Assembly (NCBI RefSeq): GCF_003709565.1
Contig: NZ_QNRC01000013.1
Coordinates: 1 to 64,000, forward strand
DNA: 64,000 nucleotides
Direction: 5' to 3'
DNA from: Paracoccus sigandri
GTDB taxonomy: Bacteria; Pseudomonadota; Alphaproteobacteria; Rhodobacterales; Rhodobacteraceae
Shown: in pieces, positions 1 through 64,000 of the stretch
How positions within the stretch are numbered: position 1 is the stretch's first letter
How the letters are laid out: each line of letters opens with the position of its first letter
The notes under the pieces: model-generated
Database searches by the model: none
The model's input: the letters and a program-made list of their open reading frames with translations, nothing else
Told to the model about the DNA's origin: nothing
Made by a program: the position numbers and the translations under genes

Positions 1-48
1 AAACACATTCTTCGCCAAATCGAGTCCGACCGTGATAATCTCCGACAT
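1..48 (-). CDS. IS110-family transposase, N-terminal fragment
   Basis: Only 16 codons are present, reading MSEIITVGLDLAKNVF from the ATG at 48-46. This is the characteristic start of IS110/IS1111 transposases, which carry the first acidic residue of their DEDD RuvC-like catalytic site in the GLDLAK segment. The family moves DNA by a site-specific mechanism resembling Holliday-junction resolution. The rest of the gene lies outside the window, so whether it is intact cannot be told. The start is supported by a GGAG ribosome binding site a few bases upstream. Confidence 0.75.
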   Translation of the reverse strand, partial: MSEIITVGLDLAKNVF

Positions 49-115
49 GACCGCTCTCCTTTGTGGATCATTGCAGACCCACCTTGGCACACAGATGCCG
101 TCGGGGGGCGGTCAC
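1..115 (-). mobile_element. Left part of an IS110-family insertion sequence (truncated by window edge)
   Basis: The element is read leftward and continues beyond base 1. It is recognised by the first 16 codons of its transposase. In front of the start codon lie a strong ribosome binding site (AAAGGAGA, about 54-62) and a non-coding leader of some tens of bases. The outer boundary is not visible because IS110 elements lack long terminal inverted repeats; position 115 is only my estimate. It abuts the 3' side of rlmH without breaking a gene in this window. Confidence 0.6.
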
Positions 116-157
116 AGCATCAGAGAAAAACAGGCTTGCCGAGAGACGAGGCGGCGC

Positions 158-226
158 TTTCTCTGTTGCCTAAATACCCTCGGGGGTCGCCGGCTGGTGC
201 GCCACCGGTTCAAGAGCCAGCCGGCG
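158..226 (-). repeat. Dispersed hairpin repeat, copy 1
   Basis: A perfect 10-bp stem, CGCCGGCTGG (188-197) with CCAGCCGGCG (217-226), encloses a 19-base loop. On the minus strand it is followed by GGGTATTT and CAACAGAGAAAG. The loop and flank recur at 26252-26325 with few differences. It sits 15 bases past the rlmH stop, so it probably acts as a transcription terminator or REP-like element for rsfS-rlmH. Confidence 0.6.
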
Positions 227-241
227 GCCCGGCCACCGCCC

Positions 242-709
242 TCAGGCCCGATGATAGGGAGAGCCCGCCAGGATCGTCGCCGCCCGGTAAAGCTGCTCGG
301 CCAACATCACGCGGACCAGCATATGCGGCCAGACCATGCGCCCGAAGCTGATCTGCCAGTCCGCCCGCGCCCGCAGCGCCGGGTCCAGCCCGTCCGCGCC
401 GCCGATCACGAAGCAGACGTCGCGCGCGCCGTCGCGCCAGGCGCCCAGCCGCGCGGCCAGGTCCGGCGATCCCGGCTGCTCGCCGCGCTCGTCCAGCATC
501 ACCAGGACGGCGCCCGGCGGGATCGCGCGCGACAGAAGCTCGGCCTCGGCCGCCATGCCGCCGCCGCGCCGGTCCTCGACCTCGGTCACGCCCACGGCCG
601 GAAAACCCAGGCCCCGGCCGGTCCGGGCAAAGCGGTCCAGGTAATCGGAAACCAGCGCCGCCTCGGGGCCCTTCCTCAGCCGCCCCACCGCGGCAATGTC
701 GATCCGCAT
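242..709 (-). CDS. rlmH: 23S rRNA (pseudouridine1915-N3)-methyltransferase RlmH
   Basis: 155 aa, the usual length of this SPOUT-family methyltransferase, which acts on assembled 70S ribosomes at position 1915 (E. coli numbering). It begins MRIDIAAVGRLRKGPE. The C-terminal half carries the family signature: the glycine-rich FVIGGADGL loop that forms the SAM-binding knot, then SFGRMVWPHMLVRVMLAEQLYRA and a terminal SPYHR motif. I chose the ATG at 709 because the homologous sequence starts there; the frame stays open further upstream but antisense-like. It lies 4 bases after rsfS in the same direction, a common alphaproteobacterial pairing, and both are probably co-transcribed. Confidence 0.95.
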   Translation of the reverse strand: MRIDIAAVGRLRKGPEAALVSDYLDRFARTGRGLGFPAVGVTEVEDRRGGGMAAEAELLSRAIPPGAVLVMLDERGEQPGSPDLAARLGAWRDGARDVCFVIGGADGLDPALRARADWQISFGRMVWPHMLVRVMLAEQLYRAATILAGSPYHRA

Positions 710-713
710 CGCC

Positions 714-1136
714 TCAGTTCGTGCCGTGCGGTGCCTCGCGGATGCGGCCAAGCGTGTCGGAGGGCATCCACATCTTTTCCAGCTGATAGAATTCGCGCAC
801 TTCGGGGCGGAAGACATGGACGATCACGTCGTCGGTGTCGATCAGCACCCAGTCGCCGGCATCCTTGCCCTCGATCCGGGGGCTGTGGCCGGTCAGCTGC
901 TTGTAGCGCTCGGCCAGTTTCTCGGCGATCGAGGCCACCTGGCGCGAGCTTCGACCCGAGGCGATCACCATGTGATCCGCCATGGCCGACCGGCCGCGCA
1001 GGTCGATCGTCACGACATCCTCGGCCTTGTCGTCATCCAGCGATGACAGGATGCGGCTGAGAAGCTGGTCGCTGGTCAGTTCTTGCGCCGCGGCGGTCGC
1101 GGCCGGCCGGGCAGCCGGCGAGACGTCTTTTGACAG
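714..1136 (-). CDS. rsfS: Ribosomal silencing factor RsfS, apparent CTG start
   Basis: RsfS binds ribosomal protein uL14 and blocks subunit joining when nutrients are scarce. The protein shows the family pattern LDDDKAEDVVTIDLRGRSAMADHMVIASG followed by DWVLIDTDDVIVHVFRPEVREFYQLEKMW. The only ordinary start codon, GTG at 1013, would delete the conserved LDDDKAEDV segment. Reading upstream in frame there is no ATG, GTG or TTG. A CTG at 1136 lies 7 bases after a perfect GGAGGA, giving a 140-aa protein, so I take CTG as the start. It is followed by rlmH. Confidence 0.85.
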   Translation of the reverse strand: MSKDVSPAARPAATAAAQELTSDQLLSRILSSLDDDKAEDVVTIDLRGRSAMADHMVIASGRSSRQVASIAEKLAERYKQLTGHSPRIEGKDAGDWVLIDTDDVIVHVFRPEVREFYQLEKMWMPSDTLGRIREAPHGTN

Positions 1137-1665
1137 GGTTGTATCCTCCGGTCAGCGCGCCGATCACCCCCGGCGCAGGGGCAATACCAATGTAGCATCG
1201 CACGCCGTTTTCTCAATGCCCAGATCGTTCACCGCTGCGCAATCGCCCGGCAGGCAGGCGGTCGCCCGGCTTGTGCTGGCCAGCGATCCGGCAATCCGCG
1301 CGCAACCGGCGCCGTTCAGCCCGCGACCGACAGCATCACCCCGACCAACCACCACGAATGACATATCGACCGGCCCATGCGATCCTCTTGCGATTCCCGA
1401 TGGGTTCAGCTTGCCGGACAAAAGCTACCATCCGGTAAATCCGGCCACAATTCGCGCCAATATCCTTGTTTCGCGCCGCAAGCCGTCGTAAATGGGTTCC
1501 ATGCATGGATTTGTCTATTTCGACATTCACGACCGCGCGCGCCTGCCGCAGCGCTTCTATGGCGAGACGCTCTGCGTAACGGCGCGGGGCTGAGGCTGCG
1601 CGGGTGATTGCCCGCGCCCCCACCCGCACGCATATCCATTCGCATCACAGCCGAAAGTTCCAGCC
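1137..1665. other. Intergenic region between rsfS and leuC
   Basis: About 530 bases with no gene I can support. It must hold the divergent promoters for rsfS-rlmH and leuCD. The part at 1480-1560 is poorer in G+C than its surroundings and contains a 33-codon open frame (1492-1593, plus strand, MGSMHGFVYFDIHDRARLPQ...) without a convincing ribosome binding site. It has too few Leu codons to be an obvious leu leader peptide. A minus-strand open frame at 1164-1421 has G/C-poor third positions compared with real genes here and no family I recognise. Confidence 0.5.
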
Positions 1666-3099
1666 ATGACGAATACCACCGCCGGTGCCCCGCGCACGCT
1701 CTATGACAAGATATGGGATGCCCATGTCGTCGAACGGCAAGAGGACGGCACCTGCCTGCTGTATATCGACCGCCACCTGGTCCACGAGGTGACCAGCCCG
1801 CAGGCCTTCGAGGGGCTGCGCATGACCGGCCGCAAGGTCCGCGCGCCGGAACGCACCATCGCCGTGCCCGACCACAACGTGCCCACCACCTGGGACCGCG
1901 AAAAGGGCATCGACAACGAGGAATCGCGCATCCAGGTCGAAGCGCTGGACCGCAATGCCCGCGAATTCGGCGTGAACTACTATCCGGTCAACGACATCCG
2001 CCAGGGCATCGTGCATATCGTCGGCCCCGAACAGGGCTGGACCCTGCCCGGCATGACCGTGGTCTGCGGCGACAGCCACACCGCCACGCATGGCGCCTTC
2101 GGCGCGCTGGCCCATGGCATCGGCACCAGCGAGGTCGAGCATGTGCTGGCCACCCAGACGCTGATCCAGAAGAAGTCGAAGAACATGAAGGTCGAGGTGA
2201 CCGGCCGCCTCGCCCCCGGCGTCACCGCCAAGGACGTGGTGCTGGCGATCATCGGCGAGACCGGCACCGCCGGCGGCACCGGCCATGTCATCGAATATTG
2301 CGGCGAAGCGATCCGCAACCTGTCGATGGAAGGCCGCATGACCATCTGCAACATGGCCATCGAAGGGGGCGCCCGCGCCGGGCTGATCGCCCCGGACGAG
2401 ACCACCTTCGCCTATGTCAACGGCCGCCCCCATGCCCCGAAGGGCGCGCAATGGGAGGCCGCGGTCAGCTGGTGGAGGACGCTCTACAGCGACCCGGACG
2501 CGCATTGGGACAAGGTCGTGACCCTGCGCGGCGAGGACATCGCCCCCACCGTCACCTGGGGCACCAGCCCCGAGGACGCGCTGCCGATCACCGCGACCGT
2601 CCCCGCCCCCGAGGATTTCACCGGCGGCAAGGTCGAGGCCGCGCGGCGCAGCCTTGAATACATGGGCCTGGCGGCGGGCACGAAGCTGACCGACATCGCC
2701 ATCGACGCGGTCTTCATCGGCTCTTGCACCAACGGCCGGATCGAGGACCTGCGCGCCGCGGCCGAGGTGCTGCGCGGCCGCAGGCTGGCCGAGGGCGTGC
2801 GCGGCATGGTCGTGCCCGGATCCGGCCTGGTGCGCGCGCAGGCCGAAGAAGAGGGGCTGGACACCATCTTCAAGGAGGCCGGCTTCGAATGGCGGCTGGC
2901 CGGTTGCTCGATGTGCCTGGGCATGAACCCCGACCAGCTGGCGCCGGGCGAGCGCTGCGCGGCGACCTCGAACCGCAATTTCGAGGGGCGGCAGGGCTAC
3001 AAGGGCCGCACCCACCTGATGTCGCCCGCCATGGCGGCGGCGGCGGGCGTGGCCGGCCACCTGGTCGATATCCGCGAATTCGCGGCCGTGACGGCGTAA
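1666..3099 (+). CDS. leuC: 3-isopropylmalate dehydratase large subunit
   Basis: 477 aa, typical for LeuC. With LeuD it isomerises 2-isopropylmalate to 3-isopropylmalate in leucine synthesis, using a 4Fe-4S cluster as in aconitase. The three cluster cysteines are visible: Cys354 in FIGSCTNGR, and Cys414 and Cys417 in [11 protein letters not shown], with the expected 60- and 3-residue spacing. The N-terminal [10 protein letters not shown], the [12 protein letters not shown] loop and EHVLATQT are family hallmarks. leuD follows 12 bases later with its own GGAG ribosome binding site, so the two form one operon. Confidence 0.97.
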
Positions 3100-3111
3100 G
3101 GAGACAGGATC

Positions 3112-3717
3112 ATGGACAAATTCACCACCCTGACCGGCATCGCCGCGCCCATGCCGCTGGTCAATATCGACACCGACATGATCATCCCCAAGCAGTTCCT
3201 GAAGACGATCAAGCGCTCGGGCCTGGGCGTGAACCTGTTCGACGAGCTGCGCTATGACCGCGAGGGCAACGAGATCCCCGATTTCGTCCTGAACCAGCCC
3301 GCCTGGCGCGACGCGCAGATCCTCGTCGCGGGCGACAATTTCGGCTGCGGATCGTCGCGCGAACATGCCCCCTGGGCGCTCTTGGATTTCGGCATCCGCT
3401 GCGTGATCTCGACCAGCTTCGCCGACATCTTCTTCAACAACTGCTTCAAGAACGGGATCCTGCCGATCACCCTGCCGCAAGAGGCCGTGGACGCGCTGAT
3501 GGAGGATGCCCGCAAGGGCGCCAATGCCCGCATGACCGTCGACCTGGAAAACCAGACGGTCAGCAGCTCGGACGGCCAGGAGTTCCATTTCGACATCGAC
3601 CCGTTCCGCAAGCATTGCCTGCTGAACGGGCTGGACGATATCGGCCTGACCATGGAAAAGGCGCCCGCCATCGACAGGTTCGAGACGCAAATGGCGCAGG
3701 CCCGGCCCTGGATCTGA
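3112..3717 (+). CDS. leuD: 3-isopropylmalate dehydratase small subunit
   Basis: 201 aa, the normal length of LeuD, which forms the swivelling domain that completes the LeuC active site. It begins [29 protein letters not shown], the standard start, and contains [17 protein letters not shown], the conserved substrate-contact loop, then the [17 protein letters not shown] motif. The start ATG lies after AAGGAGACAGG. The 3' end is overlapped in another frame by the start region of the next gene, a putative secreted hydrolase. Confidence 0.97.
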
Positions 3718-4802
3718 GGGTCCTCGGCTGCGCCCTGGCGCTGGCCCTGCCGGCATCCGGCGCGGCAGGCGATTCGGCAGGCGATTCGGGGGGCGATCCG
3801 CTGCGCATCGCGACATGGGACCCCGGCCTGACGCGCGACGGGCCGGGGCTTCTGCTGCGCGACATCCGGGCGGGCGACGAGCAGGTGCTGGCCGCCGCGC
3901 AGGTGATCGCCACGGCCGCACCGGACGTGATCCTGCTGACCGGGATCGACTGGGACCATGACGCGCTGGCCCTGGCCGCCTTCTCCGGGCTGCTGGGCGA
4001 TGCCGGCCATCCGATGCCGCACCACTTCACCGCGCGGCCCAACAGCGGCATGGCCACCGGGCTCGACCTGGACGGGGACGGGCGCCGTGGCGGGGCCGGC
4101 GACGCGCAGGGTTTCGGCCGGTTCAGCGGCCAGAACGGCATGGCGATCCTGTCGCGCCTGCCGCTGGGTCCGGCGGTCGATCACTCGGACGTCCTGTGGC
4201 GCGACCTGCCCGGCAACCTGATGCCCGACGGGACGTCCCCGGAAGTCGCCGCGATCCAGCGCCTGTCCTCGACCGCGCATTGGGACGTGGCGGTCCAGAC
4301 CCCGGACGGGCCGCTGCATCTGCTGGCCTGGGCCGCGACGCCGCCGGTCTTCGACGGCCCCGAGGATCGCAACGGCCGCCGCAACCATGACGAGGCCGCC
4401 TTCTGGCTGCACCACCTGCCCGAGGCGCCCTTCGTGCTGATCGGCAACATCAACCTGGACCTGGTCGATGGCGAGGGCCGCCCCGAGGCTTTGCACGCGC
4501 TGCTGGACCATGCCGCCGATCCGGCCCCCCGCGGCGCGTGGCAGCCGCCGCAGGACGGCGCGAATGCCGGCCATCGGGGCGATCCGGCACTGGATACGGC
4601 CGAATTCGCCAGCGACGGGCCGGGCAATCTGCGCGTCGACTATATCCTTCCCGCCAGGACGCTGGCGGTTGCCGGCAGCGGCGTGCTGTGGCCCGCACCA
4701 GAAGATCCGCTGGCCGAAGCCGTGGCGATGGCCTCGAACCACCGGCTGGTCTGGGTCGACCTGGCGCCCGGCGCGCAGATGGCTGTCCGCACCGACGACT
4801 GA
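3708..4802 (+). CDS. Endonuclease/exonuclease/phosphatase-family protein, probably exported
   Basis: About 364 aa from a CTG at 3708; a TTG at 3615 would add a 31-residue polar leader. The fold is assigned from RIATWDPGL near the start, [56 protein letters not shown] and [10 protein letters not shown], the order seen in the endonuclease/exonuclease/phosphatase superfamily. The first 20 residues ([20 protein letters not shown]) look like a signal peptide that overlaps the leuD end, so translation probably starts at a weak codon or by coupling. Odd points: the metal-binding Asn of the usual TWN motif is Asp, the catalytic Asp of the usual GDxN is Asn, and the SDH motif reads SNH. Substrate unknown. 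Confidence 0.75.
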
Positions 4803-4867
4803 CGCCTCGCCCGATGCCGGCTGACGCGAATGTCCCGCTGCGGCCAACCATGCAGGCATCACCTGCC

Positions 4868-5233
4868 TCACATCCGATGCGGCTTTTTGCCCGCCGATCG
4901 CGCCAGCTCCAGCAGCACCTCGGCGCGTCCGAACTCCTTCGCGGCCTCGGCGCGGGCCTTTTCGAAACGCGGGGTCATCCGCTCCAGATCGCCGACCGCC
5001 CGGCTCAGTTCGCGCGCCGAACGCGCGGCCTGGGCGCTGGCGATGCGCGCCTCGGCCACCGACAGCGGCGCGCCGCTCTCATAGCATTGCCGCAACGCCG
5101 CCTGCAGCGAATCGACCTTCTGCCGGGCCAGGGTCATGTGGCCGCTGAAGGCCGCGAATTTCTTCAGCTCCCGCTCGGCCTTGATCCGGGCGATCCGTTC
5201 CAGCAGCGCAAGCTTCCCCGCCTCGGTCACCAT
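4868..5233 (-). CDS. Coiled-coil protein at the end of the flagellar operon, FliJ-like in type
   Basis: 121 aa, rich in Ala, Glu, Arg and Lys, predicted helical and coiled-coil almost throughout (LLERIARIKAERELKKFAAF and EKARAEAAKEFGRAEVLLEL). The start ATG overlaps the flhB stop by 7 bases, so it is the last gene of the fliL-to-flhB arm. Size, charge and position fit a FliJ-type export chaperone or stalk protein of the flagellar ATPase, but I see no FliJ signature that proves it. A general flagellar accessory protein is the safer reading. Confidence 0.6.
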   Translation of the reverse strand: MVTEAGKLALLERIARIKAERELKKFAAFSGHMTLARQKVDSLQAALRQCYESGAPLSVAEARIASAQAARSARELSRAVGDLERMTPRFEKARAEAAKEFGRAEVLLELARSAGKKPHRM

Positions 5234-6291
5234 CCGGCCCGCGCCCTTTCGCGCATCTTCTCGGCAAAGCGGATCGCGGCGGCGACGGCGGCGAAATGCT
5301 CGCGCCGGATCTCCTTGCCGATATCGACCGTGGCGTGCAGGGCGCGGGCGCAGGGCGGGTCGGACCAGATCGGGACCTTGTGGTCCTTCGCCCGTTCCCG
5401 GATGCGCGCGGCGACCTCGTCGGTGCCCTTGGCCAGGCAGACCGGCGCCCGCCCGCTGCCGCGCTTCCATTCCAGCGCCACCGCGTAATGCGTCGGGTTT
5501 ACGATGACCACATCCGCCCGCGCCACATCCGCCAGCATCTGCTTCGAGGCCATATCGACGGCCCGCTGCCGCCGCGCGGCCTTCATGTGCGGATCGCCCT
5601 CGACCTCCTTGTATTCGTCCTCCATCTCCTTGCGGGTCATGCGGTTCTTCTGCAGATGTTCGTGCCGCTTCCACAGGAAATCCAGCACCGCGAACCCGGC
5701 CGAGATCGCCAGCGCCATCATCAGGACCTGCCCCAGCAGGCTGCCGAGCCCCAGCGCCCAGGTGGTCCCAGACCCCAGCGCGCTGCCCGCCAGCCGCTGC
5801 CACAGCAGGCCGAACAGGTACCAGCCGCCCAGGCAGACGAAACCGGCCTTCCCGACCGAGATCGCGAAAGTGACCAGGCCGGACTTGCCGAACTTCTGGC
5901 CGGCATTCTTCACCGGGTTGATCCGCTTGAAGTCGAAGGCCAGCTTCTTGGGCGAAAAGATCAGCGCGCGCGGCGTGATCAGCCCCAGGAAGATCGCGAC
6001 CAGCGGCACCATGGCCAGCGCGACCAGCGCCAGGCCCGCAAATCGCCACAGCGACCCGGCCAGGCCGAAGACCGAATCCAGCGGCCAGCCGTCCGATCCC
6101 ATCGAGCGCGCGGCCATGGACAGCCAGTGCTTCACCGCATAGCCGGCGCCGATGGCGAAGCCCAGCCAGGCGCCCAGATACATCATCGCCACGTTGATCT
6201 CGGTCGAGCGCGGGATGTCGCCCTGCTCGCGCGCCTTGCGCAGCTTCTGCTCGGTCGCCTCATATTGCTTGTCGCTGCTGTCCTCGCTCAT
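5227..6291 (-). CDS. flhB: Flagellar type III export switch protein FlhB
   Basis: 354 aa. FlhB is the inner-membrane gate protein that switches export from rod/hook to filament substrates. It starts MSEDSSDKQYEATEQKLRKAREQGDIPRS, the canonical cytosolic leader with the conserved EKT/ATEQKL helix, followed by four membrane segments and a cytosolic domain. The autocleavage motif NPTHYAVAL is intact, as is the following DEVAARIRERAKDHKVPI segment. Its ATG overlaps the fliR stop as ATGA, so fliR and flhB are translationally coupled. Confidence 0.96.
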   Translation of the reverse strand: MSEDSSDKQYEATEQKLRKAREQGDIPRSTEINVAMMYLGAWLGFAIGAGYAVKHWLSMAARSMGSDGWPLDSVFGLAGSLWRFAGLALVALAMVPLVAIFLGLITPRALIFSPKKLAFDFKRINPVKNAGQKFGKSGLVTFAISVGKAGFVCLGGWYLFGLLWQRLAGSALGSGTTWALGLGSLLGQVLMMALAISAGFAVLDFLWKRHEHLQKNRMTRKEMEDEYKEVEGDPHMKAARRQRAVDMASKQMLADVARADVVIVNPTHYAVALEWKRGSGRAPVCLAKGTDEVAARIRERAKDHKVPIWSDPPCARALHATVDIGKEIRREHFAAVAAAIRFAEKMRERARAGW

Positions 6292-7043
6292 CGCGGCCCC
6301 GGCATGGTGAAATCGAGGATTGCCTCGGCCCAGATCGAGACGATCATCGGCGCAAGGATCGCCAGCGCGGCCAGCGCCAGCATGATCGCCGCCGGAGAGC
6401 CGATGAAGACCACCGGCAGCGCCGGCATGACGCGGTTGATGACCCCGGAGAGCGCCTGGAACAGGAACCCGCCGAGGCTGAACGGCGCCGCCAGCAGCAT
6501 CGCCAGCCCGAAGCTGTAGGCGAGGATCCTGATCGCCTCGGGCGCGAAGACCGCGACATCGGGCCATCCGCCCGGCGGCCACAGCACGAGGCTGTCGGCG
6601 ATCAGCTGCACCAGCATCACCGGCAGGCCAAGCGCCATCAGGATCGCCATGCCGCCCAGATGCAGCAGGTTGCCGATCGGATGGGGCGCATATTCGTTCG
6701 GCGCGCCGACGATCTGCGACAGCGAGGCGGTGGCCGCGATGGCCGAGGTGGCCATGTCGATCGCCATCGCCATCAGCCGCAGCAGCCCGCCCCCCGCCAG
6801 GCCGATCAGGGTTTCCCCCGCAACCTGCGCCAGGATGCCGGTCACCGTGCCGGGCGCGGCCAGCGGCGCCGCATGTCCGGCCAGAAGCGGCGAGACCGCC
6901 ATCGCCAGCGAGATCTTGACACGCGCCGGAACGGTCCGCTCGCCCAGGCCCGGCAGCGCAAGGAAGAAGGCCTGGACCCGCACATAGGTCAGCACCAGCG
7001 ACCATTCCAGCCCCGGAACCAGTCGGGCCAGGTCCTCCCACAT
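6288..7043 (-). CDS. fliR: Flagellar export apparatus protein FliR
   Basis: 251 aa, about the usual 250-260. FliR, with FliP and FliQ, forms the helical export gate in the centre of the MS ring. The protein is almost all hydrophobic helices; YVRVQAFFLALPGLGERTVPARVKISLAMAVSP near the N-terminus is the family signature. Its ATG overlaps the last base of the flhA stop (TGATG) and its own stop overlaps flhB. Note that fliQ, normally next to fliR or fliP, is not in this window. Confidence 0.94.
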   Translation of the reverse strand: MWEDLARLVPGLEWSLVLTYVRVQAFFLALPGLGERTVPARVKISLAMAVSPLLAGHAAPLAAPGTVTGILAQVAGETLIGLAGGGLLRLMAMAIDMATSAIAATASLSQIVGAPNEYAPHPIGNLLHLGGMAILMALGLPVMLVQLIADSLVLWPPGGWPDVAVFAPEAIRILAYSFGLAMLLAAPFSLGGFLFQALSGVINRVMPALPVVFIGSPAAIMLALAALAILAPMIVSIWAEAILDFTMPGPR

Positions 7044-9130
7044 CAGGCGGCCTCGATCGTCGAGACGAAGTTCAGTTCCACGGAAGGGTCGACCTCCTCG
7101 AAGCCCAGGACCGGCACCGAGATCCCGTTCGAGCCCAAGACCGCGCGGACCACGCGCCGGCGGTGGTCGGGGGCCACGATGACGGGCCGCAGCGCGGGGT
7201 CCGAGAGGGTCAGCGCCTTGCGGGCCGAATCCAGCAGCCGCCGCGACAGGGTGGGCGTGACTGCCCCGCCGCCACTGCGGCCGGTTTCGCTGTCGGCGCG
7301 GACGAATTCGGCCTCCCAGGCCGGGTGCAGCTGGACCGCGCTGATCACTCCCGCCTCGCTTGCATATTGCTGCGAGATCTGCCCGCGCAGGCGCTTGCGC
7401 ACCAGTTCGTAAAGCGTCTCGGCGGAATCGATGGCGCGGAACTCGGCGATGGCATCGACGATCAGCGGCAGGTTGCGGATCGACACGCGCTCCTCCAGCA
7501 GCGCGCGCAGCACCGCAAGCAGGGTTTCGGGGCTGACCTTGTCGGGGATCATGCTTTCGAAATAGCGGCGGTAACGCTCGGCCCGCGCGGGGTCCGAGAT
7601 CGCCTTCAGCTCCTCGATCTGGCGCTGCATCGCCGACAGGGTCAGAAGGGCGGGCAGGTTGGTCTTCACGACCTCCATCAGATGGGTGGACAGCACCTCC
7701 ATCGGCGTGACGACCGTGGCGCCAAGCGTCGCCGCATCGTCCTGGTCGTCGCGCAAAATCCAGCGCGCCGGGCTGGAATAGACCGGCTCGCGCACCTCGG
7801 CGCCGCGCAGCTGCCGCAGGATCGGGTCCGGGCCGAGGGCCAGCACCTCCTGCGGCCGCAGGCTGCCGCGTCCCCGCACGACTCCCTGCACCCGGATCAC
7901 ATAGTCGCCCGGCGCCAGTTCCTCGGTATCGGTGATACGCACATCCGGCAGGATCAGCCCATAGTTCCGCACGATATGGATGCGCAGGTTGTTGATGCGC
8001 GTGCCCAGCCCGCGCGCCTGGTCCAGCGCGATGGCGATCAGGTCGGTGCCGATCTCGACGCTGATCTCGTCGGTGTCCAGCACGTCGCCGATGCGGCTGG
8101 CGGGGCGGATCGCGGGTTCCTCCTCGATGGCGGGATCTTCGGGCTCAGCCGTGGAACGCCGCGCCAGATGCCAGGCAAGCGCGCCCGAGATCGCGGCGAT
8201 CGTCAGGAACAGCGCCCGCGGCATCCCGGGAATGAACGAGACGACGATCATCGCCCCCGCCACGATGGCGGCGGGTTTCCAGCTGCGCACGAATTGCGAG
8301 GACAGCAGCTGCGCGGTCGGATCGGTCGCGCCGCCGCGCGACAGAAGCAACGCCGCGGCCATCGAGGTGATCAGCGCGGGGATCTGCGTCACCAGCCCGT
8401 CGCCGATCGTCAGATGCGAATAGGTCGCGACCGCTTCCCCCAGTGCCATGCCATGCAGGCCGATGCCGACGGCCAGCCCGACGATCAGGTTGATCAGCGT
8501 GATGACGATCCCCGCGATCGCGTCGCCCTTGACGAATTTCGACGCGCCGTCCAGCGAGCCGAAGAAGCTGATCTCGCTTTGCTCCTGCGCCCGGCGGCGG
8601 CGCGCCTCGGCATGGTCGATCGCGCCCGAATTCAGGTCGCCGTCGATCGCCAGCTGCTTGCCCGGCAGCGAATCCAGCGCGAAACGCGCCGCGACCTCGG
8701 CCATGCGGGTCGAGCCCTTGGTGATGACCATGAAATTGACGACCGAGATCACCGCGAAGACGGTCAGCCCGACCAGCAGCGAGCCGCCGGCGACGAAGCC
8801 CGCAAAGCCGTTGATGACATGGCCCGCGGCCTCGGGCCCGCTATGGCCCTGCGTCAGGATCAGGCGCGTCGAGGACACGTTGAGCGACAGCCGGATCACC
8901 AGGCTGATCAGCAGAAGCACCGGAAAGGCCTGGAAATCCGTGGGCTTGTCGACCAGGGACGCCATGACCAGCACCAGCGTGGCGCTGGCGATCGACAGCG
9001 CGATGCCCAGGTCCAGCATGCCGGGCGACATCGGGATCACCATGGAGACCACGATCAGCACCAGCGCGCCGGTCACGATGATCGGCGCATCGAGGAACCT
9101 GCCGGAGGTCACGGCGGCAATAGCCTTCAT
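7043..9130 (-). CDS. flhA: Flagellar export gate protein FlhA
   Basis: 695 aa, normal length. FlhA forms the nonameric export ring that couples proton flow to substrate transfer. The N-terminal half has about eight membrane helices; the conserved FHIPEP-type cytosolic loop begins ARFALDSLPGKQLAIDGDLNSG and continues DHAEARRRRAQEQSEISFFGSLDGASKFVKGDAIAG. The C-terminal half is the soluble substrate-docking domain (GTRINNLRIHIVRNYGLILPDVRITD). The start ATG overlaps the preceding small gene by 4 bases. Confidence 0.97.
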   Translation of the reverse strand: MKAIAAVTSGRFLDAPIIVTGALVLIVVSMVIPMSPGMLDLGIALSIASATLVLVMASLVDKPTDFQAFPVLLLISLVIRLSLNVSSTRLILTQGHSGPEAAGHVINGFAGFVAGGSLLVGLTVFAVISVVNFMVITKGSTRMAEVAARFALDSLPGKQLAIDGDLNSGAIDHAEARRRRAQEQSEISFFGSLDGASKFVKGDAIAGIVITLINLIVGLAVGIGLHGMALGEAVATYSHLTIGDGLVTQIPALITSMAAALLLSRGGATDPTAQLLSSQFVRSWKPAAIVAGAMIVVSFIPGMPRALFLTIAAISGALAWHLARRSTAEPEDPAIEEEPAIRPASRIGDVLDTDEISVEIGTDLIAIALDQARGLGTRINNLRIHIVRNYGLILPDVRITDTEELAPGDYVIRVQGVVRGRGSLRPQEVLALGPDPILRQLRGAEVREPVYSSPARWILRDDQDDAATLGATVVTPMEVLSTHLMEVVKTNLPALLTLSAMQRQIEELKAISDPARAERYRRYFESMIPDKVSPETLLAVLRALLEERVSIRNLPLIVDAIAEFRAIDSAETLYELVRKRLRGQISQQYASEAGVISAVQLHPAWEAEFVRADSETGRSGGGAVTPTLSRRLLDSARKALTLSDPALRPVIVAPDHRRRVVRAVLGSNGISVPVLGFEEVDPSVELNFVSTIEAA

Positions 9131-9441
9131 TCGCGGGCCTCGTCATTCGCGGGGGCGAACACGGGAGCAGACACGGGGGCGGGGCGCAGGACATCCTCCA
9201 GCGGCCAGGGATCGCCGCGCAGCAGGCCCGTGCGCCGCAGATAGATGATCGCCAGCAGGCGCTCGGCCGGGGGCAGGGCCAGCAGCCGCAGCCGATAGTC
9301 CGGGGGCAGCGATTCGCCGGCCAGCAGGCGCTCGGAAGCCTCGGCCGCGATGGCCGCGACGGCGGGCGGCAGCTCGGGTTCGCCCGGCGCGGCCGCGAGG
9401 GCCGTATCGGCGGCAAGCGCCAGAATGATCGGCAGGATCAT
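9127..9441 (-). CDS. Small secreted protein of unknown function between motA and flhA
   Basis: 104 aa. The first 19 residues (MILPIILALAADTALAAAP) look like a signal peptide, followed by a proline- and alanine-rich periplasmic region. A conserved-looking core reads SLPPDYRLRLLALPPAERLLAIIYLRRTGLL. The ATG overlaps the motA stop by 1 base and the gene overlaps flhA by 4 bases, so it is embedded in the flagellar operon and likely works at the motor or export gate. I do not recognise the family. Confidence 0.7.
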   Translation of the reverse strand: MILPIILALAADTALAAAPGEPELPPAVAAIAAEASERLLAGESLPPDYRLRLLALPPAERLLAIIYLRRTGLLRGDPWPLEDVLRPAPVSAPVFAPANDEARE

Positions 9442-10307
9442 CACGCGGCCTTCTTCAGTTCCCGCAGTGCGGATTCGAGCCCGTCGAAGCTGGGCCGGAC
9501 ATGTTCGGGCACCGCCTGGCGCCCGACCTCGACACACAGATTGGTGGCGTGCTGGTGCAGCCCCGCGACCAGCACCGACTTGATGACATCGTAGAAGGTC
9601 AGGTCCTGCTTGATCACCGCGCCCAGCCGGCCGGCCAGCGGCGCCACGAAACCATAGGCCAGAAACACGCCCAGAAAGGTGCCGACCAGCGCGCCGCCGA
9701 TCATCTTGCCCAGCACCTCGGGCGGCTGGTCGATCGAACTCATGGTCTTGATCACCCCCAGCACCGCCGCCACGATCCCCAGCGCCGGCAGCGCGTCGGC
9801 CATGGTCTGCAGCGCGTGAGGAACGTGCATCTCGTCCTCGCGCAGGCTGGCGATGCGGCGCGACAGCATTTCCTCGACCTGGTAGGGATCGTCGTAGTTG
9901 AGGCTGGCCGAGCGCAGGGTATCCGCGATCAGCGAGACCACCTGTTCGTCGCCCATCAGCCGCGGATAGGCGGCGAAGATCGGCGATTCGGCCGGCTGCT
10001 CGATATGCTGCTCCAGCGCGACGGGATTCTCGCGCGCGACCCGAAGCAGCTGGAACATCAGGCACAGGACATCCTGGTGGTCCTGCGTCGTCCATCTGGC
10101 GCCCTTGAAGGCGCGCACCAATCCGCCGACTGTCGCCTTCAGGACGTGGCTGTCATTGGACAAAAGATAGGATCCGACCGCCGCCCCGCCGATCATCATC
10201 ATCTCGAAGGGCAGCGAATGCAGGATGACCCCCATCTTGCCGCCGGCCAGGAGATAGCCGCCGAAGACCATCGCCATGGTCACGAAGATGCCGACGAAAC
10301 CGAACAT
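9441..10307 (-). CDS. motA: Flagellar motor stator protein MotA
   Basis: 288 aa, normal for MotA, the stator subunit that turns ion flow into torque. It has four membrane segments: two near the N-terminus (GFVGIFVTMAMVFGGYLLAG and PFEMMMIGGAAVGSYLL) and two in the C-terminal half (PALGIVAAVLGVIKTM and GALVGTFLGVFLAYGFVAPLAG). The large cytosolic loop that contacts FliG lies between. motB is not adjacent; instead a MotE-like gene precedes it by 12 bases. Confidence 0.93.
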   Translation of the reverse strand: MFGFVGIFVTMAMVFGGYLLAGGKMGVILHSLPFEMMMIGGAAVGSYLLSNDSHVLKATVGGLVRAFKGARWTTQDHQDVLCLMFQLLRVARENPVALEQHIEQPAESPIFAAYPRLMGDEQVVSLIADTLRSASLNYDDPYQVEEMLSRRIASLREDEMHVPHALQTMADALPALGIVAAVLGVIKTMSSIDQPPEVLGKMIGGALVGTFLGVFLAYGFVAPLAGRLGAVIKQDLTFYDVIKSVLVAGLHQHATNLCVEVGRQAVPEHVRPSFDGLESALRELKKAA

Positions 10308-10319
10308 GCGCGGTCCTCT

Positions 10320-10862
10320 CTATTGGTTGCGGACGCTGCGCGCGCCCATTTGCGCCGTCAGCAGGGCGGCCTGGCGGGGCTCGACCGAGGCGATGATGCG
10401 GGCGCCGGTCTCGGGCTGGACGCGGATCAGGATCTCGGCGGCAAAATCGGTGGGCAGGTTGGTCAGGATCGCCGCCGCCTCGTTCGGCTTCATGCGGTCA
10501 TAGACGGCAACCAGCCGCTCGATATCGGTGCGGACCGCATCGGAATGCGCGGTCCGACGCGACTGGATGCCGCCCTTCTGGGACCTGAGTTCCGCCAGCC
10601 GGACGCGCAGCGTTTCCTCGGCCACCGCAAGCTCGGCCTTCCGTTCGTCGATGGTTTCCATGTAGCGCTCGATCCGCAAGGCGCGGTCGCGCAGGGTTTC
10701 GGCCAGCGCCACCGCCTCGGGGACGTCCGTGCAGCCCTGCATCAGCCCCGGCGGCTCGGCGAAGGCCGCGAACAGGCGCGAGGGCTGCTGCCCCTGCAGG
10801 CCCATGGCGATGGCGGGAAGGCCAAGCATCAGCGCCAAGCCGGGAAGAAGCAGCTTACGCAT
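10320..10862 (-). CDS. MotE-like flagellar periplasmic protein (MgtE N-domain type)
   Basis: 180 aa. It begins with a signal peptide or signal anchor (MRKLLLPGLALMLGLPAIAMG), continues with a long coiled coil (about residues 48-100) and ends with an MgtE intracellular-domain-like segment, VYDRMKPNEAAAILTNLPTDFAAEILIRVQPETGARIIASV. That layout is the one described for MotE, a motor-associated chaperone of alphaproteobacteria such as Sinorhizobium. It lies between the fliL side of the operon and motA, which fits that role. The start overlaps the upstream gene by 8 bases. Confidence 0.75.
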   Translation of the reverse strand: MRKLLLPGLALMLGLPAIAMGLQGQQPSRLFAAFAEPPGLMQGCTDVPEAVALAETLRDRALRIERYMETIDERKAELAVAEETLRVRLAELRSQKGGIQSRRTAHSDAVRTDIERLVAVYDRMKPNEAAAILTNLPTDFAAEILIRVQPETGARIIASVEPRQAALLTAQMGARSVRNQ

Positions 10863-11205
10863 CCGCCTGCTCCATCCGCTTGCGCAGGCGGGGCGCGCGC
10901 CTGGCCGGGGCCTCGATGCCCGCCGCCTGGCCGATGCGCTGGCGCAGCTCCCAGGCGGCGCGTTCGGTGCGCGCGCGGGTGATCTCGGCGGCAAGCGCCT
11001 CGCCCGCGGCCGTCGCCTCGTCGCGCGCCGCGCAGATCGCCTTCTCCAGCCGGTCCACCTCGGCCGCCATGACCGCGATCGCCCCGCCCAGGCCGGTCTC
11101 CAGGTCATTCAGACGCCGCAGGCGCCGCGCAAGGATCATGCAGAAGGCCGCAAGTCCGACCGAGGCGATGGCCAGGGCGACTTGCATGAATTCGGAAATG
11201 GTCAT
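10855..11205 (-). CDS. Small membrane-anchored coiled-coil protein of the fliL operon
   Basis: 116 aa: a single N-terminal membrane helix (MQVALAIASVGLAAFCMILA), a basic patch (RRLRRL), then a coiled coil rich in Ala, Glu and Arg to the end. It starts inside the last codons of fliL (4-base overlap) and its end overlaps the MotE-like gene, so all three are translationally coupled. I believe similar proteins are listed as a domain of unknown function next to fliL in Rhodobacterales, but cannot name it with certainty. Confidence 0.65.
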   Translation of the reverse strand: MTISEFMQVALAIASVGLAAFCMILARRLRRLNDLETGLGGAIAVMAAEVDRLEKAICAARDEATAAGEALAAEITRARTERAAWELRQRIGQAAGIEAPARRAPRLRKRMEQADA

Positions 11206-11672
11206 TTGATGCGAAACTCCGTGATCAGCAGGTCCTTCACGGGCGTGTCGCCCAGCACGTTGCGGATGCGCGTCGTCAGCTCGGCGCGGATGATCTCCAG
11301 CACGCCGCGCTTGTCATAGGCCGCCGGGTCCACCTCGGAGAGAAAGCCGTTCATCGCATCCAGGATGCGTGGCATCAGGCTTTCGACGGCGGCGCGATCG
11401 GCCGCCGCCACCTCCAGCGAGGCCGCCAGGATCACGCTGCGGGCCCGCGTCCCCGGCATCGTCATCTCGATCGCCGGGATGTCGACGAACGCGACCGAAT
11501 CATCCGGCCCGGTTTTTTGCGGCGCGGGCTGGAAAAGCCCGGCCGGAGACCAGAAACCCAGGAAGGTGGACGCAAATCCCCCGCCGCCCAGGATCACCGC
11601 GGCGATCAGCGGGACGAGGATGCCCTTTTTCCTTTCCGGTGGTTCCGCTGCCGTTTCTACAGCATCAGTCAT
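11202..11672 (-). CDS. fliL: Flagellar basal body-associated protein FliL
   Basis: 156 aa, typical. FliL surrounds the stator and stabilises MotAB. A short cytosolic leader is followed by one membrane helix (LVPLIAAVILGGGGFASTFLGF) and a periplasmic domain ending in the family motif RIRNVLGDTPVKDLLITEFRIK. It is the first gene of the leftward flagellar arm; fliF diverges from it 65 bases away. Confidence 0.9.
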   Translation of the reverse strand: MTDAVETAAEPPERKKGILVPLIAAVILGGGGFASTFLGFWSPAGLFQPAPQKTGPDDSVAFVDIPAIEMTMPGTRARSVILAASLEVAAADRAAVESLMPRILDAMNGFLSEVDPAAYDKRGVLEIIRAELTTRIRNVLGDTPVKDLLITEFRIK

Positions 11673-11737
11673 GGCGATTCTCCGTCGTGATGAAACGGAT
11701 CTAGCACCATGCGACTAACCAATTCTTAACATGGCCC
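11673..11737. promoter_or_regulatory. Divergent flagellar promoter region fliL / fliF
   Basis: 65 bases separate the start codons of fliL (minus) and fliF (plus), so both arms of the flagellar block must be transcribed from here. The sequence is A+T richer than the genes (AACCAATTCTTAACATGG). I see no clear sigma-54 or sigma-28 consensus. Confidence 0.45.
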
Positions 11738-13366
11738 ATGCAAAAAGGACCTGTCGATAAATCAATCGCTGATTCGAAAGGGCCGGTTTTGCAAAAACTG
11801 CAGGACTATTGGAAAGAGCGAAGCTCTCAACAGAAAACGATCCTCGCGGCGGCCTTCGTGGCGACCTTCCTGGCAGTGATCGCCTTCGGCTGGCTGGCGA
11901 ACCGGCCGAACATGGCGCTGCTCTATGGCGGGCTGGATCCCGCCCAGGCCGGCGAGGTGATCGCGGGGATAGAACGGGCGGGCGTCGCCTATCGGGTCCA
12001 GGGCGATTCCATCTGGGTCGATGCCAGCCAGCGCGACCGCCTGCGGATGGATCTTGCCGGCCAGGGCCTGCCCGCGCGCGGCGGCGCCGGATACGAGTTG
12101 CTGGACGGGATGTCGGGTTTCGGCACCACCTCGCAGATGTTCGACGCCGCCTATTGGCGCGCGAAGGAGGGCGAGCTGGCGCGCACGATCCTTGCGCTGC
12201 CGAACGTGAAGGCCGCGCGCGTCCACCTGGCCGTCGAAAACGGCCGCGGCTATCGCCGCGAGCTGACCGGCAACGCCTCGGTGACGCTGACCACCAACGG
12301 CGCGACCGTCACGCGCGAACAGGCGGCGGCGCTGAAATACCTGGTCTCGTCCGGCGTTCCGGGCATGTCGCCCGACAGCGTGACGGTGATCGATTCGGTC
12401 GCGGGCATCGTCTCGACCGGCGAGGACGCGAGCGGGCTGGATCGTGCCGCGGCGCTGAAGCGCAATGTCGAGCGTATCCTGGAATCCCATGTCGGGCCGG
12501 GCAATGCGATCGTCGAGCTGAACCTGGACCTGGTCACCGAAACCGAGCAATTGCTGGAGCAGCGCTTCGATCCCGACCAGCGGGCGCTGATCTCTCAGGT
12601 CAGCGAGGAAAGCACCGACCAGAGCAATTCGACCGGATCGGGCGCGGTCACCGCGGCCTCGAACCTGCCCGATGGCGACCAGGCATCGGGCGATCGCAGC
12701 GAATCGACGCGGTCCGAGGCGCGCCAGCAGCAGAATTACGAGGTCAGCACCCTGACCCGCGAGGTCTCGCGACAGCCGGGGGCGACCCGGCGGATGACCG
12801 TCGCGGTGCTGGTGAACGGCGTGCCGCAGACCGGCACCGGCGGCGAGGTCCAGGTCGTGGCGCGCCCGGATGCCGAGCTTGAGACATTGCGCGAACTGGT
12901 CGCCTCCGCCATCGGCTATGACGAGGCGCGCGGCGACCTGCTGACGGTGAAGTCCCTGCCCTTCGCGGCCCTGGGCGAGAACGGCACCCTGGCCAGCCCC
13001 GGCCTGCTGGACCGGCTGGAGCTGAACGGGCTGGCCCGGATCGCGCTGATCGGCCTGTTCGCGCTGGCGGTGATCCTGCTGGTGCTGCGCCCGGTCCTGC
13101 GCGCCCGCGGCCAGGCCGGCGCCGCCACACGCCTTGCGCTGGACGCCGGCACCCCGCCGCAACTGCCGGCCGCCGGCGATCCCGAACCCGCCGAGGCCTC
13201 GATCCTGCCCCCCTCGCGGACCGAGATGCCCGAGCCGGCGCGCCGCGAACAGCTGTCGCTGCCCCCTGCCGATCCCGTGGCCCGCCTGCGCGGCATGATG
13301 CGAGAGCGGCACGAGGAAAGCGTGAAGATCCTCTCGGGCTGGATCGACGACAAGGAGAACGCCTGA
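11738..13366 (+). CDS. fliF: Flagellar MS-ring protein FliF
   Basis: 542 aa, normal length. FliF builds the membrane/supramembrane ring that houses the export gate. There is a membrane helix at about residues 35-54 (ILAAAFVATFLAVIAFGWLA), a periplasmic YscJ-like part with SGFGTTSQMFDAAYWRAKEGELARTI and ARVHLAVENG, a linker rich in Ser/Thr/Gln, and a second membrane helix near residue 440 (IALIGLFALAVILLVLRPVL). The cytosolic tail ends VKILSGWIDDKENA, the FliG-binding end, although fliG itself is not in the window. The stop overlaps the next gene (TGATG). Confidence 0.96.
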   Translation: MQKGPVDKSIADSKGPVLQKLQDYWKERSSQQKTILAAAFVATFLAVIAFGWLANRPNMALLYGGLDPAQAGEVIAGIERAGVAYRVQGDSIWVDASQRDRLRMDLAGQGLPARGGAGYELLDGMSGFGTTSQMFDAAYWRAKEGELARTILALPNVKAARVHLAVENGRGYRRELTGNASVTLTTNGATVTREQAAALKYLVSSGVPGMSPDSVTVIDSVAGIVSTGEDASGLDRAAALKRNVERILESHVGPGNAIVELNLDLVTETEQLLEQRFDPDQRALISQVSEESTDQSNSTGSGAVTAASNLPDGDQASGDRSESTRSEARQQQNYEVSTLTREVSRQPGATRRMTVAVLVNGVPQTGTGGEVQVVARPDAELETLRELVASAIGYDEARGDLLTVKSLPFAALGENGTLASPGLLDRLELNGLARIALIGLFALAVILLVLRPVLRARGQAGAATRLALDAGTPPQLPAAGDPEPAEASILPPSRTEMPEPARREQLSLPPADPVARLRGMMRERHEESVKILSGWIDDKENA

Positions 13367-13941
13367 TGTCACCCGCCGTCATCAAACTTGAATCCTTCAC
13401 CGCCTCCTTGCCCGGCAAACGGGGCGGCGCCGGCTTCACCCGCGACGACCTGGACCTTGCCTATGCCGACGGGCTGGCCGATGGCCGCAGCCAGCGCCTG
13501 GACGAGGACGTCCAGAGCCTGCGCAGCGGGCTGGAACGCCTGGCAGAGGCGCTTGCCGCCGACGAGGCGCGCCGCGCGGCGCTGCGCGAGGAGGCGGTGC
13601 AGGCGCTGGCGCCGGTCCTGTCGGCGATCCTGGACATGCTGGTCCCCTCGGCGCAATCGCGGCGGATGGAGGAGGCGCTGCTGGCCGAGCTGCACCGCCT
13701 TGCCGGCCTGACCGCGCCGCTGCGCTGCCGCATCACCTGCAATCCCGGCCTGCGCGGCATGGTCGAGCGCTGCCTGCAAGAGGCCGGCCTGGACCAGGTC
13801 GAACTGGAGGGCTGCGACAGCGACCGCATCAGCCTGTCGCTGGAGGGCGGGCGGATCGAATTCTCTGCCGACCGGGTCGCGCAGGACATCCGCGCGCTTG
13901 TCGCCGAAATCACCGAAAGCGAGGAAACATGGACGCATTGA
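13366..13941 (+). CDS. FliH-like flagellar export ATPase regulator
   Basis: 191 aa. It starts on the last base of the fliF stop and overlaps fliN by 13 bases. It has an acidic N-terminus, a central coiled coil (about residues 40-95) and a C-terminal alpha/beta domain ending ISLSLEGGRIEFSADRVAQDIRALV. Length, layout and position between fliF and fliN fit FliH, which tethers the FliI ATPase to the C-ring. Sequence similarity is weak by eye, so I leave the symbol out. Confidence 0.7.
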   Translation: MSPAVIKLESFTASLPGKRGGAGFTRDDLDLAYADGLADGRSQRLDEDVQSLRSGLERLAEALAADEARRAALREEAVQALAPVLSAILDMLVPSAQSRRMEEALLAELHRLAGLTAPLRCRITCNPGLRGMVERCLQEAGLDQVELEGCDSDRISLSLEGGRIEFSADRVAQDIRALVAEITESEETWTH

Positions 13942-14186
13942 GCCATCTGATCGACACCGACACCATCCAGGTCGAAATCACCATCCGGCTGGGCCGGACC
14001 CGGCAGACGGTCGCCCAGCTGGCGGCCCTGCGGCCCGACGACATCCTGACGCTGGACCAGGCGATCGGCGACGGGGTCGAGATCTGCGTCGGCGACAAGG
14101 TCATCGCGCGGGGCGAGCTGACCGGGGACGGCACGCCCGAGGACCGGCTCTGCGTGCGCGTCATCGGCGCCTCGGAGGCCCCGTGA
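13929..14186 (+). CDS. fliN: Flagellar C-ring protein FliN
   Basis: 85 aa, essentially one SpoA (surface presentation of antigens) domain: VEITIRLGRTRQTVAQLAALRPDDILTLDQAIGDGVEICVGDKVIARGEL. FliN forms the base of the C-ring, where export cargo and CheY interact. It lacks the longer N-terminal extension of enterobacterial FliN. It overlaps the fliH-like gene and its stop overlaps the fliP start (GTGA). Confidence 0.9.
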   Translation: MDALSHLIDTDTIQVEITIRLGRTRQTVAQLAALRPDDILTLDQAIGDGVEICVGDKVIARGELTGDGTPEDRLCVRVIGASEAP

Positions 14187-14902
14187 TCCGCCTCGCCCTT
14201 CTGCTGGTGCTGCTGGTCCCCGGCACGGGACATGCGCAGGACATGGCCGGCCTGGAACAGGCGGCGCAAGGGCTGGGAGAGGGGCTGGGGCGGAACTCGG
14301 TCATGCTGCTGCTGGCCCTGACGGCGCTGTCGCTGGCGCCCGGCATGGCGATCATGGTGACCTGCTTTCCGTTCATCGTGACCGTGCTGTCGATCCTGCG
14401 CCAGTCGATCGGGCTGCAGCAGTCGCCCCCCAACATGCTGATCGTCAGCCTGGCGATGTTCCTGACCTGGTTCATCATGGACCCGGTCCTGCGCGAGGCA
14501 TGGACGGTGGCGGGCGCGCCGCTCAGGGACGGCTCGATCGGCTTCGCCGAGGCCTTCGAGCGCGGCATCGTCCCCTTCCGCGCCTTCATGGAGGCCCGCA
14601 CCAATCCCGACACCCTGCAGGGCCTGGCCGAGATCGCCCCGGCCTCGATGGCCGATCCCGACCGGCTGTCGGTCCTGGTGCCCTCCTTCATGCTGTCCGA
14701 GATCCAGCGCGCCTTCGAGATCGGCTTCCTGCTGGCCCTGCCCTTCCTGATCATCGACCTCGTCGTCGCCGCCGTGCTGATGGCGATGGGGATGATGATG
14801 GTGCCGCCGGTGGTGGTCTCGCTGCCCTTCAAGCTGGCCTTCTTCGTCGTCGTCGATGGCTGGTCGATGATCGCCGGGGCGCTGATCCGCGGCTATCAAT
14901 AG
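14183..14902 (+). CDS. fliP: Flagellar export apparatus protein FliP
   Basis: 239 aa from a GTG start that overlaps the fliN stop by 4 bases. FliP forms the pore of the export gate. A cleavable signal peptide (VIRLALLLVLLVPGTGHAQ) is followed by the family signatures LSLAPGMAIMVTCFPFIVTVLSILRQSIGLQQSPPNMLIVSLAMFLT and, near the end, GFLLALPFLIIDLVVAAVLMAMGMMMVPPVVVSLPFKLAFFVVVDGW. It is the last gene of the rightward flagellar arm and converges with the ATP-grasp gene 89 bases on. Confidence 0.96.
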   Translation: MIRLALLLVLLVPGTGHAQDMAGLEQAAQGLGEGLGRNSVMLLLALTALSLAPGMAIMVTCFPFIVTVLSILRQSIGLQQSPPNMLIVSLAMFLTWFIMDPVLREAWTVAGAPLRDGSIGFAEAFERGIVPFRAFMEARTNPDTLQGLAEIAPASMADPDRLSVLVPSFMLSEIQRAFEIGFLLALPFLIIDLVVAAVLMAMGMMMVPPVVVSLPFKLAFFVVVDGWSMIAGALIRGYQ

Positions 14903-14991
14903 CGGGGCCGGGGCACATGCACGCCAGGGAAGCGCCGCCGCCCGCGACCGGCGCAAGGGCCCCGATCCGGCGCGGCCGGGCGGTTCGGGAC

Positions 14992-15939
14992 CTATCGCCC
15001 CCCGGCCCTTGCGCGGCGCTCCAGCGCCGCCGCGATCGCCTGCGGGATGGGCTGCCCGGTCCGGTCCGAGCAGAACAGGTATTCGCCCGCCGGGTTGATC
15101 TCGAAGAAGACATGCTCGCCCTCCGGGGTCAGGCGGAAATCGGCGGCGGCGAAATACAGGTTCATCTGCGCCATCAGCGCCAGAAGCTTCGCCGCGACAT
15201 CATCGGGCAGCGCATAGGGCGCCACCTCGGCGCTGCCGATGCCGGGGCGATAGTCGACCTCGTATTCCGGGCGAGAGCGGAACGAGGTCGCGTGGATCTC
15301 GCCGTCCACCACCGTCACCCGCAGATCCAGCGCCAGCGGGACGTATTCCTGGAAGATCACCGGCGCGTAGGCCACGCTGTCCAGCCGCGCCAGGTCCGCA
15401 GGCCCCAGCAGCAGCGTGTTGCGCGGCGCCTGCGGGATGTTGCGGAACGCCTTGCGGATCACCCCGGCGGCGGCATGGGCGTCGATGAAGGCGCGCGCCT
15501 CGTCGGGGTCGTTGGTGACCAGGGTTTCCGGCACCCGCAGCCCCAGCCGATGCGCCAGCCGGTGCTGCATCACCTTCTTCAGCGCCCGGTCGTCGGCATC
15601 GGGCGGGTTCATCCAGAAACAGGGCATCGCGTGCCACATCCCCGCCAGGGCCTCGGTGCATTCCGACCAGGCGAACAGCCGCGCCGTCTGGTCGGTCAGC
15701 GCCGGATCCAGCGTGAAGGGCCGCACCCGCCGGTGCCAGACCGCCCGCACCGCGTCCAGGTCCAGCCGCTGCCCGTCCGGCAATGTCAGCTGAAAGCTGT
15801 CCGCCCGCCGCCCGGTCCGGGCGTGCATCCGCATCCGCGAGGGGAACCAGCCGATATCCACGACCTGACAGGGCATGGTCAGATGCTGCACCACGCGCCG
15901 GACATGGTCGTTGTCGATGAACGAGAGGATCAGGATCAT
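14992..15939 (-). CDS. ATP-grasp ligase of the MvdC/MvdD (graspetide) type
   Basis: 315 aa, the size of MvdC/MvdD-like ATP-grasp enzymes. These use ATP to join side-chain carboxylates (Asp/Glu) to Ser/Thr hydroxyls or Lys amines in ribosomal peptides. Visible ATP-grasp elements are Lys163 (GVIRKAFRN), the hinge FQEYV (196-200), DLRV at 205-208, DFR at 267-269 and the metal-binding FFEINPAGEY (Glu280, Asn282). The N-terminal pre-ATP domain has the typical aromatic VWHRRVRPF and NPP of this family. It is the last gene of a minus-strand set, 66 bases after the M43 protease, with GGGCGG before the ATG. No short separate precursor peptide is nearby, so a neighbouring protein may be the substrate. 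The assignment is from motif memory; a cellular amino-acid ligase is the alternative. Confidence 0.8.
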   Translation of the reverse strand: MILILSFIDNDHVRRVVQHLTMPCQVVDIGWFPSRMRMHARTGRRADSFQLTLPDGQRLDLDAVRAVWHRRVRPFTLDPALTDQTARLFAWSECTEALAGMWHAMPCFWMNPPDADDRALKKVMQHRLAHRLGLRVPETLVTNDPDEARAFIDAHAAAGVIRKAFRNIPQAPRNTLLLGPADLARLDSVAYAPVIFQEYVPLALDLRVTVVDGEIHATSFRSRPEYEVDYRPGIGSAEVAPYALPDDVAAKLLALMAQMNLYFAAADFRLTPEGEHVFFEINPAGEYLFCSDRTGQPIPQAIAAALERRARAGGR

Positions 15940-16005
15940 CGGGCCGCCCTTTCGCAGCAGATACGGACCCGCCGCCGCGGCGGGCCGCGTCTTCGCCTCC
16001 GCCCG

Positions 16006-17433
16006 CTATCGGCCGCCCAGCTGCTGATAGGCCGCATAGGCCTGCTGCCAGGCCGCCAGCCCCTGCGCGTCGAGCAGGCCGCGCTGGTGAAGGCTGGCAT
16101 AGCTTTGCAGGATCTGCGCGTAATGCGCCAGCAGCGGCGCGGGTTGCTGGGCCGAGGCGGCAGGCGCGCCGGTGCCCAGCACGAAGGGCGTCGCCGGCTG
16201 CATGGGCGGCTGTATCGGCGGCGTCACGACCGGCGGCCCCAGCGGCGGGCCGAAGGGCGGCTCCAGCGCCGATTTCGGCGGATCGGTCAGGCCCTTGGGC
16301 GGGTCCGCGATCCCCTTGGGCGGGTCGATCACCTGCTTCGGCGGCTCGAAAATCCCCTTCGGCGGGTCATAGATCGGCGGTTTCGGCGGATCCTGCACCG
16401 GGTTCTTCGGGCCGTCCTGGATGATGCTTTTCGGCGGATCGTTGGCCAGCGACTTAGGAACCGGATCCGAGAGCGGATCCTTGGCGGCATCCTTGAAGGG
16501 CGGCTTGCCGCCGCAGGGCACCGTCTCGCCGATGGCGCTGCGCGGCCCGTCCAGACAGGCATGCATCCGCACCACCTGGCCCTCGGAAAACATCACCATC
16601 GCCGCGTCGTCGACATAATCCATGAAATTCATGAACATGTCGCCATTCGGCCCGTTGCTGCAGGAAATCGTCGGAAAGCTCGGCTCCCCGGTATTCGGCC
16701 CGCCCTGGTTGGGGGTGTCGTCGACGAAATCGCTGCCCGAGCAGCCCCCGCCGTCGTCGCCCCAGATATGGCGCAGGTTCAGCCAGTGGCCGATCTCGTG
16801 CGTGGTGGTGCGGCCGCGGTTGAAGGGCGGGCTGGCGGTGCCGGTGGTGCCGAAGCCGGTATGGGTGACGACGACGCCATCGGTCGCGGCCGCGCCGCCC
16901 GGAAATTGCGCATAGCCCAGAAGCCCGCCCGTCAGCTGGCAGACCCAGATGTTGAGGTATTCGTCGCGCGGCCACGCGTCCGAGCCGCCCGAGGACGAGA
17001 ATTTCACCGCATCGTCGGATCCGAAGCCGTCGCGATCGGTCTGCACCCGGACCACCCCGTCATGCGGGTTGCCCGCCGGGTCGCGATCGGCCAGCGCGAA
17101 GACCAGCCGCGCATCGCCGGTCAGCGGCGCGAAGGGCGCGGGCACGGTCGAGATGTCGCCGTTGGTGGCCCGGAAATCCTGGTTCAGCACCGCGATCTGG
17201 CTGTCGATCTGCGCCTGAGAGATGTTCTGCGCGGGGGTCTTCCAGACCACATGCACCACCACCGGGATCCGCGTGCAGCCCGGACGCAGCGGCATCATGC
17301 CGCGCCGGGCACGGAAGGCCTGCTCCTCGATCCGCGCCAGCCTGCGCGCATAGTCGGGGTCGCTGTCCAACAGCCGCCGATGCACCTGCATGGTGCCACA
17401 GCTGCGGCAGACCTTGGTATTGTTCTCCGCCAT
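16006..17433 (-). CDS. M43 (pappalysin-type) zinc metalloprotease with heptad-repeat tail
   Basis: 475 aa from the ATG at 17433, preceded by a perfect GGAGGT. Residues 1-310 are an M43 metzincin: N-terminal CRSCGTMQVHRRLL, zinc site HEIGHWLNLRH (212-222) and Met-turn MNFMDY (268-273). No signal peptide is visible. Residues 332-397 are nine tandem units of [DE]-[PG]-P-K plus 3-4 residues, then a Pro-rich stretch. The last 40 residues form a helical module (HYAQILQSYASLHQRGLL) that recurs at the end of the M28 peptidase two genes upstream. Next gene downstream is the ATP-grasp ligase. The repeat of Lys and Asp/Glu is what such a ligase could cross-link; that is my inference. Confidence 0.85.
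   Translation of the reverse strand: MAENNTKVCRSCGTMQVHRRLLDSDPDYARRLARIEEQAFRARRGMMPLRPGCTRIPVVVHVVWKTPAQNISQAQIDSQIAVLNQDFRATNGDISTVPAPFAPLTGDARLVFALADRDPAGNPHDGVVRVQTDRDGFGSDDAVKFSSSGGSDAWPRDEYLNIWVCQLTGGLLGYAQFPGGAAATDGVVVTHTGFGTTGTASPPFNRGRTTTHEIGHWLNLRHIWGDDGGGCSGSDFVDDTPNQGGPNTGEPSFPTISCSNGPNGDMFMNFMDYVDDAAMVMFSEGQVVRMHACLDGPRSAIGETVPCGGKPPFKDAAKDPLSDPVPKSLANDPPKSIIQDGPKNPVQDPPKPPIYDPPKGIFEPPKQVIDPPKGIADPPKGLTDPPKSALEPPFGPPLGPPVVTPPIQPPMQPATPFVLGTGAPAASAQQPAPLLAHYAQILQSYASLHQRGLLDAQGLAAWQQAYAAYQQLGGR
16243..16440 (-). repeat. Tandem heptad repeats encoding [DE]PPK units
   Basis: Nine in-frame units of 24 or 21 bases inside the M43 protease gene. Translated units in order start DPPKSIIQ, DGPKNPVQ, DPPKPPIY, DPPKGIF, EPPKQVI, DPPKGIA, DPPKGLT, DPPKSAL and EPPFGPP. 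The first three have period 8, the rest period 7. Codons vary between units, so the protein pattern is being kept rather than being a fresh DNA duplication. Confidence 0.9.
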
Positions 17434-17510
17434 GATGACCTCCACTGAAACAATGGTTTTCCCGCCCCGCCGTCACGCGCGGCGGGCAATTCCCGTCTGC
17501 CGGCGGCGGG

Positions 17511-17819
17511 TCAGCGCTTCTTCAGGACAAGGATATTGTCCTTCAGCTCCTCGATCTCGTAATCGCCCGCCCATCCCGGCAGCTCGATATGAAGCATGTC
17601 GCCCTCGAGGCTCCACCGCCCGGTTCCCTGGCTCTGCATCGCATCGGTCGGACCGGGGGCCTTCGCCTCGGCAAGCCCGGATTCCGACAGCTCCAGCCCC
17701 CGGCGCCCGCCCCGCGTCGGCGGGATCTGCACGGTGCTGGAACGGAAGACGAAATGATCCGCCGTGGTTTCCTCGCGGATCTCGATCCATTCGCGGCAAA
17801 GCTTCGCTTCGTCGGCCAT
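17511..17819 (-). CDS. 102-aa beta-rich protein of unknown function in the protease/ATP-grasp locus
   Basis: 102 aa, starting MADEAKLCREWIEIREETTA. No signal peptide or membrane segment. Alternating polar and hydrophobic stretches (DHFVFRSS, GRWSLEGDMLHIELP, DYEIEELKDNILVLKKR) suggest a small beta-barrel of lipocalin type. A middle segment IPPTRGGRRGLELSESG followed by GPTDA looks conserved in character. It lies between the M28 and M43 peptidases, 62 bases after the first and 77 before the second, in the same direction. It could be an inhibitor, carrier or substrate of the locus; I cannot choose. Confidence 0.7.
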   Translation of the reverse strand: MADEAKLCREWIEIREETTADHFVFRSSTVQIPPTRGGRRGLELSESGLAEAKAPGPTDAMQSQGTGRWSLEGDMLHIELPGWAGDYEIEELKDNILVLKKR

Positions 17820-17881
17820 CGCTTTCCCTTCCCTTGTGGCGGGCGCCGCCCTGGCGCCCGCGAACGCCCCGGCCCCCGGCC

Positions 17882-19354
17882 TCAACCGCAGTCGGAGCGC
17901 AGATGATCGCACAGCGCCCAGAGCGATTGTCGCTCGACCAGGTCGCCCGGCGCAAGCAGCCCGTCCCGATCCAGCCGCGCATATTGCGCCAGCAGCGCCT
18001 GGTAATGCCCGGCCAGCTGGTTCTGCGCCGCCAGCACCGCCTGGTCGAACGCCGCCGGCCCCGCATTGCCGCAGCCCGCCGCCGGGGCGTCGGGCCGCGG
18101 CAGCGCGGGCTCGGCCAGCCCGGCCTCCTGCGCCAGCCAGCCGGCATTCATCCGCAGGATCTGCAGCGCATAGCCCATGTCGATCCGGTCCAGCAGGTCA
18201 TTCGCGGTATGGATGGCGTCATTGGCGCCGTCGGTCCCCTCGATCGTCAGCACGGCCGGGATGCCCGCGTCCAGGAACGGCATGTGATCGCTGCCGAAGG
18301 GCTGCAACGAGACCTGCACATCCAGGTCGGTGAAGGCGCCTGCCGCCTCGGCCAGCCGGTCGATCAGCGGCTGGCTGAGGGCCGCGCCCTCCAGCAGCAC
18401 CGCGGGCGGCTGGGCATTGACCGAGCCGATCATGTCCATGTTCAGCACCGCGCGGATCCGCGCCCGCGCCTCACCCTCCAGCCCGGCGACATATTGGGTG
18501 GAGCCGTGCAGCCCCTGCTCCTCTCCGCCGAACAGGATGAAGGTGAGGTCATGGGCGAAATCATGCGCGGCGGCGGCGGCAGCCAGGGTCAGCACCCCGG
18601 CCGAGCCGCTGGCATTGTCGTCGGCGCCGGGCGCGGGGGCATCCGGGCCGCCCGGATGATTGACCGAATCCAGGTGCCCGACCACCAGAACCTGGCCCGC
18701 ATCCGGGCCGAGGCCGGGCTTCGTCGCGATCACATTGGCGCTTGTCCCGCCGCCGACCGTGATCGGGACGGTTCTTGCCGCCAGCCCCAGCGCCTGGAAC
18801 TGCGCCTGCGCCCATGCCGCGGCCTGCGCATAGTCCGCGCTGGTCGAATGGCGCGTGCGATAAGAGACAAGATGCGTGATCGCCTGGCGGAAAACCTCGT
18901 CCTGGACCCCGGCGACCAGGGCCGGGGCGGCGGGCGGCATCGCCCTGGCCCGCCGCGGCGCATGGGTCTGGAAGACCGCCGCGTTCCGGGGCAGCGCCAT
19001 GACCTGGAAGCAGCCCTCGCCCCGCGCCGCCATGCGTTCCGCCTGCGCCTTCGTCAGCTCGGCGACCAGATAGCGCCCCTTGTCCAGCAGCACGCGCGCC
19101 CTGGGATGTTCGCGCTGGAAGGCGCGACCCTTCTGCACGACCAGCCAAAGTGCGCCCTGCCGGACGCTGCCCTGCACGCCCAGGACATGGCCCGCATCCT
19201 GCAGCGCCCTGGCCAGGCCGGGCCAGCCGTCATTGGCCACGCAGAGGAACAGATCGGTGCCAAGCCGGCTCCACCAGCCGCGGCGCTCCTCGATCACGGC
19301 AATCAGGCCGGGAATGGCGGCGTCATCGGCATGAATCGTGGCATATTTCATCAT
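17882..19354 (-). CDS. M28-family zinc peptidase with C-terminal helical module
   Basis: 490 aa from the ATG at 19354 (a second ATG follows directly). Residues 1-140 are an extra N-terminal domain without signal peptide. The M28 catalytic domain has all zinc and catalytic residues: HLDS (His227, Asp229), GADDNASG (Asp245), GGEEQG (Glu278-279), NMDMIG (Asp307) and HTANDLLD (His382). The last 45 residues (HYQALLAQYARLDRDGLL and following) match the end of the M43 protease. First gene of a four-gene set: M28, 102-aa protein, M43, ATP-grasp. A TTG at 19384 is in frame but overlaps the probable -10 box, so I reject it as start. Confidence 0.85.
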   Translation of the reverse strand: MMKYATIHADDAAIPGLIAVIEERRGWWSRLGTDLFLCVANDGWPGLARALQDAGHVLGVQGSVRQGALWLVVQKGRAFQREHPRARVLLDKGRYLVAELTKAQAERMAARGEGCFQVMALPRNAAVFQTHAPRRARAMPPAAPALVAGVQDEVFRQAITHLVSYRTRHSTSADYAQAAAWAQAQFQALGLAARTVPITVGGGTSANVIATKPGLGPDAGQVLVVGHLDSVNHPGGPDAPAPGADDNASGSAGVLTLAAAAAAHDFAHDLTFILFGGEEQGLHGSTQYVAGLEGEARARIRAVLNMDMIGSVNAQPPAVLLEGAALSQPLIDRLAEAAGAFTDLDVQVSLQPFGSDHMPFLDAGIPAVLTIEGTDGANDAIHTANDLLDRIDMGYALQILRMNAGWLAQEAGLAEPALPRPDAPAAGCGNAGPAAFDQAVLAAQNQLAGHYQALLAQYARLDRDGLLAPGDLVERQSLWALCDHLRSDCG

Positions 19355-19372
19355 CGCCCCCAATCTGATCCG

Positions 19373-19440
19373 ATGATATTTCAAATTAAATGAAAATCAA
19401 ATTAATTATCATATGCGCATTGCGGATCATTAATAATCGG
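19373..19440 (-). promoter_or_regulatory. A+T-rich promoter region of the M28/M43/ATP-grasp locus
   Basis: A sharply A+T-rich island in otherwise G+C-rich DNA, directly upstream of the M28 gene. Read on the minus strand, TTGATT (19400-19395), 16 bases, then TATCAT (19378-19373) is a good vegetative promoter with a short leader. A second set, TTATTA-17-TATGAT, lies slightly further upstream. valS diverges from the other side. Confidence 0.5.
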
Positions 19441-19584
19441 ATCCGCATCCGGTAATTCAAATGCGGTTCATCGCGCCGGGCGCGTCCTTACCCGGCCCGC
19501 CGGCAGCCCGACGAGTTGCGCGGCGTCTCTTGGCCTTTGCGCGTCATTTCGCTAATCCATCCCCAAGCAAGGGGATCAGCCGAC

Positions 19585-22500
19585 ATGACGATGGACAAGA
19601 GCTTTGACGCCAAGGCCGCCGAGGCCCGGATCAGCGCCGAATGGGAGGCGCAGGGCGCCTTCGCCGCCGGGGCCAATGCCTCGCGCAGGGAAACCTTCAC
19701 GGTGATGATCCCGCCGCCCAACGTGACCGGCAGCCTGCATATCGGCCATGCCTTCAACAACACGCTGCAGGACATCCTGGTCCGCTGGCACCGGATGCGC
19801 GGCTTCGACACGCTGTGGCAGCCCGGCCAGGACCATGCCGGCATCGCCACCCAGATGGTGGTCGAACGGCGCATGGCCGAACGGCAGGAACCCAACCGGC
19901 GCGAGATCGGGCGCGAGGCCTTCCTGGAAAAGGTCTGGGCGTGGAAGCAGGAATCGGGCGACACGATCATCAACCAGCTGAAGCGGCTGGGCGCCTCCTG
20001 CGACTGGTCGCGGAACGCCTTCACCATGTCCGGCGCGCCGGGCGCCCCGGCGGGCGAGGAGGGCAATTTCCACGACGCCGTGATCCGCGTCTTCGTCGAG
20101 CTTTACGACAAGGGCATCATCTATCGCGGCAAGCGGCTGGTGAACTGGGACCCGCATTTCGAGACCGCGATCAGCGACCTGGAGGTCGAGAACCGCGAGG
20201 TTCCCGGCCATATGTGGCATTTCAAATATCCGCTGGCGGGCGGCGAGACCTATGAATATGTCGAACGCGACGCCGACGGCAACGTCACCCTGCGCGAGAC
20301 GCGCGACTATATCAGCATCGCCACGACCCGGCCCGAGACCATGCTGGGCGACGGCGCGGTGGCGGTCCATCCCGGCGACGCGCGCTATGCCCCGATCGTC
20401 GGCAAGCTGTGCGAGATCCCGGTGGGCCCGAAGGAACACCGCCGGCTGATCCCGATCATCACCGACGACTATCCCGACCCGGATTTCGGCTCGGGCGCGG
20501 TCAAGATCACCGGCGCGCATGACTTCAACGACTACGGCGTGGCGATGCGCAACGGCATCCCGCTCTATGCGCTGATGGACGGCAAGGCGCGGATGCGCGA
20601 GGACGGCCTGCCCTATGCCGAATCCGCCGAGATCGCCACCCGCGCCGCGCGGGGCGAGGATGTGGGCGACGTGTCGAACGTGAACCTGGTGCCGGACGAG
20701 CTGCGCGGGCTGGACCGCCTCGAGGCCCGCAAGCGGGTGATCGAGGCGATCACCGCCGAGGGGCTGGCGGTGACCCGGCTGCACAAGGAGATCGACCCCG
20801 AGACCGGGGCCGAGCATCTGGAGCGCCGCCCGCTGGTCGATCAGAAGCCGATCATGCAGCCCTTCGGCGACCGCTCGGGCGTGGTGATCGAGCCGATGCT
20901 GACCGACCAGTGGTTCGTGGACACGGCGCGGATCGTCCAGCCCGCGCTGGACGCAGTGCGCGAGGGCCGCACCGAGATCCTGCCCGAGCAGCACAGGAAG
21001 GTCTATTTCAACTGGCTGGAGAATATCGAACCCTGGACGATCAGCCGCCAGCTGTGGTGGGGCCACCAGATCCCGGTCTGGTACGGGCTGGACCTGGGGA
21101 TCGAAAATTTCACCGATGACGAGGGCGACGGCGCGCTGGACGAGGTAGAACTGTTCCGCCTGCTGGCCGACGGCATCGTCCATACCGGCGAGCGCCAGCA
21201 TTGCGCCGCGCATTTCGACGATGTGCGCAAGCGGTTCCGCGACGACATCGCCGGCCTGCCCCAGCCGCTGGAGGTCAGCCGCATCGTCGAGGTGGCCGAT
21301 CGCGAGGCGGCGATCGACATGCTGGCGCAAAGCTGGGCCGACTACAACCTGTCGCAGGACCCGACCCACCTGCTCTATCCGGTCTGGCGCGACCCGGACG
21401 TGCTGGACACCTGGTTCAGCTCGGGGCTGTGGCCCATCGGCACGCTCGGCTGGCCCGAGAACACCGAGGAACTGCGCAAGTATTTCCCGACCGACGTGCT
21501 GGTGACCGGCTTCGACATCATCTTCTTCTGGGTCGCCCGGATGATGATGATGCAGCTGGCGGTGGTCGGCGACGTGCCCTTCCGCACCGTCTATGTCCAC
21601 GGCCTGGTGCGGGACGAAAAGGGCGCGAAGATGTCCAAGTCCAAGGGCAACGTCATCGACCCGCTGGTGCTGATCGACGATTTCGGCGCCGACGCGCTGC
21701 GGATGACGCTGGCCTCGATGGCGGCGATGGGCCGCGACCCGAAGCTGGGCCCGCGCCATGTCGAGGGTTTCCGCAATTTCGTCACCAAGATCTGGAACGC
21801 TACCCGCTTCGCCGAGATGAACGGCGTTCGCGGCGGCGGCCCCCGGCCCGAACCCGCGCATACCGTCAACCGCTGGATCATCGGCGAGGTCGCCCGCATC
21901 CGCATCGCCACCGACGAGGCCCTGGCCGCCTATCGCTTCAACGACGCGGCGGCCGGGCTCTATGCCTTCGTCTGGGGCAAGGTCTGCGACTGGTATGTCG
22001 AATTCGCCAAGCCGCTGTTCGACGGCAGCCATGCCGGGGAAACCCGCGCCACGATGGGCTGGGTGCTGGACCAGTGCTACCTGATGCTGCACCCGATCAT
22101 GCCCTTCGTCACCGAGGAATTGTGGCGCCTGACCGGCGACCGGACGAAGATGCTGGTCCATGGCGACTGGCCGGCCTATGGCGCGGAACTGATCGACGCC
22201 GCCGCCGACCGGGAAATCAACTGGGTGATCGCGCTGATCGAAGGGGTCCGCTCGGCCCGCGCGCAGATGGGCGTCCCGGCGGGCGCCAAGCTGGACCTGG
22301 TGGTGACCGAGGCCGACGTTGCCGCCCGTTCGGCCCTGGCCGCCAATGCCCCGCTGATCGAACGGCTGGCCCGCGTGAACGCCCCCGTCGACGGCAGGGC
22401 GGGCAAGGGCATGATCGCGGTGGCCGCCCAGGGCGCCAGTTTCGCCCTGCCCATCGGCGAGGTGATCGACGTGGCGGCGGAAACCGCGCGGCTTCAAAAG

Positions 22501-22674
22501 GCGCTGGCGCGGTCGGAAAAGGACGCCGAGGGCCTGCGCAAGCGCCTGGGCAATCCGAAATTCACCGAGAATGCGGAAGCCGAGGTGATCGAGGAAACCC
22601 GCGACAAGCTGGCCGCTCTGGAGGACGACATCGCCCGGCTGAACGCCGCGCTGGCCCAGCTGGCGGCGATGTAA
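19585..22674 (+). CDS. valS: Valyl-tRNA synthetase
   Basis: 1029 aa, class I aminoacyl-tRNA synthetase that charges tRNA-Val. The HIGH motif is in [20 protein letters not shown] near residue 50, the KMSKS motif in [16 protein letters not shown] (about nucleotide 21630), and the editing domain carries [16 protein letters not shown]-terminal coiled-coil arm ([19 protein letters not shown]) closes the protein. Start chosen at MTMDKSFDA after AAGGGGAT; MDKSF at 19591 is also possible. The gene converges with the HisC-like gene across a large hairpin. Confidence 0.97.
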
Positions 22675-22713
22675 GCCCTCGCGCCGGCGCACCCGCCAAG
22701 AGCGCCGGCGCCT

Positions 22714-22778
22714 CCGGCGGGGGTATTTGGAACAACGAAGAAGCCGGCTTCTCTGTTGATAAAATACCCATCCGCCGG
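22714..22778. terminator. Large inverted repeat between convergent valS and hisC-like genes
   Basis: A near-perfect 65-base inverted repeat. The arms run CCGGCGG, GGGTATTT, CAAC and GAAGCC towards the centre and return as GGCTTC, GTTG, AAATACCC and CCGCCGG. The two genes end 39 bases to its left and 4 bases to its right. Each arm resembles the TATTT element seen at 158-180, 26252-26280 and 38665-38692, so it looks like two head-to-head copies acting as a bidirectional terminator. Confidence 0.7.
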
Positions 22779-22782
22779 CGCG

Positions 22783-23901
22783 TCACGGGTGCGACGGATG
22801 CCGCAGACGGGCCAGCGCGCGCGGCAGGGTTTCGGCCAGCACGTCCAGCTCTGGCGCGGGGGCGCAGCTGATGCGGATGCAGCGGTCCAGCGGCGCGACG
22901 CCGGGCATGCGGACGAAGACGCCTTCCGTCTCCAGCGCGGCGACCAGCTGCCGGGCGAAGGCGCCGTCGCGGGCGGTGTCCAGCGCCACGAAATTGGTGG
23001 CCGAGGGCAGCGCGCGAAGCCCGTTCTCCGCCCCGATCCGGCCGATCCGGTCGCGGGCGGCGGCGGTGCTGGTGCGGATATGGGCCAGCCAGTCCTCGTC
23101 GCCAAGCGCCGCCAGCGCGCCGGCCTGAGAGATGCGGCACATGCCGAAATGGTTTCGGATCCGGTCGAAGCCCGCGATCAGCTCGGGATGGCCGATGGCA
23201 TAGCCGACCCGCGCGCCGGCCATGCCATAGGCCTTGGAAAAGGTCCGCATCCGGATCACGCGGGGATCGTCGGCCGAAATTTGCGGCACCGCCTCGGCCG
23301 GGGCGAATTCGGCATAGGCCTCGTCGAGGATCAGCAGGCAGTCTTCGGGCAGCATCGCCACCATCTCCTCGATCGCGCCGCCGGCCAGCCAGCTGCCCAT
23401 CGGGTTGTCGGGATTGGCCAGGTAGACCAGCCGCGCGCCGGTCCGCCAGGCAAGGTCCAGCAGGGCCTGCGGGTCCTCGGCATCGTCGCGATAGGGGGCC
23501 TTGTGCAGCACGCCTCCGAAACCCGCGACGTGATAGTTGAAGGTCGGATAGGCCCCGTCCGAGGTCACCACCGCATCACCCGGCGCGATCATCAGCCGCA
23601 CCAGCAGGCCCAGAAGCCCGTCGATCCCCTCGCCCACCTGGATATGGCCGGGCGTCACCCCCAGCCGTCCGGCCAGCGCCTGCACCAGATCGAAGCTGAC
23701 CGAATCGCCATATTGCCAGACCAACCCGGCCTCGGCCCGCATCGCCTCGACGGCGCGGGGGCTGGGGCCGAAGCCGTTCTCGTTCGCGCCCAGGCGGGCG
23801 GCGAAGGGGCGGCCCAGCCGGCGTTGCAGGGTCTCGGGGCCGGTGAAGGGCACGGTGGCGGGAAGAGCCGCCGGGATCGGGGCGAAGCGCGGTGTTTTCA
23901 T
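22783..23901 (-). CDS. PLP-dependent class I/II aminotransferase, HisC-like
   Basis: 372 aa. Fold type I aminotransferase closest in pattern to histidinol-phosphate aminotransferase: RLGANENGFGPSPRAVEAM at the N-terminus, VYLANPDNPMGSW for the cofactor loop, LILDEAYAEF, the lysine of the internal aldimine in TFSKAYGMAGARVGYAIG, and a terminal arginine in CIRISCAP. It is not in a his operon, so it could act on histidinol phosphate, aromatic or another amino acid. Start at MKTPRFAPIPAALP. It is followed by a hairpin and convergent valS. Confidence 0.85.
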   Translation of the reverse strand: MKTPRFAPIPAALPATVPFTGPETLQRRLGRPFAARLGANENGFGPSPRAVEAMRAEAGLVWQYGDSVSFDLVQALAGRLGVTPGHIQVGEGIDGLLGLLVRLMIAPGDAVVTSDGAYPTFNYHVAGFGGVLHKAPYRDDAEDPQALLDLAWRTGARLVYLANPDNPMGSWLAGGAIEEMVAMLPEDCLLILDEAYAEFAPAEAVPQISADDPRVIRMRTFSKAYGMAGARVGYAIGHPELIAGFDRIRNHFGMCRISQAGALAALGDEDWLAHIRTSTAAARDRIGRIGAENGLRALPSATNFVALDTARDGAFARQLVAALETEGVFVRMPGVAPLDRCIRISCAPAPELDVLAETLPRALARLRHPSHP

Positions 23902-23983
23902 GGCTGCAAGCGATGGCCGATTCGGCCCCCTTCCACAAGTCCCGTCCCGCAAGTCCCGGCTGCGCGCACGGCCGGAACGGCGT

Positions 23984-24463
23984 TCAGCCTTCGACCAGCG
24001 CCGCAAGCTGGTCCAGGCACTGGCCCCAGCCCTCGGCGAAGCCCATTTCCTCGTGCTTGCGGCGGTCCGCCTCGTCCTTGTGCAGCACGCGCGCGGAATA
24101 GCGCGTGCCGCCGCCTTCCTCGGGGTCCATCAGCACGATCACGGTGATGAAGCCGGTGCCGGTCGGGCGGAATTCCGGCCCCAGCGCATCGGTCCAGATC
24201 AGCTTGTGGTTCGGCTCGGCCAGCAGGACGCAGCCCGGCCCCTGGTCGATCTCGGTGCCGTCGGGCATCCGCATGGCGATGTCGCAGATGCCGCCGGGGC
24301 GCGGCTCCAGCGCGGCGCGCAGGACCTCGACCGGCTTCGGGGCGAACCATTGCCGCAGCTGGTCGGGCTCGACCCAGGCGCGCCAGATGCGGTCGGGCGG
24401 GGCATCCAGATGGCGCGAGATCACCAGATCATTGCCATCCACGGTCACGACATTCTTCGGCAT
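23984..24463 (-). CDS. SRPBCC (AHSA1-type) domain protein
   Basis: 159 aa. START-like domain of the AHA1 C-terminal type: LVISRHLDAPPDRIWRAWVEPDQLRQWFAPKPVEV at the start, a GGGTRYSARVLHKDEADRRKHEEMGFAEGWGQCLDQLAALV end. Such proteins bind hydrophobic ligands in a deep pocket; the ligand here is unknown. Single soluble domain, apparently transcribed on its own or with the downstream aminotransferase 82 bases later. Confidence 0.85.
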   Translation of the reverse strand: MPKNVVTVDGNDLVISRHLDAPPDRIWRAWVEPDQLRQWFAPKPVEVLRAALEPRPGGICDIAMRMPDGTEIDQGPGCVLLAEPNHKLIWTDALGPEFRPTGTGFITVIVLMDPEEGGGTRYSARVLHKDEADRRKHEEMGFAEGWGQCLDQLAALVEG

Positions 24464-24543
24464 CCTTCGGCCCTCTCGTTCTGCATCGCCCGCACAGCCT
24501 GCCGCGCAAGCCGGCCATGCGTCAACCGGCAGGGGGCGCGGGC

Positions 24544-24780
24544 CTAAAAGGCGCGGAAGGTCATCGTGGTCAGGGTGCGGCTGATATGGGGAATGTCGAA
24601 CAGGCGATCGGACAGGAAGCGGCCGACATCCTCGTCCTCGGGGATGTAGATCTTGGCCAGCAGGTCGTAATCGCCCGAGGTCGAGTAAAGCTCGCTGACG
24701 ACCTCGCGGTCATAGATGGCCTCGGCGACCTCGTAGGTCTTGCCGGGGGCGCAGCGGAACTGGACGAAAACGGGGCGCAT
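24544..24780 (-). CDS. Stand-alone Lrp/AsnC effector-binding domain
   Basis: 78 aa, consisting only of the RAM (regulation of amino acid metabolism) domain: FVQFRCAPGKTYEVAEAIYDREVVSELYSTSGDYDLLAKIYIPEDEDVGRFLSDRLFDIPHI. There is no helix-turn-helix, so it cannot bind DNA itself; such proteins usually sense small molecules or pair with full-length Lrp paralogues. 34 bases separate it from the MATE gene, which is transcribed toward it, so the two may share a transcript. Confidence 0.88.
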   Translation of the reverse strand: MRPVFVQFRCAPGKTYEVAEAIYDREVVSELYSTSGDYDLLAKIYIPEDEDVGRFLSDRLFDIPHISRTLTTMTFRAF

Positions 24781-24813
24781 CGCGGCTCTCCTGTCAGCGG
24801 GGGCGGCGGCAGG

Positions 24814-26187
24814 TTAGCGCGCGGGCGGTCGCGGGGTCCAGTCCCCGCGCGCATGGCCGCGCCAGAAACGCGCCATCAGCAGGATCGCGGCCAGCGTCAG
24901 GCCGACGCAGAGCCCCAGCCACAGGCCGGCGGGGCCGACGCCCAGGGGAAAGGCCAGCCCATAGGCGACCGGCATCCCCACCGCCCAATAGCTGAAGCCG
25001 GCGATCACCATCGGCACGCGGGTGTCATGCACCCCGCGCAAGAAACCAAGCGCGATCACCTGGAAGGCGTCGGTCAGCTGGAACAGCGCCGCGTAAAGCA
25101 GAAGCCCCGCGCCGATGGCGACGATGGCGGGCGCCTGCGGATCGCCGGGGTCCAGGAACAGCATCACCAGCGGCCGGGCGAACAGCAGGTAGATGGCGAT
25201 GGCGATACAGGCGAAGACCAGCGACAGCCCGATCACCGTCACGGCGGCGTCGCGCATCCAGATCGCGTCGCCGCGCCCCTTGGCCTGCCCGACCCGCACC
25301 GTCGCGGCATTCGACAGGCCCAGATGCGCCATGAAGGTGATCGAGGTGATTTGCAGCGCGATCCCGTGCGCCGCCAGCTGCTGCGTCCCGATCCAGCCCA
25401 TCATCACGTTCGAGCCGACGAACAGCCCGCCCTCGGCCACCATGGTCAGCCCGATCGGCCAGCCGATCCGCGCCACCTCGCGCAGCGCCTGCCAGTCCGG
25501 CCGCCAGAAGCGGTGGAACAGCTGGTATTGCCGCGCCCGCGGCAGCCAGCGCGCATAGAGCACCAGCGCCGCCAGCTGCAGCACCTGCACCGACAGGCTG
25601 GTGATCGCCGCGCCCTTCACGCCCAGCTCGGGCATGCCCAGGTTGCCGAAGATGAAGATCCAGTTCAGCAGGATGTTCACGCCCAGCCCGACCAGCGTGA
25701 CCCACATCACCACCGCCGTGCGCTCCAGCGCCGCCAGGTAGGAATTCAGCGTCAGCTGCCCCAGCACCGCCGGCAATCCCCAGCCCGCGATGCGCAGATA
25801 TTGCTGGGCCAGCGCGGCCACCTCGGGGGTCTGGCCCAGGGCCAGCAGGATCGGCCCGGAAAACCACATCAGCGGCATGACCGCCAGCGCATAGCCCGCC
25901 GACAGCCACAAAGCCATGCGCGCGCCGCGCCGCACCTCGGTCTCGTTGCCGCTGGCGATATGGGTGGCGATCAGCCCCATCACCCCGGTGCCGAAGCCCA
26001 TGCCCAGGAAGAACAGCACATGGAAGAACGAGGTCGCGATGACCAGCGCCGCCAGCGGCACCACCCCGTACCAGCCGATCATCACCGTGTCGCTGACCCC
26101 GATGGCCATGCGCGCCAGGTGGCTGCCGATCAGCGGCAGACCCAGCGACAGGGTCGCGGCGACATGGGGGGCGTAACGGCTGCTCAT
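24814..26187 (-). CDS. MATE-family efflux transporter
   Basis: 457 aa with 12 predicted membrane segments in two homologous halves, the multidrug and toxic compound extrusion layout. Signature segments include LPLIGSHLARMAIGVSDTVMIG, GYALAVMPLMWFSGPILLALGQ, AALERTAVVMWVTLVGLGVNILLNWIFIFG and, in the second half, GLTMVAEGGLFVGSNVMMGWIGTQQLAAHGIALQI. It probably exports cationic drugs or metabolites with Na+ or H+. Start taken at MSSRYAPHVAATL. Confidence 0.9.
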   Translation of the reverse strand: MSSRYAPHVAATLSLGLPLIGSHLARMAIGVSDTVMIGWYGVVPLAALVIATSFFHVLFFLGMGFGTGVMGLIATHIASGNETEVRRGARMALWLSAGYALAVMPLMWFSGPILLALGQTPEVAALAQQYLRIAGWGLPAVLGQLTLNSYLAALERTAVVMWVTLVGLGVNILLNWIFIFGNLGMPELGVKGAAITSLSVQVLQLAALVLYARWLPRARQYQLFHRFWRPDWQALREVARIGWPIGLTMVAEGGLFVGSNVMMGWIGTQQLAAHGIALQITSITFMAHLGLSNAATVRVGQAKGRGDAIWMRDAAVTVIGLSLVFACIAIAIYLLFARPLVMLFLDPGDPQAPAIVAIGAGLLLYAALFQLTDAFQVIALGFLRGVHDTRVPMVIAGFSYWAVGMPVAYGLAFPLGVGPAGLWLGLCVGLTLAAILLMARFWRGHARGDWTPRPPAR

Positions 26188-26251
26188 TTCAGCGGCATAT
26201 CCTTGCCCGCCGGTTCCGGCAATCACCCGATTTGCACGTCCTGCAAAAACC

Positions 26252-26325
26252 TGCCTCTCGCACTGCTTGAAAATACCTTCGGGGTCGCCGGCTGATGCGC
26301 CACGGGTTCAAGCACCAGCCGGCGA
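26252..26325 (-). repeat. Dispersed hairpin repeat, copy 2
   Basis: Same element as 158-226: GTCGCCGGCTG, loop ATGCGCCACGGGTTCAAGCAC and CAGCCGGCGAC, preceded on the plus strand by AAATACCTTCGGG. The loop differs from copy 1 at only a few positions. It lies between divergent genes (MATE and pyrB), where a terminator would not be needed, which argues for a mobile REP-like element. A small inverted repeat, TTTGCA-5-TGCAAA, is just to its left (26231-26247). Confidence 0.65.
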
Positions 26326-26412
26326 CGGGGGCAGACGGCCCCCCACCCCGCTTGCCGGGCGGTCAAGCATCTGCGATAGAAGGCCCGTTTCCAGCCGACA
26401 TGGAGGAGGCCC

Positions 26413-27375
26413 ATGAGTTTCCGCGCCCGTCACCTTCTGGGCATCGACCACCTCGCGCCCTCCGAAATCGTCACGCTTCTGGACCTGGCCGAGGATTACG
26501 TCGCGCTCAACCGCCGCACGGTCAAGCATTCCGACGCGCTGGCCGGGCTGACCCAGATCAACATGTTCTTCGAGAACTCGACCCGCACCCAGTCCAGCTT
26601 CGAGCTGGCCGGCAAGCGGCTGGGGGCCGACGTGATGAACATGGCCGTCGCCCATTCCAGCGTGAAGAAGGGCGAGACGCTGATCGACACCGCGCTGACG
26701 CTGAACGCGATGCAGCCCGACCTGCTGGTCGTGCGCCACCCGCATTCCGGCGCCGTCAACCTGCTGGCCGAAAAGGTCAATTGCGCCGTCATCAATGCCG
26801 GGGACGGGCGCCACGAACATCCCACCCAGGCGCTTCTGGACGCGCTGACCATCCGCCGGGCCAAGGGCCGGCTGCAGCGCCTGACCGTCGCCATCTGCGG
26901 CGACATCGCCCACAGCCGGGTCGCGCGCTCGAACCTGATCCTGCTGGGCAAGATGGAGAACCGCATCCGCCTGATCGGCCCGGCGACGCTGATGCCCGCG
27001 GGCGCAAGCGAGATGGGCGTGGAGCTGTTCGAGGACATGCGCGAGGGGCTGAAGGGCGCCGATGTGGTGATGATGCTGCGGCTGCAGCGCGAACGCATGG
27101 ACGGCGGCTTCATCCCGTCCGAGCGCGAATATTACCACCGCTGGGGGCTGGACGCGGAAAAGCTGGCTTTGGCCGCGCCGGATGCCATCGTCATGCATCC
27201 CGGCCCGATGAACCGGGGCGTCGAGATCGACGGCACCATCGCCGACGACATCAACCGTTCGGTGATCCAGGACCAGGTCGAGATGGGCGTGGCCGTGCGC
27301 ATGGCCGCGCTGGACCTGCTGGCCCGCAACCTGCGCGCCGAACGCGGCCGCGCCGCCGCCGGAGTGATGGTATGA
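26413..27375 (+). CDS. pyrB: Aspartate carbamoyltransferase catalytic subunit
   Basis: 320 aa. Catalyses carbamoyl phosphate plus aspartate to carbamoyl aspartate, the first committed step of pyrimidine synthesis. The carbamoyl-phosphate loop is [21 protein letters not shown], the HPTQALLD motif follows GDGRHE, and [13 protein letters not shown] near the end is the aspartate-binding region. GGAGGAGG precedes the ATG. The stop overlaps the next gene (ATGA), an inactive-type dihydroorotase, so the two are expected to be made together and to form a complex. Confidence 0.96.
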
Positions 27376-28655
27376 CCACGACGCTTTTCGCCAATGCCCG
27401 CCTGATCGACCCCGAGGCGCAGACCGACACCCCCGGCAGCCTGCTGGTCCGCGAGGGCGTGATCGCGGGGACGGGCGCGCCGGACGAGGCCGCGCCGGAA
27501 GGGGCGGCGGTGATCGACTGCCAGGGCCGCGCGCTGGCCCCCGGCCTGGTCGACTGGGGCGTCAAGATCGGCGAGCCGGGCGAGCGTCACAAGGAAAGCT
27601 TCCGCAGCGCCGGGCTGGCGGCGGCGGCGGGCGGCGTGACCACGGTGATCGCGCGCCCCGACACCGCCCCGCCCATCGACACGCCGGAATCGCTGGAATT
27701 CGTCACCCGCCGCGCCAGTGACGCGCCGGTCAACATCCGCCACATGGCGGCGCTGACCAAGGCCCGCGAGGGGCGCGAGATGGTCGAGATCGGCTTTCTG
27801 ACCGACCTGGGCGCGGTGGCCTTCTCGGACGGGGTGCGCGTGATCCGCGACGCGAAGCTGCTGGCGCGCTGCATGACCTATGCGCGCGGGCTGGACGCGC
27901 TGATCGTCGGCCATCCGCAGGAACCCGACCTGTCCAAGGGCGCGGCGGCGACCAGCGGCAAGTTCGCCTCGCTCTACGGCATCCCCGCCGCCTCGCCCGT
28001 GGCGGAATCGATGGGGCTGGACCGCGACCTGGCGCTGGTCGCGATGACCCGCTGCCGCTGGCACGCCGACCAGGTCACCACGGCGGGCGCCCTGCCCGCG
28101 CTGCGGCGCGCGCGCGAGGGCGGGCTGGACGTGACGGCGGGGATCTCGATCCACCACCTGACGCTCAATGAATTCGACGTCGGCGATTACCGCACCTTCT
28201 TCCGCTTCACCCCGCCCTTGCGCCCCGAGGACGACCGGCAGGCGATGGTGCAGGCGGTGGCCGAGGGGCTGATCGACGTGATCGCCAGCTTCCACACCCC
28301 GCAGGACGAGGAATCCAAGCGCCTGCCCTTCGAGGCCGCCGCCCCCGGCGCGGTCGGGCTGCAGACGCTGCTGCCGGCCGCCATGCGGCTTTATCATCAG
28401 GGCGGGCTGTCGCTGCCGCAGCTGTGGCGGGCGATGTCGCTGAACCCGGCGAAGCGGCTGGGCCTGCCCGCCGGGCGGCTGTCGGCCGGCGCGCCCGCCG
28501 ACCTGGTCCTGTTCGATCCCGACGCGCCCTTCGTGCTGGACCGCTTCACGCTTCTGTCGAAATCGAAGAACACCCCCTTCGACGGCGCGCGGCTGGAGGG
28601 CCGGGTGCTGGGCACCTGGGTCGCGGGCAAGCGCGTTTTCGGAGAACGGCCATGA
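27372..28655 (+). CDS. Dihydroorotase homologue lacking zinc ligands (PyrX/pyrC' type)
   Basis: 427 aa with the amidohydrolase fold of class I dihydroorotase: [71 protein letters not shown] and [21 protein letters not shown]. The first metal motif, normally DxHxH, reads DWGVK, and the later DHAPH-type motif reads SFHTPQ, so the binuclear zinc site cannot form. By analogy with pseudomonads, such proteins are structural partners of PyrB rather than enzymes; an active PyrC must be encoded elsewhere. It overlaps pyrB and plsY by 4 bases each. Confidence 0.88.
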
Positions 28656-29236
28656 TCGCGGCGCTCTGGGCGGTTTTCGGCTATCTGCTGGGCTCGGTCC
28701 CCTTCGGGCTGGTGATCGCGCGGGCGCTGGGGCTGGGCGACCTGCGCAAGATCGGCTCGGGCAATATCGGCGCGACCAATGTGCTGCGCACCGGCAACAA
28801 GCCCGCCGCGCTGGCCACGCTGCTGCTGGATTCCGGCAAGGGCGCCATCGCCGTGCTGCTGGCGCGCCATTTCGGCGGAGAGACGGCGGCGCTGCTGGCC
28901 GGGGGCGCGGCCTTCCTGGGCCATTGCTTCCCGGTCTGGCTGGGCTTCAAGGGCGGCAAGGGCGTCGCGACCTTCCTGGGCACGCTGATCGCGCTCTACT
29001 GGCCGCTGGGGCTGGGCGCCTGCGCGATCTGGGCGGTGACGGCGGGGATCAGCCGCATCAGCAGCCTGTCGGCGCTGATGGCGGCGGCGCTGTCGCCGGT
29101 CTTCGCCTGGGCCGCGGGCCGCACCGACGTGGCGCTGGTCTGCGCCTTCATGGCGGTGCTGATCTTCCTTCGCCACCGCACCAATATCGCGCGGCTGCTG
29201 GACGGGACCGAGCCCCGGATCGGCCGCAAGGGCTGA
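28652..29236 (+). CDS. plsY: Glycerol-3-phosphate acyltransferase PlsY
   Basis: 194 aa, integral membrane enzyme that acylates glycerol-3-phosphate from acyl phosphate, the first step of phospholipid synthesis. Conserved blocks are visible: GSVPFGLVIARALGLGDLRKIGSGNIGATNVLRTG, LDSGKGAIAVLLA, HCFPVWLGFKGGKGVATFLG and FLRHRTNIARLLDGTEPRIG. It is the last gene of the pyrB-pyrC'-plsY set, joined by ATGA overlaps. Confidence 0.95.
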   Translation: MIAALWAVFGYLLGSVPFGLVIARALGLGDLRKIGSGNIGATNVLRTGNKPAALATLLLDSGKGAIAVLLARHFGGETAALLAGGAAFLGHCFPVWLGFKGGKGVATFLGTLIALYWPLGLGACAIWAVTAGISRISSLSALMAAALSPVFAWAAGRTDVALVCAFMAVLIFLRHRTNIARLLDGTEPRIGRKG

Positions 29237-29239
29237 GCC

Positions 29240-29644
29240 TCAGCGTTCGGCCACCAAGGTCCGCCCGGCGGGACGCGCCGGCAGCGTGGCGGCACGGGCC
29301 GGGGCCTGGGACGCCGGTTCTGACGGCGCCACCTCGCGCAGCGGCTGGCCCGAGAAGGGCCGCGCCAGCCCGACCGAGGGACCGGCCGCCGCCGCCTGGC
29401 TGGCCAGGCGCTTCAGCGATTCCGCCCCGCGCCGCGCCGAAATCGCGATCGAGATCAGCGCCATGCAGGCGCCGGCCAGCAGGACCAGCGCGACCAGGCC
29501 CAGCACGCCCAGGAAGATCGGCAGGGGCGGCACCGTCTCGGCCCGCGTGGCCAAAGTCACGACCGCCGCGATCAGCGCCACGACGCCCGTCGCGAAGACG
29601 GCGCCCACGACGCGCTGCACCCAAACCATCACATCCGCCCGCAT
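29240..29644 (-). CDS. Small two-helix membrane protein, paralogue 1
   Basis: 134 aa from the ATG at 29644 (GGGGCAGG upstream). Two membrane helices, VVGAVFATGVVALIAAVVTLA and LGVLGLVALVLLAGACMALISIAI, then a basic SARRGAESLKRLASQ and a long Pro/Ala-rich cytosolic tail. The topology and the ARRGAE-KRLA motif match the gene just upstream, which points to an old tandem duplication. Function unknown. Confidence 0.65.
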   Translation of the reverse strand: MRADVMVWVQRVVGAVFATGVVALIAAVVTLATRAETVPPLPIFLGVLGLVALVLLAGACMALISIAISARRGAESLKRLASQAAAAGPSVGLARPFSGQPLREVAPSEPASQAPARAATLPARPAGRTLVAER

Positions 29645-29762
29645 GTCCTGCCCCCGATTTTTTCGGTGTTTCACGGCATCCGGGGTGCCACCGGCGGCGG
29701 CGCGTTGCAAGCCCGGCGCGGGCCGGCGCCGGTCATAATCTCGTGCGCGGGGGACGGGCGGA

Positions 29763-30014
29763 TCAGGGCTGCGCCAGCTTCTCGACCGCCTCGGCGGTGC
29801 GGCGGGTGTTGTTGTAGATGCCGAGGCCCAGATAGATCATCCCGGCCATCAGGATCAGGTACAGCGACCCGGCCAGCAGCACGGCCAGCCCCTGCAGGAA
29901 GCCCCCTTGCGCGCTGAACATGGTGATCAGCGCGCCGATCACGATCATCGCAGCCCCCAGAACGACCACCACATTGATGATCCGCTCCATCCACAGAATG
30001 AAAAAGTCGCGCAT
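29763..30014 (-). CDS. Small two-helix membrane protein, paralogue 2
   Basis: 83 aa: ERIINVVVVLGAAMIVIGALI and LAVLLAGSLYLILMAGMIYLG span the membrane, then NNTRRTAEAVEKLAQP ends the protein. It resembles the 134-aa downstream paralogue in helix spacing and in the RR-AE-LA tail. It lies 61 bases from gshA, transcribed in the same direction. Function unknown. Confidence 0.65.
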   Translation of the reverse strand: MRDFFILWMERIINVVVVLGAAMIVIGALITMFSAQGGFLQGLAVLLAGSLYLILMAGMIYLGLGIYNNTRRTAEAVEKLAQP

Positions 30015-30075
30015 TGCCGTCTCCTGGTTTGGAAAGTCCCGAGGATGCTGGCGCAGGCTGGCGGCCGGGGCAAGG

Positions 30076-31446
30076 TCAGTAGGAATATTCTCGATAGACC
30101 GGCGACAGGTCGCCCTGCCATTCGCCGTGATATTTCGCCAGAAGCTCGTCGGCGGGCACCTTGCCCGAATCGACGCTTTCCTTCAGGGCGTTGAGGAAAT
30201 GCGTCTCGTCCGGGACCAGCCCGCCCGCCCCGGCGCGGGCGCGGTTCTTCAGGCCCTGCTCGGCGATCTTCAGCACCTCGCGCGCCAGATCGTGCAGCCC
30301 GATGCCGCCCGCCTGGCCGGCCAGCGCATCGCGCGCGGCCGCGCGGCGCAGCCCCTCGCGGGTCTCGTGGTCCCAGCCCTTGACCAGGTCCCAGGCAGCA
30401 TCCAGCGCGGTCTGGTCATAGGTCAGCCCGACCCACAGGGCGGGCAGCGCGCAAAGCCTGCGCCACGGACCGCCATCGGCGCCGCGCATCTCGATGAATT
30501 TCTTGACCCGCGCCTCGGGGAAGACCGTGGTCAGGTGGTCGGCCCAGTCCGACAGCGTCGGCACCTCGCCCGGCAGGGCCGGCAGGCGGCCGTTCAGGAA
30601 GTCGCGGAAGCTCTGCCCCAGCGCGTCGATATACTTGCCGTCGCGATAGACGAAATACATCGGCACATCGAGGACGTAATCCACCCAGGCCTCGTAGCCG
30701 AAGCCGTCCTGGAAGACGAAGGGCAGCATCCCGGTGCGGGCGTCGTCCAGGTTCTGCCAGATATGGCTGCGCCAGCTTTTCATGCCGTTGGGCCTGCCGT
30801 TCAGGAAGGGCGAATTCGCGAACAGCGCGGTGGCCACCGGCTGCAGCGCCAGCGCCACGCGCAGCTTCTGCACCATGTCGGATTCAGAGCCGAAATCCAG
30901 GTTCACCTGAACGGTGCAGGTCCGGTACATCATGTCGGTGCCCATGGTCCCGACCCGGCCCATATAGTCGGTCATCAGCCGATAGCGCCCCTTGGGCATC
31001 ATCGGCATCTGGTCCTGCGTCCAGATCGGCGCCGCGCCAAGGCCCATGAAGCCCGCGCCGATGCGGTCGGCGACCTCCTTCACCTCGGCCAGGTGCTGGT
31101 TCACCTCGTCGCAGGTCTGGTGGATGGTTTCCAGCGGCGCGCCGGACAGCTCCAGCTGGCCGCCGGGTTCGAGGCTGATATTGGCGCCGTCGCGTTCCAG
31201 GCCGATGATGTTGTCCTGCTCCAGCACCGGCGTCCAGCCGAAGCGTTCCTGCAAGCCGGTCAGCATCGCCTTGATCGAACAGTCGCCCTCGTAGGGCAGC
31301 GGCAGGTTCCGGGCGTGGTCATAGCCGAACTTCTCGTGCTCGGTGCCGATGCGCCAGCGGTCGGGCGTCTTCTCGCCCGCGGCCAGATAGGCGGCAAGCT
31401 GATCGCGGCTTTCAATCGGGCCACCGCCCTGCTGAGGAACTGACAT
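30076..31446 (-). CDS. gshA: Glutamate-cysteine ligase (plant/alphaproteobacterial type)
   Basis: 456 aa. Makes gamma-glutamylcysteine, the first step of glutathione synthesis. The sequence follows the GCS2-like alphaproteobacterial/plant class: RIGTEHEKFGYD, ISLEPGGQLELSGAPLETIHQTCDEVNQHL, MGLGAAPIWTQDQMPMMPKGRYRLMTDYM, YRTCTVQVNLDFGSE and FIEMRGADGGPWRRLCALPALWVGL. Length is as expected. No redox-switch disulfide was checked. Confidence 0.96.
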   Translation of the reverse strand: MSVPQQGGGPIESRDQLAAYLAAGEKTPDRWRIGTEHEKFGYDHARNLPLPYEGDCSIKAMLTGLQERFGWTPVLEQDNIIGLERDGANISLEPGGQLELSGAPLETIHQTCDEVNQHLAEVKEVADRIGAGFMGLGAAPIWTQDQMPMMPKGRYRLMTDYMGRVGTMGTDMMYRTCTVQVNLDFGSESDMVQKLRVALALQPVATALFANSPFLNGRPNGMKSWRSHIWQNLDDARTGMLPFVFQDGFGYEAWVDYVLDVPMYFVYRDGKYIDALGQSFRDFLNGRLPALPGEVPTLSDWADHLTTVFPEARVKKFIEMRGADGGPWRRLCALPALWVGLTYDQTALDAAWDLVKGWDHETREGLRRAAARDALAGQAGGIGLHDLAREVLKIAEQGLKNRARAGAGGLVPDETHFLNALKESVDSGKVPADELLAKYHGEWQGDLSPVYREYSY

Positions 31447-31517
31447 GCGTGAACGTGGCCTTTCTGGATTGCCGGTCGGTCACAGGTGGCAAGCCGCAAG
31501 GGTCAAGTCAAGCCGCC

Positions 31518-32024
31518 TCAATGCGGCCTCGTCCAAACGGTGCGCATTGTCGCGGAACCACTTGACAGATGCTGCAGCGCCAGCGCGACGGCGCCCATGT
31601 CCAGCCCGTCCAGCGCCGTGAAGGCATGGGCCAGCGCCTCGGCCCCGGCCGCATCGACCGGCACCAGCAGCGCCTCGCCCCGCTGGTTGCGCAGCTGCCA
31701 GTGCGGATGCTCGGCCACCATCAGCAGCCGGATCTGGACCAGGTCGCGCAGGGCGATCTCTCCGCCCAGGGTGCGGGCGCCGTAATAGCGGATCGCGCCC
31801 TCGTCGATCTCGACCATGCCGGGCGAGGCGACGGCGCGCCGGAAGGGCAGCCGGCGGATCGCCCCGACCAGAAGCGCGGCGCCCACCAGCAGGGCAAGCC
31901 CGCCAAGCACGCCGAAGAACCAGCCGCCGCGCAGCGCCAGCCACAGCCCGGCAAGGGCGATCGCCCCGGCGATCAGCAGTTCGGCATGACGCGCCGCCCA
32001 GTCGCGCAATTCGGGGCGAATCAC
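31518..32024 (-). CDS. Conserved membrane protein with two N-terminal helices
   Basis: 168 aa from a GTG at 32024. Residues 13-55 hold two membrane helices (LLIAGAIALAGLWLALRGGWFFG and LGGLALLVGAALLVGAI), followed by a cytosolic beta-rich domain (GMVEIDEGAIRYYGARTLGGEIALRDLVQIRL) that resembles a PH-like fold. It follows moaE by 34 bases in the same direction. I know no function. Confidence 0.7.
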   Translation of the reverse strand: MIRPELRDWAARHAELLIAGAIALAGLWLALRGGWFFGVLGGLALLVGAALLVGAIRRLPFRRAVASPGMVEIDEGAIRYYGARTLGGEIALRDLVQIRLLMVAEHPHWQLRNQRGEALLVPVDAAGAEALAHAFTALDGLDMGAVALALQHLSSGSATMRTVWTRPH

Positions 32025-32058
32025 GGCACGGCCCGCCGCAGGGCGCCGGCCGCCGCGA

Positions 32059-32493
32059 TCACCAGCGCCCCAGCGCGTCTTCGTCGCTGTCCTTCGCCGC
32101 CACCCAGTCGCCGCCGCCATCGGCGCCGATCTCGCGCTTCCAGAAGGGGGCGCGGGATTTCAGCCAGTCCATCAGGTAATCGGCCGCGTCGAAGGCCGCG
32201 CGGCGGTGGCGGGCGGCGGTGGCGACCATCATGATCGGCTCTCCGACCGCAAGGCGGCCGTGGCGGTGGACGATCAGCCAGTCGCTGAGCCCGAAGCGGC
32301 GCGCGGCCTCGGCACCGTAATCCTGCAGCGCGCGTTCGGTCATGCCGGGATAATGCTCGATCTCCAGCGCCTGCATCGCGCCGGTATCGTCGCGCACCAG
32401 GCCGGTGAAACTGACCACCGCGCCCGCCCCGCGGCCGAAGCCGGCCAGTTCCTGCGCGAGATCGAAAGCTTCGGTCTGGACGCGCGCCGCCAT
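32059..32493 (-). CDS. moaE: Molybdopterin synthase catalytic subunit
   Basis: 144 aa. MoaE with MoaD converts precursor Z to molybdopterin. Family marks are VVSFTGLVRDD, ALEIEHYPGMTERAL, WLIVHRHGRLAVGEPIMMVATAARHRRAAFDAADYLMDWLKSRAPFWKRE, including the catalytic lysine of APFWKRE. It starts 3 bases after the moaD stop. Confidence 0.95.
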   Translation of the reverse strand: MAARVQTEAFDLAQELAGFGRGAGAVVSFTGLVRDDTGAMQALEIEHYPGMTERALQDYGAEAARRFGLSDWLIVHRHGRLAVGEPIMMVATAARHRRAAFDAADYLMDWLKSRAPFWKREIGADGGGDWVAAKDSDEDALGRW

Positions 32494-32496
32494 CGC

Positions 32497-32757
32497 CTAG
32501 CCCCCGGTCATCGGCGGGAAGAAGGCGACCTCGCGCACGCCGTCCAGGGGCGCGTCCAGGTCGGCCAGCTGCTGATCGACCGCGCAGCGGACGGCGGAAA
32601 GATCGGCGAAGGCGGCCGCGTGCCAGTCGTCGCGCGCGGCCAGTTCGGTCACCAGCTCGCGCACCGTCGCAGCGCCGGTCTCGACCCGTTCGCGGGGCTG
32701 GCCGATCCGCTCGCGCAGCCAGGCGAAATAGAGGACGTCAATTGCCACGGCGATCAT
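32497..32757 (-). CDS. moaD: Molybdopterin synthase sulfur-carrier subunit
   Basis: 86 aa, ubiquitin-like fold, ending in the obligatory Gly-Gly (FFPPMTGG) that is thiocarboxylated to carry sulfur. VLYFAWLRERIG at the N-terminus is typical. The ATG at 32757 lies inside the 3' end of pgsA (20-base overlap); a GTG 9 bases later is an alternative start. Co-transcribed with moaE. Confidence 0.94.
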   Translation of the reverse strand: MIAVAIDVLYFAWLRERIGQPRERVETGAATVRELVTELAARDDWHAAAFADLSAVRCAVDQQLADLDAPLDGVREVAFFPPMTGG

Positions 32758-33373
32758 CGCGCAGATAGGGGCGCGCCTTCACGAAATATTCCCAGCCGGT
32801 CCAGGCCGTCAGGCCGGCGGCGATCCAGATCAGCAACAAGCCGGCCTGCGTCGCCAGGTCGGCCCAGCTGGCCGAGAACCAGGGCAGATGCGCCTCGCCC
32901 ACCAGGGGCGGCTCGCCATGTTCGACATAGGCGAGGCCGGTGCCCAGGAACAGGACCGCGATGGCGACCATCTGGGTGGTGGTCTTCCACTTGGCCAGAT
33001 AGGTGACCTTCAGCAGCTTCGCATTCGCGCCCAGGAATTCGCGCAGGCCGGACACGAAGACCTCGCGGAACAGAATCACCGTGGCGGGCAGGATCAGCCA
33101 GGGGTTCATGCCGGAATAGCCGGTGATGACGACGATCGCGATGACCACCATCGCCTTGTCGGCGATCGGGTCCATCGCCGCGCCGAAGCGGCTTTCCTGC
33201 TGCCAGGCCCGCGCCAGATAGCCGTCGAACCAGTCGGTCACGGCCGCCAGCAGGAACAGCGCCAGCGCCGCCCAGTCGGCCCAGGGCCGGTGGAAATACA
33301 GAAACATCAGCGGCACGCCGGGTGCCGCGATCAACCGCAGAAGGGTCAGGATATTGGGAACGGTCCAGCGCAT
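32738..33373 (-). CDS. pgsA: CDP-diacylglycerol-glycerol-3-phosphate 3-phosphatidyltransferase
   Basis: 211 aa with about five membrane helices. It carries the CDP-alcohol phosphotransferase signature DGYLARAWQQESRFGAAMDPIADK (D-G-x2-A-R-x8-G-x3-D-x3-D), which binds the CDP group and metal. It begins MRWTVPNILTLLRLIAAPGVPLMF, the standard PgsA start. The order pgsA-moaD-moaE is common in alphaproteobacteria. Confidence 0.95.
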   Translation of the reverse strand: MRWTVPNILTLLRLIAAPGVPLMFLYFHRPWADWAALALFLLAAVTDWFDGYLARAWQQESRFGAAMDPIADKAMVVIAIVVITGYSGMNPWLILPATVILFREVFVSGLREFLGANAKLLKVTYLAKWKTTTQMVAIAVLFLGTGLAYVEHGEPPLVGEAHLPWFSASWADLATQAGLLLIWIAAGLTAWTGWEYFVKARPYLRDDRRGN

Positions 33374-33470
33374 GGCGGCAAGCTAGTCACTGGCGCGGGA
33401 CTTGGAAAGGGGCGGCGAAGACGAAACCGTCCGCGCCGCCCCGGTTCGGCCGGGCATTGCCGGTCCGGGC

Positions 33471-33854
33471 TCAGGCGTTTTCCAGCAATTCCGGATAAAG
33501 CGTATAGCTTTGGTCGCCGATGGTCAGCTGCACCGCCTTGATCCGGCTTTCGCCGAAATGATGGGTGCGCATTCCGACGACGGTGATCCTGTCGCCGGTG
33601 CTGGCCGAGCCGTTGTTCAGCCCCGCCTGTTCGTTGCGGGCGCGGTCGGCCAGTTCGATGGTCCAGTTATAGCCGTCCGCGGCACGAACCTGCAGGGTGC
33701 GGTCCGAGCCGGTGATGTTGTTGTCGATCACGGTCGCTTCGAGGCTGGTCATTTCGGCCTCGAACTCGGCCCAGCTGTCCTGCGCAAGGATGTCGTCGCG
33801 GGCGTAGACAGGGAATCGCAGGGCAATCTGACCTGAAAGGGGGAAATGCGGCAT
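33471..33854 (-). CDS. Small conserved protein, tandem paralogue A
   Basis: 127 aa from the ATG at 33854, 7 bases after GAAGGAGG. Core: MTSLEATVIDNNITGSDRTLQVRAADGYNWTIELADRARNEQAGL, then GDRITVVGMRTHHFGESRIKAVQLTIGDQSYTLYPE. It is about half identical by eye to the gene 216 bases upstream. The DG-x-NWTIELA-RARN segment recalls the DUF6152 family (small OB-like proteins), but no signal peptide is present here. Function unknown. Confidence 0.75.
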   Translation of the reverse strand: MPHFPLSGQIALRFPVYARDDILAQDSWAEFEAEMTSLEATVIDNNITGSDRTLQVRAADGYNWTIELADRARNEQAGLNNGSASTGDRITVVGMRTHHFGESRIKAVQLTIGDQSYTLYPELLENA

Positions 33855-33871
33855 GGCAGCCTCCTTCAGTT

Positions 33872-33932
33872 TTCGGGGTGAGCAGATATCAACCATAACG
33901 TGATCCGAGCCGATGTTGGCGGTAGCAACCTA
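33872..33932 (-). promoter_or_regulatory. Duplicated upstream element of paralogue A
   Basis: Read on the minus strand: CTACCGCC, 14 bases, TCACGTTATGGTTG, then ATCTGCTCA ahead of the ribosome binding site. The same order and spacing (22 bases from CTACCGC to TCACG) occurs upstream of paralogue B at 34472-34519, while the bases between differ. This suggests a kept promoter or operator rather than random leftover of duplication. Confidence 0.5.
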
Positions 33933-34070
33933 CCTGACCGAAAGATAGGTGGATTTTTGGCGAGATCGCGTTCCGGCCGGCGAATCACCCTGCGCCATGA
34001 GAGCGCGCGAAAATCGAGTGATCGGCAGGGGATATGGCGCGCGGCGCATCGGGGGCGCCGCGCGTGGGGT

Positions 34071-34448
34071 CTAGCAGAGCGCCTCGGGATAAAGCTCGAA
34101 GGCGCGGTCGCCGATGGTCAGATGCACGGCCTTGATCCGGTATTCGCCGAAATGCCGGGTGCGGCGGCCGATGACATGGACCTCGTCGCCCGGCAGGGCG
34201 GCGGCGCCGGTCAGGCCGACCGCGACATTGCGCGCGCGGTTGGCCAGTTCGATGGTCCAGTTGCGGCCGTCACGGCAACGGACATGCAGCACCGGATCGC
34301 TGCCATCGATATAGTTGTCGGTGACGATGGCGTGCAGTTCGGTCAGGCTCGGCTTGAACTCGGACCACAGGTCGTCGCCGAAATCCTCGGTCAACGGGAA
34401 GACAGGGGTCCGGGCAGCAGCGATGCCTTGATGGGGCAAACGGGGCAT
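34071..34448 (-). CDS. Small conserved protein, tandem paralogue B
   Basis: 125 aa from the ATG at 34448, also preceded by GAAGGAGG. Core: LHAIVTDNYIDGSDPVLHVRCRDGRNWTIELANRARNVAVGL, GDEVHVIGRRTRHFGEYRIKAVHLTIGDRAFELYPE. It matches paralogue A in length, core and terminal LYPE motif, so they arose by tandem duplication. Role unknown; the separate conserved promoters suggest each is transcribed on its own. Confidence 0.75.
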   Translation of the reverse strand: MPRLPHQGIAAARTPVFPLTEDFGDDLWSEFKPSLTELHAIVTDNYIDGSDPVLHVRCRDGRNWTIELANRARNVAVGLTGAAALPGDEVHVIGRRTRHFGEYRIKAVHLTIGDRAFELYPEALC

Positions 34449-34471
34449 GAGGGGCCTCCTTCGTCGATTGG

Positions 34472-34519
34472 TTGAGCAGATCACAACCTTAGCGTGACGA
34501 ATGGCCGGCAAAGCGGTAG
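34472..34519 (-). promoter_or_regulatory. Duplicated upstream element of paralogue B
   Basis: Minus-strand sequence CTACCGCT, 14 bases, TCACGCTAAGGTTG, then ATCTGCTCA, the counterpart of 33872-33932. If a promoter, CTACCG would fall near -35 and TCACG-TAaGG near -10, unlike the usual sigma-70 consensus. Confidence 0.5.
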
Positions 34520-34745
34520 GAAATTACCGGAAACCGTGCCGCAGCGCAGAACCATGCCTTTGTCATCACGAGGAGATTCCGGCAAACACGCCTGTGTGAA
34601 GGATAAATCGCGACTGTGCCGGTCGGGGATTATTTTCGGGCCGGATGCAAAAAAGAAGATAATTCTACACTAAGTCAATCGTGATTTAAGTCTATCGGCG
34701 CGCCGCCGCGGGGACCGGCCGCCGAATCACCCCCCTGCGGCAGGC
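34520..34745. other. Non-coding region between paralogue B and uvrC
   Basis: About 225 bases, clearly richer in A+T than the flanks (for example AAAAAAGAAGATAATTC at about 34649). No open frame of note and no hairpin terminator that I can see. It may hold further regulatory sites for the small paralogue, or the uvrC transcript end. Confidence 0.4.
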
Positions 34746-36596
34746 TCATCCGCGCGCGTTGAAATGGTCATGAACCTTCTGCGCCATCGCGGCCGAGATC
34801 CCCTCGACCGCCTGCAGATCGGCCAGGCCCGCGCGGCTGACCGCCTTGGCGCTGCCGAAATGGGCCAGCAGGGCGCGCTTGCGGGCCGCGCCGATGCCGG
34901 CGATCTCGTCCAGCGGGTTGGCCATGACCGATTTCGCGCGGCGGGCGCGGTGGGTGCCGATGGCCCAACGATGCGCCTCATCCCGCAGGCGCTGGATGAA
35001 ATACAGCACCGGATCGTTCATCCGCAGCGCAAAGGGGGGCCGGCCGGGGCGGTGGAATTCCTCTTTGCCGTGATCGCGGTCCACGCCCTTCGCCACGCCG
35101 ATGACCGGGATGTCCTCGACCCCCAGATCGGCCAGGATGCCCTCGACCGCCGAGACCTGCCCCGCGCCGCCGTCGATCAGCAAGAGGTCCGGCCAGGCCT
35201 CGCTCTCGCGGTCGGGATCCTCTTTCAGCAGCCGGGTCAGGCGGCGGGTCAGCACCTCGCGCATCATGCCGAAGTCGTCGCCGGGGGTGATCTCGGTGCC
35301 CTTGATGTTGAACTTGCGATACTGGCTCTTGATGAAGCCCTCGGGGCCCGCGACGATCATGCCGCCGACGGCGTTCGTGCCCTGGATATGGCTGTTGTCA
35401 TAGACCTCGATCCGGCGCGGCGGGCCGGGCAGGTCGAAGGCCTGCGCCACGCCTTCCAGCAGCCGGATCTGCGCGGCGCTTTCCGACATGCGGCGGGCCA
35501 GGCTTTCGCGGGCATTGCGCAGCGCGTTCGTCACCAGCTCGAACTTCTCGCCGCGCCGGGGCACGCCGATGACGATGCGGCGCCCGGCGCGTTCCGACAG
35601 GACCTGGGCGGTCAGTTCGGGATCCTCGGGCGCGTCCGACAGCAGGATCATGCGCGGCGGCGGCTTGTCGTCATAGAATTGCAGCAGGAAGGCCTGCATC
35701 ACCTCGTCGGGCGATTCCGCCCCGCCCAGCCGCGGATAGAAGTCGCGGTTGCCCCAGCTCTGGTTGCCGCGGATGAAGAAGACCTGGACGCAGGCCTGCC
35801 CGCCTTCCATGTGCAGCGCGACGATATCGGCCTCGGCCACGCCGCGCGGATTGACCGCCTGCACCGACTGCACGGCGGTCAGCGCCTTGATCCGGTCGCG
35901 CAGCGCGGCGGCGCGCTCGTATTCCATCGCCTCGGCCGCCTCGGCCATCTCGGCCGCCAGGGCGGACTGGATCGCGGTGGTCTTGCCGCGCAGGAACCGT
36001 TCCGCGTCAGAGACCAGCGTGGCGTAATCCTCTTGCGAGATGCGGCCCACGCAGGGCGCGCTGCAGCGCTTGATCTGATACAGCAGGCAGGGCCGGGTGC
36101 GCGATTCGAAGACCGAATCCGTACAGTTGCGCAGCAGGAACACCCGCTGCAACTGGTTCAGCGTCCGGTTCACCGCCCCGGCGCTGGCGAAGGGGCCGTA
36201 ATAGTCGCCCTTCTCGGACTTCGCGCCGCGATGCTTCTTGATCTGCGGGAAGGCATGGCTTTTCGCCACCAGGATGTTCGGGAAGGACTTGTCGTCGCGC
36301 AGAAGCACGTTGTAGCGCGGCTTCAGCTGCTTGATCAGGTTCTGCTCCAGCAGCAGCGCCTCGGTCTCGGTGCGCGTGGTCAGGAACATCATGCTGGCGG
36401 TCTCGCGGATCATCCGCGCGATCCGCGCCGAATGCCCCGAGGGGCGCGCATAGTTCGACACCCGCGCCTTCAGGTCCCGCGCCTTGCCGACATAGAGAAC
36501 CGCGCCCTGCCCATCCAGCATCCGATAGACGCCGGGGCTGCCGTCGAGCGTGCGAAGATAATCCTGGATCAGCGCGTGGCCGGTCTTCTGGGTCAT
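34746..36596 (-). CDS. uvrC: Excinuclease ABC subunit C
   Basis: 616 aa from the ATG at 36596. UvrC makes both incisions in nucleotide excision repair. GIY-YIG domain at the start ([31 protein letters not shown]), a Cys-containing middle ([20 protein letters not shown]), the UVR domain (ALRDRIKAL region), the RNase H-like domain ([27 protein letters not shown] and [13 protein letters not shown]) and C-terminal helix-hairpin-helix repeats ([25 protein letters not shown]). An open frame upstream adds about 90 residues without family similarity, so I start at MTQKTGHAL. Confidence 0.96.
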
Positions 36597-36896
36597 GGTG
36601 TCAAGAAAGTGATTCTTTGCACTGGCTGCAAGTTCCGGCGTGCGATTGCAAGGGTTAAGGTTTCCACCGAACATGTGGATAACTCTGTGGGCGAGTTGTG
36701 AGCCGCAGGCGCTTCGTCCAATGATCGTTACATTCCTGTAGCATTGCCCAGAAAATAGGCAGCAAAATACCGCGTTGTTTCGCAACGATTTTTTATGTGA
36801 TCGCCGCAAGGGACTGAAATTGCGCCCAGATTCCGCGGGCCGGGGAATCTGTCCCGCCAACGGTGGACAAAGATGCGCGCCATCCGCATTTCCGGC
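36597..36896. other. Non-coding region with a DnaA-box-like site
   Basis: 300 bases without a gene, A+T richer than the flanks. At 36674-36682 the plus strand reads TGTGGATAA, the exact complement of the DnaA-box consensus TTATCCACA. A second, weaker TGTGG follows within 10 bases. A single good box is not an origin; it might regulate uvrC by DnaA or be chance. Confidence 0.4.
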
Positions 36897-37688
36897 CTAT
36901 TCGCGCCCCAGGATGTCGGGGGTGCGCCAGCCCAGATGCTGGCCGCCATCGACGCAGATCAGCTGCCCCGTGACCGCCCTGGCGTCCAGCAGATATCCCA
37001 GCGCGGCGGTCACGTCCTGGGGATCGGCGCCGCGCTGAAGGATGGTCGCGGCGCGTTGCGCGGCGAAATGCGCCGGGGTCTGGCGGGCGCCGATCATGGT
37101 CGGGCCGGGACCGATCGCATTGACGCGGATCGCCGGGGCCAGGGCCTGCGCGGCGGTGCGGGTCAGCGACCACAGCCCGGCCTTGGCCAGCGAATAGGTC
37201 ATGAATTCCGGCGTCGGCTTCAGCACCCGCTGATCGACCATGTTGACGACCAGCCCGGTCGCCACCGGCTCGCCCGCCTCGGCGCCCACCGGAGCGGCCT
37301 GCGCGGCGAAGGACTGGATCAGCTGGAACGGCGCCCGCAGGTTCGAGCCGAGATGCCGGTCCCAGCTCTCCATCGTGGCGCTGCGGATACTGTCATAGTC
37401 GAAGATCGAGGCGTTGTTGACCAGCACCGACAGCCGCCCCAGCGCCCCCGCGACCCGCGGCACCAGCGCGGCGGCGGCGTCAGTGTCCAGCAGGTCGGCC
37501 CGGAATACCTCTGCGCGCACGCCCATCGCCCGCGCCTCGGCCGCCGTCTCCTCGGCCTCGGCCTCCGAACGGTCGTAATGGATCGCCACGTCATGCCCGC
37601 GCCCGGCCAGGTACAGCGCCATGGCCCGGCCCAGCCGCCGCGCGGCACCTGTGACCAGCGCCACCCCGCGCGGCTCAGCGGCGGCCAT
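36897..37688 (-). CDS. Short-chain dehydrogenase/reductase, FolM/pteridine-reductase-like
   Basis: 263 aa. NAD(P)-binding Rossmann fold. TGAARRLGRAMALYLAGRGHDVAIHYDRS has the TGxxRRxG variant typical of pteridine reductases and FolM; VNNASIFDYD is the NNA motif, and the catalytic tyrosine and lysine are in YSLAKAG. It ends TGQLICVDGGQHLGW. Likely reduces dihydropterins or dihydrofolate, but general SDR substrates cannot be excluded. It starts 14 bases inside the preceding tiny gene. Confidence 0.85.
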   Translation of the reverse strand: MAAAEPRGVALVTGAARRLGRAMALYLAGRGHDVAIHYDRSEAEAEETAAEARAMGVRAEVFRADLLDTDAAAALVPRVAGALGRLSVLVNNASIFDYDSIRSATMESWDRHLGSNLRAPFQLIQSFAAQAAPVGAEAGEPVATGLVVNMVDQRVLKPTPEFMTYSLAKAGLWSLTRTAAQALAPAIRVNAIGPGPTMIGARQTPAHFAAQRAATILQRGADPQDVTAALGYLLDARAVTGQLICVDGGQHLGWRTPDILGRE

Positions 37689-37797
37689 TGCGCGAGATTC
37701 CCAGAAGCCAGGCCACGGCCCGGCGGAAGCGCGGCCCGGCGACGATGGCCATGACGATCATCACCACCAGGAAGACGAGAACGGCGCGAATGCTCAT
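37675..37797 (-). CDS. 40-aa single-pass membrane peptide
   Basis: 40 aa: MSIRAVLVFLVVMIVMAIVAGPRFRRAVAWLLGISRNGRR, written here in overlapping parts as a helix MSIRAVLVFLVVMIVMAIVA and a basic tail. Its ATG overlaps the S49 peptidase stop (ATGA) and its end overlaps the SDR start by 14 bases. This coupling, and absence of any other start for the gap, make it likely real. Function unknown. Confidence 0.6.
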   Translation of the reverse strand: MSIRAVLVFLVVMIVMAIVAGPRFRRAVAWLLGISRNGRR

Positions 37798-38588
37798 CCG
37801 CCCGCTCCGAAGCGCGCGAAGGCGGCGCGTTCCTCGGCCGCATCCAGCACCGCCCCGGCCGACAGCCCGATCCGGCGCAGCCACGGCTGGCGGGCGCCAT
37901 AGACCAGGAAGCGGGTCTTGTCGCCATGCAGCGCCTTCATCTTCGGCACCAGATGGGCGATCCCGTCGGCCAGGCCCAGCTCGACCGCCTGCCGCCCGGC
38001 CCAGAACTCGCCGGTGAACAGGTCGCGCCCCTCGGCCAGCCGCTGGCCGCGCCGGGCAGTGACGTGATCCTTGAAGGCCTGGTGGATCGGCTCCAGGATG
38101 CCGCGCAGCCGCTCCACATCCTCGGGCTTCTCGGGGCGGAACGGGTCCAGCGTCGATTTCGAGCGCCCGGCCGTATGCACCCGCCGCTCGATCCCCCAGC
38201 GGGCGATCAGGTCCTGGAACCCGAACCCCGCCGAGATCACCCCGATCGAGCCCAGGATCGAGCTGTCATCGGCCCAGATCCGGTCGGCCGCACAGGCCAG
38301 CCAGTAACCGCCCGAGGCGGCGACATCCTCGACGAAGGCATGGACGGGGATCTCGCGCTCCTCCGCCAGCCGCCGGATCCGCGCGGCGATCAGCGAGGAC
38401 TGGACCGGAGAGCCGCCGGGCGAATTGATCACCAGCGCCACGGCCACCGGCTTGCCGCGGCGGAAGGCGCGCTCGATCACCGGGGCCAGCGCGACATCGG
38501 ACAGCCCGCCACGGGCCGCCCCGCCGATCGCGCCCTGCAACCGGATGACCGCCACGCGGGGCCCTGAATTCAGAAAGGGAATACGCAT
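37794..38588 (-). CDS. S49-family (SppA/SohB-like) serine peptidase
   Basis: 264 aa, the single-domain bacterial form of signal peptide peptidase. The catalytic serine is in VEDVAASGGYWLACAADRIWA, and the general-base lysine in TAGRSKSTLDPF. NSPGGSPVQSSLIAARIRRL is the conserved strand-loop before it. The N-terminus shows no clear membrane anchor, so it may be cytosolic or weakly associated. First gene of a coupled set with the 40-aa peptide and the SDR. Confidence 0.9.
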   Translation of the reverse strand: MRIPFLNSGPRVAVIRLQGAIGGAARGGLSDVALAPVIERAFRRGKPVAVALVINSPGGSPVQSSLIAARIRRLAEEREIPVHAFVEDVAASGGYWLACAADRIWADDSSILGSIGVISAGFGFQDLIARWGIERRVHTAGRSKSTLDPFRPEKPEDVERLRGILEPIHQAFKDHVTARRGQRLAEGRDLFTGEFWAGRQAVELGLADGIAHLVPKMKALHGDKTRFLVYGARQPWLRRIGLSAGAVLDAAEERAAFARFGAGG

Positions 38589-38664
38589 GGCACAGACATA
38601 GCCGCAGCCCCGCGCGCCCACAAGCATTCCCGCAAGCCCCGCCCCATCGCGCGGCCGCTTTCAT

Positions 38665-38692
38665 CTTGGCCCAAATATCCCCGCCGGAGGCA
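38665..38692 (-). repeat. Rhodobacteraceae-type intergenic element
   Basis: Minus strand: GCCTCCGGCGGGGATATTTG followed by GGCCAAGATG. A diverged copy, GCCTCCGGCGGGGGTATTTG, forms the left arm of the large hairpin at 22714-22778. I recall this string as very frequent between genes in Rhodobacterales genomes, which supports the taxonomic guess. Confidence 0.55.
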
Positions 38693-38753
38693 TCCCGCCC
38701 TGGCCGCCCGCCCGGGGGCCCGACGACCGGGCGCGACCGCCGCCTGCCAGGGA

Positions 38754-39779
38754 TCACTCCCGCGCGGCGCGAATCGTGTCGCCGGGAATGACCGTGGGGG
38801 TCAGCGCGACGATCCGGTCGGGCGGCGCGACATCCTTGCCCGCCACGATCCGGGCCGCGCGCCGGCCGATCTCGACCCGCCGCGCATCGGTCGTGGTCAG
38901 CCGCACCGGCAGCCCGTCCAGCAGGTCGACGCCGTTGAAGCCCGCAAGGCCGATCCGCTCGGGGATGTCATAGCCCTTGTCCAGGCAGTAGAGCAGCCCG
39001 CCCGCCCCGATCATGTCGTTGGAATAATAGATGAAATCCAGGTCGGGCGCGCGGGTCAGGATCCGCTCGGTCAGTTCGCGCCCCTTCAGCAGCGACGAGC
39101 CGCCCTGGTAATATTCGCGCGCCTCCAGGTGGAGCCCGGCCTCGGCCAGGCGCTCCTCGAAGCCCACCAGCCGCTTGCGGGCGCGATGGTCCTCGGGCAT
39201 GTGGGTGCCGACGAAGCCGATGCGGCGATAGCCGGCGGCCAGGATGCGCTCGGCCATCTCGCGGCCGGCGCGGATATGCGAGATGCCGACCAGCGTGTCG
39301 ATCCCCTCGCCGTCGACATCCATGATCTCGACCACCGGAATGCCCGCGCTTTCAAGCATCGCGCGCGCCGCCTTGCTGTGTTCCAGCCCGGCAAGGATCA
39401 CCCCCGAGGGCCGCCAGGACAGCATGTCATAGAGCACCATCTCCTCGCGCGCGGGCGAATAGTTCGTCACCCCGACCACCGGCTGCAGCCCGGTATCGTC
39501 CAGCTCGGCCGAGATCCCGCCCAGCACGTCGGGAAAGACCAGGTTCGACAGCGACGGAATCACCACCGCGACCAGGTTGACCCGCTGACTGGCCAGCCCG
39601 CCGGCGATCTTGTTGGGCACGTAACCCAGCGTCTTGGCGGCGGTCAGCACCTTCTCGCGCGTGGCGGCAGAGACGTCGCCGCGATTGCGCAACACGCGGC
39701 TGACGGTCATTTCCGAAACCCCCGACGCCTCGGAGACATCACGCAGGGTCAGGGGGCGGCGAGGGCGGGAAGGGGTCAT
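38754..39779 (-). CDS. LacI-family transcriptional regulator (GntR gluconate-type)
   Basis: 341 aa. N-terminal LacI helix-turn-helix LTLRDVSEASGVSEMTVSRVLRNRGDVSAATREKVLTAAKTLGYVPNKIAGGLAS, followed by a periplasmic-binding-protein-like sugar domain (LVAVVIPSLSNLVFPDVLGGISAEL, IGFVGTHMPEDHRARKRLVGFEERL, DFIYYSNDMIGAGGLLYCLD). The pattern is closest to gluconate-utilisation repressors. No sugar genes are adjacent, so its targets lie elsewhere. Start at MTPSRPRRPL. Confidence 0.88.
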   Translation of the reverse strand: MTPSRPRRPLTLRDVSEASGVSEMTVSRVLRNRGDVSAATREKVLTAAKTLGYVPNKIAGGLASQRVNLVAVVIPSLSNLVFPDVLGGISAELDDTGLQPVVGVTNYSPAREEMVLYDMLSWRPSGVILAGLEHSKAARAMLESAGIPVVEIMDVDGEGIDTLVGISHIRAGREMAERILAAGYRRIGFVGTHMPEDHRARKRLVGFEERLAEAGLHLEAREYYQGGSSLLKGRELTERILTRAPDLDFIYYSNDMIGAGGLLYCLDKGYDIPERIGLAGFNGVDLLDGLPVRLTTTDARRVEIGRRAARIVAGKDVAPPDRIVALTPTVIPGDTIRAARE

Positions 39780-39879
39780 GATCGAACGCTGCTGATAAAG
39801 AACATCATGAATGTTAGCGGAGCGCAGGGGGCGCGACAACCTTGCCAAAGCGTCGAACTGCGGTCAAAAGGGCAACGGC

Positions 39880-39956
39880 GGCCCCGTGGCTCAACTGGAT
39901 AGAGCAGCCCCCTCCTAAGGGGCAGGTTGCAGGTTCGAATCCTGCCGGGGTCACCA
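39880..39956 (+). tRNA. tRNA-Arg (anticodon CCT), probable phage attachment gene
   Basis: 77 bases folding as a full cloverleaf: acceptor GGCCCCG with CGGGGTC, D stem GCTC/GAGC, anticodon stem GCCCC/GGGGC with loop CTCCTAA (anticodon CCT, reads AGG), T stem GCAGG/CCTGC with TTCGAAT loop, and encoded CCA. An integrase gene ends 6 bases downstream, so the 3' part of this tRNA is almost certainly the left attachment site. The matching right copy would be beyond the window. Confidence 0.95.
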
Positions 39957-39961
39957 TAAAA

Positions 39962-41005
39962 TCAACCACTTACATTGCTTGAGGGGGTTTGTACTTTGGT
40001 TCGCTGAACCGAAGACCTGATTCCAAACTCCAGAGCGCCCGCCGCCTTGCGCAGATGATCGGGCGAAAACTTGGCATATGTGCTGCGCGTCACCGCAGGA
40101 TTCGTATGCCCGAGATACTGCGCGATCTCTTCCATCGGCACCCCCGCCTCGGCCATGAACCGCCCGGCCGTCCGGCGCAAATCATGCGGCGTGCAGTGAT
40201 CGATGCCACTGCGGGCGACGGCGGCATTGAACCCGGTTTTGATCGACCCGACGCGCCGCCCGCCCCATTCGATAACATATCGCGAAAGCGCGGCCTCCCT
40301 CGCCGGCATCAGCGCCGCCATCAGCGTGTCGTTGATCGGGACGGTCGCCCTGCCCTTTCTCGGGCCGATATCATTCGTGGCTAGCTTGATGAGCCGCCGA
40401 TCGATATCCACCCTGTCCCACGTCAGCTCCAGCAGCGCACCGATCCGGCCGGCGGTGGTCAGCATCAGCAGCATCGCCAGCCGGATATGCGGCTCACCTG
40501 CCGCCGCCAGCAGCTCTCCAACCTCATCCTGCGATAGGTATCGCTCGCGCGGCGGCGGCGTCTGGGGCATCTCGATCCGCGGCGCCAAGGGGATCAGGCG
40601 TGACTTTGCAGCCCACAACAGGCTGGTGCGCAGACAGCCCAGCTCGGTCCTGATCGTCGCGTCCTTCCGCCCTTCTGCCCGACGCGCGGCGATGAAGGCG
40701 CGGCAGTCCTCAACAGTGACCTGATCTGGCGTGAAATGACCAAAGTAAGGCAAGACGTTCTTGCCTGTCTGGGCGAGTTTTGCCGCCTGCCTGCGTCCCT
40801 CGACCTCGGTCTGATAGGCTGACCAGATCTGTTCCACCGTGATCCCTGCCGAGGGCGCGGTCTGGCAAATAATTACCTCTCGTGCTTCGCGCTCGGCGTC
40901 CTTTTGCGTGTGTGCCGCAAGGCGATAACGTCGCCGCGTTCCATCGTCGTTGTTCCACATGACGACGAAGCGGCCATTGAGTCGGCCGATTCGATAATCC
41001 CGCAT
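39962..41005 (-). CDS. Tyrosine recombinase (phage integrase)
   Basis: 347 aa. An N-terminal arm/core-binding SAM-like domain (ITVEQIWSAYQTEVEGRRQAAKLAQ) is followed by the catalytic domain: first arginine in TTAGRIGALLELTWDRVD, the HDLRRTAG box, GHTN and the nucleophilic tyrosine in AVTRSTYAKFSPDHL. It points at tRNA-Arg and should drive integration there. GGAGG lies 7 bases before the ATG, inside the xis-like gene, which overlaps this one by 133 bases. Confidence 0.95.
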   Translation of the reverse strand: MRDYRIGRLNGRFVVMWNNDDGTRRRYRLAAHTQKDAEREAREVIICQTAPSAGITVEQIWSAYQTEVEGRRQAAKLAQTGKNVLPYFGHFTPDQVTVEDCRAFIAARRAEGRKDATIRTELGCLRTSLLWAAKSRLIPLAPRIEMPQTPPPRERYLSQDEVGELLAAAGEPHIRLAMLLMLTTAGRIGALLELTWDRVDIDRRLIKLATNDIGPRKGRATVPINDTLMAALMPAREAALSRYVIEWGGRRVGSIKTGFNAAVARSGIDHCTPHDLRRTAGRFMAEAGVPMEEIAQYLGHTNPAVTRSTYAKFSPDHLRKAAGALEFGIRSSVQRTKVQTPSSNVSG

Positions 41006-41154
41006 TCGTAATCCTCCACGGTTTTATGGGTGACGCGGAGCATGCGTCCGACTCTGAACGCGGGCAACTGCCCTGTGCGAATCATGCTACGGACAGTCTC
41101 GCCGCTACAGCCCCAGCGGGCAGCCAATTCATCGGGGGTCCATGGCCTCGCCAT
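40873..41154 (-). CDS. Excisionase-like helix-turn-helix protein
   Basis: 93 aa. Residues 4-50 are a MerR/excisionase-type winged helix: WTPDELAARWGCSGETVRSMIRTGQLPAFRVGRMLRVTHKTVEDYE. AGGAGGTGAT precedes the ATG, a near-perfect ribosome binding site. The tail (from about residue 51) is low in structure and is encoded by DNA that also encodes the first 44 residues of the integrase in another frame. Probably the directionality factor for excision. Confidence 0.75.
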   Translation of the reverse strand: MARPWTPDELAARWGCSGETVRSMIRTGQLPAFRVGRMLRVTHKTVEDYECGIIESADSMAASSSCGTTTMERGDVIALRHTRKRTPSAKHER

Positions 41155-41870
41155 CAGAACATCACCTCCTGTCGTGCATCGATCCGGTCCATCCACCGGA
41201 AATCCGGATATTGCCTCGCCTCGCCCGACCCGCGCGGATCGCGCTTGTCCCAGACGAACCATGCGTTGCGTTGCGGCGGGCTCCCCTCGCCGGTGAAATC
41301 CAGCTTCCACCGCATCAGGTAGCACCAGCTGAATGGATGCCGGTCCAGCAGATCGCCTAGCCCGTTGGCGCGCGCCGCAGGCCAATCCCAGGACAGCAGC
41401 AATGCCAGGTAATCCCACCCTGGCAGATCGAGCGTGTGGCGCAGCCAGCGGCCCTTGCCGTCGCGCGCGTTGATCTCGCAGAAAGGTGGATTCGTGATGA
41501 TCGCCCGCGCCGGGCTGCGTTTCGCCTCATAGAAATCCGCCACGGTGCTGTCGGGACAGCCCCGGTCGATTAGGTCCGAGGCAATGCATCGCACGCCCAT
41601 GGCGCGGATCTCGCGGACCAGCGCGCCGTCACCGCAGGCCGGTTCCCACACACCCCAGCAGTCGCGAATGCGCTGGCCGTCATAGGCGAACAGCGCCCGG
41701 ATCGCCTCGGGCTGGCCGGTAGTATAGAAATCCTCGGCGCGGCGCGCGGCGACTGCCTTCGGTTTTTCCTGTTCCGGCAGGTCGGGGAACATGCCCGGCG
41801 CCGCCTGCACGCGCCTGGCCTTGCCGCTGATGGCCCGGAACAGGGGCTTGGCGGATGGGGCGCGGGTCAT
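41154..41870 (-). CDS. Phage DNA adenine-type methyltransferase
   Basis: 238 aa. SAM-binding region VWEPACGDGALVREIRAMGVRCIASDLIDRG and catalytic NPPF motif in AIITNPPFCEINARDG, the pattern of N6-adenine (or N4-cytosine) methyltransferases. No endonuclease partner is adjacent, so it is likely an orphan that protects phage DNA or regulates. It is joined by 4-base overlap to the upstream 65-aa gene and by TGATG to the xis-like gene. Confidence 0.85.
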   Translation of the reverse strand: MTRAPSAKPLFRAISGKARRVQAAPGMFPDLPEQEKPKAVAARRAEDFYTTGQPEAIRALFAYDGQRIRDCWGVWEPACGDGALVREIRAMGVRCIASDLIDRGCPDSTVADFYEAKRSPARAIITNPPFCEINARDGKGRWLRHTLDLPGWDYLALLLSWDWPAARANGLGDLLDRHPFSWCYLMRWKLDFTGEGSPPQRNAWFVWDKRDPRGSGEARQYPDFRWMDRIDARQEVMF

Positions 41871-42064
41871 TTCACCATCCCCTCGCCCGGCGTCTCTGTC
41901 GAATAGATCTCCCGCCGCAGCTCCACTGGCATCGAAAACACGAACTGTCGGATGGCATCGACCGACCATTTCGTGCGCTCGGCGATATCCTCGACCCCGA
42001 AGCCCTCGGACAGGGCGTCGAGGATGCGTTCCTGCTGCCAGTCTTTGAGGGTGGGGGCGGTCAT
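41867..42064 (-). CDS. 65-aa helix-turn-helix-like phage protein
   Basis: 65 aa. LKDWQQERILDALSEGFGVEDIAERTKWSVDAIRQFVFSMP has the spacing of a homeodomain-like/sigma-type helix-turn-helix (DIAERTKWSVDAIRQFV). It sits between the two methyltransferase genes with 4-base overlaps on both sides. It may regulate or assist them; specific role unknown. Confidence 0.65.
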   Translation of the reverse strand: MTAPTLKDWQQERILDALSEGFGVEDIAERTKWSVDAIRQFVFSMPVELRREIYSTETPGEGMVK

Positions 42065-44301
42065 GCCTGCGCCTCCCGCCGCTCGGCGACGACCAGATGC
42101 TGGCAGTTCGCGGCCACGATGGCCTCGGCCAGCGGCGGGCAGACGCTGTTCCCGCAACACGACACCTGCACGTCCTTCGCGAAGGCGCGCCAGCGCGGTT
42201 CGTCGCTGTCCAGACCCTCCCAGACACCCTCGATCACGTAGTCATCCGGGAACCCCTGCGCGCGGTACAATTCGCGCGGCGTCAGCATCCGCATGCCGAT
42301 GTCCACGACGACGAAGGTCGCGCCGGCGATCTCCAGCGTCACAAATTCGCCGCCGTCCCATGCATCATGGGCGCGCAGGAACTCGGCCACCTCGCGGGCG
42401 CGGGCCTCATGCTCGGGGGCGAAGGGCGGCACGGCCAGGTGCGCAATCTCGACATCGAACCTGGGTTTCGTCGTGACCGTGTGGATCGGCTCGTCTATGC
42501 GCGGGTCTTGCGGGGTGCTGAACCATTTGGCCAGCCATGCCGCGACCGGCGTCTGATGGCTGCCTGTCGCCGCGATGGTCGATATCGGAGATCCGATATC
42601 GTGCCCGGCGTGGGCCTCCATGCGCGGCCCTCCGTTCTGCTGGGCGAGGAAGGCCGCGACCGGATATTGCTTCACGCCGCTGGCGACTACCGTGTTCAGC
42701 GGGGCACCGATGTCCAGCGCCCGAGGCTGCTGGCCAGCGCGCTCGCCGTTCCCGACATGCACCATCGTCGCCGCGATCAGGCTGTTCTGGTCTTTTTTGC
42801 TGGCGCAGATCGTATGGTGCGGATCGCGGGCGTCCCGGTTGCCGCCGCCCTGCTGGGCATAGGTCAGCACCGGCGCGACGATGGCATGAGACTTGCCGCC
42901 GGCCGTGATCGTCCCAAGCTGATCGGTCAAGGGCTTGCTGCCGAAGCCCCAGCGTTTCGCGCCGGTCTTCGACGTTTCCCCATGGCCGAGTTCGGCCAAA
43001 AATGGCGCGAGCATCCCCAGCGGCGCGGCACCACCCGGCTTCTTGATCCAGCTGTTCGCCGTGACGGTCGGCGCGGGGTCGCGCAGATCCGATCCGGTCG
43101 CACCACCGTTGAAGCGCTGGAGGCTGGCCGCCACCAGGCAGGCATCGGCCTTGGCCGTCACCGTAGCGAAAGGCTCATCCCCGCCGCGCGGGCGGCTCTG
43201 CCCGGCCCGGCCGCCGCAGCCGACGATACTGGGGACGACCAGCGCACTGTGCCCGCCGCCGGCAAGCACGGTCGGGTGCGGCGCAGTGATGGCGCTGTCA
43301 CGGCGCGCGGTGCCCTTCAGGCTCATCATGTGCGGCGCGAGCGTGGCCCGCGGCGCATATTCGAAGCCGCCCGCGCTGGCGACGCTGATATCCACCACGG
43401 CCTTCTCGCCGCGGTGCGCCCCGGTGATCGTCTTGAACGGCTCGGCCGCGTCCTCGACCCGGCCACCATGCGTCAGGTTGACCAGGAACGGCCGCTCGGC
43501 CTCGATGACATAGCGCTTCATGCCGCGCGCGACGCGGGCCAGTGTGTTCGACGCCAGCGGCCGGACGGCGCGCAGGCCGTGCTTGGCCATGATCTCGGCG
43601 CCGGTGTCGAAGATGCTGGGGCACGGCAGGGACCAGTCGATGCATTCGGCGGCGGTGCGCCAAGGCAGCAGCTTGCCCTTGCGGACCTCGGCCGATTTCG
43701 GATCGCCATGCGTGGGCTTCGGCCAGACGATGGGCCGGCCGTCGCGGCGCGCGACCAGGAACCAGCGCTTGCGGATCGTCGGCGCGCCATAGTCGCAGGC
43801 GCGCAACTCGCGCCATTTGACGCGGTATCCGGCTTTTTTCAGCCGGGAGATCCATAGCTCGAAGGTCTGACCCGCCAGCCATTTGATCGGCTGGCCGTCA
43901 TTGTCGGTCGGCCCCCAGGTCACGAATTCCTCGACGTTCTCCATGCAGATCACGTCGGGCTTTGCTTCCTCGGCCCACCGCACCACGACCCATGCCAGGT
44001 CGCGGATGTTTCGGTCGCGGGGCGCGCCGCCCTTCGCCTTGCTGAAATGCTTGCAGTCCGGGCTGGCCCACAGCAGGCCAACATGGCGGCCGCCGGTCAC
44101 GGTCAGCGGGTCCACGTCCCAGATGTTGCTGTCCAGGTGCAGCGTCTCGGGATGGTTCGCGGCGTGCAGCGCGAGCGCCTTTTCGCTGTGGTTGATGGCG
44201 ACATCGGGCGACCGGCCAAGGGCCATCTCGATCCCGGTGCTGGCCCCGCCGCCGCCGGCGAAGGAGTCGATGATCAGGGGCAGGTGCGGCTGATAGGTCA
44301 T
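42061..44301 (-). CDS. Phage C5-cytosine DNA methyltransferase with repeat-built target region
   Basis: 746 aa, nearly twice the length of a minimal enzyme. Motif I is FAGGGGASTGIEMAL (14-28), the catalytic cysteine is Cys83 in SPDCKHFSKAKGG, motif VI is ENVEEF (121-126), and the late motifs LTPRELYRAQGFPDDYV and QVSCCGNSVCPPLAEAIV close the fold. Between about residues 310 and 630 there are nine repeats of the pattern T-[VI]-x-[AG] ... [VI]A-x2-L (for example PTVTANS, GTITAGGKSHAIVAPVL, NTVVASGVKQYPVAAFL, STIAATGSHQTPVAAWL). The repeats lie where the target recognition domain should be. Orphan, no restriction partner. Confidence 0.93.
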   Translation of the reverse strand: MTYQPHLPLIIDSFAGGGGASTGIEMALGRSPDVAINHSEKALALHAANHPETLHLDSNIWDVDPLTVTGGRHVGLLWASPDCKHFSKAKGGAPRDRNIRDLAWVVVRWAEEAKPDVICMENVEEFVTWGPTDNDGQPIKWLAGQTFELWISRLKKAGYRVKWRELRACDYGAPTIRKRWFLVARRDGRPIVWPKPTHGDPKSAEVRKGKLLPWRTAAECIDWSLPCPSIFDTGAEIMAKHGLRAVRPLASNTLARVARGMKRYVIEAERPFLVNLTHGGRVEDAAEPFKTITGAHRGEKAVVDISVASAGGFEYAPRATLAPHMMSLKGTARRDSAITAPHPTVLAGGGHSALVVPSIVGCGGRAGQSRPRGGDEPFATVTAKADACLVAASLQRFNGGATGSDLRDPAPTVTANSWIKKPGGAAPLGMLAPFLAELGHGETSKTGAKRWGFGSKPLTDQLGTITAGGKSHAIVAPVLTYAQQGGGNRDARDPHHTICASKKDQNSLIAATMVHVGNGERAGQQPRALDIGAPLNTVVASGVKQYPVAAFLAQQNGGPRMEAHAGHDIGSPISTIAATGSHQTPVAAWLAKWFSTPQDPRIDEPIHTVTTKPRFDVEIAHLAVPPFAPEHEARAREVAEFLRAHDAWDGGEFVTLEIAGATFVVVDIGMRMLTPRELYRAQGFPDDYVIEGVWEGLDSDEPRWRAFAKDVQVSCCGNSVCPPLAEAIVAANCQHLVVAERREAQA

Positions 44302-44741
44302 TCCCCACCGCCTTTCGCGAGGGCGGCGCGGGCGATTGCCACGCAACGCTCATGCTGCTGCTCGGGAGACAGATGGATCAGTTCCGGGCTGATGCTGATG
44401 ATGCGAAGAGCTTCCTGCATCTGGACCGTGTCCACGCCGGCGTCGAAGCGCTCCAGGCGATGACGCATCCGCTCTCGGGTGACGCCGCGCTCACGGGCCA
44501 AGACCTCGATCCGCTCGCCAAGTTTCCACCGCCGCCAGTCAGCGTCCTCCGCTGTGCAACTGCACAGTTGACACGCCTCCGCCCCCACCGCACGCTTGTT
44601 CCACTCACGGACCTCGCGCGCGGCAATCTCGCGGCCGGACAGGATGCAGTCGGCTGGCGGATGCTGCGCGCGGGACGGGCCGAGGAGCATCAGGTGAGAG
44701 CCGCAAAAGGGGCATGGGGAGAGGCTGGGGACGACGGTCAT
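44298..44741 (-). CDS. Phage zinc-ribbon protein (Lar-like N-terminus)
   Basis: 147 aa. CPFCGSHLMLL at residue 10 is a Lar/restriction-alleviation-type zinc ribbon start, with EVREWNKRA typical of that family, then a second Cys pair (CQLCSC). The C-terminal part is helical (ERIEVLARERGVTRERMRHRLERFD). Overlaps both neighbours by 4 bases. A role in modulating host restriction is possible because it precedes the methyltransferases, but not proven. Confidence 0.65.
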   Translation of the reverse strand: MTVVPSLSPCPFCGSHLMLLGPSRAQHPPADCILSGREIAAREVREWNKRAVGAEACQLCSCTAEDADWRRWKLGERIEVLARERGVTRERMRHRLERFDAGVDTVQMQEALRIISISPELIHLSPEQQHERCVAIARAALAKGGGE

Positions 44742-44860
44742 GCGATCAACCCCAGCCATTTGAGGAACGACGCGGCGCCGATCAGCCAGAGGCCAACGGT
44801 CATGAAACAGCCAAATGCGTAGAGGCAGATGACGCCTAGCAATGTCAGCAGGTCGTTCAC
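44738..44860 (-). CDS. 40-aa membrane peptide of the early operon
   Basis: 40 aa from a GTG. Almost wholly hydrophobic: LLTLLGVICLYAFGCFMTVG and LWLIGAASFLKWLGLIA. Four-base overlaps with both neighbours (GTGA and ATGA) are the main evidence it is translated. Function unknown. Confidence 0.55.
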   Translation of the reverse strand: MNDLLTLLGVICLYAFGCFMTVGLWLIGAASFLKWLGLIA

Positions 44861-45123
44861 GCCGCTTCCTCCTCTTCCGGGCTGCACCAGGGGCAGCGCT
44901 CGATTGACAGATGCGCCCAGTCCAGCGCGGCATGGCCGCAGCACTCCGGGCAGGGTTCAGCCCCGCCACGCGGGCCGAGGTATCGGCCGATCTGGCGGCG
45001 GGCTTCGTCCAGGGTCGCGGCGGTGCCGCCCATGTCGCTTTCGTCATCGATCCACGAGAACGGGCCAGACGGCAGGTCGGCGGCGACGATCTGGATGCCG
45101 CGATAGGTCGTGCTGCCGGTCAT
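44857..45123 (-). CDS. 88-aa phage protein with C-terminal zinc ribbon
   Basis: 88 aa. N-terminal part resembles small phage proteins of the type TTYRGIQIVAADLPSGPFSWIDDE ... TLDEARRQIGRYL. The C-terminus carries four cysteines in two pairs, CPECCG and CPWCS, likely one zinc ribbon, then an acidic end. Coupled by 4-base overlaps on both sides. No function known. Confidence 0.6.
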   Translation of the reverse strand: MTGSTTYRGIQIVAADLPSGPFSWIDDESDMGGTAATLDEARRQIGRYLGPRGGAEPCPECCGHAALDWAHLSIERCPWCSPEEEEAA

Positions 45124-45401
45124 GACGCCCACCGTGCGACCATCGGCACGAACAGCATTGTCCAGGCCAGCAGCGCCAGCACGCGAAAGACCGACTGTTC
45201 GACGCGGTCCTGCTGGGCCTTCATGTTGGCGAGGGCTGCATCGAGATCGGCCTGCCGGTCGATGATCCGCATGACCTCGGCTTGGCGCTCCAGAACTTTG
45301 ATCAGCGAATGCGCCGCCGACTTGTCCAGGCGCAGAACGATCTGATCCTGCAGGGCGGCAGCGACCCGCATCCGTTGTGCAAGGGTCAGGCCGTCGCTCA
45401 T
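45120..45401 (-). CDS. 93-aa phage membrane protein with coiled coil
   Basis: 93 aa from ATG 45401. A helical N-terminal region with a coiled coil (KVLERQAEVMRIIDRQADLDAALANMKAQQDRVEQ) precedes one C-terminal membrane helix (VLALLAWTMLFVPMVARW). Tail-anchored topology. Early operon, 4-base overlaps with neighbours. Function unknown; superinfection control is a common role for such genes but is only a guess. Confidence 0.6.
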   Translation of the reverse strand: MSDGLTLAQRMRVAAALQDQIVLRLDKSAAHSLIKVLERQAEVMRIIDRQADLDAALANMKAQQDRVEQSVFRVLALLAWTMLFVPMVARWAS

Positions 45402-45652
45402 GCCAGCACCCACACGGCCAGGGCCGCCCCGGCAACCGCGCCGAGGACGGCCGCCGCCGCGGCAAGCAGCGCTACCCTGCCTTCGCAGGCGGACTGGTCG
45501 GGGTCGGGCGCGCAGGGATCGGTCCAGCCGGCATAGGGCAAGGACGGATCGACCAGGTGGCGCTGCGCCTCGGCCATCGTGTCGTGGGGCCAGCCGAGTT
45601 GCGGGCTGGACCGAACGATCTTCGCCTCGCGGGCGGTCAGGGGGCGCTCCAT
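45398..45652 (-). CDS. 84-aa phage protein with C-terminal membrane helix
   Basis: 84 aa, start at MERPLTAREAKIVRSSPQL. Soluble N-terminal part followed by a hydrophobic C-terminal helix (VALLAAAAAVLGAVAGAALAVWVLA). Overlaps the next gene by 4 bases and abuts the previous gene's stop. Not recognised. Confidence 0.55.
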   Translation of the reverse strand: MERPLTAREAKIVRSSPQLGWPHDTMAEAQRHLVDPSLPYAGWTDPCAPDPDQSACEGRVALLAAAAAVLGAVAGAALAVWVLA

Positions 45653-45852
45653 CAGCGCGGCTCCCCGCACGTATTGGCCGGGCGGTGGCGCTGGCGGACG
45701 GTCACCCCGCGGCGGCTGGCCGCGATCATCCACGCGAGGCGGCGGATCGGCTCGGGTGCGCGGGCGGCGATGTCAGGACAGGACAGCAGCGCCATGGCGT
45801 CGGCAACTGCGGCGGGTGCATCGGGCAGCGAAACAGTCAGGCTGGGGCGCAT
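45652..45852 (-). CDS. 66-aa phage protein, first gene of the leftward early operon
   Basis: 66 aa from ATG 45852, which is preceded by GGAG at a suitable distance; an ATG at 45867 in the same frame has no ribosome binding site. It reads MRPSLTVSLPDAPAAVADAM followed by a helical, arginine-rich end. It lies directly behind the operator/promoter at 45896-45937. Not recognised. Confidence 0.5.
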   Translation of the reverse strand: MRPSLTVSLPDAPAAVADAMALLSCPDIAARAPEPIRRLAWMIAASRRGVTVRQRHRPANTCGEPR

Positions 45853-45895
45853 GGCGCGGATCTCCATCGGGTTGCGATGGAGAAAAAATGACTGT

Positions 45896-45937
45896 CAGGA
45901 ATATTCCTGTCAATCCTAAAAATTCCTGATAGGAATT
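45896..45937 (-). promoter_or_regulatory. Leftward early promoter with operator palindromes
   Basis: A perfect 14-bp palindrome CAGGAATATTCCTG (45896-45909) and a second inverted repeat AATTCCT-3-AGGAATT (45921-45937). On the minus strand the first overlaps a -35 box as TTGACAGGAATATTCCTG, with CATTTT 17 bases after TTGACA as a weak -10. The same string occurs at the rightward promoter. Confidence 0.75.
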
Positions 45938-46086
45938 ACACTCGATCCGCAACCGCAACGTGTGCCGTTGGGGTTGCGGACTTTGCGAGCCATCGGCAAG
46001 ATGTTGCCAGTTTGTTCCTGCGGGGGTCACGATGAAAAATGAAGAGCGATTCGCTGCGGCCCTCAGCAACATGAGCGACGAGTGCT

Positions 46087-46398
46087 TTATTCGCTTTCTT
46101 TTGGTCCTTGCGAGTCTGGGAGAGTTAGAGTCTCGGCCAGGTCCAGCCAGCCCTGCTGTCGCGCGGGCGAAAGATTGCGGAAAGCAGCTATCAGGGACTG
46201 CTCTGCAGCCGTGCGATCGTCATCGAAAAGATCCCGCACCTCGACCTCCAGTGCTATCGCGATCCTCTTGAGCACCCGCAGCGTGACGCCATCGAAGCCA
46301 TTCTCGATCTTCGATATTGTCGACTGCTTTACGTCAGCCATTTCAGCCAGATCATCCTGATTGAGGCCGCGTGCGATGCGAAGGCGTTCGATGTTCAT
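46087..46398 (-). CDS. CI-like phage repressor (XRE helix-turn-helix)
   Basis: 103 aa. N-terminal XRE domain MNIERLRIARGLNQDDLAEMADVKQSTISKIENGFDGVTLRVLKRIAIALEVEVRDLF. The C-terminal part is short and helical, without a LexA-type peptidase domain, so control would not go through RecA cleavage. It is divergent from the Cro-like gene across an operator palindrome, the classic lysogeny switch. The start is at MNIERL; the open frame further upstream has no homology. Confidence 0.85.
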   Translation of the reverse strand: MNIERLRIARGLNQDDLAEMADVKQSTISKIENGFDGVTLRVLKRIAIALEVEVRDLFDDDRTAAEQSLIAAFRNLSPARQQGWLDLAETLTLPDSQGPKESE

Positions 46399-46459
46399 GG
46401 GCGTATAGTCTGCGCCATCTCCGGCGGTGGCAAACTCTCGACGGGAATATGATGCTTGA

Positions 46460-46473
46460 CAGGAATATTCCTG
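46460..46473 (+). promoter_or_regulatory. Rightward early operator/promoter
   Basis: CAGGAATATTCCTG, identical to the palindrome at 45896-45909. Plus strand reads TTGACAGGAATATTCCTG, and CATATA follows TTGACA after 17 bases. The operator therefore covers the -35 box of the promoter for the Cro-like gene and everything to its right. Confidence 0.75.
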
Positions 46474-46491
46474 TGGATCATATATGCCGCT

Positions 46492-46749
46492 ATGGCTACG
46501 CTCAGACATCATCTCGAAACCTCTGGTGAGACGCAGGCGGCTTTCGCGCAGCGGATCAACATCCAGCAGGGGACGGTTTCCAAACTGGCTAGGGGAGTCA
46601 TGCTTCCCAGCCTCAAGTTGGCTCAGAAAATTGAGCGTGCCACTGACGGTCAGGTGCCCGTTTCATCCTGGAACGCCATCGATACCAACCCCAACCAAGA
46701 GACCTCTCATGACCATACCTCGCAAAAGCCCGCGTCAGACGCGGCATAG
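46492..46749 (+). CDS. Cro-like (YdaS-type) helix-turn-helix protein
   Basis: 85 aa: MATLRHHLETSGETQAAFAQRINIQQGTVSKLARGVMLPSLKLAQKIERATDGQVPVSSW. The pattern LETSGETQAAFAQRIN ... RGVMLPS is that of YdaS/Cro-type antirepressors. First gene of the rightward transcript, starting 19 bases after the operator. It overlaps the next gene by 41 bases. Confidence 0.85.
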   Translation: MATLRHHLETSGETQAAFAQRINIQQGTVSKLARGVMLPSLKLAQKIERATDGQVPVSSWNAIDTNPNQETSHDHTSQKPASDAA

Positions 46750-47047
46750 CGGCCTGTCCGCTCCAATGTCCCCGCCCAATGTGTTCGAAGGTCGGGGGCG
46801 CGGCAGATCCGCCGCGCGCCGGGCGCATATCCATGCCCGCCCCGACCGCGATCTGTTCCTGCGCCGCTGGTCGCTGCTGATGATCGCCAGTTTCGCGCGG
46901 CGGGAAGCCTGTGCCGAGCATTTCGGCGTGTCCTTCCAGACGGCGTGCAACTGGTTCGACGCCTTCAATTCGCCCTACGGCCACCACGTCGATTTCGCGC
47001 AGGAAACGCTGCCGCGCTACGCCGAGATCATGAGGGGGCGGGCATGA
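46709..47047 (+). CDS. 112-aa phage protein, possible helix-turn-helix
   Basis: 112 aa from MTIPRKSPRQTRHSG. The N-terminal third is basic and disordered; the C-terminal half (DLFLRRWSLLMIASFARREACAEHFGVSFQTACNWFDAFNSPYGHHVDFA) has a likely DNA-binding helix-turn-helix around EACAEHFGVSFQTACNWFDAF. Typical place for a CII-like or replication-control protein. Its stop overlaps the next start (ATGA). Confidence 0.65.
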   Translation: MTIPRKSPRQTRHSGLSAPMSPPNVFEGRGRGRSAARRAHIHARPDRDLFLRRWSLLMIASFARREACAEHFGVSFQTACNWFDAFNSPYGHHVDFAQETLPRYAEIMRGRA

Positions 47048-47433
47048 CGGAAACATCGAAATCGATGCACTTCGCAGGTGCCCCCGCGGACTTTCTGGAG
47101 ATCGACCTGCCAAGGCATAAGGCCCCTCGACTCCATAATGTCGGTCGTCACCCGATCAGCCAGGATGAGGCCAGGCTGCTGTGCAACCCGCATGTAGGCC
47201 TGCCCAGCAGCCGGTTTTTCTTGCGCTGGCGAAATGAGTGGTGGGATCTGCTGCGCTCGGCAGAAGATCCCGAAGTGAAGCTGTCCTGTGAACGCATGAT
47301 CAATGCCATCAACATCGCTTTCGGCATGGATCAGCATGAGAGAGGCGCCGATCTGGCGAGAGCCAACCGGGAAGCCGCTGACCGCGCAAGCGCCGATGCC
47401 GCGGAAGCTGCCGCCATCGATCGGTGGAGGTGA
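47044..47433 (+). CDS. 129-aa phage protein of unknown function
   Basis: 129 aa starting MTETSKSMHFAGAPADFLEIDLP. Soluble, with a likely helical C-terminus rich in Ala and Glu/Asp. Coupled to the upstream gene by ATGA. No domain recognised. Confidence 0.6.
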   Translation: MTETSKSMHFAGAPADFLEIDLPRHKAPRLHNVGRHPISQDEARLLCNPHVGLPSSRFFLRWRNEWWDLLRSAEDPEVKLSCERMINAINIAFGMDQHERGADLARANREAADRASADAAEAAAIDRWR

Positions 47434-47435
47434 CG

Positions 47436-47651
47436 TCAGGTGCTGTGCTTGAAGCTTTCCCTGATGATTTCGATGGACCGGGCCTCGATGGGCGCTTCCC
47501 GTTCGGCGGCATCCTCGGCTGCCGCGCTCAGGCGCTGCACGATTTCCGCGCGCAACTCGGGGACCTCGCGCGCCGCAAGGGCGAGAACGTCGACGATTAT
47601 GGTTTCGAGCGCGGCAACGCGCCCTGCGAGACGGTCGGATGTGTCGGTCAT
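47436..47651 (-). CDS. 71-aa coiled-coil protein (minus strand)
   Basis: 71 aa: DRLAGRVAALETIIVDVLALAAREVPELRAEIVQRLSAAAEDAAE gives heptads typical of a coiled coil. It converges with the plus-strand gene ending 3 bases away. The composition fits a real protein, but no ribosome binding site or family confirms it. Confidence 0.4.
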   Translation of the reverse strand: MTDTSDRLAGRVAALETIIVDVLALAAREVPELRAEIVQRLSAAAEDAAEREAPIEARSIEIIRESFKHST

Positions 47652-48067
47652 GTGGGGATCTTCTCCGGCTGGATTCGCGCGGCGCCAGTTTGGGGCGTCG
47701 TGCCGGACAGGTCAAAGGGTGCAATGATGACCATCGGGGTTTCAGGTTGCCCGAGGCGGGGAGAACGGTCGGGGCGCAGCACCTGGCCTCAACCCGCTGC
47801 GATTGCGTTCCGCCTCGGGTCCTATCGGGCGTCATGCGCAATCGCAGAACCTGCGGCTGGCCCGGCCGAGAGCCGCCTTATGGCGGCGGGGCGGAAATTC
47901 ACGTTTTCGGTGCCGCAAGTTCCTGCTTCGGACCGATAACTGGCGCGGCGACCTGCTCGCCGCCGCGCCCCTTTTATTCGGAACCCGCCCCTCATGACCT
48001 CCCGGGGGCGGATCGCCGGGCCGCCTCCCTCCTTTCCTCGGGCGGCCCGGCACCAGGGACAGGATCG
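47652..48067. other. Gap with two strong hairpins
   Basis: No gene I can support; one 71-codon plus-strand frame (47724-47939) lacks a ribosome binding site and family. A 9-bp stem GGCGCGGCG/CGCCGCGCC (47942-47969) followed by CCTTTTATT looks like an intrinsic terminator for rightward transcription. A second, 11-bp stem GCCGGGCCGCC/GGCGGCCCGGC (48015-48051) lies just ahead of the next gene. Antitermination may operate here. Confidence 0.5.
47942..47978 (+). terminator. Putative intrinsic terminator in the rightward phage transcript
   Basis: Stem GGCGCGGCG with CGCCGCGCC and a T-rich tail CCTTTTATT on the plus strand. It separates the immediate-early genes from the replication genes, where lambdoid phages often have an antitermination-dependent stop. 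Confidence 0.55.
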
Positions 48068-48361
48068 ATGGCCAGAACCGACCGACACCGAATGGCTGCG
48101 CAGAGGCTTTGCCTCGATGTCGCCATGCAGGCCTGCCTGGGCCATGTCGATGAGCGCCGCCTGACATGGGCGCAGCGCGCGGTCCTGGCCGGCCTGCCCG
48201 AGGGTGATCCGTTGCGGTCCGACCTGGATCGCTTCGCCAGGAGCTTTCCCGACATTCGCCGGGATCCAGAACTTTTGATGAGCGCGGGCGATGAGCTTTG
48301 GGACGCCGTCAAGCGCTCGACCTGGCCGCGCCCCAGCGCGCGGGCCGATCTGGAAGGGTGA
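48068..48361 (+). CDS. 97-aa phage protein of unknown function
   Basis: 97 aa from the ATG at 48068 (GGGACAGGATCG upstream). Helical: MARTDRHRMAAQRLCLDVAM, ACLGHVDERRLTWAQRAVLAGLPEGDPLRSDLDRFARSF. First gene after the two hairpins and 4 bases ahead of the next gene, so part of the replication operon. Not recognised. Confidence 0.6.
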   Translation: MARTDRHRMAAQRLCLDVAMQACLGHVDERRLTWAQRAVLAGLPEGDPLRSDLDRFARSFPDIRRDPELLMSAGDELWDAVKRSTWPRPSARADLEG

Positions 48362-48364
48362 GCC

Positions 48365-48664
48365 ATGAAGTTTTCCGTCTACGACCGGGTGCTGATCCAT
48401 GGGCTTGGGCTGATGTCCCGCCCGCCGCTGCTGGCGGACCCGGCCAATCACAAGATGCAGGTCAGGATCCTGGCCGCCGCCGCCGAGCGGGCCACGGCCG
48501 AGGCCGAAATCATGCGGCCGCTGATCGCCGAGGCGGATCGCATCGCCAGCAATCTGGGCCCGCACGGGGCCATCGCGCATCACGTCGCGGCCGCCATGAA
48601 CCGTTTCGATGAATCGATGATGGCGGCCTTCTGGGACAAGGCAAGGGCGTCGTTGAATGGTTGA
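48365..48664 (+). CDS. 99-aa phage protein of unknown function
   Basis: 99 aa, starting MKFSVYDRVLIHGLGLMSRP, helical through AERATAEAEIMRPLIAEADRIASNL. It overlaps the primase gene by 8 bases. Not recognised; a replication accessory role is suggested only by position. Confidence 0.6.
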   Translation: MKFSVYDRVLIHGLGLMSRPPLLADPANHKMQVRILAAAAERATAEAEIMRPLIAEADRIASNLGPHGAIAHHVAAAMNRFDESMMAAFWDKARASLNG

Positions 48665-49790
48665 CGACCCCCGCATCGATGCCGCCAAGGCCACGCCCTG
48701 GCCCGAGCTGATCGACCGCCTGCAGATTGGCGGTCTGGTCAGGACGGCCGGCGAGCTGGTTGGGCCATGCCCCGGATGCGGCGGCAAGGACCGCTTTTCG
48801 ATCAACCCGCAGAAAGGGGTGATCTTCTGTCGGGGCTGCGATGCCAAGGGCGACCAGATCGCGCTGGTGCAGCTGGTGCTGGGAATGGATTTCCCGGCCG
48901 CGCTGGAATGGTTGGCCGGCCCGCGCCAGGAATTGACGCCGGCACAGCGAGAAGCGCTGCGCCAGCGGACAGAGGCGGCAGAGCGCAAGCGCGCGGCCGA
49001 GGCCGCACGCCACCGCGAGAAGGCCATGGAACTGGCGCGCAAAATGTGGTCGGCGGCCCGGCCGGCCGATGACACGCTGGTCGTGGACTATCTCGCCCGC
49101 CGCGGCCTGGCGCCTCGCCCAGGTGCGCGCCTGCCCAGGTGCTTCCGCTTCGAGCCGGCCGCGCGTCTCGTTGTGCCGGTGTCGGGACGCCCGAGCGAAT
49201 TTCAGACGGTGCATGAAGGGCCGGCGATGCTGTCGGCGATCCTCGGTCCCGACGACAGCCTGACGGGCGTGCACCGGACATGGATCGATCTTCGCCAGCG
49301 CAAGGGCCGGCCGGTGATCGCGCATCCCTTCAAGGATGGGGAGACGGTGCCCGCCAAGAAGGTCTACGGCTCGAAGAAGGGAGGTGCGATCCGCCTGTTC
49401 ACGCCGCGGGACGCGACCACGCTTGTCATGGGCGAGGGTATCGAGACCACCCTGACGCCGCTGGCCGCGAAGGTGCGCCATGATGGTGTTGCTGCGTATT
49501 GGGCCGGGGTCGATCTGGGCAACATGTCTGGCCACCGCATCACGGGGCGCGGCCTGCGTTATGCCGGCATCCCGGACATGGCTGATCGCGAGGCCTTCGT
49601 GCCGCCGGCATGGGTCCGCCGCCTGATTTTCATCCAGGACGGCGACAGCGATCCCAGGCTGACCCGCGCCAAGCTGGAGGCCGGCTTGCGCCGGGCGCGG
49701 CTCAAGCGCCCCGGCCTGATCGGCACCATCGTCCATCCCGGCGAGGGGCTGGACATGAACGATTTGCTGATGGGCCGCGATGATGAGTGA
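48657..49790 (+). CDS. Phage primase: zinc-binding and TOPRIM domains
   Basis: 377 aa. Residues 36-70 form a CHC2-like zinc ribbon (GPCPGCGGKDRFSINPQKGVIFCRGCDAKGDQIALVQLV); a central charged helix follows; the C-terminal part is a TOPRIM-type domain with MGEGIETTLTPLA and FIQDGDSDPR acidic residues that bind metal. It would make primers for phage replication with the P4-type helicase downstream, whose gene it overlaps by 11 bases. Confidence 0.88.
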   Translation: MVDDPRIDAAKATPWPELIDRLQIGGLVRTAGELVGPCPGCGGKDRFSINPQKGVIFCRGCDAKGDQIALVQLVLGMDFPAALEWLAGPRQELTPAQREALRQRTEAAERKRAAEAARHREKAMELARKMWSAARPADDTLVVDYLARRGLAPRPGARLPRCFRFEPAARLVVPVSGRPSEFQTVHEGPAMLSAILGPDDSLTGVHRTWIDLRQRKGRPVIAHPFKDGETVPAKKVYGSKKGGAIRLFTPRDATTLVMGEGIETTLTPLAAKVRHDGVAAYWAGVDLGNMSGHRITGRGLRYAGIPDMADREAFVPPAWVRRLIFIQDGDSDPRLTRAKLEAGLRRARLKRPGLIGTIVHPGEGLDMNDLLMGRDDE

Positions 49791-51606
49791 CGATTCCGAC
49801 AAGGTCCGCGCCGCTTTCGAGGCGCAGGAAGAGGTGGATCTGCCCGAGGGCATGGATCTGCCGCCCGCCGATGATGGTATTGACGGGCAGGACCCTGGCC
49901 GTGGGCCGGATGACGGCTCCCCCGCACCCCCTGATGACCAAGACGACGATGCTCCCCGTGACTGTGCGAACCTGCCGCTCAACGACTTTGGCAACGGCCA
50001 GCGCTTCGTGCGGCATTTCGGGCGGGATGTGATCTGGGTCCCTCGCGTCGGCTGGTTCGTCTGGTCGGGGAAACGCTGGGAACAGGATCCCGACGAAATC
50101 GAGGTTCGGCGCCATGCCCAGAAGCTGGGCGGCCTGATCGAGCATGAGCTCCCGCATCTGGTCCTGGAAGAGTGGCAGATGGCGATCCTGGCCGACGCGC
50201 GACAGTTACGCGCCCGTGCGAAGGAGCTGGACGATTCGATCTCGATCGGCGGCGATGAGGCTGAGGAGGCCCGGGCGGAGCGCGCCACGCTAGATGCCAA
50301 GCTGGCCCGGATCGAGGGGCTGGAGAAGCTCCTGACCAGCAAGCGGAAGGATCATCGCGGGTTTGCTCGGACATCGGGAAACACGACCCGGATACAAGCG
50401 GCCATGACGGAAGCATCGGTCGGGTTGGCACGCAAGCTGGATCTGCTGGACGCTGCCGACCTGGACGTGAACTGCGAATCCGGCGTGCTGCGGTTCACGG
50501 TCGATGGCGGCCCCGGGACGGGTTTCAGTCGGACCGCCAATGTCGTGTTGCTGGATCACGCCCGAGATCACCTGATCACCAAGATGATGCCGGTGCCATA
50601 CGACCCCGACGCGCAGGCCCCGCTGTTCCACAAGACGATCAACCGGATTCTGCCGGACAAAGGGGTCCGCGAATTCGTCCAGCGCTGGTTCGGGCTGAAC
50701 ATGACCGCCCTGACCGGCGAACAGAAGCTGTGCTTCTTCCACGGCGGCGGCGGCAACGGGAAATCGCTGCTGGTGGACCTGATCGCCCGGATCATGGGCG
50801 ACTATGCCAGCACGGCCAAGATCGAGTCTCTGACGGGGCGAAACAGGCGCGGTGGGGGCGATGCCACGCCGGACCTGATACCACTGGTCGGGGCTCGGAT
50901 GGTTCGCGCGTCCGAGCCCGAGGAAGGCGAGAAGCTGCAGGAAGGGCTGATCAAGGAACTGACCGGCGGCGAGCCGATCCTTGTTCGGGCCCTGCAGAAG
51001 GACTTCTTCGAGATCAAGCCGTTCTTCAAGCTGACCATCAGCGGCAACCACAAGCCCGATATTCGCGGGTTGGATGACGGGATCTGGCGGCGTGTGCTGC
51101 TGGTCCCATTCGATGTTCAGATTCCGAAAGCCGAGCGCGACCAGAACCTGGGCGCCAAGCTGTGGGAAGAACGCTCCGGGATCCTGAACTGGATGATCGA
51201 GGGCCTGATCGCCTATCTGGAAGGCGGCTTGCAGGAGCCTGCGGCCGTGCTAGACGCCACGCGCGAGTATCGCGAGCAGTCCGACCCGATCGGCATGTTC
51301 CTCGAAACCGCCTGCGTCGTGACGGGAGATCCGGCCGACAGCCTGTTCACCAAGGACCTGGTGCAGGCCTTCAACTTCTGGCTGGACCAGCGCGGCGAAG
51401 GCCAGTGGAAGGACCGGACCATCAGCCTGAGGCTGAAGGAAAAGTCCCGCAACTGGCGCAGCGCCGCGACCGGCAAGGGCTTCCAGGACCGCAAGTCCAG
51501 CGGGATCATGCGCTATGACGGCATCCGGTTCAGCGACACGTTCAGACGCGACCTGCCGATGGATGTTGAGGGCCGGGTCAGCTGGAAGGGGTCGCGGAAT
51601 GGCTAA
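49780..51606 (+). CDS. P4/D5-type phage replicative helicase
   Basis: 608 aa. An acidic N-terminus, a D5 N-domain (RFVRHFGRDVIWVPRVGWFVWSGKRWEQDPDEIE), then superfamily 3 helicase: Walker A FFHGGGGNGKSLLVDLIARIMGDYA, Walker B/sensor LVGARMVRASEPEEGEKLQEGLIKELTGGEPI, and TISGNHKPDIRGLDDGIWRRVLLVPFDVQIP. The C-terminal winged helix is typical of phage DNA primase/helicase proteins. ATG at 49780 or 49783. Followed by a non-coding region that could be its origin. Confidence 0.92.
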   Translation: MMSDDSDKVRAAFEAQEEVDLPEGMDLPPADDGIDGQDPGRGPDDGSPAPPDDQDDDAPRDCANLPLNDFGNGQRFVRHFGRDVIWVPRVGWFVWSGKRWEQDPDEIEVRRHAQKLGGLIEHELPHLVLEEWQMAILADARQLRARAKELDDSISIGGDEAEEARAERATLDAKLARIEGLEKLLTSKRKDHRGFARTSGNTTRIQAAMTEASVGLARKLDLLDAADLDVNCESGVLRFTVDGGPGTGFSRTANVVLLDHARDHLITKMMPVPYDPDAQAPLFHKTINRILPDKGVREFVQRWFGLNMTALTGEQKLCFFHGGGGNGKSLLVDLIARIMGDYASTAKIESLTGRNRRGGGDATPDLIPLVGARMVRASEPEEGEKLQEGLIKELTGGEPILVRALQKDFFEIKPFFKLTISGNHKPDIRGLDDGIWRRVLLVPFDVQIPKAERDQNLGAKLWEERSGILNWMIEGLIAYLEGGLQEPAAVLDATREYREQSDPIGMFLETACVVTGDPADSLFTKDLVQAFNFWLDQRGEGQWKDRTISLRLKEKSRNWRSAATGKGFQDRKSSGIMRYDGIRFSDTFRRDLPMDVEGRVSWKGSRNG

Positions 51607-51916
51607 CCCCACACCCTACCTGCACGGCAACCACGACCCATGCCCGGCCTGCGCATTGCGACGCGAGGCGCAGGATACGGCGCCTATTCACCGCCCTGAC
51701 GTGCCTTGCAACCTGTGCGGTGATGTCGGATATCTGCCGCTCTCGGGCCCCGAGATCATCACCCGCATGTGCGATGACGCCGCCCGCTGGCATTGGCCAG
51801 CGTTCGACCGCGCATGCAAATCTCCCCGCACCCCCCTTTCGCTGGCTGCGATCAGGGAGGTTCAAACTCCCCTGGGGGAAGATGGGGACAATGAGGGGTG
51901 CGGGGGCGAGCCGTGA
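51599..51916 (+). CDS. 105-aa phage zinc-finger protein
   Basis: 105 aa overlapping the helicase end by 8 bases. Two cysteine pairs, CPACALR and CNLCGD, with His residues between, suggest one zinc finger. The C-terminal third is low-complexity, ending EDGDNEGCGGEP. Unknown function. Confidence 0.6.
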   Translation: MANPTPYLHGNHDPCPACALRREAQDTAPIHRPDVPCNLCGDVGYLPLSGPEIITRMCDDAARWHWPAFDRACKSPRTPLSLAAIREVQTPLGEDGDNEGCGGEP

Positions 51917-52193
51917 CAAATCAGGGGGTTAGGGGCCGATTGGGGATCATGGGGATCATGGGGAGGATATTTGCGACCTTCCGCATATGCGCGCGCGCGA
52001 GAATAGGGGGTGAAGGGGAAACACCCTCATGTGCGGTAGTTGGCAAATATCCTCCCTATGCTCCCCTTTCCAATCAACCATCTGTTTTTACTCCCTTTAT
52101 CCCCTCAAACCATCCTCCCTTCATCTTCCCTTCAAAGAAACTGTCCTCCCTGACCTCCCTGATAAAAAGCAACGAAAAACTACAGGTAGTGGA
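51917..52193. other. Purine/pyrimidine-skewed non-coding region, possible phage origin
   Basis: About 277 bases without a supportable gene. The left part of the plus strand is G/purine rich with tandem GGGGATCAT copies (from about 51940). The right part (52060-52170) is strongly C/T rich. A perfect 14-bp inverted repeat, GGGAGGATATTTGC at 51961-51974 and GCAAATATCCTCCC at 52043-52056, brackets a 68-base loop. Position right after the P4-type helicase suits a replication origin or a structured RNA. Confidence 0.5.
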
Positions 52194-52973
52194 ATGAAAG
52201 AGCCAAACATCAAGATGTTGAATGAGATCAGGACGCGCCCCGCTCTTTATCTTGATCGGCTTGCGGCAATCGCTGCCGCTGACCCGGAAATCAAGGACCG
52301 GATGGCGATCGAGGCGCAGCGCTGCCGGGTGATGATGGCGGCGGCGGCATTGCCGGAAGAATGCGGGGATGAGATCGCACCTTCTCCCGCTCGGGGCGGA
52401 TTTGTCCTCGAACGGTTTCGCCACCTGGAAGAGGGCCGCGACGATGAGTTCATCCAGACCAGCAAGGGCTATGTCCGCAGGCTGCCGGTTCGCAGGGCCG
52501 ATGCGTTCGACGCGATGATCGCCGCCGCCCTGCGCGCCAAGCGTGATGAGATGCCGCTGTCCTATGGCCAGATCGCCATCGGTCGCCGGTATCATGATCT
52601 GGTTGAGATGCTGTCATCGGACGGCACCAAGCTTTCGCAGCTGCAAGGCTCGACCGGTTCCGGCGACAATGGCGGCTGGATGGACCGGCGGCTGGCGCTG
52701 TCGGCTGAACTGGCCGGGATGCGGCGGCGGATCGGAAATGGCGTTGCCATGGCGGTGCGCCGCATCCGTCCGTCTGATCGAGGATCAAAGGCGCGCGGCA
52801 CGATCACCGACAGGGTGCTGGTCGATATGGTGTGCCTGCAGGGCCGGGGCATAAAGGCGATCCTGCTGGCGCATGGTTGGCAGGACGATGGTCGAAACAA
52901 GAAAGCGCTGCGAGAGGCGCTGAGCGCGTCTCTGGACCGCATGATGGGATATCGGGCTGAAAAAAGTTCTTGA
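52194..52973 (+). CDS. 259-aa phage protein, possibly a late-gene regulator
   Basis: 259 aa starting MKEPNIKMLNEIRTRPALYLDRLAAIAAAD. Middle part is helical and basic; the C-terminal end (GTITDRVLVDMVCLQGRGIKAILLAHGWQDDGRNKKALREALSASLDRM) resembles a DNA-binding domain. It is the last gene before the terminator-like hairpin and the packaging/structural module, the place of antiterminators such as Q, but I see no family signature. Confidence 0.55.
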   Translation: MKEPNIKMLNEIRTRPALYLDRLAAIAAADPEIKDRMAIEAQRCRVMMAAAALPEECGDEIAPSPARGGFVLERFRHLEEGRDDEFIQTSKGYVRRLPVRRADAFDAMIAAALRAKRDEMPLSYGQIAIGRRYHDLVEMLSSDGTKLSQLQGSTGSGDNGGWMDRRLALSAELAGMRRRIGNGVAMAVRRIRPSDRGSKARGTITDRVLVDMVCLQGRGIKAILLAHGWQDDGRNKKALREALSASLDRMMGYRAEKSS

Positions 52974-53013
52974 CCGCTTACGCCCCTCTGTGCGAATCAC
53001 ATGGATAGTATCA

Positions 53014-53053
53014 GGAAGTGCGCCCGCAGGGATCATCCCCGGCGGGCGCTTCC
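53014..53053 (+). terminator. Hairpin ahead of the structural module
   Basis: GGAAG-T-GCGCCCGC (53014-53027) pairs with GCGGGCGC-TTCC (about 53042-53053), followed by ATTTCT. A shorter hairpin TCCGC-5-GCGGA follows near 53101. This 190-base gap separates early from late genes and might also hold the packaging site; I see no direct cos evidence. Confidence 0.5.
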
Positions 53054-53162
53054 ATTTCTGCCATACGAGGGGAGGCTGCGGCGCCCCGATCATGCACAGG
53101 TCCGCCCGATGCGGACCCCGGCAGCCAGGCGGGTGGAAGGCCCGCAGCAATCGAGGATCACC

Positions 53163-53885
53163 ATGCTGAAGATCACGGTCGAGGATCAGGCGTTGCAGGA
53201 CAGCCTGCGGCACCTTGCCGAACGCGATATCCGTGTGGCCGCGACCTGGGCGCTGAACGATACCGCCTCGGATGTGCTTCAGCATGTCCAGGATCGCATG
53301 GATGAGGTTTTCGACCGTCCGACGCGGTTTGCGAAGAACGCCTTCACCGTTCGCGGCGCGCGCCCGACCAAGCTGGAAGCCGAGGTGATCGAGCGGCCAT
53401 CGGTCGGTCGGCGCCATTTCCTGAAGGTTCAGGAATTCGGCGGGCAGCGCGGCCAGACCGGGCTTGAAGGTCTTCTGTCTGCGCGCCTGGCTTATGATGG
53501 CCATATTCAGGCCGCCGTTCCGGCAGCCGGGGCCAAGCTCGACGCCTATGGCAACTGGTCCAGCGGGGAACGCAACCAGGCGCTGTCGGCGGTGCAGGCG
53601 CAACGGGACCGGACGGCGAACACCACGGATCGTTCGCGCCGCAGAAACCGCAAGCGGGCCGGGTTCTTCGTTCCGCGCGAGGGCTCGAAACTTTCGCCGG
53701 GCATCTGGAAGCGCAACCCGGACGGGTCGATCCAGAAGATCCTGCACTTCACCACCGTCGCGCCGGTTTACGAGGAACGGCTCGGCTTCTTCGATGGCGC
53801 GGCCGAGGTCTACGCGGACCGCCTGCCGTTCCACCTGAAACGGACCCTCGCCAAGATGGTCAGCCGCCGGGCGTCGGGGGCATAA
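53163..53885 (+). CDS. Phage protein resembling minor tail protein Z
   Basis: 240 aa from the ATG at 53163. LAERDIRVAATWALNDTASDVLQHVQDRMDEVFDRPTRFAKNAFTVRGARPTKLEAEVIERP looks like the start of the lambda GpZ/minor tail Z family (ALNxTA with the RPTxF pattern). The rest is basic (NTTDRSRRRNRKRAGFF) and ends with FFDGAAEVYADRLPFHLKRTLAKMV. Its place before the terminase is unusual for a tail gene, so the assignment is tentative. Confidence 0.5.
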   Translation: MLKITVEDQALQDSLRHLAERDIRVAATWALNDTASDVLQHVQDRMDEVFDRPTRFAKNAFTVRGARPTKLEAEVIERPSVGRRHFLKVQEFGGQRGQTGLEGLLSARLAYDGHIQAAVPAAGAKLDAYGNWSSGERNQALSAVQAQRDRTANTTDRSRRRNRKRAGFFVPREGSKLSPGIWKRNPDGSIQKILHFTTVAPVYEERLGFFDGAAEVYADRLPFHLKRTLAKMVSRRASGA

Positions 53886-54002
53886 CGATTTGGCGCGGGT
53901 CCTTCCTCGATGAAACCTGTCGGGGGTCATTCGCGCCCCGACAATCGCAACTAACTTGGGAAATTTCTGCGCTGGGAGATGGGGTTGTTGTTGGGGTCTG
54001 GC

Positions 54003-54677
54003 ATGACGGATCAGGATCAGCCGCCGCAGCTTCTGCCGGTCGAGGTTGACGACGAACTGGCGCAGCAGTTGCGCCGCTTCCCGCTGCCCGAGACGATTCT
54101 CGACGCCGACATGAACCAGGAGGAGATCGCGCGGGCCTTCGATACCACGGTCAACACCGTGTCGAAATGGATCCGCGACGGCATGCCGGTCGCGCAGATC
54201 GGCGGCAATGGCCGTGCCTATGTGCTGCGCCTGTCGCATTGCTGGGCATGGCGCATGGCGCGCGAGGCCGAGGCGGATCAGCGCAACCGCCACAACGAGA
54301 ACCAGATCAGCCTGCTGCGGGCCGAGTTCCTGGGCGTCGAGGTCGGCGACCAGGCCGCGCAGCTGAGCGCCAAGGAACGGCGCGAGCTGGCCGAGGCGGA
54401 CATGCGCTGGTCGGAAGCCCAGTTGCGCCGTCGCCGGTTGGTGCAGCGGACCGACATGGTCGATCTGCTGGAGAGCATCGGCAAGATCGTCCGGGACGGA
54501 TTGGAGGGCATGCCCGATCGGCTGGAGCGCGAGCTTGACCTCACGCCCGCCCAGGTCGCCGTTGTCGACAGGATCGGCAAGGACATCCTGACCGCGATCG
54601 CCGACCGGATCGAGGAAGAAGAACTTACCGGCCGGGACATCGATGATTCCGACCTGGGCGCGCGCCTGCTGATCTGA
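54003..54677 (+). CDS. Phage terminase small subunit (Nu1/DUF1441-like)
   Basis: 224 aa. DNA-binding winged helix near the start: ILDADMNQEEIARAFDTTVNTVSKWIRDGMPVAQIGGNGRAYVLRLSHCWAW, as in lambda Nu1. Then a coiled coil (AKERRELAEADMRWSEAQLRRRRLVQRTD) and an acidic C-terminal helix that contacts the large subunit. It recognises phage DNA for packaging. The large subunit begins 2 bases after the stop. Confidence 0.85.
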   Translation: MTDQDQPPQLLPVEVDDELAQQLRRFPLPETILDADMNQEEIARAFDTTVNTVSKWIRDGMPVAQIGGNGRAYVLRLSHCWAWRMAREAEADQRNRHNENQISLLRAEFLGVEVGDQAAQLSAKERRELAEADMRWSEAQLRRRRLVQRTDMVDLLESIGKIVRDGLEGMPDRLERELDLTPAQVAVVDRIGKDILTAIADRIEEEELTGRDIDDSDLGARLLI

Positions 54678-54679
54678 CC

Positions 54680-56860
54680 ATGGGCGCACATCAACGGTTC
54701 GAACCGCTGCCGCCCTATGCTGATCCAAGGGCGGCGCTGAAACAGGCATTGCCGGCATGGCGGCCCGCGCAGCGGATCACCGTGACCGAGGCGGCCGAGC
54801 GGTATATGCGGGTCAACGTGTCGGGCCAGTGGCAGCCGTTCCGGCGGGACGTGACGCCCTACATGGTCGAGCCGACCGACATGATCGCATCGCGGTCCTA
54901 TCGTGGCATGGCCTTCTGCGGGCCGTCGCAGTCGGGAAAGACCCAGATGCTGCAATCGGCCATCGCCTATATGATCACCTCGGACCCGGGCCGGGTCGCG
55001 CTGTTTCAGATGACGCGCGAAGCGGCGGCGGAATTCGAGCGCAACAAGATCGCGCCGATGGTGCGCAACAGCCCCGAGCTTCGGTCGCGCCAGGCGCATG
55101 GCCGTGGTTCGGACAACATCTACCACAAGCTCTTCACGGGCGGGACGCAGCTGACGCTGGACTGGCCGACGATCACCAAGCTGAGTTCGGCGACGATGCG
55201 GCTGGTGCTGGGGACGGATTACGATCACTTCCCCGACAGCATCGACGGGGAAGGCGATGCCTATTCGCTGATGCGCGCCCGCGCCCGGACTTACCTGTCC
55301 CGCGGCATGGTGGTTGTCGAAAGCAGCCCGGGCGCCCCCTTGAAGGACGAAAGCTGGCGTCCGGTCACGCCGCATGATTGCCCGCCCGTCGAGTATGGCG
55401 TGCTGTCGCTCTATCCGCACGGCACGCGCGGCCGCTGGTATTGGCCCTGCCCCCATTGCGAGGCGGAGCTGGAGCCGACCTTCAAGCGGTTGCGCTATCC
55501 GGACAGCGCCGATCCGATGGAGGCCGGCGAGGCCGCCGAAATGATCTGCCCGCATTGCGGGTTCGGGTTCGGTCACGACCTGAAGCGTGAACTGAACGCC
55601 GTGGGGCGCTGGCTGCATGAGAGCCGCGAACTGGATGACCGGGGGCTGCCGACGCTGGTCCCGATCGACAGCGGCATCGCCCGCAAGACCGACATGCTCA
55701 GCTACTGGCTGGACGGGGCCGCCGCGGCCTTCGCGTCCTGGCGGGAGCTGGTCACGTCCTACCGGCAGGCCGTCGAAACCTTCGAGGCCACCGGCGATGA
55801 GGAGAAGCTGAAAACCGCCATGAACACCGGTCAGGCCCAGCCCTATTTCCCGCGCTCGGCGGCGTCGGAACTGGAAGTCACCGTGCAGGGGCTGCGCGAC
55901 AAGGCGCGCGGTCTCGACCTGCCCAAGGGCATCGCGCCGACATGGGCGCGCTATCTGACGATCTCGGTGGACGTGCAGGCCACCCGCTTCGATGTCGGCG
56001 TGACGGCGTGGGGCGAGAACGGCCAGCACCAGCCGATCGACCGGTTCGACATCTTCACGCTGCCGGGGGGCGATCCCGATCGGCTGCTGAAGCCATTCGA
56101 GGCCGCCGAGGATTGGGAAGCCCTCTCGCCCCTGGCGGAACGCAGCTGGCCGGTCGATCGCTCCGACGCTCGGCTGCGCGCGGTCGCCATCGGCGTGGAT
56201 CTTCATGGCGGCGGCGCCACGACCGACAATGCCTATCGTTTCTATCGCGGCCGTCGCCGTGCGGGCCAGCGCGACCTGTGGCACCTGACGCGGGGCGAAG
56301 GCGGGTTGAAGCACAAGGATCGGGTCTGGAAGAAGGCGCCCGAAAGCGCCAGCCAGCGCAGCCGCCGCCGTCGCGTCGCCAAGGATGTCGAGATCCTGTT
56401 CATGGCGACGGATCGGTTGAAGGACGCCGTGATGGCCTCGCTTCGCGCCGAAGCAGGCATGGTGAACTCCTGCCTTATCCCGGAATGGATGGGCGACGAT
56501 CACCTGACCGAGTTCACGGCGGAACGGCGCCAGCCGGGCGGATGGCAGAAGCGCCCGGGCATGGTGCGCAACGAAAGCCTTGATCACCTGGTCCAGGCGC
56601 GCGCCATGCACATCCAAAAGGGCGGCGAGAAGATAGATTGGTCCGATCCGGTCACCTGGGCCAGCTGGAGCAGCAAGAACCCATATCTGTCGCTGGCGCA
56701 GAAGGATGATCCCGCGCCCGATGATCTTGAAGCCGCCGAGGATGGGGTTGCCGATGCCCCAGCCGCGGCGCCCGCTCGCCCGCCGTCCGCGCCGGCACAA
56801 ACCCCGCTATCGGCGCCTGGTCGGGGCGGATGGATCCAGAAACGAGGAAGGTGGCTCTGA
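54680..56860 (+). CDS. Phage terminase large subunit (GpA family)
   Basis: 726 aa. Packaging motor ATPase and nuclease of the lambda GpA type. Features: ERYMRVNVSGQWQPFRRDVTPYMVEPTDMI, Walker A-like GPSQSGKTQML, GTDYDHFPDSIDGEGDAYSLMRAR, two zinc-like pairs (CPHCEAEL and CPHCGFGF), a nuclease-domain ISVDVQATRFDVGVTAWGENG, and VRNESLDHLVQARAM. Length fits. The TGA shares a base with the following gpW-like start. Confidence 0.95.
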   Translation: MGAHQRFEPLPPYADPRAALKQALPAWRPAQRITVTEAAERYMRVNVSGQWQPFRRDVTPYMVEPTDMIASRSYRGMAFCGPSQSGKTQMLQSAIAYMITSDPGRVALFQMTREAAAEFERNKIAPMVRNSPELRSRQAHGRGSDNIYHKLFTGGTQLTLDWPTITKLSSATMRLVLGTDYDHFPDSIDGEGDAYSLMRARARTYLSRGMVVVESSPGAPLKDESWRPVTPHDCPPVEYGVLSLYPHGTRGRWYWPCPHCEAELEPTFKRLRYPDSADPMEAGEAAEMICPHCGFGFGHDLKRELNAVGRWLHESRELDDRGLPTLVPIDSGIARKTDMLSYWLDGAAAAFASWRELVTSYRQAVETFEATGDEEKLKTAMNTGQAQPYFPRSAASELEVTVQGLRDKARGLDLPKGIAPTWARYLTISVDVQATRFDVGVTAWGENGQHQPIDRFDIFTLPGGDPDRLLKPFEAAEDWEALSPLAERSWPVDRSDARLRAVAIGVDLHGGGATTDNAYRFYRGRRRAGQRDLWHLTRGEGGLKHKDRVWKKAPESASQRSRRRRVAKDVEILFMATDRLKDAVMASLRAEAGMVNSCLIPEWMGDDHLTEFTAERRQPGGWQKRPGMVRNESLDHLVQARAMHIQKGGEKIDWSDPVTWASWSSKNPYLSLAQKDDPAPDDLEAAEDGVADAPAAAPARPPSAPAQTPLSAPGRGGWIQKRGRWL

Positions 56861-57054
56861 TGGCCTATACCGTTGAAGACCTTGCGGCGCTGAAGGCGAA
56901 CATCGCCAAGGGCGTCACCTCGTTGGAGGTCAATGGCGAGAAGGTCACGTTTCGCAGCCTCGATGAGATGCGCCGTATCGTGTCGATGATCGAGGATGAA
57001 CTCTCTCCGAAGCCCGCTTCCGGCTTCCACCTGCCGACCTTCTCGCGTGGCTGA
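56860..57054 (+). CDS. GpW-like head-tail joining protein
   Basis: 64 aa: MAYTVEDLAALKANIAKGVTSLEVNGEKVTFRSLDEMRRIVSMIEDEL. This is the small alpha/beta gpW fold, including the VNGxKVTFRSLDEM pattern. gpW stabilises packaged DNA and forms the site for tail attachment. Located between terminase and portal, exactly as in lambda. Confidence 0.9.
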   Translation: MAYTVEDLAALKANIAKGVTSLEVNGEKVTFRSLDEMRRIVSMIEDELSPKPASGFHLPTFSRG

Positions 57055-57055
57055 C

Positions 57056-58549
57056 ATGAACCTTCTGGATCGGGTGATCCTGGCGCTGTCGCCGCAAAGG
57101 GCGGCGGCGAGGGAGAAGGCGCGCACCATCGCCATGCACTATCGGGCTGCCCGCCTCGGGCATCGCAACGATGGTATCCGCCCCAGCGGGTCCGACGCCG
57201 ACCTGGCGAGTCGAGACCGACGCCGGATATCCTTCTATGTCCGCGACATGATCCGCAACGCGCCCTTCGCGTCGCGGGTGCAGCAGGTGATCTGCGGGCA
57301 TGTCGTCGGCGACGGGATCATTCCCAAGGTCCAGGTATCGAAGGGGTTGCGGGATGAGGTCAGGGATCGGATCCGGGATCGCGGTCTGGAACTGATCGAG
57401 GATCACCTGGACACGACCGATATCGACCGCCATGGCTTGCTGAACTTCTACGGGCTCCAGGCGGTGGCGATGAACACGGTCGTAGAGGCGGGGGAGGTCC
57501 TGATCCGCCGCCACCGGCCCACGAATTCGGGTTTGGCGATCCCCCTGCAGATCGAGGTGCTGGAACCGGACTATATCGATGACAGCCGCTGGGGACGGTC
57601 GCCCGATGGCAACGAGATCCGCGAAGGCATCGAATACGATGCCGACAACAGCCGTGTCGCATATTGGCTCTTTACCCAGCATCCGGGCGGCGAGTGGCGG
57701 CCCGGCACGTCGCCCTACATTTCCGAGCGAGTCCCGGCCGATGAGATCATCCATATCTTCCGGGTGGATCGACCGGACCAGACGCGGGGCGTCAGCTGGT
57801 TCACGCCTATCGCGGAAAAGCTGCTGAACCTGGACGATTCCGAAGACGCCCACCTGATGCGGCAGAAGATCGCAGCCTGTTTCGCGGCCTTCCACCACAC
57901 CGGCGCGGACGGCAAACCCCGCCCCGAGCTTGGCAAGATGCTTGAGCCGGGCGTCATCATGCAGATCGCCGACGATGAGGATCTGACGTTCTCCGACCCT
58001 CCCGAGGTCGGTGATTTCGATGTGTTCCAGAAGGGGGTGCTGCGTTCCGTGGCGATGGGGGCAGGCATCACCTATGAGGCGCTGACAGGCGACCTGTCCG
58101 GCGTCAACTTCAGTTCGGCCCGGATCGGTCGGCTCGAAATGGACCGGAACGTCTCGCGCTGGCAGTGGACGATGATGGTGCCGATGTTCCTGCAGCCCTT
58201 CGGCAAATGGTTCATCGAGGCCTGGGCCGAGGTCGAGCAGGACGAGGCCTTCCAGCTGATGGTCTGGGAGGATCGCAAGGCCGTCCGCCTGACCTGGGTT
58301 CCGCCGCATCGGATCCTCGTTGACCCGGCGCGGGAGTTCTCGGCGCTGCGCGAAGCGGTGCGCTCAGGCTTCCAGTCCCGGCAAGGCGTCGTGCGCCAGC
58401 TGGGCGTCGATCCCGAACGCCTTCTGCAGGAGCAGGTCCAGGACAAGGAAGAGGCCGACAAGCTGCAATTGCCCTTCGACAGCGATCCGCGCGCGGACGT
58501 GTCGAGGAAAAACGCGACCTTCGACGACAAGGACAGCAACGATGAATGA
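57056..58549 (+). CDS. Phage portal protein (lambda GpB family)
   Basis: 497 aa. Forms the dodecameric portal at one capsid vertex. Recognised by RRISFYVRDMIRNAPFASRVQQVICGHVVGDGI, AGEVLIRRHRP, QIEVLEPDYID, GIEYDADNSRVAYWLF, ADEIIHIFRVDRPDQTRGVSWFTPIAEKL and ITYEALTGDLSGVNFSSARIG. It begins one base after the gpW stop and overlaps the protease-capsid gene by 8 bases. Confidence 0.95.
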   Translation: MNLLDRVILALSPQRAAAREKARTIAMHYRAARLGHRNDGIRPSGSDADLASRDRRRISFYVRDMIRNAPFASRVQQVICGHVVGDGIIPKVQVSKGLRDEVRDRIRDRGLELIEDHLDTTDIDRHGLLNFYGLQAVAMNTVVEAGEVLIRRHRPTNSGLAIPLQIEVLEPDYIDDSRWGRSPDGNEIREGIEYDADNSRVAYWLFTQHPGGEWRPGTSPYISERVPADEIIHIFRVDRPDQTRGVSWFTPIAEKLLNLDDSEDAHLMRQKIAACFAAFHHTGADGKPRPELGKMLEPGVIMQIADDEDLTFSDPPEVGDFDVFQKGVLRSVAMGAGITYEALTGDLSGVNFSSARIGRLEMDRNVSRWQWTMMVPMFLQPFGKWFIEAWAEVEQDEAFQLMVWEDRKAVRLTWVPPHRILVDPAREFSALREAVRSGFQSRQGVVRQLGVDPERLLQEQVQDKEEADKLQLPFDSDPRADVSRKNATFDDKDSNDE

Positions 58550-60644
58550 AATCTTCCTGACAGGCACGGTCGGTTCGTCCTTCTGGGAGGAGGAATGTTT
58601 CACGGCCAAAACCGTGCGCGAGGAGATTGCCGGCATGACGGGCCCGCTGACGGTCCGCATCAATTCCGGCGGCGGAATCGCGACCGAGGGACAGGCGATC
58701 TACACCGCCCTGAAGAACTATGCCGGGGAGGTCACCGTCATCATCGAGGGGATCGCCGCCTCGGCCGCCTCGCTGATCGCCATGGCCGGCGACAAGATCG
58801 TCATGCCGCTCGGTGCGATCATGATGGTGCACGATCCGGCACAGTGGTGGACGCAGGGGCGCGGGACCGAGGACGATCACCTGCACGCGGCCAAGGCGAT
58901 ATCCGTCCTGGCGAACGCATATGCCGCGATCTATGCCGCCCGCGCCGGCATCACCGTCGAAGAAGCGCGCGACATCATGAAGGCGGAAACCTATTTCGAC
59001 GGCGCTGCCGCCGTCGAGGCGGGTTTCGCCACCGAAACCGATGAGAGCACCGATGCGGCCGCTGCGGCGCTCTTCGATTACCGGCTCTATCCGAAGGCCC
59101 CTGCGGCGCTTCGGAAGATCGGTGACGGACTGGAGCGGCGGGCCACCGGATCGATGATCGTGGCCATGATGGCCGGATCGGCTGACCTCAAGCAGAAGGA
59201 GAAGACCATGGGTAAGCGCACCAAGACGCAGCTTCGCGCGCAGATGGAAGACCAGGACAAGGATCTCATGGAAGAAGACGATCCCACCCTGGAGGAGGAC
59301 GATCCCGATCTGGAGAACGACGATGATCCGGATGCCGAGATCGATGACGATCCCGACGCGGAGGATGATGACCCCGATGCCGAGGGGGAAGACGATCCCG
59401 ACGCCGAGGAAGATGATGAGCCCAACGCCCATGCCACGGCCATCATGAACTTCGCCGCCTCGCGCAAGATCGGCGCGGATATCGCGATGAACTGGATCAA
59501 CCGCGGGCTGACCATCAAGCAGGCGACCAAGGAGTACAAGATGAAGCACGCTCAGCGCCCGGCCAAGGCGCGCGCCGGCCTGACCCGCGGCACCATCCTG
59601 CGCGATGAGCGCAGCACCCGCCGCGCGGCCATGGCCAGCGCCCTGCATGCGCAGATCACCGGCCGCGATCCGGCCAACGGCGCCGCCCGCCAGTACATGG
59701 AAATGTCCATTGTCGATATGGCGGCGGCGTCGATCGGCCATCGCGGCAAGATCAGGACCTCGGGAGACAAGATCGATGTCCTGATGGCGGCGTCTCACTC
59801 GACCAGCGATTTTCCGGCGATCTTCGAGAACGCCCTGAACAAGGTGCTGCTGGAGCGCTACAGCGAGTTCCAGCCGACCTATCGGCTCATCGCGAAGAAG
59901 CGGAATTTCCGGGACTTCCGGCCGATGCCACTGGTCCGTTCGGGTGACTTCCCGACGCTGTTGCCTGTCGGTGAGACGGGTGAGATCAAATGGGGCACCT
60001 TCGGGGAAAGCGGGGAGAACGCTATCATCGTGCCCTATGCCCGCGGCCTCACGATCAGCCGCACGATGATGATCAACGACGAGCTTGGCGCCATCAACGA
60101 CATGCTGTCGAGCTATGGCGAGACCATCGTGCATTTCGAGGAGCAGACCTTCTATGCTGCGGCCCTGAACGCGACCCTGTCGGACGGCAATCCGATCTTC
60201 CATGCCAGCCGCAACAACGTCGCGGCAGTCGGGACGGGGATCACGGCCGCCGCCCTGTCGGGAGGCCGCGCCGCGATGCGGCTGCAGACCTCGATCGACG
60301 GGTTGAAGCTGAACCTGTCGCCGTCGATCCTGCTGGTCGGTCCCGCCATGGAAACTCAGGCGGAAATGATCGTCGCGCAGATCACGCCGACCGATGCCGG
60401 GGCGGTGAACCCGTTCTCGGGCAGGCTGAAGCCGGTGGTCACGACCGAGATCGAGGACGAATCCTGGTATCTGCTGTCCGAGCGGGCGCCCTGCTGGGTC
60501 TATGGCTTCCTCGAAGGCCAGGAAGCCCCGCGCGTGCGCACCGAGGAACCCTTCGGGACCCAAGGCTTCTCGATGACGGTCGAGCATGACTTTGGTCAAG
60601 GGGCGGCCGATTTCCGCGGCGGGTTCTTCAATCCGGGCGAGTAA
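58542..60644 (+). CDS. ClpP-like prohead protease fused to the major capsid protein
   Basis: 700 aa. Residues 1-200: ClpP-type serine protease, with NSGGGIATEGQAIYTALKNY, Ser74 in EGIAASAASLIAM and His97 in MMVHDPAQ. Residues 244-296: acidic repeats of the DDPDAE type. Residues from about 300: major capsid, including GDFPTLLPVGETGEIKWGTFGESGENAIIVPYARGLTISRTMMIND and FSGRLKPVVTTEIEDESWYLLSERAPCWVYGFLEG. A strong internal ribosome binding site precedes Met223 in frame, so a shorter scaffold-capsid product may also be made. Confidence 0.93.
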   Translation: MNEIFLTGTVGSSFWEEECFTAKTVREEIAGMTGPLTVRINSGGGIATEGQAIYTALKNYAGEVTVIIEGIAASAASLIAMAGDKIVMPLGAIMMVHDPAQWWTQGRGTEDDHLHAAKAISVLANAYAAIYAARAGITVEEARDIMKAETYFDGAAAVEAGFATETDESTDAAAAALFDYRLYPKAPAALRKIGDGLERRATGSMIVAMMAGSADLKQKEKTMGKRTKTQLRAQMEDQDKDLMEEDDPTLEEDDPDLENDDDPDAEIDDDPDAEDDDPDAEGEDDPDAEEDDEPNAHATAIMNFAASRKIGADIAMNWINRGLTIKQATKEYKMKHAQRPAKARAGLTRGTILRDERSTRRAAMASALHAQITGRDPANGAARQYMEMSIVDMAAASIGHRGKIRTSGDKIDVLMAASHSTSDFPAIFENALNKVLLERYSEFQPTYRLIAKKRNFRDFRPMPLVRSGDFPTLLPVGETGEIKWGTFGESGENAIIVPYARGLTISRTMMINDELGAINDMLSSYGETIVHFEEQTFYAAALNATLSDGNPIFHASRNNVAAVGTGITAAALSGGRAAMRLQTSIDGLKLNLSPSILLVGPAMETQAEMIVAQITPTDAGAVNPFSGRLKPVVTTEIEDESWYLLSERAPCWVYGFLEGQEAPRVRTEEPFGTQGFSMTVEHDFGQGAADFRGGFFNPGE
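59196..59210 (+). promoter_or_regulatory. Internal ribosome binding site and start inside the protease-capsid gene
   Basis: AAGGAG, 6 bases, ATG (59208-59210) in the frame of the fusion. Translation from here would give a 478-aa protein MGKRTKTQLRAQMEDQDKDL... that lacks the protease but keeps the acidic region and capsid, comparable in logic to lambda C/Nu3 nested genes. Confidence 0.6.
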
Positions 60645-60672
60645 GCCGCCTGCACCCGCATAACCGTCGACA

Positions 60673-60697
60673 AAGAGCCGCCTTCTGGGCGGCTCTT
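60673..60697 (+). terminator. Hairpin between capsid and cement genes
   Basis: Perfect 10-bp stem AAGAGCCGCC/GGCGGCTCTT with a 5-base loop, followed by GTCATT. It could reduce readthrough or stabilise the abundant capsid message; the T tract is weak. Confidence 0.65.
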
Positions 60698-60726
60698 GTC
60701 ATTCACGATCACCTCAGGAGCTGAGC

Positions 60727-61077
60727 ATGAAGAACTATATCCAGAAGGGCGCAGCGGTATCGATCCCCGCCCCCCATGCCGTCAATTCGGGCGGAATGGT
60801 CGTTGCCGGCGTCCTGGCCGGCGTCGCCGGTCATGATGCCGAGGTCGGCGAGGATGTCGAGGTCCACGTCGAAGGGGTCTACGATCTCGCCAAGGTCTCG
60901 GCGCAGGCCTGGACGGTCGGCCAGGCCATCCACGTCAACACGACCAGCCGGCTGTGCACCAACGTCCCGGCGGCGGGCACGCTGTTCGTGGGCGTGGCCG
61001 TCGCGGCGGCCGCGAACCCCTCGGGCCTCGGCAGGGTCCGGCTGAACGGGGCCGCCCCGGCCGCCACGGGCGAGTAA
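60727..61077 (+). CDS. Capsid cement/decoration protein (DUF2190-like)
   Basis: 116 aa: MKNYIQKGAAVSIPAPHAVNSGGMVVAGVLAGVAGHDAEVGEDVEVHVEGVYDL ... VGVAVAAAANPSGLGRVRLNG. This beta-rich pattern is that of DUF2190 proteins found after phage capsid genes. A ribosome binding site CAGGAG precedes the ATG. The TAA shares a base with the next ATG. Confidence 0.85.
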   Translation: MKNYIQKGAAVSIPAPHAVNSGGMVVAGVLAGVAGHDAEVGEDVEVHVEGVYDLAKVSAQAWTVGQAIHVNTTSRLCTNVPAAGTLFVGVAVAAAANPSGLGRVRLNGAAPAATGE

Positions 61078-61406
61078 TGACGGATCTGTATCTCGGCCTG
61101 ACCGGGCTTCTGGCCGGGGTCTTCGGATCCCGGCCCCGGTATTTCCCGCAATCCGGCCCGGATCGCGAGATCCAGTCGATTTTCCGGGAGGCGCCCATCG
61201 AGGTCACGGCGGCCGATGGCCAGATCCTGCGCATCGACGCCCCTACCTGGCGTGTCGCGCGCAATCTCGCGCCCGAATTGCGCCGGGGCGACATGATCAC
61301 GGTGCCCGATGGGCGCTCCTATCGGGTGACCGTGGTCCACAGCACCGGTTCGCCGAGCGCGGATGCGTTCCTGGTCGCCGAACTGCATCTGATCACGGGG
61401 GGCTGA
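61077..61406 (+). CDS. Probable head-tail joining protein
   Basis: 109 aa. Begins MTDLYLGLTGLLAGVFGSRPRYF and continues as beta strands (EIQSIFREAPIEVTAADGQILRIDAPTWRVARNLAPELRRGDMITVPDGRSYRV). Size, fold character and position match the lambda FII-type joining protein. The start overlaps the stop of the cement gene. Confidence 0.75.
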   Translation: MTDLYLGLTGLLAGVFGSRPRYFPQSGPDREIQSIFREAPIEVTAADGQILRIDAPTWRVARNLAPELRRGDMITVPDGRSYRVTVVHSTGSPSADAFLVAELHLITGG

Positions 61407-61407
61407 C

Positions 61408-61830
61408 GTGCCGCATTACCGTTCCGGATACCGCGCCGCCGTCCGGGCCGCCCTCGGCGCGGATCCCGGCTTCGCCGATGTCACCGTCATGAAGGTCTGG
61501 CCGGGCTCGGTCGATGTCCACACGCTTCCGGTTCTGGGCGTGGTGACGCCCAACGAGCCGACCTCGCGCGACAGCCAGAAATCCACCACCCGCCGCACGC
61601 TGTTGCAGGTGGTCTTGCGCCGGGTCGGCGGCGACGATGTCGAGGATCGCCTCGATGACGACAGCGCTGTGATCGAGGCGCTGGTCTACGGCGCCCTTCG
61701 GGGCCCAGAACTGAAATGCCAGCTGGAGGATACCAGTGTCGTTGCCCACACGCAGGCCGAAAGCATCGTCGGCACGCTGATCATGAGCTTCCGGGTGCAG
61801 TCCTGGCAGCCTGAACCCACCCTTCCCTGA
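61408..61830 (+). CDS. Probable tail terminator protein (GpU-like)
   Basis: 140 aa from a GTG 1 base after the previous stop. It reads YRSGYRAAVRAALGADPGFADVTVMKVWPGSVDVHTLPVLGVVTPNEPTS and later QVVLRRVGGDDVEDRLDDDSAVIEALVYGAL, the pattern of phage minor tail U/tail terminator proteins that cap the tail tube. Next gene is the tube protein. Confidence 0.75.
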   Translation: MPHYRSGYRAAVRAALGADPGFADVTVMKVWPGSVDVHTLPVLGVVTPNEPTSRDSQKSTTRRTLLQVVLRRVGGDDVEDRLDDDSAVIEALVYGALRGPELKCQLEDTSVVAHTQAESIVGTLIMSFRVQSWQPEPTLP

Positions 61831-61854
61831 TATTTTTCGCGAGGAGAACAGATC

Positions 61855-62268
61855 ATGCCTGCTGGAATGATCGGCTACGGCTCGACCGTGCGCATTGGCC
61901 GGGGCACCACCCCCACATTCGTTGAAATCGAGCTGGTCGGTGACCTCGAACTGCCCGATGAGCAGATCGATGAGGTCGAGGTGACGCATATGAAGTCGCC
62001 CGGCCGGCGCCGGCAGTTCATCGCCGGACTGATCGACAGCGGCGAGTTGTCGATCCCGATGAACTACATCCCCGGTTCGCCCACCGATACCCTGCTGCTG
62101 GAGATCAAGGCCAGCGGCGAAGAGGTAATCCTGGAGATCACCGTGGGCACGGGCGGGACGCCGGAACAGTATTCCGCATTCCTGAAGGGCTATTCGCGCA
62201 CCGCTCCGATCGATGACAAGATGACCGCCGAGGCGACGTTCCGCATCTCGGCCCAGATCGAGGGCTGA
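61855..62268 (+). CDS. Major tail tube protein
   Basis: 137 aa: MIGYGSTVRIGRGTTPTFVEIELVGDLELPDEQIDEVEVTHMKSPGRRRQFIAGLIDSGELSIPMNYIPGSPTDTLL. This is the tail tube (GpV N-domain) fold of siphophages. GAGGAGAACAG precedes the ATG. It is followed 2 bases later by the chaperone genes. Confidence 0.9.
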   Translation: MPAGMIGYGSTVRIGRGTTPTFVEIELVGDLELPDEQIDEVEVTHMKSPGRRRQFIAGLIDSGELSIPMNYIPGSPTDTLLLEIKASGEEVILEITVGTGGTPEQYSAFLKGYSRTAPIDDKMTAEATFRISAQIEG

Positions 62269-62270
62269 TC

Positions 62271-62612
62271 ATGACGGCACAGATCACCGGCGAGATCACT
62301 GCCAGCTTCGAGGGCCGGGAATACCGGCTCATGCTCGGCCTGCGCGGCATCGCCAGGCTGCAGGAAGAATATGGCAAGGAACTCACCCCGCTGATGGAGA
62401 TGAGCGAGGGCAACAGTATACCGGACATGAACGTCCTGCTGCGCGTGGTCGATATCGCCCTGATGCGCCACCATGACGATGTGGGCGAGGATGTCGCGGA
62501 AGGCCTGCTCATGCAGGACATGGACCTGCCCGGCAAGCTGCTGGCGGCGGCCTTCCCCACGGTCGAGGATGCCGGGGGAAACGGCAAGGGAAAGCGGAGG
62601 GCGGGGCGCTAG
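62271..62612 (+). CDS. Tail assembly chaperone, GpG-like (with -1 frameshift to T part)
   Basis: 113 aa in the zero frame: ITGEITASFEGREYRLMLGLRGIARLQEEYGKELTPLMEM ... ENLLMQDM-like region and a Gly/Lys-rich end GNGKGKRRAGR. Near its 3' end are two slippery heptamers in the correct phase, G-GGA-AAC at 62576-62582 and G-GGA-AAG at 62588-62594; the latter is the lambda G/T sequence itself. A -1 shift continues into the open frame ending 62923. Ratio of short and long forms sets tail assembly. Confidence 0.9.
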   Translation: MTAQITGEITASFEGREYRLMLGLRGIARLQEEYGKELTPLMEMSEGNSIPDMNVLLRVVDIALMRHHDDVGEDVAEGLLMQDMDLPGKLLAAAFPTVEDAGGNGKGKRRAGR

Positions 62613-62923
62613 ACCTCGCCCGCCTGCATACGGTCTGGCTGCGTCTCGGCCTTTGCCCGGATCGGTTCTGGCTGATCACGCCGCGACTGCTGCTTGCCGA
62701 GATCGACGCGGCGCAGGAAAGGGCGCGCGATCGCGATGATCTGGCGATCACCGCCGCCTGGATCACCGCGGCCCTGACCCGCGCGAAAAAGCTGCCGAAG
62801 CTGAAGAAGCTCCTGGAGCGTCCAGGCGACGGGAAGAAGGACCTGCGCGCCTATCTGGACGGCCTGAAGGTCGTTCTCCCGACTATTACGTTGGCGGAGT
62901 GGTCTCGGCGTCGAGGCGAGTGA
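62588..62923 (+). CDS. Tail assembly chaperone T extension, reached by -1 frameshift
   Basis: 111 codons without an ATG or other good start, open only as the -1 continuation of the G-like gene: LDLARLHTVWLRLGLCPDRFWLITPRLLLAEIDAAQERARDRDDLAITAAWITAALTRAKKLPKLKKLL, ending EWSRRRGE. Codon use is that of a real gene (G/C-ending). In lambda the G-T fusion recruits tube protein to the tape measure. The end overlaps the oppositely oriented moron gene by 38 bases. Confidence 0.85.
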   Translation, partial: GKAEGGALDLARLHTVWLRLGLCPDRFWLITPRLLLAEIDAAQERARDRDDLAITAAWITAALTRAKKLPKLKKLLERPGDGKKDLRAYLDGLKVVLPTITLAEWSRRRGE

Positions 62924-63248
62924 TTTCGTATATCAGGAGATCAACATGCGATCCCGATACCTTCACTTCGGCTTTTATGCTGACCTCGCAATCGTCTTCC
63001 CTTCGGAAAAGCTCGAACTTGCATTCGGAGATAGAGGCGAGCGTCGATCTGTCTACGGCCAATTCCACGGCATAAGCCGCACCTCCTGACCGAAGTTGCC
63101 ATCCAGTTATGGTTTGCCCAATGGTCCCAGAAGCTTGGACTTCAACCCCGTCAATCGAAGACACCGTTTGTTGAAGTTCCGGCAGATTGTCATTGGCCAG
63201 GGCAACGGCGGGAAAGATCGCGATTGCCACGTTGAGAACTGTCCGCAT
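62886..63248 (-). CDS. Secreted 120-aa protein, probable moron inside the tail module
   Basis: 120 aa on the strand opposite to all other late genes. MRTVLNVAIAIFPAVALAND is a clean signal peptide with an ALA-N cleavage site; AGGA lies before the ATG. The mature part is beta-rich with two cysteines (SECKFELFRREDDCEVS) that could form a disulfide, and ends YEITRLDAETTPPT. The DNA is poorer in G+C than the tail genes on both sides. Such reverse-oriented inserted genes are usually expressed from the prophage and change the host surface. Function unknown. Confidence 0.75.
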   Translation of the reverse strand: MRTVLNVAIAIFPAVALANDNLPELQQTVSSIDGVEVQASGTIGQTITGWQLRSGGAAYAVELAVDRSTLASISECKFELFRREDDCEVSIKAEVKVSGSHVDLLIYEITRLDAETTPPT

Positions 63249-63272
63249 TTTAATCCTGCTATGGAGCGTTGA

Positions 63273-64000
63273 ATGACCAGTCGCGCGATGGTTGGCCGAC
63301 TCAGGGTCGGTTTGCAACTGGACAAGGCCGAATTCCAGAAGGGAATCGACCAGGCTAAGTCCGGCATCCAGCGCTTCAGCGCCGATGTGGACAAGCGCCT
63401 GGGCGCGCTTGGCAACCTGCCCGGCGTTCGATCCCTGCAATCGGCCATGGCCTCGATCGGCAAGAATGCCGCGGCAGCCCTGGCGAAGGGAACGGCCGCC
63501 GCGACGGTGGCGCTGGCAGGCCTGTCGGTCTCGGCGATCAACACGGCCGGCGAGATCCGCAACCTGTCGCGCGTCGCCAATGCCACGCCCGAGGAGTTCC
63601 AGGGCTGGGCGGCCGGCGCGCGCTCGGTCGGCATCGAGCAGGAAAAGCTGGCGGACATCCTGAAGGACGTGAACGACCGGGTCGGCGACTTCATCTCGAC
63701 CGGCGGCGGGCCGATGAAGGATTTCTTCGAGGTGGTCGCGCCGAAGGTCGGGGTCACGGCGGATCAGTTCCGCAAGCTGTCGGGCCCCCAGGCGCTGCAG
63801 CTCTATGTGGATACCCTGGAAAAGGCCAACCTGAACCAGCAGGACTTCACCTTCTACCTGGAGGCGATGGCCTCGGATACGACCGCCCTGCTGCCGCTGC
63901 TGCGCAACGGCGGCAAGCAGATGCAGGAATATGCCGATCGCGCCGCCGCCCTGGGTGGCGTGATGAGCAATCAGACCGTGAAGTCCCTGGCCTCGATGAA
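63273..64000 (+). CDS. Tail tape measure protein, N-terminal part (runs off the window)
   Basis: At least 242 codons, open to the right edge. It begins MTSRAMVGRLRVGLQLDKAEFQKGIDQAKSGIQRFSADVDKRLGAL, the usual tape-measure start, and has a hydrophobic AAALAKGTAAATVALAGLSVSAINTAGEIRNLSRVANATPEEFQGWAAGARSVGIEQEKLADILKDVNDRVGDF. The length of the complete protein sets tail length. GGAG lies 8 bases before the ATG. It starts 24 bases from the start of the divergent moron gene. Confidence 0.92.
   Translation, partial: MTSRAMVGRLRVGLQLDKAEFQKGIDQAKSGIQRFSADVDKRLGALGNLPGVRSLQSAMASIGKNAAAALAKGTAAATVALAGLSVSAINTAGEIRNLSRVANATPEEFQGWAAGARSVGIEQEKLADILKDVNDRVGDFISTGGGPMKDFFEVVAPKVGVTADQFRKLSGPQALQLYVDTLEKANLNQQDFTFYLEAMASDTTALLPLLRNGGKQMQEYADRAAALGGVMSNQTVKSLASM

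Follow-up and report, generated by a model that had tools for sequence, protein, structure and literature searches.

Enzyme-borne repeat tails as proposed substrates of a graspetide-type ATP-grasp ligase in Paracoccus sigandri and related loci

A graspetide-type ligase with no evident small precursor

What does a graspetide-type ligase modify when no small precursor peptide is encoded beside it? The question is raised by four consecutive minus-strand genes in the stretch of 64,000 nucleotides from Paracoccus sigandri analyzed here (the window). They code for an M28 peptidase (17882-19354; 490 aa), a small beta-rich protein (17511-17819; 102 aa), an M43 protease (16006-17433; 475 aa), and an ATP-grasp ligase (14992-15939; 315 aa). 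Coordinates bear out all four genes of the row, three of which have Pfam matches above cut-off, as well as the gaps of 62, 77, and 66 bases given in an earlier note on this DNA and its flanking genes, identified as those for FliP and valyl-tRNA synthetase. The promoter claimed in that note fared less well: the DNA preceding the M28 gene is indeed A+T-rich, but the lone promoter-like match found there by a promoter scan is attributable to chance (1 found versus 0.6 expected).

The ligase contains the MvdD pre-ATP-grasp domain (Pfam ATPgraspMvdD, PF21068; E 7e-10, 39.4 bits over a cut-off of 27). Its best NCBIfam model is TIGR04187, at 209.7 bits under a cut-off of 350, and the MvdC and MvdD models likewise score under their cut-offs (175 bits under 425 and 168.2 bits under 475). 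In phmmer comparisons with solved structures, it matches MdnB (5ig8, E 4e-39), MdnC (5ig9, 5e-34), and CdnC (7mgv, 3e-25); its nearest solved relatives (5ig8, 5ig9, 7m4s, 9bou, and 7mgv) are all graspetide synthetases, our assignment of particular ones among them to the microviridin type being in part an assumption. In an alignment (A1) of 50 of 54 sequences, which omits L047 and L049 with broken frames, the near copy L048, and the weak L054, D267 and N282 are invariant and E280 is nearly so; we presume that these residues are catalytic. Judged by sequence, the ligase is a homolog of graspetide synthetases, which upholds its earlier identification: of all families and solved structures compared with it, graspetide-type synthetases lie nearest. 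A free amino-acid ligase was set aside, as graspetide synthetases provide the best family and structure matches.

The absence of a small precursor gene also stands, with none evident in the gaps or at either end of the locus, and a hidden precursor there was accordingly set aside. The gaps are too short to hold one; 3' of the ligase there is no minus-strand frame of at least 20 aa free of other genes; and the sole such frame in the intergenic stretch upstream of the M28 gene encodes 24 aa lacking Asp, Glu, and Lys.

The C-terminal third of the M43 protease

The M43 protein is recognized by Pfam Peptidase_M43 above cut-off (E 1.6e-15) and bears an HExxHxxGxxH-like zinc site, HE(I/V)GHxLNLxH, found in 8/8 aligned M43 sequences; the spacing and role of its third zinc ligand are assumed. 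Beyond the enzyme part, residues 308-415 (16189..16512, minus strand) form a proposed multi-core region of K-x3/4-(D/E) units, many of them separated by PP. This is the Lys/Asp/Glu-rich repeat tail that the earlier note had ascribed to one of the peptidases, and its Lys-to-Asp/Glu spacing is regular: with the tail boundary placed by eye, all 12 Lys have an Asp or Glu at +4 or +5, against a shuffled mean of 2.4 and with none of 20000 shuffles equaling it, although the shuffles take no account of repeat duplication and the counts thus overstate independence. The tail sequence is fast-changing and of low complexity. It is followed by a proposed recognition (follower) segment (16009..16188, minus strand) comprising PFVLGT and a two-helix hairpin, delineated from the PF pattern in relatives and from AlphaFold, which predicts helices at 432-450 and 456-471. 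The M43 model is confident only in its last ~45 residues (pLDDT 70-82); as a whole it has a mean pLDDT of 36.5 and is unusable apart from the hairpin.

The tail shares with canonical graspetide cores the regularly spaced Lys/Thr/Ser and Asp/Glu residues. It departs from canonical precursors in that the gene beside the ligase encodes a 475-aa protease rather than a small peptide, and in that the recognition motif Phhx(1,2)h of canonical precursors is N-terminal to the core, whereas PFVLGT stands C-terminal to the repeats. Since the tail resembles the raw material for such cross-links and the next gene encodes the type of enzyme that makes them, the missing substrate probably lies within the protease, with the C-terminal third of the M43 protein most likely the ligase's missing precursor and the ligase its proposed cross-linker. 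From its sequence architecture, we therefore read the M43 protein as a graspetide-like substrate that is fused to an enzyme, has multiple cores, and carries a natural recognition segment at its C terminus, and hold with considerable confidence that its tail is modified by the ligase.

Recurrence of the ligase with tailed enzymes

The pairing recurs in seven phyla. In 46/50 related loci (counting L047, scored positive despite genes in broken frames), the protein encoded immediately upstream of the ligase carries PF(V/I/A)(L/M/V/Q) at 30-110 residues from its end; the segment is missing in L018, where it is degenerate, L021, L050, and L054. The distance from the tailed protein to the ligase match is 0-153 bases, with overlap or abutment in 11 of the 46. 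The tail, the PF segment, and the ligase are retained while the enzyme in front changes among M43, astacin, M10 (matrixin), Trypsin_2, S8 (subtilase), and tyrosinase (L009 and L010), or is missing altogether, as in a stand-alone version of 171 residues (L040); the labels of these enzymes on the tree come from Pfam for scanned proteins and from inspection by eye for others. What is widely conserved is not the four-gene set but the pairing of the ligase with a tail-bearing enzyme. Outside the 50-locus set, no tailed enzyme lies upstream of the ligase in L003 and L004 (33% identical ligases), nor in L131 and L132, two loci on plasmids (32% identical ligases); a third plasmid locus, L130, has a tailed M43 protein, these three being the ones read of 31 plasmid records with a ligase match. 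The loose PF pattern also occurs in three unrelated frames among 30 further loci. Upstream of the tyrosinase gene of L010 lies a gene with a weak match to the tyrosinase helper MelC1 (E 0.024) and a slightly better one to a ubiquitin-like model (E 0.016); among eight partner genes scanned with Pfam, it is the one MelC1-like case.

A ligase-blind profile of the end segment, run over 1208 genomes, yielded at least two new strong matches, both of them M43 proteins adjoining a ligase; the genome searches score a part of the first-look candidates (e.g., 24/58), so that their counts are lower bounds. Among 228 Bacteroidota genomes, an M43 match was found in at least 59 and the segment profile in at least one, the seed, where it stands alone. 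M43 enzymes as such hence seem to be devoid of the end segment, and its interpretation as a general M43 trait was set aside. The segment profile recovers 9/12 known positive genomes. Profile A4 misses the followers of the window, L013, and L020, and gave no match in the window's own genome, the window's copy included; there, a clade-specific profile (A5) was used instead.

Acceptor-donor spacing was counted in 30 tails bounded by eye, taken from 34 after leaving out near copies or close kin (L042, L049, and L052) and L053, which has no clear repeats. Alongside the 12/12 of the window, an Asp or Glu at +4/+5 accompanies 28/28 Lys in L005, 34/34 in L006, and 26/26 in L008; the repeats of these four differ in sequence, yet the spacing is kept. 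In eight astacin tails, 51/52 Lys have Asp or Glu at +5, and in the trypsin-like and subtilase tails Thr/Ser take the place of Lys. The M43 tail of L130 has Thr (TIATAD, TIAWTD, and TLATAD) where other M43 tails have Lys, a swap that would be expected if both residues act as nucleophiles. The weak tail of L015 has 2/6 Lys with the spacing +3/+4, Thr/Ser are not in excess in L044 and L064, and in the KFxDD tails the connectivity is ambiguous between Lys at +3/+4 and Thr at +5.

Among known systems, the corallotides (graspetide group 15), as presented by Carter et al. 2026, come close in having a TIGR04187-type synthetase and a large precursor with five KxxxD sites, one K-x3-D site of which is a Lys-Asp isopeptide by NMR (PMC13097080). 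Their KIVADDP resembles KFRDDP and KGIADPP here; however, their precursor has a helical domain at its N terminus and lacks an enzyme domain, and their cluster includes a 2OG oxygenase and a beta-lactamase, which are both absent from the four genes here. MdnB, MdnC, and CdnC (microviridin/chryseoviridin) have in common with our system a homologous ligase and a leader motif, PFFARFL, starting with Pro-Phe as does PFVLGT, but theirs is a small precursor with an N-terminal leader and a cage-like core, in contrast to the enzyme precursor and C-terminal recognition proposed here. For ATP-grasp branches 7 and 8, Makarova et al. 2022 describe loci in which peptidases from several unrelated families occur but no precursor could be detected, and proposed that the precursors are encoded elsewhere in the genome (PMC8939145). 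From this published description, these branches appear to coincide with the present clade, though a YscW-like gene is attributed to branch 7 (PMC8939145), and Pfam shows none for the small protein here. Graspetide group 32, as described by Carter et al., likewise has neighboring proteases of diverse families, but these are read there as possible maturation or resistance genes rather than as precursors. In fuscimiditide, for which RPFG was suggested as the key recognition motif, engineered leader-to-follower precursors show that a C-terminal segment still directs the synthetase (Johnson et al. 2026, PMC13003496); that C-terminal leader was engineered, whereas the arrangement here appears to be natural.

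Proposed action of the ligase and role of the tail

In the proposed mechanism, the ligase would bind the PFVLGT segment as the natural C-terminal counterpart of a graspetide leader motif, activate Asp/Glu side chains with ATP, and join them to Lys (Thr/Ser in relatives) four or five residues earlier. Each bond would cost 18 Da, with up to ~12 small rings in the M43 tail. The product would be a protease with a chain of stapled rings, a rigid, digestion-resistant connection between the enzyme and its helical end; such a tether or spacer role we put forward tentatively, as somewhat short of an even bet. Two rival explanations concern the role of the tail and are compatible with its being the substrate. 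First, the ligase could cross-link the tail, after which the attached protease would cut it in cis to release small cyclic peptides. Most scanned front enzymes are proteases, a stand-alone precursor exists in L040, and the repeated cyclized motifs of plesiocin (PMC13097080) offer a precedent; still, this appears unlikely, with the tyrosinases of L009 and L010, which would not cut their own tails, arguing against self-processing as the general function.

A second, similarly improbable option is that the cross-linked tail folds onto the active site, so that the enzyme stays inactive for as long as the tail is in place. A crude hydropathy scan found no signal-peptide-like stretch in the M43 protein or in any of 20 front regions, and it may therefore be argued that cytosolic activity must be restrained. 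Microviridin has been described as a tyrosinase inhibitor. Inhibition of serine proteases by microviridins and plesiocin is documented in PMC13097080. Against autoinhibition, similar KFxDD repeats occur on M43, M10, and tyrosinase enzymes, whose active sites differ, and the M43 loci have a separate candidate inhibitor in the small protein.

This protein is predicted by AlphaFold2 to have about eight strands (pLDDT 87.6), matches Pfam Lipocalin_4 below cut-off (E 0.003), and has only weak Foldseek matches, to YedD and lipocalins (best E 0.028). By tblastn, it occurs in 7/7 relatives whose M43 gene is complete and in no further one among L001-L054; it is also found upstream of the M43 gene in L130 and, cut by the end of the stretch, in L064, with no match in L065, where the fetched stretch begins just before the M43 frame. 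A YscW-like identity was set aside, Pfam showing no such link. Most likely it restrains or assists the M43 protein within the cytoplasm, perhaps as an inhibitor or chaperone.

That the tail is instead an uncross-linked, disordered Pro-rich linker, with the ligase acting on some other, unlinked peptide and the adjacency incidental, would accord with its rapid change and low complexity and with the cross-link chemistry being a proposal; this we regard as very improbable in light of the 46/50 adjacency across seven phyla with swapped front enzymes, the reciprocal profile search in which 2/2 new strong matches adjoin a ligase, and the spacing kept while the sequence changes.

The earlier note suggested that the ligase may modify both peptidases. 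The M28 protein (Pfam Peptidase_M28, E 5e-37, above cut-off), with relatives by tblastn in L005, L006, and L008 only, does end in a helical module (17900..18076, minus strand) common to the M43 protein, as the note held: hhalign gives a probability of 96.2% (E 2.6e-9) in a single comparison with four sequences on each side, and profile A5, from which the window's M28 was excluded, matches it at E 4.1e-12. By sequence comparison, the shared part of the M43 end segment is the helical hairpin only. Modification of both proteins through this module, homologous and in its own genome confined to these two genes (E up to 1; 150/180 candidates scored), is scarcely tenable, as the M28 proteins of the window, L005, L006, and L008 lack Lys/Asp repeats and the PF motif, and four M43 loci outside this clade lack an M28 gene by tblastn. 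Hence, the M28 protein is an unlikely substrate and was set aside as one, the M43 half of the claim being favored by its tail architecture and the recurrent pairing; as to the part modified, the repeat tail and PFVLGT fit core and recognition better than the module does. The module may rather pair the two proteases.

Returning to the tail as substrate, we consider it reasonably probable that a widespread class of enzymes, spanning at least five protease families and tyrosinase, carries its own graspetide-type cores and C-terminal recognition segment and is stapled in place by a dedicated ligase. If so, side-chain stapling would be a modification of whole enzymes and not a route to small peptides, and the precursors missing for protease-associated graspetide synthetases, a gap noted in PMC8939145, would be supplied. 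Precursor finders seeking short ORFs and N-terminal leaders would have overlooked the whole class, and C-terminal leaders would occur in nature. The modular tail and its ligase would make a ready protein-stapling tool. For the bacteria themselves, it would mean that they stiffen or protect the tails of their enzymes with rows of lactam or lactone staples.

The window locus and its conserved core

Four minus-strand genes lie in a row between the FliP gene and valS in the window, encoding an M28 peptidase (17882-19354), a 102-residue beta-rich protein (17511-17819), an M43 peptidase (16006-17433) and an ATP-grasp ligase (14992-15939), with gaps of 62, 77 and 66 bases. This arrangement, with its flagellar and valS flanks, is as the earlier note had described it, and its domain assignments are upheld. 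In the comparison with graspetide groups that it proposed, the ligase is nearest to the TIGR04187, MvdC and MvdD models, with scores under their cut-offs; the solved structures closest to it include the graspetide synthetases MdnB, MdnC, AMdnB and CdnC.

The ligase is patchily distributed: when the window's family was sampled evenly (295 genomes), a match at E 1e-20 or better turned up in four, one of them the genome of the window itself. The remaining three are L002, with a repeat-tailed subtilase upstream of the ligase, and L003 and L004, in which no tailed enzyme was found upstream of it. A scan of genome contigs yielded 50 related loci (L005 to L054), with ligase identities of 62-76% in Paracoccus and other Alphaproteobacteria and 25-44% in the rest. 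Loci with tailed proteins are distributed across seven phyla: Pseudomonadota, Actinomycetota, Chloroflexota, Verrucomicrobiota, Acidobacteriota, Planctomycetota and Bacteroidota. The four-gene set, whose conservation across genomes was in question, does not travel as a whole: by tblastn the M28 gene joins the other three only in L005, L006 and L008, and the small protein, M43 and ligase also occur together in Conexibacter, Verrucomicrobia, Acidobacteria and Phycisphaerales loci. More widely conserved is the pairing of the ligase with the protein encoded directly upstream of it, which has a distinctive end. A PF(V/I/A)(L/M/V/Q) motif lies 30-110 residues before that end in 46 of 50 loci, the distance to the ligase match being 0 to 153 bases; L021, L050 and L054 have no such segment, and in L018 the motif is degenerate. 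When a stricter motif was searched in six-frame translations of L001-L054 and the window, 33 segments matched, of which 32 (counting the window's gene twice) belong to the upstream gene and one is unrelated; the loose pattern is less specific, also matching three unrelated frames in 30 further loci. The ligase matches of the Streptomyces loci L047 and L049 are split in two pieces, reflecting decayed genes or sequence errors.

Front enzymes and repeat tails

The enzyme domains preceding the tails are of unrelated kinds. A Pfam scan of 19 upstream proteins recovered Peptidase_S8 (L002, L053), tyrosinase (L009, L010), Trypsin_2 (L011, L012, L013, L035, L036, L045), astacin (L018, L020, L024, L042, L043), matrixin (L044) and M43 (L017), and no Pfam family in L040 or L021. 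These classes (Pfam where scanned, by eye otherwise) cluster on the ligase tree: they change 10 times, whereas shuffling gives 28.6 changes on average and never as few as 10 in 200 trials. Near copies account for part of this clustering, and the tree does not resolve the deep branches. In the Chloroflexota tyrosinases (L009:3964-5481 and L010:5295-6848; Pfam E 3e-41 and 4e-42), the tail is of the KFxDD type and the end segment reads PFVL(S/A)TPHHS; the ligase gene lies alongside. In a Chitinophagales MAG, L040:1466-1981 encodes 171 residues of stand-alone KFxDD repeats and an end segment next to the ligase, and resembles a multi-core precursor that lacks an enzyme part. The 461-aa frame L021:5358-6740, upstream of a Chloroflexota ligase relative, has neither a Pfam match at E 0.001 nor a PF segment. 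In Marivita, the product of the gene before the tailed trypsin-like one (L014:2699-5251) has 851 aa and matches both alpha/beta-hydrolase and Trypsin_2.

LKFRDD-like repeats are found in the ends of M43, tyrosinase, matrixin and stand-alone proteins from several phyla; astacin tails have TIKEVRKDP, and trypsin-like and subtilase tails have TSIIDD, TNVLMD or GTPVVLD. The window M43 tail (residues 308-415) consists of KQVIDPPKGIADPPKGLTDPPKSALEPP and similar units. Residue spacing was counted in 30 tails, selected and delimited by eye. In the window tail an Asp/Glu follows every one of the 12 Lys at +4 or +5, a count that averages 2.4 in shuffled tails and is reached in none of 20000 shuffles; the same spacing holds for 28/28, 34/34 and 26/26 Lys in L005, L006 and L008, whose PKDx repeats are unlike the window's. 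Eight astacin tails have Asp/Glu at +5 from Lys in 9/9, 11/11, 5/5, 5/5, 5/5, 5/5, 5/6 and 6/6 cases, and the Thr/Ser tails have it at +4 or +5 in 23/27, 22/26, 15/16, 13/19, 19/31, 17/25, 15/18 and 8/13. The KFxDD tails as a group are enriched both for Thr/Ser at +5 and for Lys at +3/+4, so the linked pair may be either; the L015 tail is weak for both, and L044 and L064 are weak for Thr/Ser. As the shuffle statistics ignore the origin of repeats by duplication, the recurrence of similar spacings in unrelated repeats is the weightier evidence. A Burkholderia stagnalis plasmid record encodes an M43 protein (L130:1894-3501; Pfam 8.9e-16) in whose tail Thr mostly replaces Lys; it has a PFVLSTPHHS end, and its gene lies upstream of a ligase of 37.6% identity.

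The C-terminal end segment

The repeats are followed by PF(V/I)L or similar and then a helical-looking stretch; the model of the window M43 is confident only in two helices, 432-450 and 456-471. A profile of 15 end segments, containing no ligase sequence and none from the window, recovered 9 of 12 genomes known to have the system, missing those of the window, L013 and L020. It was run against 296 Actinomycetota, 226 Planctomycetota, 227 Acidobacteriota, 231 Chloroflexota and 228 Bacteroidota genomes, each set with one seed genome. The two strong new matches, L064 (E 1.4e-21) and L065 (E 5.9e-23), are both M43 proteins with KFxDD repeats, each followed directly by a ligase gene that matches the ligase profile (E 1.5e-133 and 9.8e-131, respectively). 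The remaining four, L066-L069, are weak (E 1e-5 to 4e-4); they start past the PF motif, and no ligase match lies within their fetched stretches. As a control, counted per genome and limited by the same 9/12 sensitivity, 59 of the 228 Bacteroidota genomes have an M43 domain and one, the seed with the stand-alone L040, has the segment.

A ligase-profile match (E 1e-10) is present in 45 of 226 Planctomycetota genomes. Among 30 loci fetched from these, the end segment occurs only in L100 and L101 (profile E 2e-31 and 2e-23), which are the L019 seed and the genome of L065 and the only two with a ligase of at least 430 bits. The other ligases score 340 bits or less, and several of 20 loci whose upstream frames were read by eye have ordinary small precursors (e.g., L104, L106). 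Thus, only a subset of the ligases has the tailed system, which is not general to graspetide synthetases. In L127 the end-segment profile matched weakly (E 0.001), in a coiled-coil-like stretch that lacks the PF portion. In the planctomycete L115, a long repeat frame with VTTMAVGEEGRGGGG units precedes the ligase and by eye looks like a plesiocin-type multi-core precursor; one planctomycete genome, G637, has five ligase matches.

Accessory genes and relation to known graspetides

The M28 and M43 peptidases have a helical module in common (hhalign 96.2%), which in their own genome matches only these two genes. The M28 protein has no core repeats and no PF motif, and may pair with the M43 via the shared hairpin. 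In its relatives (L005:2997-4862, L006:3103-4788, L008:3196-4773) the module is preceded or followed by a run of Cys and Gly of the CGCGCG kind. The small protein has a predicted all-beta fold of about eight strands, weakly resembling lipocalin and YedD. Its gene was found with all 7 complete M43 relatives in L001-L054 and in none of the other loci of this set; L130 also has it upstream of M43, L064 has part of it there, and the fetched stretch of L065 starts too late to show it. Metalloprotease inhibitors with small barrels exist. Since a gene weakly matching the tyrosinase helper MelC1 (E 0.024) takes the corresponding position in the tyrosinase locus L010, the second gene may encode a helper or inhibitor specific to its enzyme. 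No signal-peptide-like stretch was found in 20 front regions by a crude hydropathy scan, a result that makes modification in the cytosol plausible.

Makarova et al. (PMC8939145) described, in their branches 7 and 8, loci with peptidases of unrelated families whose precursors were not predictable, and suggested that these lie elsewhere. Carter et al. (PMC13097080) reported a group 32 with diverse protease neighbours and characterised the graspetide corallotide. The start of the leader motif Phhx(1,2)h, present in about half of graspetide precursors (PMC8939145), is matched by PFVL, but on the opposite side of the core. A leader engineered to the C-terminus lowered the rate about two-fold (Johnson et al.; PMC13003496), and Choi et al. 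reported cyclisation of engineered protein substrates by a synthetase. In the open-licence literature, the titles and abstract openings among the matches listed describe neither enzyme-fused graspetide precursors nor natural C-terminal leaders. The proposal of the earlier note that the ligase modifies its protease neighbours is supported in its main direction, its observations being confirmed; it probably does not extend to the M28 peptidase, which has neither core nor PF motif, and the widely conserved unit is not the four-gene set. The sequence features point most likely to an enzyme-fused, multi-core graspetide-like system with putative side-chain bonds and a natural C-terminal recognition segment.
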